This document shows, piece by piece, positions 1 through 32,975 of a DNA stretch of 32,975 nt. Below the pieces are notes generated by a model. That model was not told the origin of the DNA. It worked only from the letters and a program-made list of their open reading frames with translations, and ran no database searches. Each line of letters starts with the position of its first letter. Position 1 is the first letter of the stretch. This stretch comes from Thermoanaerobaculia bacterium (GTDB lineage: Bacteria; Acidobacteriota; Thermoanaerobaculia; Multivoradales; JAHEKO01): assembly GCA_945787635.1 (NCBI GenBank), contig CALZIK010000125.1:1-32975 (forward strand), read 5' to 3'. The position numbers and the translations under genes are program-made.

Positions 1-1
1 C

Positions 2-1669
2 GACGAGCGCGCCCGGATCGTCCTGCGGCCCGACCAGGCCGAGGCGGCCGGGCAGCTGACCCGCGCGCTGACGCGGGGCGAGTTCAGCCCGTTTCTTCTG
101 CACGGGATGACCGGAAGCGGCAAGACCGAGGTCTATCTGCGGGCCGTCGAGGCGGTCCTCGGCGGGACCGGCTCAGCGATCCTGCTGGTGCCAGAGATCG
201 CCCTGGTGCCGGTGCTGGCGCAGGAGCTGCGCGGGAGGTTCGGGCGCAGCGCGGCGATCCTGCACTCGGGCTTGAGCTCGCCCGAACGCCAGCAGGAGTG
301 GCAGCGTATTCGAAGCGGGGAAGCGCGGCTGGTGCTCGGCCCGCGGTCGGCTGTCCTGGCCCCGGTCCGAAACCTCGAGCTGGTGATCGTGGACGAGGAG
401 CACGACAGCGCCTACAAGCAGGGGACGACTCCTCGCTACAACGCGCGGGACATCGCCCTCTGGCGCGGGCGCGAGGCCGGAGCGACCGTGGCTCTGGTCT
501 CGGCGACACCCAGCCTCGAGAGTCGCCTGAATGTGGATCGCGAGCGGCTGGCGCCGCTGGTGTTGACCGAACGGGTTGGCCTGGGTCGGCTCCCGGAGAG
601 CGTTCTCGTGGATTTGCGAGACAGCGGCGGGTCGCGGCGCCCGGGCACGGTCGAGTTCTCGGCGCGGCTGATCTCCGAGATGGAGGAGGCGTTCGCCGCA
701 GGTGACCAGGTCATCCTACTGCGCAATCGCCGTGGATACTCACCGGTGCTGCTGTGCCGGGCCTGCGGCGAGGACCTGCGCTGCGAGGAGTGCGGGCTGC
801 CTCGGACGTTTCACAAGCGCTTCGGTGAGTTGCGCTGCCATTACTGCGGCTCGCATCGGCCGGCACCGCTGGCCTGCCCGACGTGCAAGGAGGAGGCCCT
901 GGAACCGGTCGGTACCGGCACCGAGCGGGTGGAGGAGGATTTTCAGGAGCGCTTTCCCGACGTCAGCGTGGCGGTGCTCGACCGGGACACCGGCCAGCGA
1001 CGCGGCGGTGTGGCCGGCGTGCTCGACCGCTTCGGGCGCGGCGAGACCCAGGCGCTCATCGGTACCCAGATGGTGGCGAAGGGCCATCACTTTCCGGGCG
1101 TCGCGCTGGCCGCGGTGCTTCAGGCCGACGCCTACCTGAGCTTCCCCGACTTTCGGGCCGTCGAAAGGACCTACAACCTGCTCATCCAACTCGGCGGGCG
1201 CGCCGGGCGCGGCGAGCGCCCGGGCAAGTTCCTGATCCAGACCTACCACCCGGATCACTACGCGATTCGAGCGGCGCTGGCGCACGACGACCGCGCCTTC
1301 GCCGAAGAGGAGATGCGCTTTCGCAGGATCTTCCACTACCCGCCCTACACGCGCATGATCCAGCTGATGATTCGGGATAGGAACCGCGACCGGGGAGCGG
1401 CCACCGCGGAGAGGCTCGCTCACGAGCTGGGGCGCCGTGCGCCCGTCGGGTTTGGCGCCGGCGCAGGTGTCGGCGGCCGCGATCCGCGGGAGATCCGGAT
1501 CATGGGACCCGCGCCGGCGGCATTCGAGCGTCTGCGCGGCAAGTGGCGGTTCCAGATCCTTGTCCGCGGACCGTCCGCCCAGGGCGTCCGGCGGCTGGTC
1601 AAGGCCGCACTTCCCGAACGGCCGGCCAGCGAGATCGTCGTGGACGTCGATCCGATGGAGCTCCTCTAG
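2..1669 (+). CDS. priA: Primosomal protein N' (PriA helicase), 5' end cut by window
   Basis: PriA is the superfamily 2 3'-5' DNA helicase that reloads the replisome at stalled forks. The frame is already open at base 2, so the gene starts before the window and the N-terminal 3'-end-binding domain is missing. About 555 residues are visible. They include the Walker A motif GMTGSGKTE near base 107, the DEEH box followed by SAYKQ, and eight zinc-binding cysteines in four CxxC pairs (CRAC, CEEC, CHYC, CPTC) at about 757-890. The helicase motif GRAGRG lies near 1198-1215. Order and spacing match the family. It ends 56 bases before accA. The family assignment is secure; the true start is outside the window. 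Confidence 0.96.
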   Translation, partial: DERARIVLRPDQAEAAGQLTRALTRGEFSPFLLHGMTGSGKTEVYLRAVEAVLGGTGSAILLVPEIALVPVLAQELRGRFGRSAAILHSGLSSPERQQEWQRIRSGEARLVLGPRSAVLAPVRNLELVIVDEEHDSAYKQGTTPRYNARDIALWRGREAGATVALVSATPSLESRLNVDRERLAPLVLTERVGLGRLPESVLVDLRDSGGSRRPGTVEFSARLISEMEEAFAAGDQVILLRNRRGYSPVLLCRACGEDLRCEECGLPRTFHKRFGELRCHYCGSHRPAPLACPTCKEEALEPVGTGTERVEEDFQERFPDVSVAVLDRDTGQRRGGVAGVLDRFGRGETQALIGTQMVAKGHHFPGVALAAVLQADAYLSFPDFRAVERTYNLLIQLGGRAGRGERPGKFLIQTYHPDHYAIRAALAHDDRAFAEEEMRFRRIFHYPPYTRMIQLMIRDRNRDRGAATAERLAHELGRRAPVGFGAGAGVGGRDPREIRIMGPAPAAFERLRGKWRFQILVRGPSAQGVRRLVKAALPERPASEIVVDVDPMELL

Positions 1670-1725
1670 CCGCCCTCAGGAATGTTTGTTGGAATCCGGG
1701 GGGCGTGCTAGCTTGACGGCCCGTT

Positions 1726-2679
1726 ATGCGCCCGAGCGAAGTCCCGTTCGAAGCCCCACTCACCGATCTGCGCCGCCGGATCGAAGAGTTGGAGAGCTAT
1801 CCCGAGGGATCGGGACGCAGCAAGGAGATCGCTCGCCTGAAGGAAAAACTCGAACGGGACACGGTCGAGGTCTACGGCAATCTGACTCGCTGGGAGAGGA
1901 CCCTCGTCGCACGGCACTCCGATCGGCCCCATACGCTCGACTATGTCGAGCACCTGATGAGCGACTGGATCGAGATCCACGGAGATCGAGCCTACGCGGA
2001 CGACCCCGCGATCGTCGCTGGAATCGCCAGCTTCATGGGGCGGCCGGTCGCGATTGTCGGGCACGAGAAGGGCCGGGGCACCAAGGAGCGCATCGAACGC
2101 AACTTCGGCCAGGCCAGGCCGGAGGGATACCGCAAGGCTCTGCGACTGTTGAAGCTCGCGGAGAGGTTCAAGATGCCAGTTCTCTGCCTGGTGGACACTC
2201 CCGGCGCCTACCCCGGGCTCGGGGCCGAGCAACGCGGACAGGCCGAAGCCATCGCCCGGAACCTACTCGAAATGGCGACCCTGCGAACACCCATCGTCGT
2301 GACCATCACCGGAGAAGGCGGGAGCGGTGGCGCGCTGGGCATTGCGATGGGAGACCGGGTCTTCATGCTCGAGTACTCGGTGTACTCGGTGATATCTCCA
2401 GAGGGCTGCGCCGCCATCCTCTGGAAGGACCAGGACAAAAAGGAGGTCGCCGCCGACGCCCTCCGGTTGACCGCGCCCGACATCTTCGAGCTGGGCGTGG
2501 TCGATGCCGTGATTCCCGAGCCCGCGGGCGGCGCGCACGCCAACCGCAGCGAGACTATTCAGAATGTCGGCGGCACGATCGCCGCGGCGCTGGCCGAGGT
2601 CGAGGCCCTGCCGATCGACAAACTCTTGGACCAGCGGTACCGGCGCTTTCGGAAGCTCGGTTTCCTGATCGAAGGCTGA
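1726..2679 (+). CDS. accA: Acetyl-CoA carboxylase carboxyltransferase subunit alpha
   Basis: AccA pairs with AccD to move the carboxyl group from carboxybiotin to acetyl-CoA, making malonyl-CoA for fatty-acid synthesis in the cytoplasm. The 317 residues match the usual length. Visible family features are the N-terminal helical stretch (LRRRIEELE), the HGDRAYADDPAIV segment, GHEKGRGTKER, the VDTPGAYPG crotonase-fold motif, GEGGSGGALGIA and SPEGCAAILWKD. The ATG start is preceded by a short 56-base gap after priA with no strong Shine-Dalgarno sequence. A weak extended -10-like TGCTAGCTT (1706-1714) would give a very short leader; this is speculative. accD is not in the window. Confidence 0.97.
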   Translation: MRPSEVPFEAPLTDLRRRIEELESYPEGSGRSKEIARLKEKLERDTVEVYGNLTRWERTLVARHSDRPHTLDYVEHLMSDWIEIHGDRAYADDPAIVAGIASFMGRPVAIVGHEKGRGTKERIERNFGQARPEGYRKALRLLKLAERFKMPVLCLVDTPGAYPGLGAEQRGQAEAIARNLLEMATLRTPIVVTITGEGGSGGALGIAMGDRVFMLEYSVYSVISPEGCAAILWKDQDKKEVAADALRLTAPDIFELGVVDAVIPEPAGGAHANRSETIQNVGGTIAAALAEVEALPIDKLLDQRYRRFRKLGFLIEG

Positions 2680-2684
2680 CCGCC

Positions 2685-2744
2685 GTGAGCCAGAGCGAGA
2701 CCCGCCGACCGGCTCGCGCGAAGAGCCGAGGGCGAAGGCGCTAG
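2685..2744 (+). CDS. Possible 19-codon arginine-rich ORF coupled to recJ
   Basis: A GTG six bases after the accA stop opens a 19-codon frame rich in arginine and lysine (it ends SRGRRR). Its TAG shares its last base with the GTG start of recJ (TAGTG). GAAGG (2671-2675) sits at a plausible distance upstream of the GTG. A second GAAGG (2734-2738) serves recJ. The arrangement would suit translational coupling, but a frame this short in G+C-rich DNA easily occurs by chance. No family is recognised. Confidence 0.18.
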   Translation: MSQSETRRPARAKSRGRRR

Positions 2745-4480
2745 TGGACGTCCCCGTCGCGATCTGGAAGTCGGCACCCGAGCCGAGCCTCGAGCCCCTC
2801 GTCACCATCGGTTCGGACGGGAGGACCGGCGACTCCATCGGGAGTCGACTCGCGCGCCTCCTGGCCCGGCGCGGGGTCAATGAGCCCGACCAAGTGCGTC
2901 GCTATCTCGAGCCGTCGCTCGACGATCTTCACGACCCGAGTCTCCTTGCCGGGATGGACCAGGCGCTCGCCCGGCTGCTCGACGCTCGTGCGCGCTCCCA
3001 GACCGTCTCGATCGTCGGCGACTACGACGTCGACGGCGTCTCGGCGACCGCCATGTTGCTCGCGGTCTTTGGAGCGACCGGTCTCGAGGCCGAGTCCATC
3101 CTGCCGCATCGCATGGCCGAGGGCTACGGCTTTCAGACCGTGCATGTGGAGCGGGCCGCCGCCTCGGGCTCGAAGGTCATCGTGACCGCCGATTGCGGCG
3201 CGCGCTCGATCGAGGCCGCGAAGGCTGCCGTCGATCGGGGCATCTCGGTCATCATCACGGATCATCACATTCCCGGGCCGGCTCACGACCCGAGGGTGAT
3301 CCAGATCAATCCGCAGCAAGAGCGGTGCGGCTACCCGTACAAGGAGCTTTCCGGCGCAGGGCTCGCTTTCAAGCTGGCCGGAGCCTTCGCCGAGGCCGCC
3401 GGCCGCCCGGTCGATCCGACTTTGCTTCTGCGGGTCGCCTGCCTGGGAACGATCGCCGATCTGGTGCCGCTGACCGGGGAGAACCGAGCCATCGCCGCGC
3501 TCGGCTTGCGCGCTCTCGAATCGACGCGCTCCGCCGGCCTCAAGGCGCTCATCCAGGTCTCCGGGGTCCGCCCGCCGATCGACGCGGCCGACGTCGGCTA
3601 CCGACTCGGTCCGCGGATCAACGCGGCCGGGAGAATGGACAGTCCCGAGCCAGCGCTCGAGCTGCTGCTGGCGCGCGACCCGGTTCGTGCCAAACAACTC
3701 GCGGAAACCTTGAACCGTTGGAACGAGGAGCGCCAGCGCGCGGAGCTCGATGTGATGGAGAAGGCCCGCGAGCGTTTCCTCGAGCCCGGTGCCGGCGACC
3801 CGCGTTTCCTGATGGCCTGGGACGAATCCTGGCATCAGGGTGTTCTCGGCATCGCCGCCGGGCGGCTGGCGCGCGAGTTTCACCGGCCGGCCGTTCTCCT
3901 CAGCGTGCGCGACGAGACGGCAGTGGGCTCCGGTCGGAGCGTACGCGGCATCCATCTCCACGACTTTCTGTCGCGATTCGAGGATCGCTTTCTGCGCTTC
4001 GGCGGCCACTCGCAGGCGATCGGAATCTCGATCGAAGCCGGACGACTGGAAGAGGTCCGGCGAGAGCTGGTGAGCGCGGCCCGCGATTGGGACGCCGAGC
4101 TTCTGGTGCCGAGCTACGAGTACGAAGAGCACCTCGCCGCCGAGGAGGTAACCCTCGAGCTGGTCGGCCAGCTCGCTCGGCTCGAGCCATTCGGCATGGC
4201 CAATCGCCGGCCGCTCTTTCGGCTGGGTCCGTTCAGCCTGGCGACCGCGCCACGGGCATTCGGCAAGAATCACCTAGGCCTTCGGGGCCGCGCCGAGTCG
4301 GGCGCCCTGGTGGACATGGTCGCCTGGGGTGGGGGCGAGCAAGCCGATCTGTTCGCGCGGCCGTTCGAGATCCTCGCGCATCTGAGCGTCGATACCTATC
4401 TCGGCCGCGCCTCGGCCGAAGTTGTGCATGCCAGGGCGGCTGCGCCTCGGACCGACACCCGGCCCGAGGCCGTAGAATGA
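2744..4480 (+). CDS. recJ: Single-stranded-DNA-specific exonuclease RecJ
   Basis: RecJ is a 5'-3' exonuclease on single-stranded DNA used in RecF-pathway recombination and base-excision and mismatch repair. The 578 residues match the family. DHH-domain metal ligands are visible: DYDVDG at 93-98, DCG at 151-152 with the preceding Asp, DHH at 173-175 and GTIADLVPL. These are followed by LGPRINAAGRM, the DHHA1-type GGH at 420-422, and a C-terminal OB-fold region. The start is GTG at 2744, chosen because GAAGG lies five bases upstream and the domain begins soon after. It ends four bases before the Lpt gene, so it may be co-transcribed with it. Confidence 0.95.
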   Translation: MDVPVAIWKSAPEPSLEPLVTIGSDGRTGDSIGSRLARLLARRGVNEPDQVRRYLEPSLDDLHDPSLLAGMDQALARLLDARARSQTVSIVGDYDVDGVSATAMLLAVFGATGLEAESILPHRMAEGYGFQTVHVERAAASGSKVIVTADCGARSIEAAKAAVDRGISVIITDHHIPGPAHDPRVIQINPQQERCGYPYKELSGAGLAFKLAGAFAEAAGRPVDPTLLLRVACLGTIADLVPLTGENRAIAALGLRALESTRSAGLKALIQVSGVRPPIDAADVGYRLGPRINAAGRMDSPEPALELLLARDPVRAKQLAETLNRWNEERQRAELDVMEKARERFLEPGAGDPRFLMAWDESWHQGVLGIAAGRLAREFHRPAVLLSVRDETAVGSGRSVRGIHLHDFLSRFEDRFLRFGGHSQAIGISIEAGRLEEVRRELVSAARDWDAELLVPSYEYEEHLAAEEVTLELVGQLARLEPFGMANRRPLFRLGPFSLATAPRAFGKNHLGLRGRAESGALVDMVAWGGGEQADLFARPFEILAHLSVDTYLGRASAEVVHARAAAPRTDTRPEAVE

Positions 4481-4484
4481 CCCG

Positions 4485-6479
4485 ATGAGTGGCTCGGTCA
4501 AATACCGCCCCGTGGTGCTGATCCGGCGCGTCCTTCTGGGCGCGCTCGCGCTGTTTCTGGGCGTGGTGGTCGCGCAGTTCGTCTACAACCGCATCGGCGC
4601 GGGCGAAGGGCCCGAAGCCGCTAGGGAAACCGAGCTCGATTCCCGCCTCGCCGACATCATTCTCTCGGGAAAGGGTTTCGACTACGAGGTCACCGACGGC
4701 GCGGAGCGCCTCTTCCACATTCGGGCCGACCGGATCCTGGCCGATCGGGAGAACGTGATGACGCTGCGCGGCATCCAGCTGACCATGGAGCGCAAGGACG
4801 GGAGCGCGTACACGCTCGCCGCCGAGAACGGCAGGTACCACACCGAAACGAACACCGCGGAGGTCGAGGGAGGCGTGGTCTTCAGCGGCGCGGACGGAAT
4901 CGAGCTGCGCGGCGAACGTTTCGAGCTGGTGCGCAAGGGCACGGTGGTAAAGAGTCGGTCGCCGGTCGAGTTCTCGGTCGAGAATCGGCTGAGCGGCGAA
5001 GCCTCGGTCCTCGAAGCGTACCTCAAAAAAGACCGGTTCCAGCTGAGCGGGAAAGTGCGGATCTTCGGCACCGGCAGCCTGAGCCTTTCGGCCAAGCGAA
5101 TCCTGTACGAAAAGAGAAGCGAGCAGATCCACGCCGAGGGAGGCGTCGTCCTCGACCGCGGCCGCGACCGCCTGGCCAGCGAGCGCATCGCGGTGACCCT
5201 CGACGAGAGCGGCAACGCGAGCTTCGTGCGCGCCCGCTGGGGCGTGATCGGCACGCTGGTGTCAGACGACCCCAGGGGGTTCGAGCGGCGCGTCGAGTTC
5301 ACCGGCGACGAGGTCTCCCTCGCCTATGAAAGCGGCCGTAGCGAGCCCAGGCTAGCGGAGATCGTCGGCACCGCTCGCATCCCCGCCCGCTTCGAGCAGA
5401 CCGACGACACCGGTCTAGTCAGGCGGTTCGTGACCGATCGCGTCGAGGCGCGTTTCCAGGACGGACAGGTGCGCCAGGCGTCGACCGGAGGTCCGGTCAT
5501 CGTTTTCGAGTTTCTGCGCTTCGACGCCGAAAACGAGATCGGCCGCGCGTGCGGCGACTCGGCGACCGCCAGCTTCGGTCCACTCGGCGCGCTGGTCGAG
5601 CTCGTGTTGGATCAAAACGTCAACATTCATCGCGGCGGTTTCCAGGCGAGCGGCGACCGGGTGGTCGCCCGAGGCGACAACCGGATCGAAGTCCGAGGCG
5701 CTCCGGCGCATGTCTACACTCGCAGAGGCGAACTGAGCGCCCCCGAGCTCGACTACCTGACGAACAGCGGCAATCTGACCGCTCGAAAGGGTGTGCGGGC
5801 CCTGTTTCCTCCCCAGGGCGACTTCACGATGGTTCAGGCGACCGAGTCTTCCGAGGACAAACCCATCCAGGTCACCTCCGAGACCGCCGAATGGAGCCAG
5901 GCTGGCGACACGTTTCAGTTCGACGGCAGCGTGCGGGCCTGGCAGGGCGATAGCTTCCTGTCGGCGAAGCGCCTGATCGGGGAGGGCGGGGATCGGCTGC
6001 GCGCCGAGGGCGGCATCAAGACCGTGCTCGAGCGCACGCCCAGCGAGGGAGACGGTGAGTCCGAGAACGGACCGGTAGAGGTGACCGCGGACACGCTTTC
6101 GTATTCGAGGGCCGCCAGCAAGATCGAGTACCGCGGCACGCCCGAAGTGCGCGACTCGGGTCGCCACATGAGCTGTTCGGAACTCGACGTCCTGCTGGGC
6201 GAAGCCTCCAAGCTCTCGAGTCTTGCGTGCCGCGGCAACACGTTCATCGACGACCGGCTCGGCGGCTACAAGGTGCGTGGCTCAGAGGCTCTGTATCTGC
6301 CGGATGACTCGAAGGTCGAGGTCTGGGGATCGCCGGCGGTGCTAGAGAATCCCGAGGGGGGCGTGATCCAGGCGGGCCGCGTGATCTACGATTTCGAGAG
6401 CGCCACCGCGCAGTTCCAGAGCGGCAGCACGTCGAAGGCGGCGGAGGCTGTGAAGACACCGAAGGTGACGGACGGATGA
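4485..6479 (+). CDS. LptC-LptA-like fused LPS transport protein
   Basis: The 664-residue protein has one N-terminal membrane anchor (about residues 10-37) and then a long periplasmic part. Residues from about 50 to 130 resemble LptC: a 'GxxYxVxDGxxxxxIRADR' pattern followed by gene-typical '[19 protein letters not shown]'. The remainder consists of repeated beta-strand units of the OstA/LptA type, including a clear one near the C-terminus ([17 protein letters not shown] and onward). LptC and LptA normally are separate proteins of about 190 residues each; together they carry LPS from LptBFG to the outer-membrane LptD. The downstream lptB overlaps by four bases (ATGA), supporting the role. LptC/OstA membership is well supported; exact domain boundaries are inferred. 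Confidence 0.85.
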
Positions 6480-7213
6480 CCGACGAGCGTTTGACCCTGT
6501 CGGCGCGCAATTTGCGCAAGGTCTACGCCGGCCGCGCGGTGGTGCAGGATGTGGACGTCGAGGTCGCCGCCGGTGAGATCGTTGGTCTCCTCGGCCCCAA
6601 CGGCGCTGGCAAGACGACGGTCTTCTACATGGTGGTGGGCTTGACCCGCCCCGACGCCGGGCAGGTGTTTTTCGGACCGGAAGAGATCACCCTGGTGCCG
6701 ATGTACCTTCGCGCCCGCAAGGGCATCAGCTACCTGCCCCAGGAAGCTTCGGTGTTTCGGCGCATGACCGTGGAGAACAATCTGCGCGCGATCTTCGAGA
6801 CCATCCCGGGGCTGGCCCAGGAAGAGAAGGATCGCCGGCTAGAGCAGTTGCTCACCGAGTTCGGTCTCCACAAGGTCCGCAAGAGCCGCGGGTTCGCGCT
6901 TTCCGGCGGAGAGCGCCGGCGCGTCGAGATCGCCAGGGCCCTGGTCATCGATCCGTCCTTCATCCTCCTCGACGAGCCGTTTGCCGGAATCGATCCGATC
7001 GCGGTGAGAGATATTCAACGGATCGTGTCGCATCTTCGCGATATGGGTATAGGGGTGCTGATCACCGATCATAACGTGCGAGATACATTGAAAATCACCG
7101 ATCGCGCCTATATCATCAACGACGGTGCGATCCTTCGTTCCGGCGATCCCGCCTCCCTATCCAAAGACCCCGAAGTGCGAAAAATCTATCTCGGGGAAGA
7201 CTTCGTTCTCTAG
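6476..7213 (+). CDS. lptB: LPS export ABC transporter ATP-binding protein LptB
   Basis: LptB is the cytoplasmic ATPase of the LptB2FG exporter, driving LPS extraction from the inner membrane. The 245 residues show Walker [10 protein letters not shown] at 40-48, the Q-loop region [12 protein letters not shown] typical of LptB, the signature LSGGERRR from 142, Walker [13 protein letters not shown] (Asp166, Glu167) and the switch His in [10 protein letters not shown]. The ATG lies in an ATGA overlap with the upstream LptC/A-like gene. The gene is 22 bases before rpoN, the same lptA-lptB-rpoN order seen in Proteobacteria. Its membrane partner is the fused LptF-LptG at 22618. Confidence 0.97.
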
Positions 7214-7235
7214 GGCGGCCTAGCAAGCACAAACC

Positions 7236-8690
7236 GTGGCACTCGAACAAAAACTGCAACTCAGGCTGGCCCAGAAGCTGGTCATGACGCCTTCGTTGCA
7301 GCAGGCGATCAAGCTGCTGCAGATGACCCGGATGGAGGTCCAGACCACCATCACCAACGAGCTGGTGGAGAACCCGGTCCTCGAAGAGGGCGACTTCGAG
7401 GAGAGCGCGACCGCGGAGGAGGAGGAGGAGACCGAGAGCCCGGAGGCAGAAGCCGAGAAGGATCCGATGGAGGACATCGACTTCGAGGCGTACTTCAGCG
7501 AATACCTCGAGGGCGGGTCGAGTGTCGCCTCGGGAAGCCGCATCGAGCACCTCGAAGCGCCGCCTCTCGAAGCCACCCTGAGTCGAGAGCCGGATCTCTA
7601 CGACCATCTCTTGTGGCAGCTCCACATGGCGGAGATTCCCACGCGCCTGCGCGAGATCGCCGAGCTGATCGTCGGCAATCTGGATCCCGAGGGCTTTCTG
7701 GTCGCGACCGCCGAGGAGATTCGCGCGATGGGCGACGGCGTGCCCGGCGAGCCCGAGTACTCGCTCGAAGAAGTCGATCAGGCCCTCGAGCTGGTGCGCG
7801 GCCTGGATCCTCCCGGAATCGGGTACCACACCCTGGGCGACTGCCTGATCCGGCAGCTCGACGCCCTGGGCGAGCCGGACGACTCCCTGGTGCGCCAGGT
7901 TGTCGAGGAGCACTGGGATTTGTTCCTCAAGCGGCAGTTCCCGGCGCTGGCCAGAAAACTCGGAATCGATCTGGCCGATCTCGAGCCTGTAGTCGAGAAC
8001 ATCAAGACCCTCGAAACCCGGCCCGGGCGCCGGTTCAACAGCGATCTGACCCAGTACGTCGAGCCCGACGTCTACGTTGTCAAGGTCAGCGGCGAGTACG
8101 TGATCCAGATCAACGATGACGGTCTGCCGAAGCTGCGCATCAACCGCGCGTATCGGAAGATGCTCAAGGCGGTAAAGACCGACTCCGCGCAGACCGATGC
8201 CAAGAACTACTTGCGCGAGAAGCTGCGCGGCGCCCTCTGGCTGATCAAGAGCCTCGACCAGCGGCAACGTACGATCTACAAGGTCGCCGACTCGATCGTG
8301 CGCCAACAGCGCGACTTCCTCGACAACGGCATCGAGCGCCTCCGGCCGATGGTGCTGCGAGATGTGGCGGACGATATCGGCATGCACGAGTCCACGGTCA
8401 GCCGCGTGGTCTCGAACAAGTACATGCATACACCCCGCGGGGTCTTCCCGATGAAGTTCTTCTTCCACAGCGGTATCGAGCGCGACTATGGCGGCGATAT
8501 CTCCTCGTTGACGGTGAAACGCAAGATCAAGCAGCTCATCGAGGGCGAGAACGAGAAGCGGCCGCTGTCCGACAGCGAGTTGACCCGAATCCTCAAGCGC
8601 GAAGGAATCAACATCGCCCGCCGAACGGTTGCTAAGTACAGGGACGAGCTTTCGATCCCCTCGTCCACGCATCGAAAACAGGTTTTCTAG
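7236..8690 (+). CDS. rpoN: RNA polymerase sigma-54 factor
   Basis: Sigma-54 directs RNA polymerase to -24/-12 promoters and needs AAA+ activators. The 484 residues contain the glutamine-rich region I (QKLQLRLAQKLVMTPSLQQAIKLLQM at the N-terminus), an acidic region II (run of glutamates around 55-75), the core-binding domain, the HTH segment (ESTVSRVVSNKYMHTPRG) and the RpoN box ARRTVAKYR at 461-469. The start is GTG at 7236. No good Shine-Dalgarno is visible in the 22-base gap after lptB. Its targets in this genome cannot be inferred from the window. It heads the hpf-ptsN-hprK-rapZ-PTS stretch. Confidence 0.98.
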   Translation: MALEQKLQLRLAQKLVMTPSLQQAIKLLQMTRMEVQTTITNELVENPVLEEGDFEESATAEEEEETESPEAEAEKDPMEDIDFEAYFSEYLEGGSSVASGSRIEHLEAPPLEATLSREPDLYDHLLWQLHMAEIPTRLREIAELIVGNLDPEGFLVATAEEIRAMGDGVPGEPEYSLEEVDQALELVRGLDPPGIGYHTLGDCLIRQLDALGEPDDSLVRQVVEEHWDLFLKRQFPALARKLGIDLADLEPVVENIKTLETRPGRRFNSDLTQYVEPDVYVVKVSGEYVIQINDDGLPKLRINRAYRKMLKAVKTDSAQTDAKNYLREKLRGALWLIKSLDQRQRTIYKVADSIVRQQRDFLDNGIERLRPMVLRDVADDIGMHESTVSRVVSNKYMHTPRGVFPMKFFFHSGIERDYGGDISSLTVKRKIKQLIEGENEKRPLSDSELTRILKREGINIARRTVAKYRDELSIPSSTHRKQVF

Positions 8691-8717
8691 GTAGCTACAG
8701 GAGAGAAGAGACTCGAA

Positions 8718-9263
8718 ATGAACATCGACTACGTGGCACGTCACTTCCAACTCGACGATGCGATCCGCGAGTATGCCGACAAGAAACTGGACAAGGCGGT
8801 CAAGTACCTTGAGGAGCCGATCGAAATCCGGGTGATCCTCAACGAAAACAAACACCGCAAGATCGCCGAGATTCACGCGACTCACAAGTTCGGATCGCTG
8901 CAGGCCACGGAAGAGACCGGCGACTTCCGCGACGCGATCAATCTCGCGGTGGACAAGATCGAAAAGCAGGCTCGCCGCTCCCGCAAGAAGGCCAAGGGCA
9001 AGAAACGCCGGGGGCGCAGGCAGGAAATGGAGCAGTGGCCGTTGGATGTATTCGCTCCCGAGAGCGTCACTATGGGCGAGCGCCCGCGGATCATCGAATC
9101 CACGCGGCTTTCGATCAAGCCGATGAATCTCGAGGAGGCGGCTTTCGAGCTCGAGAGCTCGGAATATCAGTTCGTCGTCTTCCGGGATTCCGAAAGCGAT
9201 CAGGTCAACGTCCTCTACCGGCGCCGGGACGACAACTACGGTCTGATCACCCCAGGGCTCTAG
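8718..9263 (+). CDS. hpf: Long ribosome hibernation-promoting factor
   Basis: Long HPF binds the 30S decoding region and dimerises 70S ribosomes into inactive 100S particles in stationary phase. The 181 residues fit the long form: an N-terminal ribosome-binding domain (about 1-100, ending in the lysine/arginine-rich tail RRSRKKAKGKKRRGRR), a linker, and the C-terminal dimerisation domain (about 125-180, KPMNLEEAAFELE, then FVVFRDSESDQVNVLYRR and YGLI). AGGAGAG (8699-8705) precedes the ATG. The position after rpoN is the standard one. Confidence 0.95.
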   Translation: MNIDYVARHFQLDDAIREYADKKLDKAVKYLEEPIEIRVILNENKHRKIAEIHATHKFGSLQATEETGDFRDAINLAVDKIEKQARRSRKKAKGKKRRGRRQEMEQWPLDVFAPESVTMGERPRIIESTRLSIKPMNLEEAAFELESSEYQFVVFRDSESDQVNVLYRRRDDNYGLITPGL

Positions 9264-9266
9264 GTC

Positions 9267-9740
9267 ATGGAACTCGAAGCCCTTACTCGACCCGAGCTGA
9301 TCTTCCTGGAGCTTGCTGGGACCGACGCGGCCTCGGCGCTCTGGGCGTTCTCGGAGCTCATTGCAGAGCGCGGCGTGGTCCGCGACGCTCACCAGGTCTA
9401 CGAAAAACTCCTCGAGCGCGAGGAGCTCGGATCGACCGGTATCGGGTCCGGAGTCGCCATTCCGCACTGCAAGGTCAAGAAACTAGATCAGGTGGTCGTG
9501 GCGATCGGGATTCTCAAGGAAGCCATCGACTTTGGCGCGACCGACGGATCGCCGGTTCGAGTGCTGTTTCTGGTCCTGTCTCCCGAAAAGACGCCCGCCG
9601 CTCATCTCCACGCCCTGGCCGCCATCTCGCGCTGGGTGCAGACGGACGACCATGTCTCGCGCATTCTCGAGAGCCCCGATCGAGACGCTGTCCTCGGGCT
9701 CTTGCGGCAGGGAGCATCCGAAGGCACCGGTGTGACGTGA
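9267..9740 (+). CDS. ptsN: PTS EIIA-Ntr-type regulatory protein (PtsN)
   Basis: This is a fructose/mannitol-type EIIA domain of 157 residues. The phospho-accepting histidine is His67 in the motif AIPHCK, matching the AIPH motif of PtsN. In other bacteria PtsN is phosphorylated by HPr/NPr and controls K+ transport, nitrogen and sigma-54-linked genes. It starts three bases after the hpf stop, and its TGA overlaps the GTG of hprK (GTGA). The context of rpoN, hprK, rapZ, HPr and EI points to regulation rather than sugar uptake. Confidence 0.92.
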   Translation: MELEALTRPELIFLELAGTDAASALWAFSELIAERGVVRDAHQVYEKLLEREELGSTGIGSGVAIPHCKVKKLDQVVVAIGILKEAIDFGATDGSPVRVLFLVLSPEKTPAAHLHALAAISRWVQTDDHVSRILESPDRDAVLGLLRQGASEGTGVT

Positions 9741-10711
9741 CCTCGGAAGCGGTCGCCACGGTTCGGGTCAGGGAGCTCCTCGGCGAAGAGCTCGCCCATT
9801 TGGAGCTGACCCCGCTCTGCGGCGAGCGGCGGCTCGACCGGGCGATCGTCAATCCCCGGGTACAGAAGCCGGGGCTCGCGTTCGCTGGGTACTACGATTA
9901 CATTCGAGAGGGCCGGGTCCAGATCATCGGAGAGAGCGAGACGCGCTACCTGGCGACGCTCAACGACAAGCTCCGCCTCGAGCGGTTCGAAGTGATCACC
10001 GCGATGGAGGTGCCGGTCTTCATCATCACCAAGGGAATCGCACCGTTCCCGGAGTTCAGAGCGCTTTGCGTCGAGCGGGAGCGGACCGTATTGTCTTCCA
10101 AATGTCTTTCCTCGACCGTCATCAAGGACGTCAGCAACTTCCTCGAAGAGCATCTGGTGCCGTCCACCTACGTGCACGGCGTTTTGATGGACGTCTACGG
10201 CCTCGGGGTTCTTCTGATCGGGCAGAGCGGAGTCGGCAAAAGCGAGTGCGCCTTGGACCTCATCACTCGCGGGCACTCGCTGGTGGCCGACGATCGGGTC
10301 ACCGCCAAGCGCTATCCGAACGGCGAGCTGATCGGTTCCTCGGAGGGGCCTTTGATCCACCACATGGAGCTTCGTGGCCTCGGTATCGTCAACGTGCAGG
10401 ACCTCTTCGGCCTGGCGGCGGTGCGCGAGCGCAAGTCGATTGACCTGGTGGTCGAGCTCGAGTCATGGGACGAGAGCCGTGCCTACGATCGCCTCGGCCT
10501 GGACGAATCGGTCCATCGCGTGCTCGACGTTCCCGTTCCGTACATCAAGATGCCCGTTGCACTGGGCCGGAATCTGTCGATCCTGGTCGAAGTCGCGGCC
10601 CGAAATCACGTGCTCAAACTCCAGGGGCATCATTCCGCGCGCGAGTTCGCGCGACGCCTGGAGCTCGAGATCAACGGCGCTGGCAACTCATCGGCCGACC
10701 CATCCGAATGA
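9737..10711 (+). CDS. hprK: HPr kinase/phosphorylase
   Basis: HprK uses ATP to phosphorylate a serine of HPr and reverses the reaction by phosphorolysis. The 324 residues include an N-terminal domain and the catalytic domain. The latter has His in HGVLMDVYGLG, the P-loop GQSGVGKSE, ADDRV, and the family signature ELRGLGIVNVQDLFG. The start is GTG at 9737, overlapping the ptsN stop as GTGA; the frame is open further upstream but that part lies over ptsN and hpf. The HPr encoded downstream keeps Ser46, the HprK target, so the pair is likely functional. It overlaps rapZ by four bases (ATGA). Confidence 0.95.
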   Translation: MTSEAVATVRVRELLGEELAHLELTPLCGERRLDRAIVNPRVQKPGLAFAGYYDYIREGRVQIIGESETRYLATLNDKLRLERFEVITAMEVPVFIITKGIAPFPEFRALCVERERTVLSSKCLSSTVIKDVSNFLEEHLVPSTYVHGVLMDVYGLGVLLIGQSGVGKSECALDLITRGHSLVADDRVTAKRYPNGELIGSSEGPLIHHMELRGLGIVNVQDLFGLAAVRERKSIDLVVELESWDESRAYDRLGLDESVHRVLDVPVPYIKMPVALGRNLSILVEVAARNHVLKLQGHHSAREFARRLELEINGAGNSSADPSE

Positions 10712-11577
10712 CTCGCCGAACCGTCGCGATCACGGGCCTCTCGGGCTCCGGCAAGAGCACCGCGGCGAAGTGCTTCGAGGATGCGGGCTACTACTGCGTG
10801 GACAACCTGCCGCTCGAGCTTCTCGCGCAATTGCTGGCCGAGCACGAAACCCTGGTTCCGGAGCACGATCGCATCGCGGTCGTGGCCGACGTTCGATCCC
10901 CGGGATTTGCCGAGAGGTTCCCAGAGGTGCTCGAGGGCTCGCCCGGGACGGTCCTGATTTTCTTCGAGGCTTCCGATGACGTTCTGGTGAGACGGTTCTC
11001 CGAGACCCGGCGGCCCCACCCCCTGGCTCTCGACCGAACGGTGGTCGAAGGCATCCAGGCCGAGCGCGAAATACTGAGCCCGCTTCGCGCCCGCGCCGAT
11101 CTGGTCGTCGACACCGGAGAGTGGTCGGTCCATGACCTGCGCCAGCACATCTTCAGAGAGTACGCGGCCGTGGTGTCGAGCCAGCTGGTGGTGTCCGTGA
11201 CCAGCTTCGGCTTCAAGTTTGGCATCCCGAAGGGCGCCGACCTTCTCTTCGACGTACGTTTTCTTCCGAACCCCTACTTCGTCGAGGGTCTCCGCGCCAA
11301 AGCCGGAACCGATCCGGAGGTACGCGGATTCCTCGAATCCGAGGCTGAGTTCGGCGACGTGTTGGCCAAGCTCGAAGAGTTCCTCGAGTTCCTTCTGCCG
11401 CGCTACGAGCGTGAGAATCGAAGCTACCTCACGATCGCGATCGGGTGCACCGGCGGCCGCCACAGATCGGTGGCGATCGCCGAGGCGCTCGCTCGGAGCC
11501 TCAGGACCACGAAGAGATCGGTGCAAGTCAACCACCGCGACGTCAATCGAGGGACAACCCAGTGGCCAGAGTCTTGA
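10708..11577 (+). CDS. rapZ: RapZ/YvcJ-family nucleotide-binding protein
   Basis: The 289 residues match RapZ: P-loop GLSGSGKST at about 10-18, VDNLP, the SFGFKFG and DVRFLPNPY motifs, and the C-terminal GCTGGRHRSV segment. In E. coli RapZ is an RNA-binding adaptor that targets the GlmZ sRNA to RNase E; in Bacillus the homologue YvcJ hydrolyses GTP. The role here is unknown beyond the family. The start is the ATG at 10708, inside an ATGA overlap with hprK; the frame is open upstream over hprK without family similarity. The 3' end overlaps the next gene by 16 bases. Confidence 0.95.
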   Translation: MTRRTVAITGLSGSGKSTAAKCFEDAGYYCVDNLPLELLAQLLAEHETLVPEHDRIAVVADVRSPGFAERFPEVLEGSPGTVLIFFEASDDVLVRRFSETRRPHPLALDRTVVEGIQAEREILSPLRARADLVVDTGEWSVHDLRQHIFREYAAVVSSQLVVSVTSFGFKFGIPKGADLLFDVRFLPNPYFVEGLRAKAGTDPEVRGFLESEAEFGDVLAKLEEFLEFLLPRYERENRSYLTIAIGCTGGRHRSVAIAEALARSLRTTKRSVQVNHRDVNRGTTQWPES

Positions 11578-12038
11578 TCGTGACCCAGGGTCCCTTGGCT
11601 CAGACCCTGGTCGAAGGGGCGCGAACGATCGCCGGCACGAGCCAAGGCTTGAGCGCGCTGACCTTGGGCTGGGACGAAGGCCTCGACGAAGGCGTGCGCC
11701 GGCTGAAGAGCACCCTGGATCGACTGGAAGGCGAGGCCGACATCGGAGGCAAGGCCGACGAGGGTGTTCTGATCCTGACCGACGTCCCCGGCGGCACACC
11801 CTTCAACGTCGCGATGCGCTTGGCCGAGCCGGGTCGCGTCGAGGTGCTCTCCGGGGTCAACCTGCCGATGGCGGTTAGGGTCTGCTGTCCAGGCTGCGGT
11901 GATCTATCGGTAAGCGAGCTCGCGGGATGGCTAGAGGAGAAGGGCCGGCAGAGCATCTGCCGTGGGCAGGCCGTCAAAACCGGGAGCGAGGCGCGCGACC
12001 ACGGCTCGGGCCAGCCGGACAAGGCCGCCGATGATTGA
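11562..12038 (+). CDS. Mannose-type PTS EIIA domain protein lacking the active-site His
   Basis: The 158-residue protein has the EIIA-Man fold signatures: an N-terminal VLIVTxGxLAQTL strand-helix and the DVPGGTPFN loop, with the Asp that normally supports the active site. In the family the residue after 'VT' is the phosphorylated histidine (THG); here it is Gln9 (codon CAG, 11586-11588). The protein therefore should not accept phosphate from HPr in the usual way. The C-terminal part has four cysteines (108, 109, 112, 133) not typical of EIIA-Man. The GTG start overlaps rapZ by 16 bases, and the stop overlaps HPr by eight. No IIB, IIC or IID partner is present. A regulatory pseudo-EIIA role is inference. 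Confidence 0.85.
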   Translation: MARVLIVTQGPLAQTLVEGARTIAGTSQGLSALTLGWDEGLDEGVRRLKSTLDRLEGEADIGGKADEGVLILTDVPGGTPFNVAMRLAEPGRVEVLSGVNLPMAVRVCCPGCGDLSVSELAGWLEEKGRQSICRGQAVKTGSEARDHGSGQPDKAADD

Positions 12039-12300
12039 GCGCGATCTCGAGATCGTCAACCGTCTCGGACTGCACGCCCGGGCGGCTGCGAAGCTCGTCC
12101 ACCTGACCGGCTCCTTCCAGAGTCGAATCACGCTTTCGAGCAACGGCCAGGTCGTGGACGGCAAGAGTATTCTCGGAATTCTGCTGCTTGCGGCGGCCCA
12201 GGGAGCGACGCTTCGGGTGTCCTGCGACGGCTCGGATGAGGACGACGCCCTGGCCGCACTGACCTCGCTCGTGGCCGACCGGTTCGGCGAGGACAGCTAG
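12031..12300 (+). CDS. ptsH: Phosphocarrier protein HPr
   Basis: HPr carries phosphate from enzyme I to EIIA domains. The 89 residues include His15 in GLHARAA (the site phosphorylated by EI) and Ser46 in GKSILGIL (the site phosphorylated by HprK). Both are needed for a Gram-positive-like control loop in a Gram-negative cell. The ATG is inside the last codons of the EIIA gene (ATGATTGA overlap). The stop TAG shares one base with the GTG of ptsI (TAGTG), suggesting translational coupling. Confidence 0.97.
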   Translation: MIERDLEIVNRLGLHARAAAKLVHLTGSFQSRITLSSNGQVVDGKSILGILLLAAAQGATLRVSCDGSDEDDALAALTSLVADRFGEDS

Positions 12301-14066
12301 TGCCGAGACGCCGCCTTCCCGAGGAAGTAGTGGAGGGCCTCGCGGCGTCGCCCGGCGCGGCGATGGGCAAGGCCGTCTGCATCGCGTCGCAGGAGCTCGA
12401 AATCTACCGGCTCTCGATCGCCGAGGCCGCGGTGGATGCGGAGCTCGAGCGTCTGGCCGAGGCCGTGGAGGTGGCTCAGCAGGATCTCGAAGCTGCGCGC
12501 CAGAACGCGAGCGAGGAGATCGCCGCCGAGCTCGGAGGTATCTTCGAGGCGCATGCCCTGCTGTTGAGGGACCCTGGTTTCCTGGGTCGTATCGAGGAGC
12601 GCATCGCCTCCGAGAGGGTCAACGCCGAATGGGCCGTGCACGCGACCGCCGAGGAGCTGGCGCTCCGGTTTCGGGAGCTCGATGTCGAGCATCTGAGAAC
12701 CCGAGGCGAGGACCTGGTGGACGTCTCGCGGCACCTGCAGCGCGCCCTGGGAGGGCTGTCGCACCAGGACCTCTCGGAGATCGAAGGCGCCTTCATCGTC
12801 GTCGCCCACGACCTCACTCCGTCGGAAGCGGTCCGGCTCGGGCGCCAGCGGGTCTCGGCCTTCGCCATCGAAACCGGGAGCCGTACCTCGCACACGACGA
12901 TCATCGCGCGCTCGCTGCACGTTCCGATGGTCGCGGGAATCGCCGGCCTGACCCAGAAGGTCACCGACGACGATCCGTTGATCGTGGACGGCAATCGCGG
13001 CCGGATCCTCCTGCACCCGACCAAAGCCTCCCGGGAGGACTATCGCGCGAGCGAGACCCGCCGGCGGGCACGCTGGGCCAAAGGAGTGCGCGGCAAGGCC
13101 GTTCCGGCGAAGACCCTCGACGGCGTCCAGATCCAGCTTCAAGCAAACATCGATCTGCCCGAGGAAATAGACGAGGCCGCCGCGTTCGGAGCGGCCGGAA
13201 TCGGTCTCTACCGGAGCGAGTTCATCTATATCGAGCGGAGCCCGGAGCTACCCACCGAGGAAGAGCATCTGGAGATCTACACGCGCATGCTCGAAACGAT
13301 GGCGCCGAATCCGGTGGTCGTGCGCACCTTCGACCTCGGAGGCCGAAAGCTCGCCCGCGAAGTCATGCACACGGCGGAGGAAAACCCGGTTCTGGGCATG
13401 CGCGGCATCCGCCTGACCCTGGCGATGCCGGAGATCTTCGCCCCCCAGCTGCGGGCGCTGTTGCGCGCCGCGACATTGGGTCCATTGCGAGTGATGCTGC
13501 CGCTGGTGACCACGGTGGAGGAGGTGCAGGCGTTCAAGATACTCGTGGCGGCCGCGGCGAAAGAGCTTGCGGCCAAGAAAATCGAGCACTCGACCGACTT
13601 CGACCTCGGGGTCATGATCGAGGTTCCTGCGGCGGTCTGGATCGCCCCCGAGCTGGCCGACGAGGTGAGCTTCTTTTCGATCGGAACCAACGACCTCATT
13701 CAGTATTCGATGGCCGTCGACCGCAACAACGAACACGTCTCGTATCTCTACCAGCCGTTCCATCCAGCAGTATTGCGCATGATACGCTCTGTCGCCGAGG
13801 TCGGTGCGAAGGCTGGGATCGATGTTTCGGTCTGCGGCGAGATGGCCGCGGATCCAAACGCGGCGACGCTGCTGGTGGCATTGGGTCTCCGGAAGTTGTC
13901 TCTGAGTCCGACGATCATCCCCGAGGTAAAGGAAGCCATCCGTGCCGTTTCTCTCGAGAACGCAAGGCAACCGGTGGAGCGAGCCTTGGGCCTGGCAACC
14001 GCTGAGGAAATCGTGAAATGCCTTCAGGACTTTCTGCCGACTCCGAGTCGACGAAGGCTCGCATAG
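12300..14066 (+). CDS. ptsI: PTS enzyme I (phosphoenolpyruvate-protein phosphotransferase)
   Basis: Enzyme I transfers phosphate from PEP to HPr. The 588 residues have the usual order: HPr-binding/phospho-His domain with the active His198 in GSRTSHTTIIARS, then the PEP-binding TIM barrel with GIGLYRSEF, VVRTFDLGGRK, GMRGIR, GTNDLIQY and the catalytic Cys512 in VCGEMAADP. All key residues are intact. The start is GTG, overlapping the ptsH stop by one base. The 3' end overlaps the next gene by 49 bases. It is the standard EI, without the GAF domain of EI-Ntr (PtsP). Confidence 0.97.
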   Translation: MPRRRLPEEVVEGLAASPGAAMGKAVCIASQELEIYRLSIAEAAVDAELERLAEAVEVAQQDLEAARQNASEEIAAELGGIFEAHALLLRDPGFLGRIEERIASERVNAEWAVHATAEELALRFRELDVEHLRTRGEDLVDVSRHLQRALGGLSHQDLSEIEGAFIVVAHDLTPSEAVRLGRQRVSAFAIETGSRTSHTTIIARSLHVPMVAGIAGLTQKVTDDDPLIVDGNRGRILLHPTKASREDYRASETRRRARWAKGVRGKAVPAKTLDGVQIQLQANIDLPEEIDEAAAFGAAGIGLYRSEFIYIERSPELPTEEEHLEIYTRMLETMAPNPVVVRTFDLGGRKLAREVMHTAEENPVLGMRGIRLTLAMPEIFAPQLRALLRAATLGPLRVMLPLVTTVEEVQAFKILVAAAAKELAAKKIEHSTDFDLGVMIEVPAAVWIAPELADEVSFFSIGTNDLIQYSMAVDRNNEHVSYLYQPFHPAVLRMIRSVAEVGAKAGIDVSVCGEMAADPNAATLLVALGLRKLSLSPTIIPEVKEAIRAVSLENARQPVERALGLATAEEIVKCLQDFLPTPSRRRLA

Positions 14067-14995
14067 CCCTTCGACGCGGCGCCGCGGCCCTGCTGACGGT
14101 CGCGCTCTCGCTGAGCTGCGCGTCGGGCAAGCCGACCCAGCGGCTGCCTTCGCAAACGATGTCGTCGGAGCCCGCTTCCGAGCCCCGGGACGCTCCTCCA
14201 GACCCGGTTCCCGTAAACAGCGAGGGGGAGGCCGGCTCGCTCGACCCCCGTGAACCGATACCCGCTCCGGCGGACTCCGCCACCCAAACCGCCCAGGGGC
14301 GCGAGCTCACCGTGGTCATCGACGAGGGCGAGGGACCGGAGAGTCGCCGGCGCACCCTGGTCGAGGCCGCGGCGGCCGAGAGGGAACGGCGCAGCAAATC
14401 CACCGCCGAGCAGATCGCCGTGATCACCAACGAGAATCTCGAGGACTACGCGCAAGGCCAGATGACCGAGCTCGAGCCCCCGGCTACCGTCGAGCCCGTT
14501 CCCACCCCGAGCGGAGATCCGGAGTCGGAAGTCGAGGCCGCGAACCCACCAAGCCCGCAGGGTCGCGAAAGCTCCATCGAAGAATCGACCGATCCGGAAG
14601 CCTACTGGCGAGGTCGGATCCTGCGCGCGCGCACGAACTGGGCGTCCGCGGTGGCGGAGATAGATCATCTCAACGAGACCATCGCGGAGCTACGGCAGCG
14701 CTTCTACGCCGAGGAAGACCCCTACTACCGCGACTCTCGCATCAAGCCTTCGTGGGATCGGGCGCTCGATCGCCTCGAGGAGGCTCGCGCTGCGGCCCAG
14801 GAATACCGGCAGGAAGTGCAGTCCATCCTCGAGGACGGGCGGCGGGCGGCGGCCCTTCCCGGTTGGCTGCGAGAGGGCCTCGATCTCGAGCCGAGCGATT
14901 CCGAGACGCCCGATCCCGACGGGCCGACTCCACCCGGAGAGTACAAACCCGGCGAGCCCCAGATCGCTCCCGATCCCGACGGCCAAGCCAGATGA
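14018..14995 (+). CDS. Probable lipoprotein of unknown function, proline/glutamate-rich
   Basis: The 325-residue protein starts with basic residues and a hydrophobic stretch (AAALLTVALSLSC, about 21-34). This looks like a signal peptide ending at an imperfect lipobox: the cysteine is present, but Leu is not at -3. About 160 low-complexity residues rich in Pro, Glu and Ser follow. A more ordered helical region (about 190-285, from YWRGRILRARTNWASAVAEI) with coiled-coil character follows, and then a Pro/Asp-rich tail. No family is recognised. The ATG start lies inside ptsI (49-base overlap), and the stop overlaps miaB as ATGA, so it is likely co-transcribed. The start could lie later, but the signal-like segment supports this one. 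Confidence 0.75.
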   Translation: MPSGLSADSESTKARIALRRGAAALLTVALSLSCASGKPTQRLPSQTMSSEPASEPRDAPPDPVPVNSEGEAGSLDPREPIPAPADSATQTAQGRELTVVIDEGEGPESRRRTLVEAAAAERERRSKSTAEQIAVITNENLEDYAQGQMTELEPPATVEPVPTPSGDPESEVEAANPPSPQGRESSIEESTDPEAYWRGRILRARTNWASAVAEIDHLNETIAELRQRFYAEEDPYYRDSRIKPSWDRALDRLEEARAAAQEYRQEVQSILEDGRRAAALPGWLREGLDLEPSDSETPDPDGPTPPGEYKPGEPQIAPDPDGQAR

Positions 14996-16431
14996 ACGAG
15001 CCCAATCGAGGCCGGGCGCGGGCCGAGCGCCCGCGGCGCTTCTTCGTCGAGACCTGGGGCTGCCAGATGAACGAGCTCGACAGTCAGCGGCTTTCGGGTC
15101 GGCTGATGGAGGAGGGCATGCTCCCCACCCGAGAGCCGTCCGAGGCGGATCTGATCCTGCTCAACTCGTGCAGCGTCCGCGAGAAGGCGGAGCAGAAGGT
15201 CTATTCGAGGCTCGGGGTCTACCGGCAGCTCAAGGACGAAAACCCCGGTCTCCTGATCGGTCTGTGCGGCTGTGTCGCCCAGGAGGCGGGGGAGCGCGCA
15301 CTCAAGCGAGTGCCAGACCTAGACTTCGTCCTCGGCCCCGCGCGGGTCGGCGAGATCCTCGACGTCCTGGCCGAGCGGCGCCGAGGCAAGCGACCGGTCG
15401 CCACGGGCTTTCCGGAGACGCTCGATCACGACTTCGACTCGATCTCGCGCGACGGCTCCTACAAGGGTATGGTCACGATCGTCGAAGGCTGCAACAAGAA
15501 CTGCACCTTCTGCATCGTGCCGCTGACCCGGGGCCCCGAGAGAAGCCGGACGCTGGGTGAGATCGTCGCCGAGGTTCGGCACCTGGTCGAGTACGGGTTT
15601 CGCGAGATCGAGCTTCTCGGCCAGACGGTCAACCACTGGCGCGAGCCGGGTGGGGGAGAGGACGGCCCGGATTTCGCCGACCTGCTCGACGCCGTCGCCC
15701 GGGTGCCGGGAGTCGAGCGGCTCCGATTCGTGACCTCGTATCCGAGGGACTTCACGCCCCGCATGGTCGAGCAGTTCGCCCGTCACGACAACATCAGTCC
15801 CTACCTGCACCTCCCGGTACAGTCCGGTTCGAACCCTGTGCTTCAGCGAATGGGCCGAGGCTACAGCATTGAAAGTTACTACGAGTTGGTCGCGGACCTC
15901 AGGCGGGCGCGGCCGGACATCGCACTCTCGACCGACCTCATCATCGGGTTTCCCGGGGAGACCGACGAGGACTTCGAGCAGACTCTGCGGCTGGTGACCG
16001 AAATCGAGTTCGGGAGCCTCTTCGCATTCAAGTACTCACCACGCCCGGGCACCGCCGCTCCACGCCTCGGCGAGGCGGTGAATCAGGCGATCGCCGACGA
16101 GCGCCTGCAGCGGATCTTCGCGGCGCAGGAGCCGATCCAGAGACGGCTCAATAGGCGGCTCGTGGGCACCGAGGTGGAAGTGCTGGTCACCGGCTGGGGA
16201 AAACGACCCGGCACGCAGACCGGAAGAACACCGTGTCACCGGCTGGTGCACTTTCCCCTCGAGGGAAGTCATCCGACACCCAACGGCGACATCGCCACCG
16301 TCAAGATCGAAGAGGCCCTCGCGCACAGCCTCATCGGAAGGCGCAACGGGGAGATCGGGGCCACTCGTCCCACGGATGTCCCCTCACAACTGGTTGTCCT
16401 GCGGGACGCCCCTACCGACGCGGCTTCCTGA
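14992..16431 (+). CDS. miaB: tRNA-2-methylthio-N6-dimethylallyladenosine synthase MiaB
   Basis: MiaB is a radical-SAM methylthiotransferase that adds a methylthio group to i6A37 in tRNAs reading UNN codons. The 479 residues show the UPF0004 domain cysteines (Cys24 in WGCQMN, Cys60 in NSCSVRE, Cys94 in CGCVAQ). They also show the radical-SAM cluster Cys167-x3-Cys171-x2-Cys174 (CNKNCTFC) and a C-terminal TRAM domain (about 380-450). WGCQMN favours MiaB over RimO and MtaB, though related methylthiotransferases cannot be fully excluded. The ATG overlaps the upstream stop (ATGA). It closes the long co-directional run; the next gene begins 170 bases on with its own candidate promoter. Confidence 0.95.
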   Translation: MNEPNRGRARAERPRRFFVETWGCQMNELDSQRLSGRLMEEGMLPTREPSEADLILLNSCSVREKAEQKVYSRLGVYRQLKDENPGLLIGLCGCVAQEAGERALKRVPDLDFVLGPARVGEILDVLAERRRGKRPVATGFPETLDHDFDSISRDGSYKGMVTIVEGCNKNCTFCIVPLTRGPERSRTLGEIVAEVRHLVEYGFREIELLGQTVNHWREPGGGEDGPDFADLLDAVARVPGVERLRFVTSYPRDFTPRMVEQFARHDNISPYLHLPVQSGSNPVLQRMGRGYSIESYYELVADLRRARPDIALSTDLIIGFPGETDEDFEQTLRLVTEIEFGSLFAFKYSPRPGTAAPRLGEAVNQAIADERLQRIFAAQEPIQRRLNRRLVGTEVEVLVTGWGKRPGTQTGRTPCHRLVHFPLEGSHPTPNGDIATVKIEEALAHSLIGRRNGEIGATRPTDVPSQLVVLRDAPTDAAS

Positions 16432-16565
16432 CCCGAGGTCTTCCCGGCCGGCTGCACTGCGGGCGTCGGCCAGAACTCCGCGGCCTGACGGCTCTGGTTG
16501 ACGCTAATCCTACCGACTCGATTCCGTGGGCCGGTCGCTTAGGCTAAAACAGCGCAGGGGGGCAC

Positions 16566-16594
16566 TTGACCCCAATGGATGTGGCGCGCACAAT
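16566..16594 (+). promoter_or_regulatory. Candidate sigma-70 promoter for a leaderless bfn mRNA
   Basis: TTGACC (16566-16571) and CACAAT (16589-16594) are separated by 17 bases. Transcription would begin about seven bases after the -10, at or next to the ATG at 16602. No Shine-Dalgarno is visible before that ATG. The rest of the 16432-16601 gap holds only weak G+C-rich inverted repeats. Inferred from sequence only. Confidence 0.4.
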
Positions 16595-16601
16595 AGCGCC
16601 C

Positions 16602-17105
16602 ATGACGGAGCCCCCCATCGACACGGTCAGCGTGGAGATCAAGGGGCTGGTTCTGGATCCTTCGTCCAACCTCCCGATCGTCGTGCTCCGCGACATCGTT
16701 GGTGATCGCCTGCTCCCGATCTGGATCGGTCTCTTCGAAGCCCAAGCCATCGCGCTGCGGCTCGAGGGCGTCGCGACGCCCCGGCCGATGACCCACGACC
16801 TGCTGCTCAACCTGGTCGAGGGCACCCGGGCCAAGGTGAGCCGGGTGATCGTCAGCGACCTGGTGGACAACACCTTCTATGCTGAGATTCACGTCCAGCA
16901 CGGTCCCGACGAAGAAGTCATCGATTCGAGACCGAGCGACGCCATCGCACTCGCGCTCCGCGCCGAGGCGCCCCTGTTCGTGCACCAGCAGGTGTTCGAG
17001 AAAGCAAAGATCTCGGGCCTGACCGACAAGCTGGGAGACGACGAGCGCCTCAAGCAGTGGCTCGAGGAAGCCGACCCCGAAGACTTCGGCAAGTACGAGA
17101 TGTAA
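16602..17105 (+). CDS. Bifunctional nuclease family (BFN/DUF151) protein
   Basis: The 167 residues match the DUF151 family: VSVEIKGLVLDPSSNLPIVVLRD, the LPIWIGLFEAQAIALRLEG segment, MTHDLLLNLVEG, and SRPSDAIALALRAEAPLFV. The plant founding member was reported to have RNase and DNase activity. In bacteria the function is poorly defined. The C-terminal tail is acidic (QWLEEADPEDFG). The frame is open to TTG at 16566 and ATG at 16575. I chose the ATG at 16602 because the domain begins just after it and the upstream part looks like promoter DNA. The immediate 3' flank carries a palindromic repeat. Confidence 0.9.
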   Translation: MTEPPIDTVSVEIKGLVLDPSSNLPIVVLRDIVGDRLLPIWIGLFEAQAIALRLEGVATPRPMTHDLLLNLVEGTRAKVSRVIVSDLVDNTFYAEIHVQHGPDEEVIDSRPSDAIALALRAEAPLFVHQQVFEKAKISGLTDKLGDDERLKQWLEEADPEDFGKYEM

Positions 17106-17108
17106 TCC

Positions 17109-17138
17109 GGGGCACCCTTCCAAGGTGTCCCCTCCCGA
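17109..17138 (+). repeat. Palindromic REP-like element, left copy
   Basis: GGGG-CACC and GGTG-T-CCCC fold into a short imperfect hairpin (17109-17132), which starts four bases after the bfn stop and is followed by TCCCGAC. A closely related element in the opposite orientation lies at 20203-20238. The core AAGGTGTCCCC is identical in both. It could also act as a weak terminator for bfn, but no T-run follows. Confidence 0.55.
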
Positions 17139-17172
17139 CTAATTCTGCTGTGCCTCGGTCGGCCTGCGCCCC

Positions 17173-17188
17173 GGTGTCCCCTCGCGAC
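17173..17188 (+). repeat. Second partial copy of the GGTGTCCCC repeat
   Basis: GGTGTCCCCTCGCGAC repeats 17124-17139 with one mismatch, 49 bases downstream and in direct orientation. The upstream arm of the hairpin is not preserved, so this looks like a partial or decayed copy. Confidence 0.5.
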
Positions 17189-17366
17189 CGCGACGGGCCG
17201 GTTCGTTCTTGGAGCCGTCCTTTGTCAGTGGGTAGCGCGGTCGGCGTCTCCGTCGATCGACCCTCTGCCCATCGGTCGTACTCTCGCCAGCGGTGTCATC
17301 CTGGCGACCTCTTCCGGCGTACGGCCTACCTCTCGGGAGGGTAGCCGTACCCCTCCTCCGGGGCGT

Positions 17367-17375
17367 TGTTAGATT
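17367..17375 (+). promoter_or_regulatory. Candidate extended -10 promoter for the 850-residue gene
   Basis: TGT followed by TAGATT resembles an extended -10 element (four of six matches to TATAAT plus TGn). No -35 is evident at the right distance, since that position falls in the hairpin at 17319-17350. It lies just after that hairpin and about 145 bases before the ATG. Confidence 0.3.
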
Positions 17376-17518
17376 GCCCACAGGGCCCTAGCGTGTCAGT
17401 AAGTGGGAAAGTCGGCCGGCGGCAAGCCGGCCTAGCTGCTTCCGGCGCCGCAAGTTCTTCTGCCCGCCGCGGAGACGGTGTCGGGCGCTCCGGACACCCG
17501 ATTCGAAGGGAGAGCATC

Positions 17519-20071
17519 ATGAGGAACCCAACGCGCCGAGGCTTCCGACGGTCTTTCGCACCCGCAACACTCGTGTTCGTGGCCGGCTCACTGCTTGCAG
17601 CGGGCGTTATCGCACCCGGGCCGACCTGGCTCTACGTCCTGCTGGCCCTCGTCATCGTCGTTCTCGGCTGCCTCGTCAACCGCTCGACCGCTCAGCTCTT
17701 GGTGGGCTTCCTGGGCACCGCGTTTCCGTCCGTCGACTGGATCCTCAAGCTCTCCGGCCGTCGCAAGGCATTCGCTGAAGTCATCGACAACATGAACCGC
17801 ATCCTGGCCGACCTGGGTCAGCGAAGGCCCAAGAAAGAGGACCTGGAGCAGCTCGCCCAAAGTCCTCCGCATCGAGCGGAAGACGACGTCAACGCTTGCG
17901 CGATCGCCTTCGCCGAAAGACTCGACGATGACCTATCGGGCGAATCTCCTTCGAGCCTCCTGGCGCGCCTCACGCAGACCTTCTCGGCACTGCGCAGCCC
18001 CGCGAGGCCTTTAATGGCCGACGTCTACGAGCTCTTCTATCGAGAGCGGCACGGCCCACCGATACACGGCCTGTTCGGGCGCCTGAACTCAGAGCAGCAG
18101 CTCCGCGTGGCGCGGATCCTGGCCACCAGCAACAACTTCCCAGCACTCGCAGAGAACGAGGACAGGGTCGAGTTGGTTGGCTGGGTACTCGGACGTCTGA
18201 GAGGCGAGTTCAGCATCGAGGCCGCAACCAGCGAGCTTCGAGCCTTGAGCGATGTCTGGCACCTTCTGCACGGCTACGTGGAATACCTCGGTGCAGAGGG
18301 AATCGCCGCTGACCTCGACCTCGGTCGACTTCGAAAGAAGATCGAGGAGATCTCCGGCGGTCAGCTCGCATCCGACTTCGGCGCAGTCGCACACGTGATC
18401 CTCACCACCATGGGGCGGGAGTTGATTCGGTCTTGGCTGCCCTTGGTGAGCCTGGTCAAGCCCCAAGAGGACACCCAAGCCACCGAACCCACCCAGGCTG
18501 AGACCGACGCTCTGGTCGCCGGTCTCACGGATGTCAGTGCCGGTATCTACACCGCCGAGACAATCTCGCCCGAGCATCCTCTGCTCGCCGAACTCGCCCT
18601 CGAAACTGCGCGAGCGAGCAAAGAGAAAAACCTCGCAAAACCCATGCTTCTCGCCTACCTCTGGGCACGCAGCCGGCCCGACCGACCCGACCAGCCCAGC
18701 CTGACAACACCGGCTACGCTCAGCGAGCTTGCCGAGGGCTGGCGCAGTTGGGCCGACTCGTTGAGCGCGGCCGCCGGTCCGGGCTTTCGCCGGGAGCTGG
18801 AGGCGGTCTTGACCTCGAACCTCCGGCGGCAGATCTGGCCCACCTACCTGCCCGTTCAGCAGGCGGTCGCCGAGAGCGTGCTCGAGAGCCGGAAGTTCCT
18901 GGACGAGTTCGAGAAGCTCGCGGCGAGCGGGCACAAGGACGACAAATGGCGAGCCGACCTCGAGAATCTGGCCTCGCGCATCAGCGCCGTCGCCGAACGC
19001 TCACTCGACCCGCGAGCCCTGAATCAGCTCGACGAGCCGGCCCTAATCGAGACCACCCGGTTGGCAGCCGCGGACTACCTGCGGGGCCTGGTCCCGCCGC
19101 AAGATGGAGCGACGCCCCCCGAGACATCTATCGACGTCCAACGGAGGCTCGAGAGCTTCACCGATGAGCTCCGCGACGAAGCCCGGCTCCGGGATCATCT
19201 GGAGGGGTACGACTCGGTGTTCGAAACGCTGGCGCTGTTTCGCGACCGCGCCGACGATCTCAGCCGGCAACTCGACGATCTGGTCTGCCTGCTCAAGGCC
19301 GAGGCCGCCGGCGGATCGGCCTACCTCATCACCTTCGATCAAGTCACCGGCGGAATCGCCAAGGTCATCGACCAACTCAAGCCCAAGTACGGCTTCAAGA
19401 ACTACACTCGCTACACCCGCCTCGGCCGATTGCGTCCCGGCGACACCTTCGAGTCGTTCTACGCCCGCTTCGAGGCCGACCTCGAGAAGCGGCTTGAAAC
19501 GGCCTTTGGCGACGCTGCCAAGGTGTTGCGAGACTGCGACCGGGAGCAGCTCGAGGACGCCAAGAGGCGTTTTCACCGAACCCTCGAGGCGGTCGTCGAG
19601 CCCCTCGAAAAGCCTGCCGAGGCCGAGGTGTCGATTCCGGCTGAGATGCCACGACAACGGCACGCCTGGAAGTACCGACGGTTCAAAGACCTGCCCGGCG
19701 CGCCCTTCGACGCCTTCTTCGCCCGGGCGTGGGCGGATCTCGAACGCCAGCTCCTCGAGCACTTTCCATGGGTGCCCAGCGAGACGCGACACGCTGCGGT
19801 CAACAGATGGCTCGAGCTCGCGCGAACCGCCGCGGTGTGGGACCGGATCGAGATCACGGTCCAGCAGGTCAGCCTCTTCCACCGGCACGACTTCGCGATG
19901 GACGCCCGGCACGATCTCGGCCCGCGGCTCGGCAAGTCGTACTCCAAGGTGTTCCGGGTGCCGCCGTCGAGCGCGCTTGTGGAGACCGCGATCGTGCCGC
20001 CAAGGTTCGAGCAACCTCGGCCTGGCCGAGAGCTTAGGTCGCCCGCGGTCGAAGAAGCTCGAGCCTCCTGA
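17519..20071 (+). CDS. Unrecognised 850-residue membrane-anchored helical protein
   Basis: I do not recognise a family. The ATG at 17519 is chosen because AAGGGAG (17506-17512) sits at good spacing and the protein then begins with basic residues and two hydrophobic helices (about 18-35 and 37-56). The rest is a long, charged, apparently helical cytoplasmic region. Near the C-terminus a segment is duplicated: FESFYARFEADLEKRLETAF at 644-663 and a similar FDAFFARAWADLERQLLEHF at 730-749, each preceded by a Tyr/Arg-rich stretch. No Walker, HTH, protease or nuclease motif is visible. It sits alone between bfn and parA, bracketed by inverted palindromic repeats, so it may be accessory. Codon use looks native and G+C-rich. 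Confidence 0.8.
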   Translation: MRNPTRRGFRRSFAPATLVFVAGSLLAAGVIAPGPTWLYVLLALVIVVLGCLVNRSTAQLLVGFLGTAFPSVDWILKLSGRRKAFAEVIDNMNRILADLGQRRPKKEDLEQLAQSPPHRAEDDVNACAIAFAERLDDDLSGESPSSLLARLTQTFSALRSPARPLMADVYELFYRERHGPPIHGLFGRLNSEQQLRVARILATSNNFPALAENEDRVELVGWVLGRLRGEFSIEAATSELRALSDVWHLLHGYVEYLGAEGIAADLDLGRLRKKIEEISGGQLASDFGAVAHVILTTMGRELIRSWLPLVSLVKPQEDTQATEPTQAETDALVAGLTDVSAGIYTAETISPEHPLLAELALETARASKEKNLAKPMLLAYLWARSRPDRPDQPSLTTPATLSELAEGWRSWADSLSAAAGPGFRRELEAVLTSNLRRQIWPTYLPVQQAVAESVLESRKFLDEFEKLAASGHKDDKWRADLENLASRISAVAERSLDPRALNQLDEPALIETTRLAAADYLRGLVPPQDGATPPETSIDVQRRLESFTDELRDEARLRDHLEGYDSVFETLALFRDRADDLSRQLDDLVCLLKAEAAGGSAYLITFDQVTGGIAKVIDQLKPKYGFKNYTRYTRLGRLRPGDTFESFYARFEADLEKRLETAFGDAAKVLRDCDREQLEDAKRRFHRTLEAVVEPLEKPAEAEVSIPAEMPRQRHAWKYRRFKDLPGAPFDAFFARAWADLERQLLEHFPWVPSETRHAAVNRWLELARTAAVWDRIEITVQQVSLFHRHDFAMDARHDLGPRLGKSYSKVFRVPPSSALVETAIVPPRFEQPRPGRELRSPAVEEARAS

Positions 20072-20144
20072 GGCGCCCTGGCCTCGTCGGGGCCGGAGGC
20101 CCTTCGCTTCAAGAGGAGAGCGGCTCACATTCGCACCATCAGAA

Positions 20145-20160
20145 TGTCGGCGCGCCGACA
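20145..20160. promoter_or_regulatory. 16-bp perfect palindrome upstream of parA
   Basis: TGTCGGCGCGCCGACA is a perfect 16-bp palindrome 114 bases before the parA ATG. It shares only the outer TGT...ACA with the usual chromosomal parS (also 16 bp). It could be an operator or a divergent parS, but about one such palindrome per window is expected by chance in G+C-rich DNA. Confidence 0.25.
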
Positions 20161-20202
20161 ACGGAAACAGTTGCGTGACGCCCGCAGGCGCCGTGGTAAA
20201 AC

Positions 20203-20238
20203 CGGTCGGGTGGGGGACACCTTGAGAAAGGTCTCCCC
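20203..20238 (-). repeat. Palindromic REP-like element, right copy (inverted)
   Basis: GGGGA-C-ACCTT and AAGGT-C-TCCCC pair around a GAGA loop (20213-20238): 10 bp with one C/C mismatch. Read on the minus strand, AAGGTGTCCCC is followed by CACCCGAC, matching the left element's AAGGTGTCCCC-T-CCCGAC. It ends 35 bases before parA. It could also be a transcription end for the 850-residue gene. Confidence 0.55.
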
Positions 20239-20251
20239 GATCCCATACACT
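20222..20251 (+). promoter_or_regulatory. Weak candidate promoter for parAB
   Basis: TTGAGA (20222-20227) and TACACT (20246-20251) are 18 bases apart and point towards parA. The -35 overlaps the loop and right arm of the palindromic element. Matches are 4/6 or better at each hexamer, which is modest. Confidence 0.25.
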
Positions 20252-20273
20252 TCCGCCGTTCCATGAGCACTGC

Positions 20274-21032
20274 ATGATCATCGCGATCACCAACCAAAAG
20301 GGCGGGGTGGGGAAGACGACCACCGCTATCAATCTCGCGGCTGCGCTGGCGTCAAAAGGCTTGGCGACCCTGCTGATCGACCTCGATCCGCAGGCCAACA
20401 GCTCGATGTCGTTTCTCGACCTTTCGAAGCCGCATCGGGGCGTCTACGAGGCACTCACCGAGCCAGGCGTGGGGATCTCGGATGTGACGCAGCCGGCGGA
20501 AAAGCTGGCGCAACTCAAGGTGGCTCCGTCTTCGATCCACCTGGCCAAGATCGAGGCCAAACTCCTGGGCGAGATCGACAGCTACTACCGCCTCAAGGAC
20601 GAGATCGAACTGATCCGGAAAGACTACGACTACATCGTGATCGACACACCCCCGACCCTGGGCATCATCACGGTGAACGCGCTCGCCGCGGCGAGTCACG
20701 TCCTGATTCCGATCCAATCCAGCTATTTCGCGCTGGAGGGGACCGACGACCTGCTCGAGACGATCGACAAGATCAAGCAGCGGACCAACCCGGAGTTGCA
20801 GATCCTGGGAGCGGTGCTCACGCTCTACGACAAGCGCACCCTCCTGTCGCGGGACATCCACGAACAGGTGTCGCAGGTCTTCGGGGAGAAGCTGTTCGAG
20901 ACCGTGATCTCGAAGAGCGTGCGGCTCGAGGAGAGCCCGGCCTACCGGGAGTCGATCTTCACCTACTCGCCGCGCTCGACCGGCGCCTACGAGTACTACA
21001 AACTCTCCGAGGAGATCCTCAGCCGTGTCTAG
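20274..21032 (+). CDS. parA: ParA/Soj-type chromosome partitioning ATPase
   Basis: ParA is a Walker-type ATPase that dimerises on DNA and moves ParB-bound origins. The 252 residues include the deviant Walker A KGGVGKTT (9-16), DLDPQANSS, and IDTPPTLG. There is no N-terminal HTH, as in chromosomal Soj. The next gene, parB, overlaps by eight bases. The ATG is preceded by no strong Shine-Dalgarno; a four-codon frame (ATG AGC ACT GCA TGA) overlaps the start. The pair may mark a region not far from the replication origin, but no dnaA, rsmG or mnmG gene is present. Confidence 0.95.
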   Translation: MIIAITNQKGGVGKTTTAINLAAALASKGLATLLIDLDPQANSSMSFLDLSKPHRGVYEALTEPGVGISDVTQPAEKLAQLKVAPSSIHLAKIEAKLLGEIDSYYRLKDEIELIRKDYDYIVIDTPPTLGIITVNALAAASHVLIPIQSSYFALEGTDDLLETIDKIKQRTNPELQILGAVLTLYDKRTLLSRDIHEQVSQVFGEKLFETVISKSVRLEESPAYRESIFTYSPRSTGAYEYYKLSEEILSRV

Positions 21033-21900
21033 AACCTCCGCCCGCCGCGGCCTTCCCGTGCGCGTGAAGATGCGCCACGACCAACACTTCGTCGAAGAAC
21101 TCACCACCCGGAGCGGGGACGACTCGATCGGCCGAATGCTGCCCCTTGGCCGGATCGAGCCCGATCCGAACCAGCCGCGCAGCTCGATGGGCGACCTGGC
21201 CGAGTTGATCGACTCGATCCGCGCCAAGGGCGTACTCGAGCCGATTCTCGTGCGGGCTCTTGACGACGCCGAAGAGCCGCGTACCAAGTACCGGATCATC
21301 TCCGGCGAGCGGCGTTTTCAGGCCTGCAAGGCGATCGGCGTCGACGAGATTCCGTCGATCATCATGGACGTCGAGGAGGACGAGGCTCTCGAGATCGCTC
21401 TGGTCGAAAACCTCCAGCGCAAAGACCTGACGCCCTTCGAAGCGGCCGAGGGTTATCGGGCTCTGGGCGACATCCACGGCTACACCCAGGAACAGATCGC
21501 CAAGGCCGTCAGCCAGTCCCGCGTCGCGGTCACCGAGAGCCTGCAACTGCTCAAGCTGTCCCAGCGCGTGCGAGGCGCCGCCGACGCCCTGGGCGTTCAC
21601 TCCAAGTCGCTCCTTCTCGGGGTGCAGAAGGCTGGCGAAACAGAGACCGAGCAGATTCGCCTGCTCGAACGGATCGCCGCGCAGGAGATCACTCGCGACG
21701 ACCTTCGGGAGCGGGCCCGAAGCCGGAAACGCGGCGGCCGCAAACCGACCGGGGCCGGCCGCAAGCCCGTCTTCACCTTCAAGGACCCCGAGAAGAAGTT
21801 CAGCCTGTCGGTGAAGTTCCGCCAGACCGAGGTGGAAAAGAACGACCTGATCTCGGCTCTCGAGCAGATCCTCGAGGAGCTCCGAGCCAGCTCCGACTAG
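21025..21900 (+). CDS. parB: ParB/Spo0J-type partition protein
   Basis: ParB is a CTP-dependent DNA clamp loaded at parS. The 291 residues have the N-terminal CTPase motifs GERRFQA (94-100) and ENLQRKDL (128-135), a helix-turn-helix (about 153-177, YTQEQIAKAVSQS), and a C-terminal dimerisation segment after a basic linker (RSRKRGGRKPTGAGRK). The HTH recognition part reads SRVAVTESLQLLKL, where most chromosomal ParBs have an SRxxVxNxLRLLxL pattern, hinting at altered site preference (inference). The GTG start is eight bases inside parA. No canonical parS was found in the window. Confidence 0.94.
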   Translation: MSRTSARRGLPVRVKMRHDQHFVEELTTRSGDDSIGRMLPLGRIEPDPNQPRSSMGDLAELIDSIRAKGVLEPILVRALDDAEEPRTKYRIISGERRFQACKAIGVDEIPSIIMDVEEDEALEIALVENLQRKDLTPFEAAEGYRALGDIHGYTQEQIAKAVSQSRVAVTESLQLLKLSQRVRGAADALGVHSKSLLLGVQKAGETETEQIRLLERIAAQEITRDDLRERARSRKRGGRKPTGAGRKPVFTFKDPEKKFSLSVKFRQTEVEKNDLISALEQILEELRASSD

Positions 21901-21923
21901 CCATCGCGTCTGCAATCGCAGCG

Positions 21924-21958
21924 CGCGGCCGGGTCGGGTCGGGTCGGTTTGGGCCGCG
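21924..21958 (+). other. G-quadruplex motif within a hairpin loop after parB
   Basis: A 7-bp stem CGCGGCC (21924-21930) and GGCCGCG (21952-21958) encloses a loop made of GGGTC repeated three times and then GGTTTG. Four GGG tracts (21931-21953) with short loops fit the G3N1-7 quadruplex rule; the last tract overlaps the 3' stem arm. It begins 24 bases after the parB stop, so it could be a terminator-like or regulatory structure. Seen in sequence; function unknown. Confidence 0.45.
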
Positions 21959-21963
21959 TAGAA

Positions 21964-21999
21964 GTGGGGGAACAAGAGAAAGCTCCCACCTTGCTCTTG
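21964..21999 (+). other. Possible H-type pseudoknot in the parB 3' region
   Basis: GTGGG (21964-21968) can pair with CCCAC (21985-21989), and CAAGAG (21973-21978) with CTCTTG (21994-21999). The two pairings cross, giving connecting segments of 4, 6 and 4 bases. They could also be simple alternative hairpins. An A+T-rich stretch (22000-22020) follows and may contain the start of the next transcript. The rest of 21901-22200 shows no gene. Confidence 0.25.
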
Positions 22000-22200
22000 G
22001 TTTACATAACCTATCTTATCGGACTCTCTATCCACACCGAGCTTCGCCCTTGACCCACGTCGGCTCCAGGACTGCTCCGCTCGTAGGGCCCACGCCATCC
22101 TGCATGACCGAACCTGGAGTCGACCTAAACTCGACGCGCCAGAAAAAGACGGATATCGTCGGGCCCACTATCAATCGAGCTTCGCGGAGGGAAACCACGA

Positions 22201-22524
22201 ATGAGCATGATCAAGAAGAGCCTCGAAGAGAACAAAGCTGAGATCCTCAAGAACCTGCCCAATGAGTTCCACGCGGATTTCGAAGCCGAGGTCGCGAAGG
22301 CCGCCGAGATAGCGCCTCCGAGCGCAACCGAGGAGATCGCGGCCATCAAGGCCGAGATGAAGGCCAACCCGGACGTCGACGATGCCGTTCTCGTCGCCGA
22401 GGTCGAGGCCAATCCCTCCGCGCACCGGGCGCCCGCGCCTCCGAGCGCCGAAGAGCAAGAGGCCGCAAAGAAGGCCGCTCTCGCCAAGGTAGGCGAGCTC
22501 GTCGCTCCCGACGAAGAGGAGTAG
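22201..22524 (+). CDS. Small acidic alanine/glutamate-rich protein, unknown function
   Basis: The 107-residue protein is rich in Ala, Glu and Lys, has no membrane segment or cysteine, and is probably a soluble helical protein. It contains a short internal duplication: APPSATEEIAA (38-48) and APPSAEEQEAA (79-89), 41 residues apart. GGAGGG (22187-22192) precedes the ATG at near-ideal distance and is among the strongest ribosome binding sites in the window, suggesting good expression. An A+T-rich patch at 22000-22020 may hold the promoter, leaving a leader of nearly 200 bases. No family is recognised. It is separated by 93 bases from lptFG. Confidence 0.75.
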   Translation: MSMIKKSLEENKAEILKNLPNEFHADFEAEVAKAAEIAPPSATEEIAAIKAEMKANPDVDDAVLVAEVEANPSAHRAPAPPSAEEQEAAKKAALAKVGELVAPDEEE

Positions 22525-22571
22525 CGCGCAGCGGGAGGCGACTCTCCCCTACTTGGAGCTGAGGCACCCAG

Positions 22572-22593
22572 CCGGCCGGCCCTCTGCGGCCGG
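22572..22593 (+). terminator. G+C-rich hairpin between the small ORF and lptFG
   Basis: CCGGCC (22572-22577) and GGCCGG (22588-22593) can pair around a 10-base loop. No T-run follows, so a Rho-independent terminator is doubtful. The sequence GATAAG (22602-22607), 10 bases before the lptFG ATG, resembles a -10 element without a clear -35. Confidence 0.2.
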
Positions 22594-22617
22594 ATCGCCA
22601 CGATAAGCTACCTCTCT

Positions 22618-25011
22618 ATGCTCGCCGCGCGCATCGATCGCTACCTCCTGCGCGAGATCGGCGGCCCTCTATCGCTGGGCTTCCTCGCCTACACCTTCAT
22701 CCTGCTGGTCAACTTTCTGTTCCGCTCGGCGGACATGATCATCCGGCGAGGAGTCCCCGTTGGGCAGGTCGGCGAGCTGCTCTTTTTGAGCCTACCGAAC
22801 ATCGTGGTGCTGACGATTCCGATGTCTTTTCTTTTCGGCGTCCTGGTCGCCGTCGGGCGTCTTTCGGCCGACAGCGAGATGGTCGCCTTGCGCTCGAGCG
22901 GTGTCAACCTCTGGCGCCTGCTGCGTCCGGTCCTGGCGATCGGACTCGTGCTCACGGCGATCAACGCCTACCTCATGCTCGATCTTCTGCCGCGCGGCAA
23001 CGCCGCCCTCCAGCAGCTCCACTTTCAAATCGCGACGACGTCGGCTTCCAGGCAGGTCGAGCCCCGCGTGTTCTACGAAGAGTGGCGGGGCCTCCTGATC
23101 TATGTTTTCGAGGCCATTCCGGGCGACGATCTGTGGACCGGCGTCTTCGTGGCGCGGGTCTTGCCCGGATCGGGCAACGAGATCAGCGTTGGTGAGCGCG
23201 GACGCATGCGCCCCGATCCCACCAATCCCGACCGGTTGATTCTCGAGCTCGAGAACGTCGTCGATCACGCGGTCAACCTCCGTGACGCCGAGCAGTACGA
23301 CACGCGACGCTACGAGACGGTCGAACAGGTGCTGGAAGATCCGCTCGCGACCGAGGCCAATCTGCGCCGCAGGGCGAACAGGGGTCTGCGCGAGCTGACC
23401 GTTCCGGAGCTCCGCGAGCGGCTCGAGGAGCCCAAGCTGTCGGCAGAGCTTCGCAACCTGGCCCGAGTCGAGATCCACAAGAAGTTCGCGCTTCCGGCTG
23501 CCTGCATCGCGTATGGCCTGCTGGCACTGCCGCTGGGAGTGCAGAGGGCTCGGGGGGGCCGAGGCACGGGTTTCGCGCTCTCGCTCGGCATCATCATCCT
23601 CCACTACGTCATGTTGAGCAACGGCGAGGAGGCGGCCCGTTACGGCCGGATACCGGCCTGGGCCTCGATGTGGCTCCCCAATCTTGTCCTCGGCACGATG
23701 GGACTGGTGCTGCTATTGCGCAAGAACGACGACCTACCGCTCCTGCCCCGGCCGATCGACTACTTTTTTCGCGCTCACGTGATGCCGCTTCTGGGCAAGG
23801 CGGTCTCGCGGGTGCGGCGGCGGCGTTCGAGCGAGTCGTCGGCGTCCTCGAAGCCGGTCGCCGACGGGGCTCAAGCCCGCACCCGAGCCGACGTCGTGGT
23901 CAAGCTCCCCCGCATCTTGATCCGGTTTCCGAATCTCATGGACCGCTACGTCGGGCGCCTGTTCGGGTCGGTCTTCGTTCTGGTGCTGCTGTCGGGCTTG
24001 ACCCTCTTCTCGACCTCCGACCTGACCGAGAAGATCGACGAGATCCTGGACAACAAGATCCCACTCGCGACGGTTCTGACCTACTACAAGTATGCCTCGG
24101 TCCAGATCGCTTTCGACGTGGCGCCGATCGCGGTCCTGGTCACGGTGTTGGTGATCTTCGGCGTCCTCTCACGCACCAACGAGATCACCGCGGCCAAATC
24201 GCTCGGCATGAGTGTGTACAGATTGGCGGTCCCGGCGCTGGTCTCGGCGCTGCTGGTCGCGGCGGTCGGGGGTTGGCTGCAAGAAAGCGTCCTGCCGGCG
24301 GCCAATCAGCGCGCCGCCCAGCTGTCCGACGAGATCCGTGGCCGAGAGTTGGTCCACAGCTACCGCCGAGGAGACCGGAACTGGCTTTTCGGACAGGACC
24401 GCTACATCTACAACTACCTGAACTACGACTCTGAGAAGAAGCAGCTTCACCGCTTGCAGGTCTTCGAGTTCGACCAGAAGCATCGCCTGGTTCAGCGCCT
24501 CTACGCCGAGCGCGCGCGTTACGTCGGCGACGGCTGGATCTTCGAGGACGGCTGGACTCGCTCGTTCGACGGCTTGGCGACGACCGCCTACCACTCGTTC
24601 GACCAGCCGGTCATCGGCCAGTTTCCGGAGACTCCCGAGTTCTTCGAGTCCGAGGTCCGGACGCCCGATGCGCTCTCCTACGTCGACTTGAAGGCTCACA
24701 TCGCGGAGCTCGAGGCCAGCGGCCAGTCGGTCCCCGATCTCTGGACGCGTTTGCACTACAAGATCAGCTATCCGATCACCTTTTTCGTCATGGGATTCGT
24801 CGCCCTGCCGTTCGCGTTCCGGATGGGCCGGCAGGGGGCGCTGTACGGCATCGGCCTCGGCCTGGTGCTGGGCATGATCTTCCTCGCCACGGTCGCCTTC
24901 TCGAGCACTCTGGGCGAGACCGGCGCTCTGCCACCGAGGCTGGCGGTCTGGGCGCCGAGCCTGGCGTTCATGCTCCTCTCGCTCTACACCTTTCTCAACG
25001 TGGAAACCTAG
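22618..25011 (+). CDS. Fused LptF-LptG LPS export permease
   Basis: The 797-residue protein contains two complete YjgP/YjgQ-type permease domains in tandem. The first (about 1-375) starts IDRYLLREIGGP; the second (about 432-797) starts MDRYVGRLFGSV. Each has N-terminal transmembrane helices, a periplasmic beta-jellyroll stretch and C-terminal helices (AYGLLALPLGVQ and VMGFVALPFAFRMG). A basic, serine-rich linker (about 397-425, starting VRRRRSSE) joins them and would be cytoplasmic. LptF and LptG normally are separate chains of about 360 residues that form a heterodimer with two LptB. Here one chain would supply both. LptB and the LptC/A-like partner are encoded at 4485-7213. No frameshift was noticed at the junction. 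Confidence 0.92.
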   Translation: MLAARIDRYLLREIGGPLSLGFLAYTFILLVNFLFRSADMIIRRGVPVGQVGELLFLSLPNIVVLTIPMSFLFGVLVAVGRLSADSEMVALRSSGVNLWRLLRPVLAIGLVLTAINAYLMLDLLPRGNAALQQLHFQIATTSASRQVEPRVFYEEWRGLLIYVFEAIPGDDLWTGVFVARVLPGSGNEISVGERGRMRPDPTNPDRLILELENVVDHAVNLRDAEQYDTRRYETVEQVLEDPLATEANLRRRANRGLRELTVPELRERLEEPKLSAELRNLARVEIHKKFALPAACIAYGLLALPLGVQRARGGRGTGFALSLGIIILHYVMLSNGEEAARYGRIPAWASMWLPNLVLGTMGLVLLLRKNDDLPLLPRPIDYFFRAHVMPLLGKAVSRVRRRRSSESSASSKPVADGAQARTRADVVVKLPRILIRFPNLMDRYVGRLFGSVFVLVLLSGLTLFSTSDLTEKIDEILDNKIPLATVLTYYKYASVQIAFDVAPIAVLVTVLVIFGVLSRTNEITAAKSLGMSVYRLAVPALVSALLVAAVGGWLQESVLPAANQRAAQLSDEIRGRELVHSYRRGDRNWLFGQDRYIYNYLNYDSEKKQLHRLQVFEFDQKHRLVQRLYAERARYVGDGWIFEDGWTRSFDGLATTAYHSFDQPVIGQFPETPEFFESEVRTPDALSYVDLKAHIAELEASGQSVPDLWTRLHYKISYPITFFVMGFVALPFAFRMGRQGALYGIGLGLVLGMIFLATVAFSSTLGETGALPPRLAVWAPSLAFMLLSLYTFLNVET

Positions 25012-25061
25012 CCGAAGGGGCGGTTCGCACCGTCTCCACCTTGGGATACCATCCGCGCGGG

Positions 25062-25877
25062 ATGGCGGTCTTCCTGCTTTTTCTGCTGGCCACGTCGGCC
25101 GGTTCTCTGTCGACGCTCTTCTGGATTCCGGAGGACGATCTCGGCCGAGGGTACTTCCAGATGAACGCCCTCATCATCCTCGGCCTGTTGGGTCTTGCGG
25201 TCGCCGTCGTCACCTGGAAGTCGCCCGAGCCCTTCCAGGGACACGCCGGACCGGGTGGTCTCGCGCTCGACGCGGCGCTGGCCGCGGCCTTCCTCTACTA
25301 CGCGGCGGTCTGGCGCGAGAAGTGGGGATGGGCGCGTGCCGCGGCCGCGGTCGCGCTGGCCGGAACCGGAGTCGCCCTGCTGGTGGCCGGGAGCCTCCTG
25401 GTGCATCGCACCACCCCCCTGCCCCAGCGCGAGCTGCTTCTCGCCGTGGGCCTGACGCTCTCGGCCCTGACTCTCGGCTGGTCTCTGATCACGATGCTCC
25501 TGGGCCACTGGTATCTGGTGGCTCCGCGGCTCGACTTTCGACATCTGGTGATCTTCTGCTGGGTTTTGCTCTCGATCGTGGTGGTCCGGTTCGCCGCGGT
25601 CGGCTGGGGGCTCGCCTCGGCCGCCGGCGTCGATCCGATGACCAGCCCGCACCCGATGCGCCTCTTGACCGGATTCGCCGCCGAAGGCATGTTCTTCTGG
25701 TTCCGGGTCTTCTGGGGGTTGGTGATTCCCCTCCTGCTCGCGCTGATGTCGCTCCACTGCGCTCGCAATCAGTCCAACCAGTCGGCCACCGGCATCCTCT
25801 ACGTGCTGGTGGTCGGGACCTTTATCGGAGAGATCACGGCGCTCTATCTCACGCTGTCGGTGGGAGTGCCCGTATAG
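25062..25877 (+). CDS. Eight-helix integral membrane protein of unknown function
   Basis: The 271 residues contain about eight hydrophobic segments, spread from the N-terminal MAVFLLFLLATSAG to the C-terminal YVLVVGTFIGEITALYLTL. Conserved-looking intramembrane residues include LLGHWYLV after helix 5 and GEI in helix 8. Histidines and a glutamate within the membrane would allow cofactor or proton-related roles, but no family is identified. The ATG at 25062 is chosen over the TTG at 25041 because the hydrophobic segment follows immediately. It is 50 bases after lptFG and one base before the zinc-ribbon gene, so the two are likely co-translated. Confidence 0.8.
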   Translation: MAVFLLFLLATSAGSLSTLFWIPEDDLGRGYFQMNALIILGLLGLAVAVVTWKSPEPFQGHAGPGGLALDAALAAAFLYYAAVWREKWGWARAAAAVALAGTGVALLVAGSLLVHRTTPLPQRELLLAVGLTLSALTLGWSLITMLLGHWYLVAPRLDFRHLVIFCWVLLSIVVVRFAAVGWGLASAAGVDPMTSPHPMRLLTGFAAEGMFFWFRVFWGLVIPLLLALMSLHCARNQSNQSATGILYVLVVGTFIGEITALYLTLSVGVPV

Positions 25878-25878
25878 A

Positions 25879-26385
25879 GTGCGGATCCGCACCCAGTGTC
25901 GCGACTGCGGCTTCCCCTTCTCCACCGAGATCGAGCCCGATCGAGCGGTCGATTGCCCGAGCTGCGGTGCGCGGTGCGGGATCCCCGCCGACAGCTGGGA
26001 AGGCAGCCGGGTCGACGCCTGTGCGCTCTGTGGATGTGAGCACCTCTACCGGCAGCGCGACTTCAACCGCGGCCTGGGTTGCCTGCTGGTCGTGATCGGC
26101 GCGATCTTCGTTCCCTGGACCTTCGGCCTCTCGCTGGTGGCCCTGTCACTGGTCGATCTCTGGCTCTACAAGCGCCTCGGAGACACGGTGGTCTGCTATC
26201 GCTGCGACACCGTCTATCGCGACGCCAAGCCAACGCCGCGGCAGACTGAGGTCGACCTGCTCAAGCACGACGTCGTCAAGTACGGCAAGACCTGGCAGGA
26301 GCTGCCGCCCGAGGACACCGGCTCGCCGGTATCCAACGCGGCTCCTTCCGGACCCGCAAGCGAAGAGACCGGAAGCGCCGCCTAG
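25879..26385 (+). CDS. Zinc-ribbon membrane protein of unknown function
   Basis: The 168-residue protein begins with CxxC pairs typical of zinc ribbons (CRDC, then CPSC-x3-C, then CALCGC). It has one or two hydrophobic segments (about 65-92, [17 protein letters not shown] and [13 protein letters not shown]), and then a further CYRC, whose partner cysteine pair is not obvious. The C-terminus is polar and Pro/Ser-rich. The start is GTG, one base after the membrane-protein stop. No enzymatic motif is seen. Its stop codon overlaps the metK stop on the other strand (CTAG at 26382-26385). Confidence 0.8.
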
Positions 26386-27557
26386 CCGGCTTTCGAGGCC
26401 ACCACGCCCGCGCCGACCGCGTCTCGAAGCGCTGCCGCCGCCCCGGTGCCTTCCCACTTGAAATCGTCGAGCTCCCGGCCGAAGTGGCCGTAGGCTGCGG
26501 TCTGGCGATAGATCGGCCTGCGTAGATCGAGATACTCGATAATCCCGGCCGGAGTGAGCGGAAAGATCTCCCGCACCGCGGCGGCAAGCTCGTCGGTCGA
26601 GACCTTCTCGGTTCCGTCGGCGTCGATCAGAACCGACACCGGCTCGGCCACGCCGATGGCATAGGCCAGCTGCACGAGCACCTTGTCGGCGAGGTCGGCC
26701 GCGACGATGTTCTTGGCGATGTGCCGAGCCATGTAGCACGCCGAGCGATCGACCTTTGTCGGATCCTTCCCCGAGAACGCGCCCCCGCCGTGACCGCCCA
26801 TGCCGCCGTAGGTGTCGACGATGATCTTGCGGCCGGTCAACCCGCAGTCCCCCTTGGGACCGCCGACCACGAATCGACCCGTGGGGTTGACGTGGATGAT
26901 GGTGTCCTGGTCGAGGAACTCGGCCGGGATGCACGGCTTGATGACGTGCTCGGTCAGGTTGGCCTTGAGCTCTTCCTGCGTCGCATCGTCGTCGTGCTGG
27001 GTCGAGATGACCACGGTGTGGACTCGGGTGGGATTGCCGTCCTGATCGTAGGCCACGGTGACCTGGCTTTTCCCGTCGGGCCGGAGCTTCCCGACGACTC
27101 CCGAGCGACGCACCTCGGCCAGCTTCGCGGTCAAAGCATGTGCCAACATGATCGGGAGGGGCATCAGCTGGGGCGTCTCGCGACAGGCGTAGCCGAACAT
27201 CAGCCCCTGGTCGCCGGCGCCCCCGGTGTCTACACCCATGGCGATGTCACCGGACTGGCGATCGATCGAGTTGAGCACCGAGCAGGACTCGAAGTCGAAG
27301 CCATAGGCCGGGTTGTCGTAGCCGATCTCCTCGACGACCTTGCGCGCGACTTGCGCGTAGTCGATGATGGCCTCGGAGGTGATCTCGCCGGCCACCAGCA
27401 CCAGGCCGGTCGAGACCAGGGTTTCGCAGGCGACCCGGCTGTTGGGGTCCTGCGCCAGAGCGGCGTCCAGGATGGCGTCGGAGATCTGGTCGGAGACCTT
27501 GTCGGGATGGCCTTCGGTTACCGATTCGGAAGTGAACAGACGGGTTTCATTAGCCAT
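26382..27557 (-). CDS. metK: S-adenosylmethionine synthetase
   Basis: MetK makes SAM from methionine and ATP in the cytoplasm. The 391 residues match the family, with [13 protein letters not shown] near the N-terminus, [42 protein letters not shown], and [12 protein letters not shown] start at 27557; the Shine-Dalgarno is weak (GAGAG about 12 bases upstream). It converges on the zinc-ribbon gene with a four-base stop overlap. SAM made here feeds the nearby methyltransferase and MiaB among many users; no specific link is implied. No SAM riboswitch was recognised in the 147-base upstream gap. Confidence 0.98.
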
Positions 27558-27615
27558 TATCTTGCGCTCTCGTTAGATTGTTGATCGGGGGGGCGAAGCT
27601 GCGGGCCGCGCGCGT

Positions 27616-27653
27616 ACGGCACGTCCGGCGCGAAGCTTAGCAGCCCGTGCCGT
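27616..27653 (-). other. Inverted repeat in the metK upstream gap
   Basis: ACGGCACG (27616-27623) and CGTGCCGT (27646-27653) form an 8-bp stem with a 22-base loop. It lies 59 bases before the metK ATG and about 50 bases after the DUF84 stop on the same strand. It could end the DUF84 transcript or lie in the metK leader. No T-run accompanies it. Confidence 0.3.
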
Positions 27654-27704
27654 GACGGGAAAGGCCTACTGGCAAGTCCCGGCCCGGCGCTCTCCCGCGA
27701 GGCC

Positions 27705-28301
27705 TCAGCGTCCTCGCGAGCGGCCGCCGAGCATGCCGTAGAAGCGCGTGGTCAAGGCGTGAAACACGGCCAGGGAGCTTGCGGTGCGGCGAGTCTCCCG
27801 CCCCTGGCTCAGGGCTCCCAACATACCGCCTCGCCGACGGGTAGCGGGAAGGGCCGCCACGACGTCACCGCCGTCGAGACCGGCGACCAGCCGTTGTGGA
27901 ACCTGGAGCGAGCCGCTGGCGCCGAATGTTTCATCTCCCAGTCCTCGCACCACCGCCCAACACTGGACGAAGTAAACGCCTTCGCCGTTTACCGAGATGC
28001 GCTTGAGGCCGCCCTCGGCGCCCACGAAGAAGTCGTGGCTGGAACCGAGTGACTCCTCGAGCTCGATCGCTCGCCGCCGGGCGAGGCGAAAGGTCTCCTC
28101 CTCCCCCACCGGCAGACCCAGGGGCTGCTCCTCGGACGGCTGCGCTACGATCGCCACCGGAACGATGCGGTCTAAGCTCGAGTTGAGGAAGCGCTGAAAC
28201 CCGTCTCGCACGCCGAGCAGGATCCCCGACGACGAGCTGGCGACCGCGACCGTGATGCCGTCCAGGTGGCGGTTCCAGAACTCGGTGATATCTCCCGCCA
28301 T
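27705..28301 (-). CDS. DUF84-family NTPase (YjjX-like inosine/xanthosine triphosphatase)
   Basis: The 198 residues match DUF84: an N-terminal VAVASSSSG strand-loop, the signature EQPLGxxxGEEETFRLARRRA, FFVGAEGGL, and a later region with GGMLGALSQGRETRR. E. coli YjjX hydrolyses ITP and XTP. Substrate here is inferred only from family. The active-site region deviates (for example VASSSSG instead of a typical ATxNPxK), so specificity may differ. The ATG overlaps the ATG of the divergent methyltransferase gene within CATG (28299-28302). No Shine-Dalgarno is seen. Confidence 0.8.
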   Translation of the reverse strand: MAGDITEFWNRHLDGITVAVASSSSGILLGVRDGFQRFLNSSLDRIVPVAIVAQPSEEQPLGLPVGEEETFRLARRRAIELEESLGSSHDFFVGAEGGLKRISVNGEGVYFVQCWAVVRGLGDETFGASGSLQVPQRLVAGLDGGDVVAALPATRRRGGMLGALSQGRETRRTASSLAVFHALTTRFYGMLGGRSRGR

Positions 28302-29082
28302 GATTCAAAGCCGACAGAACCGGCTCATCAAGACTATTCGGCGCTTGCGGGCGTGTAAAGAGAGCTGCGCGTTTCTCGAAGGACCGCACCTGATCGAAGA
28401 GTGCCGACACTCGGGCCTCGAGACGACTCACCTGCTGATGACCCCGGAATTCATGGCCGGGGATCGCGGCGCGCGGCTCGCAGCGGCCGAGCCGAGAGAG
28501 CCGCTCATCGTCAGCGCCTCGGTCCTCGCATCGCTGGCCGACGCCGAGAGTCCGCAGGGCGTGTTGGGCGTGATCGAGCTGGCGCGCTCGGGCACCGAGT
28601 CGATACCGGCGACCACCGGAGGGGTCTACTTGTTCTTGGACGGCGTCCAGGATCCCGGGAATCTCGGCGCGCTGGCGCGAAGCGCCGAGGCGACCGCCGC
28701 GACCGCCTTGGCACTGGCTCCGGGCTGCGCCCATCCCAACCATCCGAAGGCCCTGCGGGCCTCGGCGGGAAGCCTTCTCCGGCTACCGGCCGCGGTCGGC
28801 GTGACGCTGCCCGACTTGCTCGCGCACCTGGCCGGTAGCTCGCCGACCGCCGTCGGCCTCGATTCGACCGGCGGCAGGGACCTCTACGCGACCGAGCTCG
28901 AGGGCACCCTGGTGATCGCCGTGGGCTCGGAGGGCGGCGGCCTGTCGGCTGACGCGCGTGCGCACCTCGATCACGTCGTCACCATCCCTTCAGCCAGGGC
29001 GGTCGAGTCTCTCAATGTGACTGTAGCGGCGAGCGTGGTGCTTCACGAGCTGGCGCGGCGCCGCCGTACCGTGTCACCCTGA
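28300..29082 (+). CDS. SpoU/TrmH-family rRNA 2'-O-methyltransferase
   Basis: This SPOUT enzyme uses SAM to methylate a ribose 2'-OH of rRNA or tRNA. The 260 residues begin MIQSRQNRLIK, the usual start of the substrate-binding domain in the RlmB/YsgA-like subgroup. They then show motif 1 LDGVQDPGNLGALARSAEA, motif 2 VGSEGGGLS and motif 3 SLNVTVAASVVLHE. The frame is open upstream to 28252, but that part lies over DUF84, so the ATG at 28300 is chosen. The exact RNA target cannot be told. It is four bases from the next gene. Confidence 0.92.
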   Translation: MIQSRQNRLIKTIRRLRACKESCAFLEGPHLIEECRHSGLETTHLLMTPEFMAGDRGARLAAAEPREPLIVSASVLASLADAESPQGVLGVIELARSGTESIPATTGGVYLFLDGVQDPGNLGALARSAEATAATALALAPGCAHPNHPKALRASAGSLLRLPAAVGVTLPDLLAHLAGSSPTAVGLDSTGGRDLYATELEGTLVIAVGSEGGGLSADARAHLDHVVTIPSARAVESLNVTVAASVVLHELARRRRTVSP

Positions 29083-29086
29083 CCCG

Positions 29087-29677
29087 ATGCAGCCAGTCGC
29101 TCCCAAGATCCTGGTGTTTGCCGGCAGTACTCGCAGAAGCTCGTTCAACCGTCAGCTGGCGGCGCTCGCCGCCGGCTTCTGCCGCGAGGAGGGCGCCGAC
29201 GTCACGCTTCTCGAGCTCGCCGACTATCCGCTGCCGCTCTTCGCCCAGGATCTCGAGGCCGAGGAAGGCACGCCCCCCGCCGCCCAGGGGCTCAAGGAGC
29301 TATTTAGCCTTCACCACGGCCTCGTGATCGCCAGCCCGGAGTACAACAGCTCGATCACGCCGCTGCTCAAGAACACGATCGATTGGCTCTCGCGTCGGGC
29401 CGAGGGCGAGCCTCGGCTCCGGGCGTTTCGGGGCAAGACCGCGACGCTCTTGAGCGCGTCGCCCGGGGCCCTCGGCGGGCTCCGCGGCCTGGTTCACGTC
29501 CGAGCCATCCTGGGCAACCTCGGCGTCCTGGTGATGCCGACCCAGGTGGCGATCTCGAGCGCCCACCAGGCGTTCGGCGCCGACGGTGCGCTCTCCGACC
29601 CCGCCCTCGCCTCGCGGGTCCATGCGGCGCTGACCGAACTCGTCGAGACGACGCGCAAGCTCGCCTCGAAGGGCTAG
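29087..29677 (+). CDS. NADPH-dependent FMN reductase family flavoprotein
   Basis: The 196 residues match the flavodoxin-like FMN reductase/quinone reductase family (ChrR, AzoR-like). The FMN phosphate loop is GSTRRSSFNRQLA near residue 13, and SPEYNSSITPLLKNTIDWLS is the classic isoalloxazine-binding motif. Substrate may be quinones, azo dyes or chromate; sequence alone does not say. The ATG is four bases after the methyltransferase stop, so the two are probably co-transcribed. It converges on etfA. Confidence 0.92.
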   Translation: MQPVAPKILVFAGSTRRSSFNRQLAALAAGFCREEGADVTLLELADYPLPLFAQDLEAEEGTPPAAQGLKELFSLHHGLVIASPEYNSSITPLLKNTIDWLSRRAEGEPRLRAFRGKTATLLSASPGALGGLRGLVHVRAILGNLGVLVMPTQVAISSAHQAFGADGALSDPALASRVHAALTELVETTRKLASKG

Positions 29678-29695
29678 CTAGCGAGCGGCGCGGCC

Positions 29696-30673
29696 TCAGT
29701 CGCCTTCGGTTTCCTCGAGGGCCTGGATGACGGCCGGAATCACCTCGTGGAGATCACCGACGATGCCGTAGTCGGCCACCCCGAAGATCGGCGCGCTCTT
29801 GTCTTTGTTGACCGCTACGATGACCTGCGACCCTTTCATGCCGACCAGGTGCTGAATCGCGCCCGAGATGCCGACACCGAAGTAGAGCTTCGGCGAGATG
29901 GTCTGGCCGCTCGAACCGATCTGGCAGTCCCGGGGTAGCCAGCCGCTATCGATCACCGGCCGTGAAGCGCCGACCTCCGCTTTGAGGGCCTTGGCGAGGT
30001 CGTGCACCACTCCGAGCTTGTCCTCGCCACCGACGCCGCGACCGGCGGCCACGACGCGATCGGCCGCGGAAAGATCGATGTGCTCGCCGGCGACCTCCTC
30101 GACGCCGAGGATCTCCCGATCGGCTTCGAGCTCGACGTCGATCGAGAGGGCGCTGACCTGCGCGGTTCCTTGCCGACGGTCCGAGGCGGAGAACGCGCCC
30201 GCCTGCACCGAGGCCAGGATCGGGCTTCCCTTGGCTCTGACGTCGGCTTGGAGCTTGCCGCCGAGAACCGGTCGGCGCCAAATGACGGCACCGTCGCGCA
30301 CCTCGAACGAAACGACTTCGGGCACCAGAGCCGCGCCAAGCGCCTGGGCCAGCCGGGGCACGTGATCGACCGTCTGATAGGTGTGCGGAAACAGGACGAT
30401 GTCGGGAGCGTTCGCTCGGATGGCGGCGGCCAAAGCGGCGACGTAGGCGCCCGGCGTGTAAGCCGCGAGCGCCGGAGCCTCGAGGGTCTGCACGGAACCC
30501 AGCTCCCAGCTGGCGAGCTCGGCAGCTCTTGCCGAAACCGAGTCACCCATAACGAGGGCATCCACCGTTCCGCCCGATGCTGCGGCGAGCTCCTGCCCGG
30601 CAACCAGCGTCTCGAGCGCCATCGGATGGATGCCGTCTGCGCGCGTCTGCGCGACAACCCAGATCTTCGACAT
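29696..30673 (-). CDS. etfA: Electron transfer flavoprotein subunit alpha
   Basis: EtfA binds FAD and with EtfB passes electrons from acyl-CoA dehydrogenases to ETF-quinone oxidoreductase. The 325 residues show the C-terminal FAD domain: GQTISPKLYFGVGISGAIQH, then NKDKSAPIF and VADYGIVGDL. There is no extra ferredoxin domain. The ATG at 30673 is chosen over the GTG at 30676; it overlaps the etfB stop by one base (TGATG). The dehydrogenase and ETF-QO partners are not in the window. Confidence 0.96.
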   Translation of the reverse strand: MSKIWVVAQTRADGIHPMALETLVAGQELAAASGGTVDALVMGDSVSARAAELASWELGSVQTLEAPALAAYTPGAYVAALAAAIRANAPDIVLFPHTYQTVDHVPRLAQALGAALVPEVVSFEVRDGAVIWRRPVLGGKLQADVRAKGSPILASVQAGAFSASDRRQGTAQVSALSIDVELEADREILGVEEVAGEHIDLSAADRVVAAGRGVGGEDKLGVVHDLAKALKAEVGASRPVIDSGWLPRDCQIGSSGQTISPKLYFGVGISGAIQHLVGMKGSQVIVAVNKDKSAPIFGVADYGIVGDLHEVIPAVIQALEETEGD

Positions 30674-31467
30674 CACAGAACCCTCGCTTCCTTGCGGAGC
30701 TTCTCGACCAGCTGCCGGGCGCAGTCGGCGGGATCCCCCTCGAAGATCTCGGCGCCCTTACCGCTCTCGGGGAAGAACACTGCCAGAGTCTCGAGCAACG
30801 AAGCGGCGGCGCCGACCTCCTCTGCTCCGAGGCCGAGATCGGCCGGGGTCACCGCCGCGATCTCCTTTCGCTTCGCCTGCATGATGCCCTTCAAGGACGC
30901 ATACCGCGGACTGTTGATTCCGGCCTGCACCTCGATCACCGCCGGCAGAGCCAGGCGCACGATCTCGTTGACACCGCTCTCCATCTCCCGGGTCACCTTC
31001 GCCGCCTTTTTGCCGTCTTCCACCTCGAGACCCATGACCAGCCAGGCGTGCGGCCAGCCGAGAAACCCGGCGATGACCGACCCCGTCGAGGAGAACCCGG
31101 CGTCGCCCGACTGCGAGCCGGTCAAGACGAGATCGAACTGCTGAGCTTGAATCGCCGCGGCCAGCGCTCGCCCGGTGGCGAGAGCGTCGCCCCCTTCAAA
31201 AGCCGGGTCGGCCAGGTGCACCGCGCGAGCCGCGCCCAAAGCGAGCGCCTTGCGCAGCGCTTCGCGCACCCGCTCTCCCCCCAGGCTGAAAACCACGACT
31301 TCGCCGCCGGTCTTCTCGGCTATCGTCAGAGCTTCTTCGAGCGCATATCCGTCGCTCTCGTTGATAACGAAAGTCAACTCTTCTTCGTCGATCCAGAGGC
31401 TGTCCTTGCGCACCCGCAAGGACGCCTCGGTATCGGGAACCTGCTTCATACAAACCGCGATCTTCAT
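30673..31467 (-). CDS. etfB: Electron transfer flavoprotein subunit beta
   Basis: The 264 residues match EtfB: MKIAVCMKQVPDTEA at the N-terminus, the NESDGYALEEAL segment, and VLTGSQSGDAGFSSTGS as the AMP-binding/partner region. The ATG at 31467 is preferred over the GTG at 31473 because the family usually starts MKI and GAGGG lies just upstream. It forms an operon with etfA (one-base overlap). It diverges from tolQ across a 215-base gap. Confidence 0.96.
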   Translation of the reverse strand: MKIAVCMKQVPDTEASLRVRKDSLWIDEEELTFVINESDGYALEEALTIAEKTGGEVVVFSLGGERVREALRKALALGAARAVHLADPAFEGGDALATGRALAAAIQAQQFDLVLTGSQSGDAGFSSTGSVIAGFLGWPHAWLVMGLEVEDGKKAAKVTREMESGVNEIVRLALPAVIEVQAGINSPRYASLKGIMQAKRKEIAAVTPADLGLGAEEVGAAASLLETLAVFFPESGKGAEIFEGDPADCARQLVEKLRKEARVL

Positions 31468-31525
31468 CTCCACCCTCGATCGATTCTTGTATTCGCGGTC
31501 CGGAAAGTCGAACCGGCAAAGTCAC

Positions 31526-31553
31526 CTTATTCGCAGGTTCGGGCCGGGGTCAA
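31526..31553 (-). promoter_or_regulatory. Candidate sigma-70 promoter for etfBA
   Basis: On the minus strand TTGACC (31553-31548) and AATAAG (31531-31526) are 16 bases apart, pointing towards etfB. The start would lie near 31519, giving a leader of about 50 bases. Confidence 0.4.
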
Positions 31554-31625
31554 GCACACCCCCACCAGTTCCCGCTGCGGCTGCCGCTGGAGCCCGAGCG
31601 GCACCCGGCCGGCCCGAGTTTCATC

Positions 31626-31654
31626 TTGGAAAGTGGATACCGCCGTGTTACTTT
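31626..31654 (+). promoter_or_regulatory. Candidate promoter for tolQR
   Basis: TTGGAA (31626-31631) and TACTTT (31649-31654) are 17 bases apart, with TGT directly before the -10 (extended -10). The start would lie near 31661, about 22 bases before the tolQ ATG. Matches to consensus are modest. Confidence 0.3.
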
Positions 31655-31682
31655 CCGCCCTGTCCGTGGCGGTTGGTTGAAC

Positions 31683-32393
31683 ATGCTCTTATTTCTACAA
31701 ATCGGAAACGGCGCGGGGCCCTCGATCTTCGAGCTCTTCTGGAGTTCCGGACCGATCGCCAAGCTCGTTTTCCTGATCCTGGGCGCTATGTCGGTGGTGA
31801 GTTGGAGCATCATGCTCGGCAAGTTCTTCCAGCTGCGCAAAATCTCGGGCCAGACCGTCGAGTTCATGGAGGTCTTTCGGGCGAGCCAGAGATTCAGCGA
31901 GGTCAACTCGGCCGCCGCGCGCCTGTCGGCCTCGCCTCTGGTCGGGCTGTTTCAAGCCGGCTACGCCGAGCTCGACACCCAGATCAAGGCCGGTGGGCAC
32001 GACCCGGCGACACCGGGCTCCTACCAGATCAGGTCGCTCGAGAGCCTCCGACGCAGCCTGCGGCGAGCGATCAGCGTCGAGCAGACCGTGCTCAGCCGGG
32101 GCACGGCCTTTCTGGCCACCACCGCGGCGGCAAGCCCGTTCATCGGACTCTTCGGAACGGTCTGGGGAATCATGATCGCCTTCCGGGACATCGGGGTTAC
32201 CGGCTCGACGTCTCTTGCGACCGTCGCCCCCGGAATCGCCGAGGCCCTGATCAACACCGCGGCGGGTTTGGCCGCCGCCATTCCGGCGCTCATCGGTTTC
32301 AACTACTTCGCCAATCGGATTCGCTACATGCGGGTCGAAATGGAGGACTTCCTGTTGGAGTTCATCAACCTGGCGGAGCGAAACTTCACCTAG
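31683..32393 (+). CDS. tolQ: TolQ/ExbB-family proton channel protein
   Basis: TolQ is the five-chain inner-membrane part of a proton-driven motor that works with TolR and TolA for outer-membrane integrity. The 236 residues have three expected membrane helices: about 21-42, then two after residue 140 in the family signature (ATTAAASPFIGLFGTVWGIM and AEALINTAAGLAAAIPALIGFN). The ATG at 31683 is preferred over the in-frame TTG at 31626. TolQ rather than ExbB is suggested by length and the tolR neighbour, but this is not certain. It is 29 bases from tolR. Confidence 0.92.
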   Translation: MLLFLQIGNGAGPSIFELFWSSGPIAKLVFLILGAMSVVSWSIMLGKFFQLRKISGQTVEFMEVFRASQRFSEVNSAAARLSASPLVGLFQAGYAELDTQIKAGGHDPATPGSYQIRSLESLRRSLRRAISVEQTVLSRGTAFLATTAAASPFIGLFGTVWGIMIAFRDIGVTGSTSLATVAPGIAEALINTAAGLAAAIPALIGFNYFANRIRYMRVEMEDFLLEFINLAERNFT

Positions 32394-32422
32394 CGGTCCG
32401 CGCGAACCCAAGGAGACCACTC

Positions 32423-32839
32423 ATGGCCTTCAGTCTCATTCCAGCCGGCGACGAGGATCCGCTGCTGGCCGAGATCAACGTGACTCCGCTGGTCGACGTG
32501 ATGATGGTCCTGTTGATCATCTTCATGATCGCGGCACCCATGTTGCATCAAGGCATCGAGGTGAATCTGCCCGATGCCGATGCCGAAGTCTTGCCGCTGC
32601 GAGTCGATGACCCGCTGGTGCTCTCGATGAACCGGCAAGGCCTGGTTTACGTCCAGGACCAACCGATCCATCCGAGCCAACTGGTGGAGCGCCTGACCCC
32701 TATCCTCGCGGCACGTGGCGACGAGAGCATCTTCCTCAAAGGCGACCGCGACCTTCCGTACGGCAAGGTGATCGAAGTTCTCGACGTGCTCAACGGCGGC
32801 GGAATCACCCAGATCGGCCTGGTTACCGAGGGGCGCTGA
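32423..32839 (+). CDS. tolR: TolR/ExbD-family proton channel protein
   Basis: The 138 residues have one N-terminal membrane helix with the conserved Asp (INVTPLVDVMMVLLIIFMIA), then a periplasmic domain (LVLSMNRQGLVYV, LPYGKVIEVLDVLNGGGI). TolR/ExbD uses this Asp to couple proton flow to TolA or TonB. AAGGAG (32410-32415) precedes the ATG at good distance. The frame is open far upstream, but that part lies over tolQ and etfB. Confidence 0.94.
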   Translation: MAFSLIPAGDEDPLLAEINVTPLVDVMMVLLIIFMIAAPMLHQGIEVNLPDADAEVLPLRVDDPLVLSMNRQGLVYVQDQPIHPSQLVERLTPILAARGDESIFLKGDRDLPYGKVIEVLDVLNGGGITQIGLVTEGR

Positions 32840-32851
32840 ATCGGGACCGCG

Positions 32852-32975
32852 ATGCGACAGTTGGTGGATGACATTCTCGCGGAGCGTGGCCTGCGGCCGA
32901 ATCGCCGGCGCCGTTTCCTGGCCGGCGCGACCGCCCTCCTCGGCCACGCGCTGCTGGGCGCCGCGATCGCTCTCG
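32852..32975 (+). CDS. TonB/TolA-like protein, 3' end cut by window
   Basis: About 41 codons are visible, starting MRQLVDDILAERG. A basic run (RRRRF) is followed by a hydrophobic segment (ATALLGHALLGAAIAL) with a histidine, typical of the N-terminal anchor of TonB or TolA. It is 12 bases after tolR, the expected place for the motor's periplasm-spanning partner. Most of the protein is missing. Confidence 0.7.
   Translation, partial: MRQLVDDILAERGLRPNRRRRFLAGATALLGHALLGAAIAL

Follow-up and report, generated by a model that had tools for sequence, protein, structure and literature searches.

Does the 850-residue gene that lies between bfn and parA in a Thermoanaerobaculia genome form a mobile unit with the two palindromic repeats that face each other on either side of it, or are these simply dispersed repeats that happen to flank a gene? 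Both readings were put forward in a preliminary description of the locus, which for the former envisaged mobilisation in trans by a REP-type transposase. We analysed the locus within a window of 32,975 nucleotides (contig CALZIK010000125.1 of assembly GCA_945787635.1) and compared it with the corresponding loci of related bacteria. The relevant features, in window coordinates, are as follows.

16343-16408, minus strand: degenerate hairpin-repeat copy overlapping the 3' end of miaB (model R1, 30.7 bits)
16608-17105, plus strand: bfn, bifunctional nuclease family (Pfam PF02577, E 7e-41), the upstream neighbour of the gap
17105-17146, minus strand: left hairpin-repeat copy (model R1, 63.5 bits), the tail of which abuts the bfn stop codon
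17167-17190, minus strand: half copy of the hairpin repeat, with the head and first arm and without the second arm (direct repeat D10, 94%)
17519-20071, plus strand: 850-aa gene of no known family, an open reading frame with two predicted N-terminal membrane helices
20145-20160, no strand: palindrome TGTCGGCGCGCCGACA, candidate non-canonical parS, between the 850-aa gene and the right repeat and conserved with parAB
20198-20241, plus strand: right hairpin-repeat copy (model R1, 62.3 bits), with a counterpart at the equivalent site of each congener
20222-20251, plus strand: parA promoter-like site TTGAGA-18-TACACT, the -35 hexamer of which lies within the right hairpin
20274-21032, plus strand: parA of the bfn-linked partition pair (Pfam AAA_31, E 1.8e-56)
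21025-21900, plus strand: parB of the bfn-linked pair, with ParB_N, a divergent HTH_ParB and no ParB_C match

The two facing palindromes, which had been described as sharing an arm and a core, proved to be genuine. The 12-nt arm CAAGGTGTCCCC (17121-17132) recurs without mismatch, in inverted orientation, at 20213-20224, and both elements fold as hairpins, with folding energies of -14.3 kcal/mol for the left and -23.5 kcal/mol for the right one. Their original bounds and strands had to be corrected, however: an alignment of the first ten copies revealed a conserved 14-nt head ahead of the hairpin, which makes the element longer, and the strands are minus for the left copy and plus for the right one. 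The further partial copy reported at 17173 is also present (GGTGTCCCCTCGCGAC, 15/16 identity), but it consists merely of the head and one arm, and no stable hairpin was obtained from it on folding.

These repeats are by no means absent from the rest of the genome. The 4.36-Mb sequence contains 14 occurrences of the core word AAGGTGTCCCC, versus two of a reversed control word, and a covariance model detected 46 copies at E<=0.001. At the same threshold, two congeners gave 73 and 76 copies, whereas 22 further genomes from the family and order gave none. The consensus of 57 aligned copies reads AAAACCAGTCGGGA-GGGGACACC-nnG-GAAn-GGTGTCCCC-GAT. The hairpin arms show compensatory changes: the stem is paired in 97% of the cells of this alignment, stem cells in which both partners have changed number 41 (versus 13 in shuffles and 1-5 in slid controls), and the loop-closing pair is seen as A-U, U-A, G-C and C-G. 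The hairpin repeat is an unnamed family restricted to the genus, and joins the small number of such repeats known from Acidobacteriota.

The gene order miaB-bfn-parA-parB is conserved through most of the taxonomic order, and the bfn-parA gap measures approximately 100 to 690 bp across the order where both genes are readable. In the two congeners (G001 and G002), a comparison of the spacing, which the preliminary description had suggested, gave gaps of 239 and 331 bp, from which the 850-aa gene is missing without trace while both elements are kept. In each congener, one element lies on the minus strand directly 3' of the bfn stop codon, and the second lies on the plus strand upstream of the parA promoter, facing the first as in the window. 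Because the same facing elements are present in congeners that have no such gene, the repeats are independent of the 850-aa gene. The gene-less gaps with both repeats, together with the narrow distribution of the gene described below, suggest that it was probably inserted between repeats that already existed, and a lineage-specific insertion of this kind is the simplest reading of the compared sequences. REP/TIR-like hairpins would thus have stood at both ends of the gap before the 850-aa gene entered between them in the lineage of this species. The boundaries of the insertion are not fixable, because no alignment is visible among the three species for the sequence from the left element to the palindrome. 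Altogether, we regard it as very likely that the hairpins are independent, genus-restricted REP/TIR-like copies that predate the 850-aa gene, and that they are not the ends of a transposon carrying it.

The alternative that the gene and the two facing repeats transpose together as a cassette, with a REP-type tyrosine transposase acting in trans, draws on the inverted repeats that face each other at both ends, on the confinement of the gene to this species and on a REP-associated transposase encoded in the genome. It is nevertheless very improbable, since both congeners hold the facing elements at the same place and in the same orientation without the gene, so that the repeats are present at the empty site; moreover, the genome contains a single copy of the gene, its REP transposase carries a different repeat, and the palindrome between the gene and the right repeat would have to be included in the cassette, yet is conserved with parAB in relatives. 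The more modest proposal of dispersed repeats simply flanking a gene is supported by the copies scattered genome-wide and by their presence in the gene-less congeners. As the genus comparison comprises three members, loss of the gene from both congeners retains some small probability, and the codon usage and GC content of the gene, near those of native genes, are in keeping with an ancestral gene lost by the congeners. This is still quite unlikely, however, because the gene is missing from all readable bfn-parA gaps of relatives in several families and has been found in the class in one other species alone, at another place; conservation at this place in all relatives, to which the preliminary description had also drawn attention, is ruled out by its absence from both congeners. 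An assembly or binning chimera within the contig has to be considered for a metagenome-assembled genome in 203 contigs when a gene is missing from the congeners, but it appears exceedingly improbable here: the gene occupies a mid-contig position between two repeats and a conserved palindrome, its GC (65%) and GC3 (80%) agree with the contig, and its nearest homologue comes from the same order. Insertion between pre-existing repeats therefore remains our preferred reading.

The statement that the 850-residue gene is unrecognised held true: the frame is open throughout 17519-20071, and searches against Pfam, NCBIfam, PADLOC and PHROG placed its product in no family above the cut-off. Hydropathy analysis predicts two N-terminal membrane segments at approximately residues 13-53, and the rest of the protein is predicted to be mainly helical. 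An AlphaFold model built with its one homologue yielded no usable fold (mean pLDDT 37.6); a Foldseek search of the PDB with this model returned nothing at E<=0.001, and a sequence search of solved structures returned matches at chance level (best E, 0.035). The codon usage and GC content of the gene resemble those of its neighbours, though they are at the low end. The gene is absent from all 17 genomes of the genus and family that were searched. A class-wide search of 149 genomes identified a homologue in one other genome (G028), which belongs to another family of the same order; it shows 36% identity in the alignment and resides at a different genomic place. Relatives were not found in plasmids, phages, viral contigs or genome contigs, and in a phylum-level sample of 396 genomes the gene was found nowhere besides its own genome. 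A defence-gene identity was considered and set aside for want of a PADLOC match. The homologue in G028 adjoins a gene for a TPR-CHAT protein, and genes for a caspase-domain protein and a GTPase lie within 9 kb. A neighbourhood of the CHAT/caspase/GTPase type recalls bacterial conflict or regulated-death systems; this is a lead only, as the gene in the window stands alone.

The placement of the repeats relative to genes was analysed with a simple, home-made gene caller based on codon bias. Among the 52 aligned copies that could be classified, 46 are intergenic (25 in tandem, 18 in convergent and 3 in divergent gaps). The 3' end of a gene is near the tail of the repeat in 33 of the 57 copies and near the head in 17, and copies with a gene 3' end near the tail only outnumber those with one near the head only by 21 to 5 (p=0.0025). 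This p-value is approximate, because the genes were called by this home-made program and the copies, which were the top-scoring ones, are partly orthologous across genomes. The commonest spacing from the stop codon to the tail is 0 to 5 nt. There is perhaps an even chance that, in transcripts, the copies today fold into hairpins immediately downstream of the stop codon of the preceding gene.

It might be argued from this placement that the hairpins are not mobile repeats but belong to native genes, as their ordinary transcription terminators or as structures at the 3' ends of their mRNAs, because the tails abut stop codons, divergent gaps hold few copies and the left copy is a hairpin immediately 3' of bfn in all three species. 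We consider this rather improbable. The 14-nt head and the GAT tail are conserved outside the stem beside unrelated genes, and terminators need neither; no U-tract follows the stem, and a terminator scan was blank at these sites. In addition, the confinement of dozens of similar copies to one genus points to copying.

The hairpin family resembles REPs in that its short hairpin carries an unpaired, conserved head on one side and a tail of 3 nt, and in its dozens of copies, which are mostly extragenic and near gene 3' ends, show compensatory changes in the stem and are shared by close relatives only. It differs from REPs in its head, which is CCAGTCGGGA and not GTAG/GTGG or CGTC, in its copy number, which is at the low end (about 46-76), and in that no RAYT gene flanked by the family was found in the genus. 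A search for a REP-associated tyrosine transposase, also suggested in the preliminary description, was partly successful: one of the two Y1_Tnp genes in the genome passes the NCBIfam cut-off for such transposases (locus L015), but the repeat that surrounds it (TGTAGCGGTCGAC..GTCGACCG) has a GTAG head and is unrelated. The L015 transposase was therefore rejected as the mover of the hairpin family, its own flanking repeats being of a different one. Among the Y1 transposase genes inspected in members of the genus, none lies beside a convincing element of the hairpin family. The CGTC repeats are likewise without a cognate RAYT gene (Di Nocera 2013, PMC3733652).

The same study described TIR-associated tyrosine transposases (TIRYTs), one well-defined group of which is acidobacterial, and some of the repeats flanking them share the motif GGGGWSAS (PMC3733652). 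The arm GGGGACAC, present in nearly all of the 57 copies, fits this motif. In a genome of the same family (G009, locus L099), a Y1 transposase gene has long GGGGACAC-armed hairpins on both sides, and in the congener G001 (L242) such a gene is bracketed by GGGGACAGGC repeats. The repeats that flank these two genes share the GGGGACA core with the dispersed element and differ from it outside the core, so that the likeness to the TIRs of TIRYTs is one of motif, not of sequence identity. Because the arm fits GGGGWSAS and GGGGACA-type repeats flank Y1 genes in G009 and G001, we prefer a TIRYT-like enzyme acting in trans as the putative mover. The copies may well be non-autonomous elements that, as single-stranded hairpins, were dispersed by a TIRYT- or RAYT-like Y1/HUH transposase acting on them in trans.

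The right hairpin may also have acquired a role at the site where it lies. In the congeners, a parA promoter-like sequence, TTGACC-17-TACACT, is located outside the hairpin. In the window, the -35 box of the congener type is gone, and the TTGAGA of the hairpin now stands 18 bp from the same TACACT. To judge from these sequences, part of the parA promoter may now come from the right repeat.

Between the 850-aa gene and the right repeat lies the palindrome TGTCGGCGCGCCGACA, which has no second copy in the genome when one mismatch is allowed and is present in nearly every readable bfn-parA gap of the order. Among 59 acidobacterial loci, which are the named records fetched with ParA, the palindrome accompanies this parAB in 46 (with one mismatch in one of them). 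It is situated upstream of parA, often by 60-600 bp, in 29 of these loci, some of which have no adjacent bfn, and in frame inside parB in the other 17. In the in-parB loci, it encodes C-R-[RH]-A-D, and all of its bases are fixed apart from the central two, which are either GC or AT; Cys is encoded by TGT in every one of the 17, whereas the TGC:TGT ratio elsewhere in these genes is 28:8. Several genomes have two to four copies at the parAB locus, and in nine genomes, drawn from the genus and from other families, almost all copies are located within a few kb of this parAB. One family, in which no bfn-linked parA was detected at the locus, also lacks the palindrome there but keeps parB. The palindrome was found in none of 21 loci from other phyla; as a positive control, a clostridial locus showed a canonical parS approximately 40 bp before parA. 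It was not assigned to bfn, because it remains beside parA at loci without an adjoining bfn (L141, L142, L143 and L145).

The partition pair itself also departs from the canonical type. The window ParB matches HTH_ParB weakly (49.7 bits, versus 118 bits for a canonical ParB) and no ParB_C match was found in it; in its relatives the helix-turn-helix reads SRxxVTESLxLL, with VTES in place of the VANx of canonical ParBs (SRxxVANxLRLL). The canonical parS, TGTTTCACGTGAAACA, is absent at up to two mismatches from all fetched acidobacterial loci around this parAB, and its exact sequence was not found in this genome. Five relatives, as read from their sequences, carry a second, canonical arrangement, yidC-jag-parS-rsmG-parA-parB-bactofilin, with TGTTTCACGTGAAACA, so that a separate ParAB with a canonical parS also occurs in relatives of the genome studied here. 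The palindrome at 20145-20160 resembles the canonical parS in being a perfect 16-bp palindrome with TGT...ACA ends and in being linked to parAB in few copies, upstream of parA or inside parB, whereas its ten inner bases differ. These features suggest that TGTCGGC-NN-GCCGACA is probably the parS of a second chromosomal ParABS of the Thermoanaerobaculia and their neighbours, located upstream of parA or in parB, which would work beside a canonical system in the same genomes and the site of which would have changed together with the recognition helix of ParB. A literature search retrieved no description of this palindrome or of a second ParABS, which is weak evidence of novelty.

The frequent position of the palindrome 60-600 bp upstream of parA would also suit an operator for a parAB repressor, not a partition site. 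This is a possible but unlikely explanation, to which three observations run counter: the 17 loci in which the palindrome is in frame within parB, with five codons fixed and TGT in every case; the two to four copies at the parAB locus in several genomes; and the agreement of its 16-bp length and TGT...ACA ends with the canonical parS. We therefore retain parS as the more probable identity of the palindrome.

The case cautions against reading cassettes from single genomes, as the gene appears to have landed between repeats that were already there. The candidate parS, a by-product of this analysis, may matter more than the repeat family. If the palindrome is indeed parS, much of a class would possess, alongside the canonical ParB-parS pair, a natural one of altered specificity.

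The palindrome TGTCGGCGCGCCGACA is kept alongside the bfn-linked parAB, the partition pair of the miaB-bfn-parA-parB locus, across much of the class; in some relatives it precedes parA, in others it falls within parB. The copy in the window is a candidate for a non-canonical parS. The features concerned are as follows:

16343-16408, degenerate copy of the hairpin repeat, overlapping the 3' coding end of miaB
20145-20160, palindrome TGTCGGCGCGCCGACA, present in one copy in the genome
20222-20251, promoter-like site of parA, TTGAGA-18-TACACT

In one family (L236 of genome G027; L045-L047), parB is retained at the bfn-linked locus, no parA was found there, and the palindrome is missing. A canonical ParABS, arranged as yidC-jag-parS-rsmG-parA-parB-bactofilin with TGTTTCACGTGAAACA as its parS, is present in G037, G018, G023, G027, and G056 (L231-L235), where it is separate from the bfn-linked locus.

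The sole homologue of the 850-aa gene between bfn and parA was found in G028 (region L131, 4669-15694). A TPR-CHAT protein adjoins this homologue, and genes for two further proteins, one with a caspase domain and one GTPase/DUF697-like, lie within 9 kb of it.

Elsewhere in the same genome as the window (L015, contig C112), clusters of GTAG-headed REPs lie on either side of a REP-associated tyrosine transposase; this second REP family (TGTAGCGGTCGAC..GTCGACCG) occurs at L015 1-1000. In G009, a Y1 tyrosine transposase gene (L099, 1054-1842) has long hairpins with GGGGACACAAACC arms on both flanks.

The degenerate hairpin-repeat copy may have altered the C-terminus of MiaB. In the window, the right hairpin (20198-20241, plus strand) seems to provide the -35 box of parA, whereas the congeners carry TTGACC-17-TACACT outside the hairpin.
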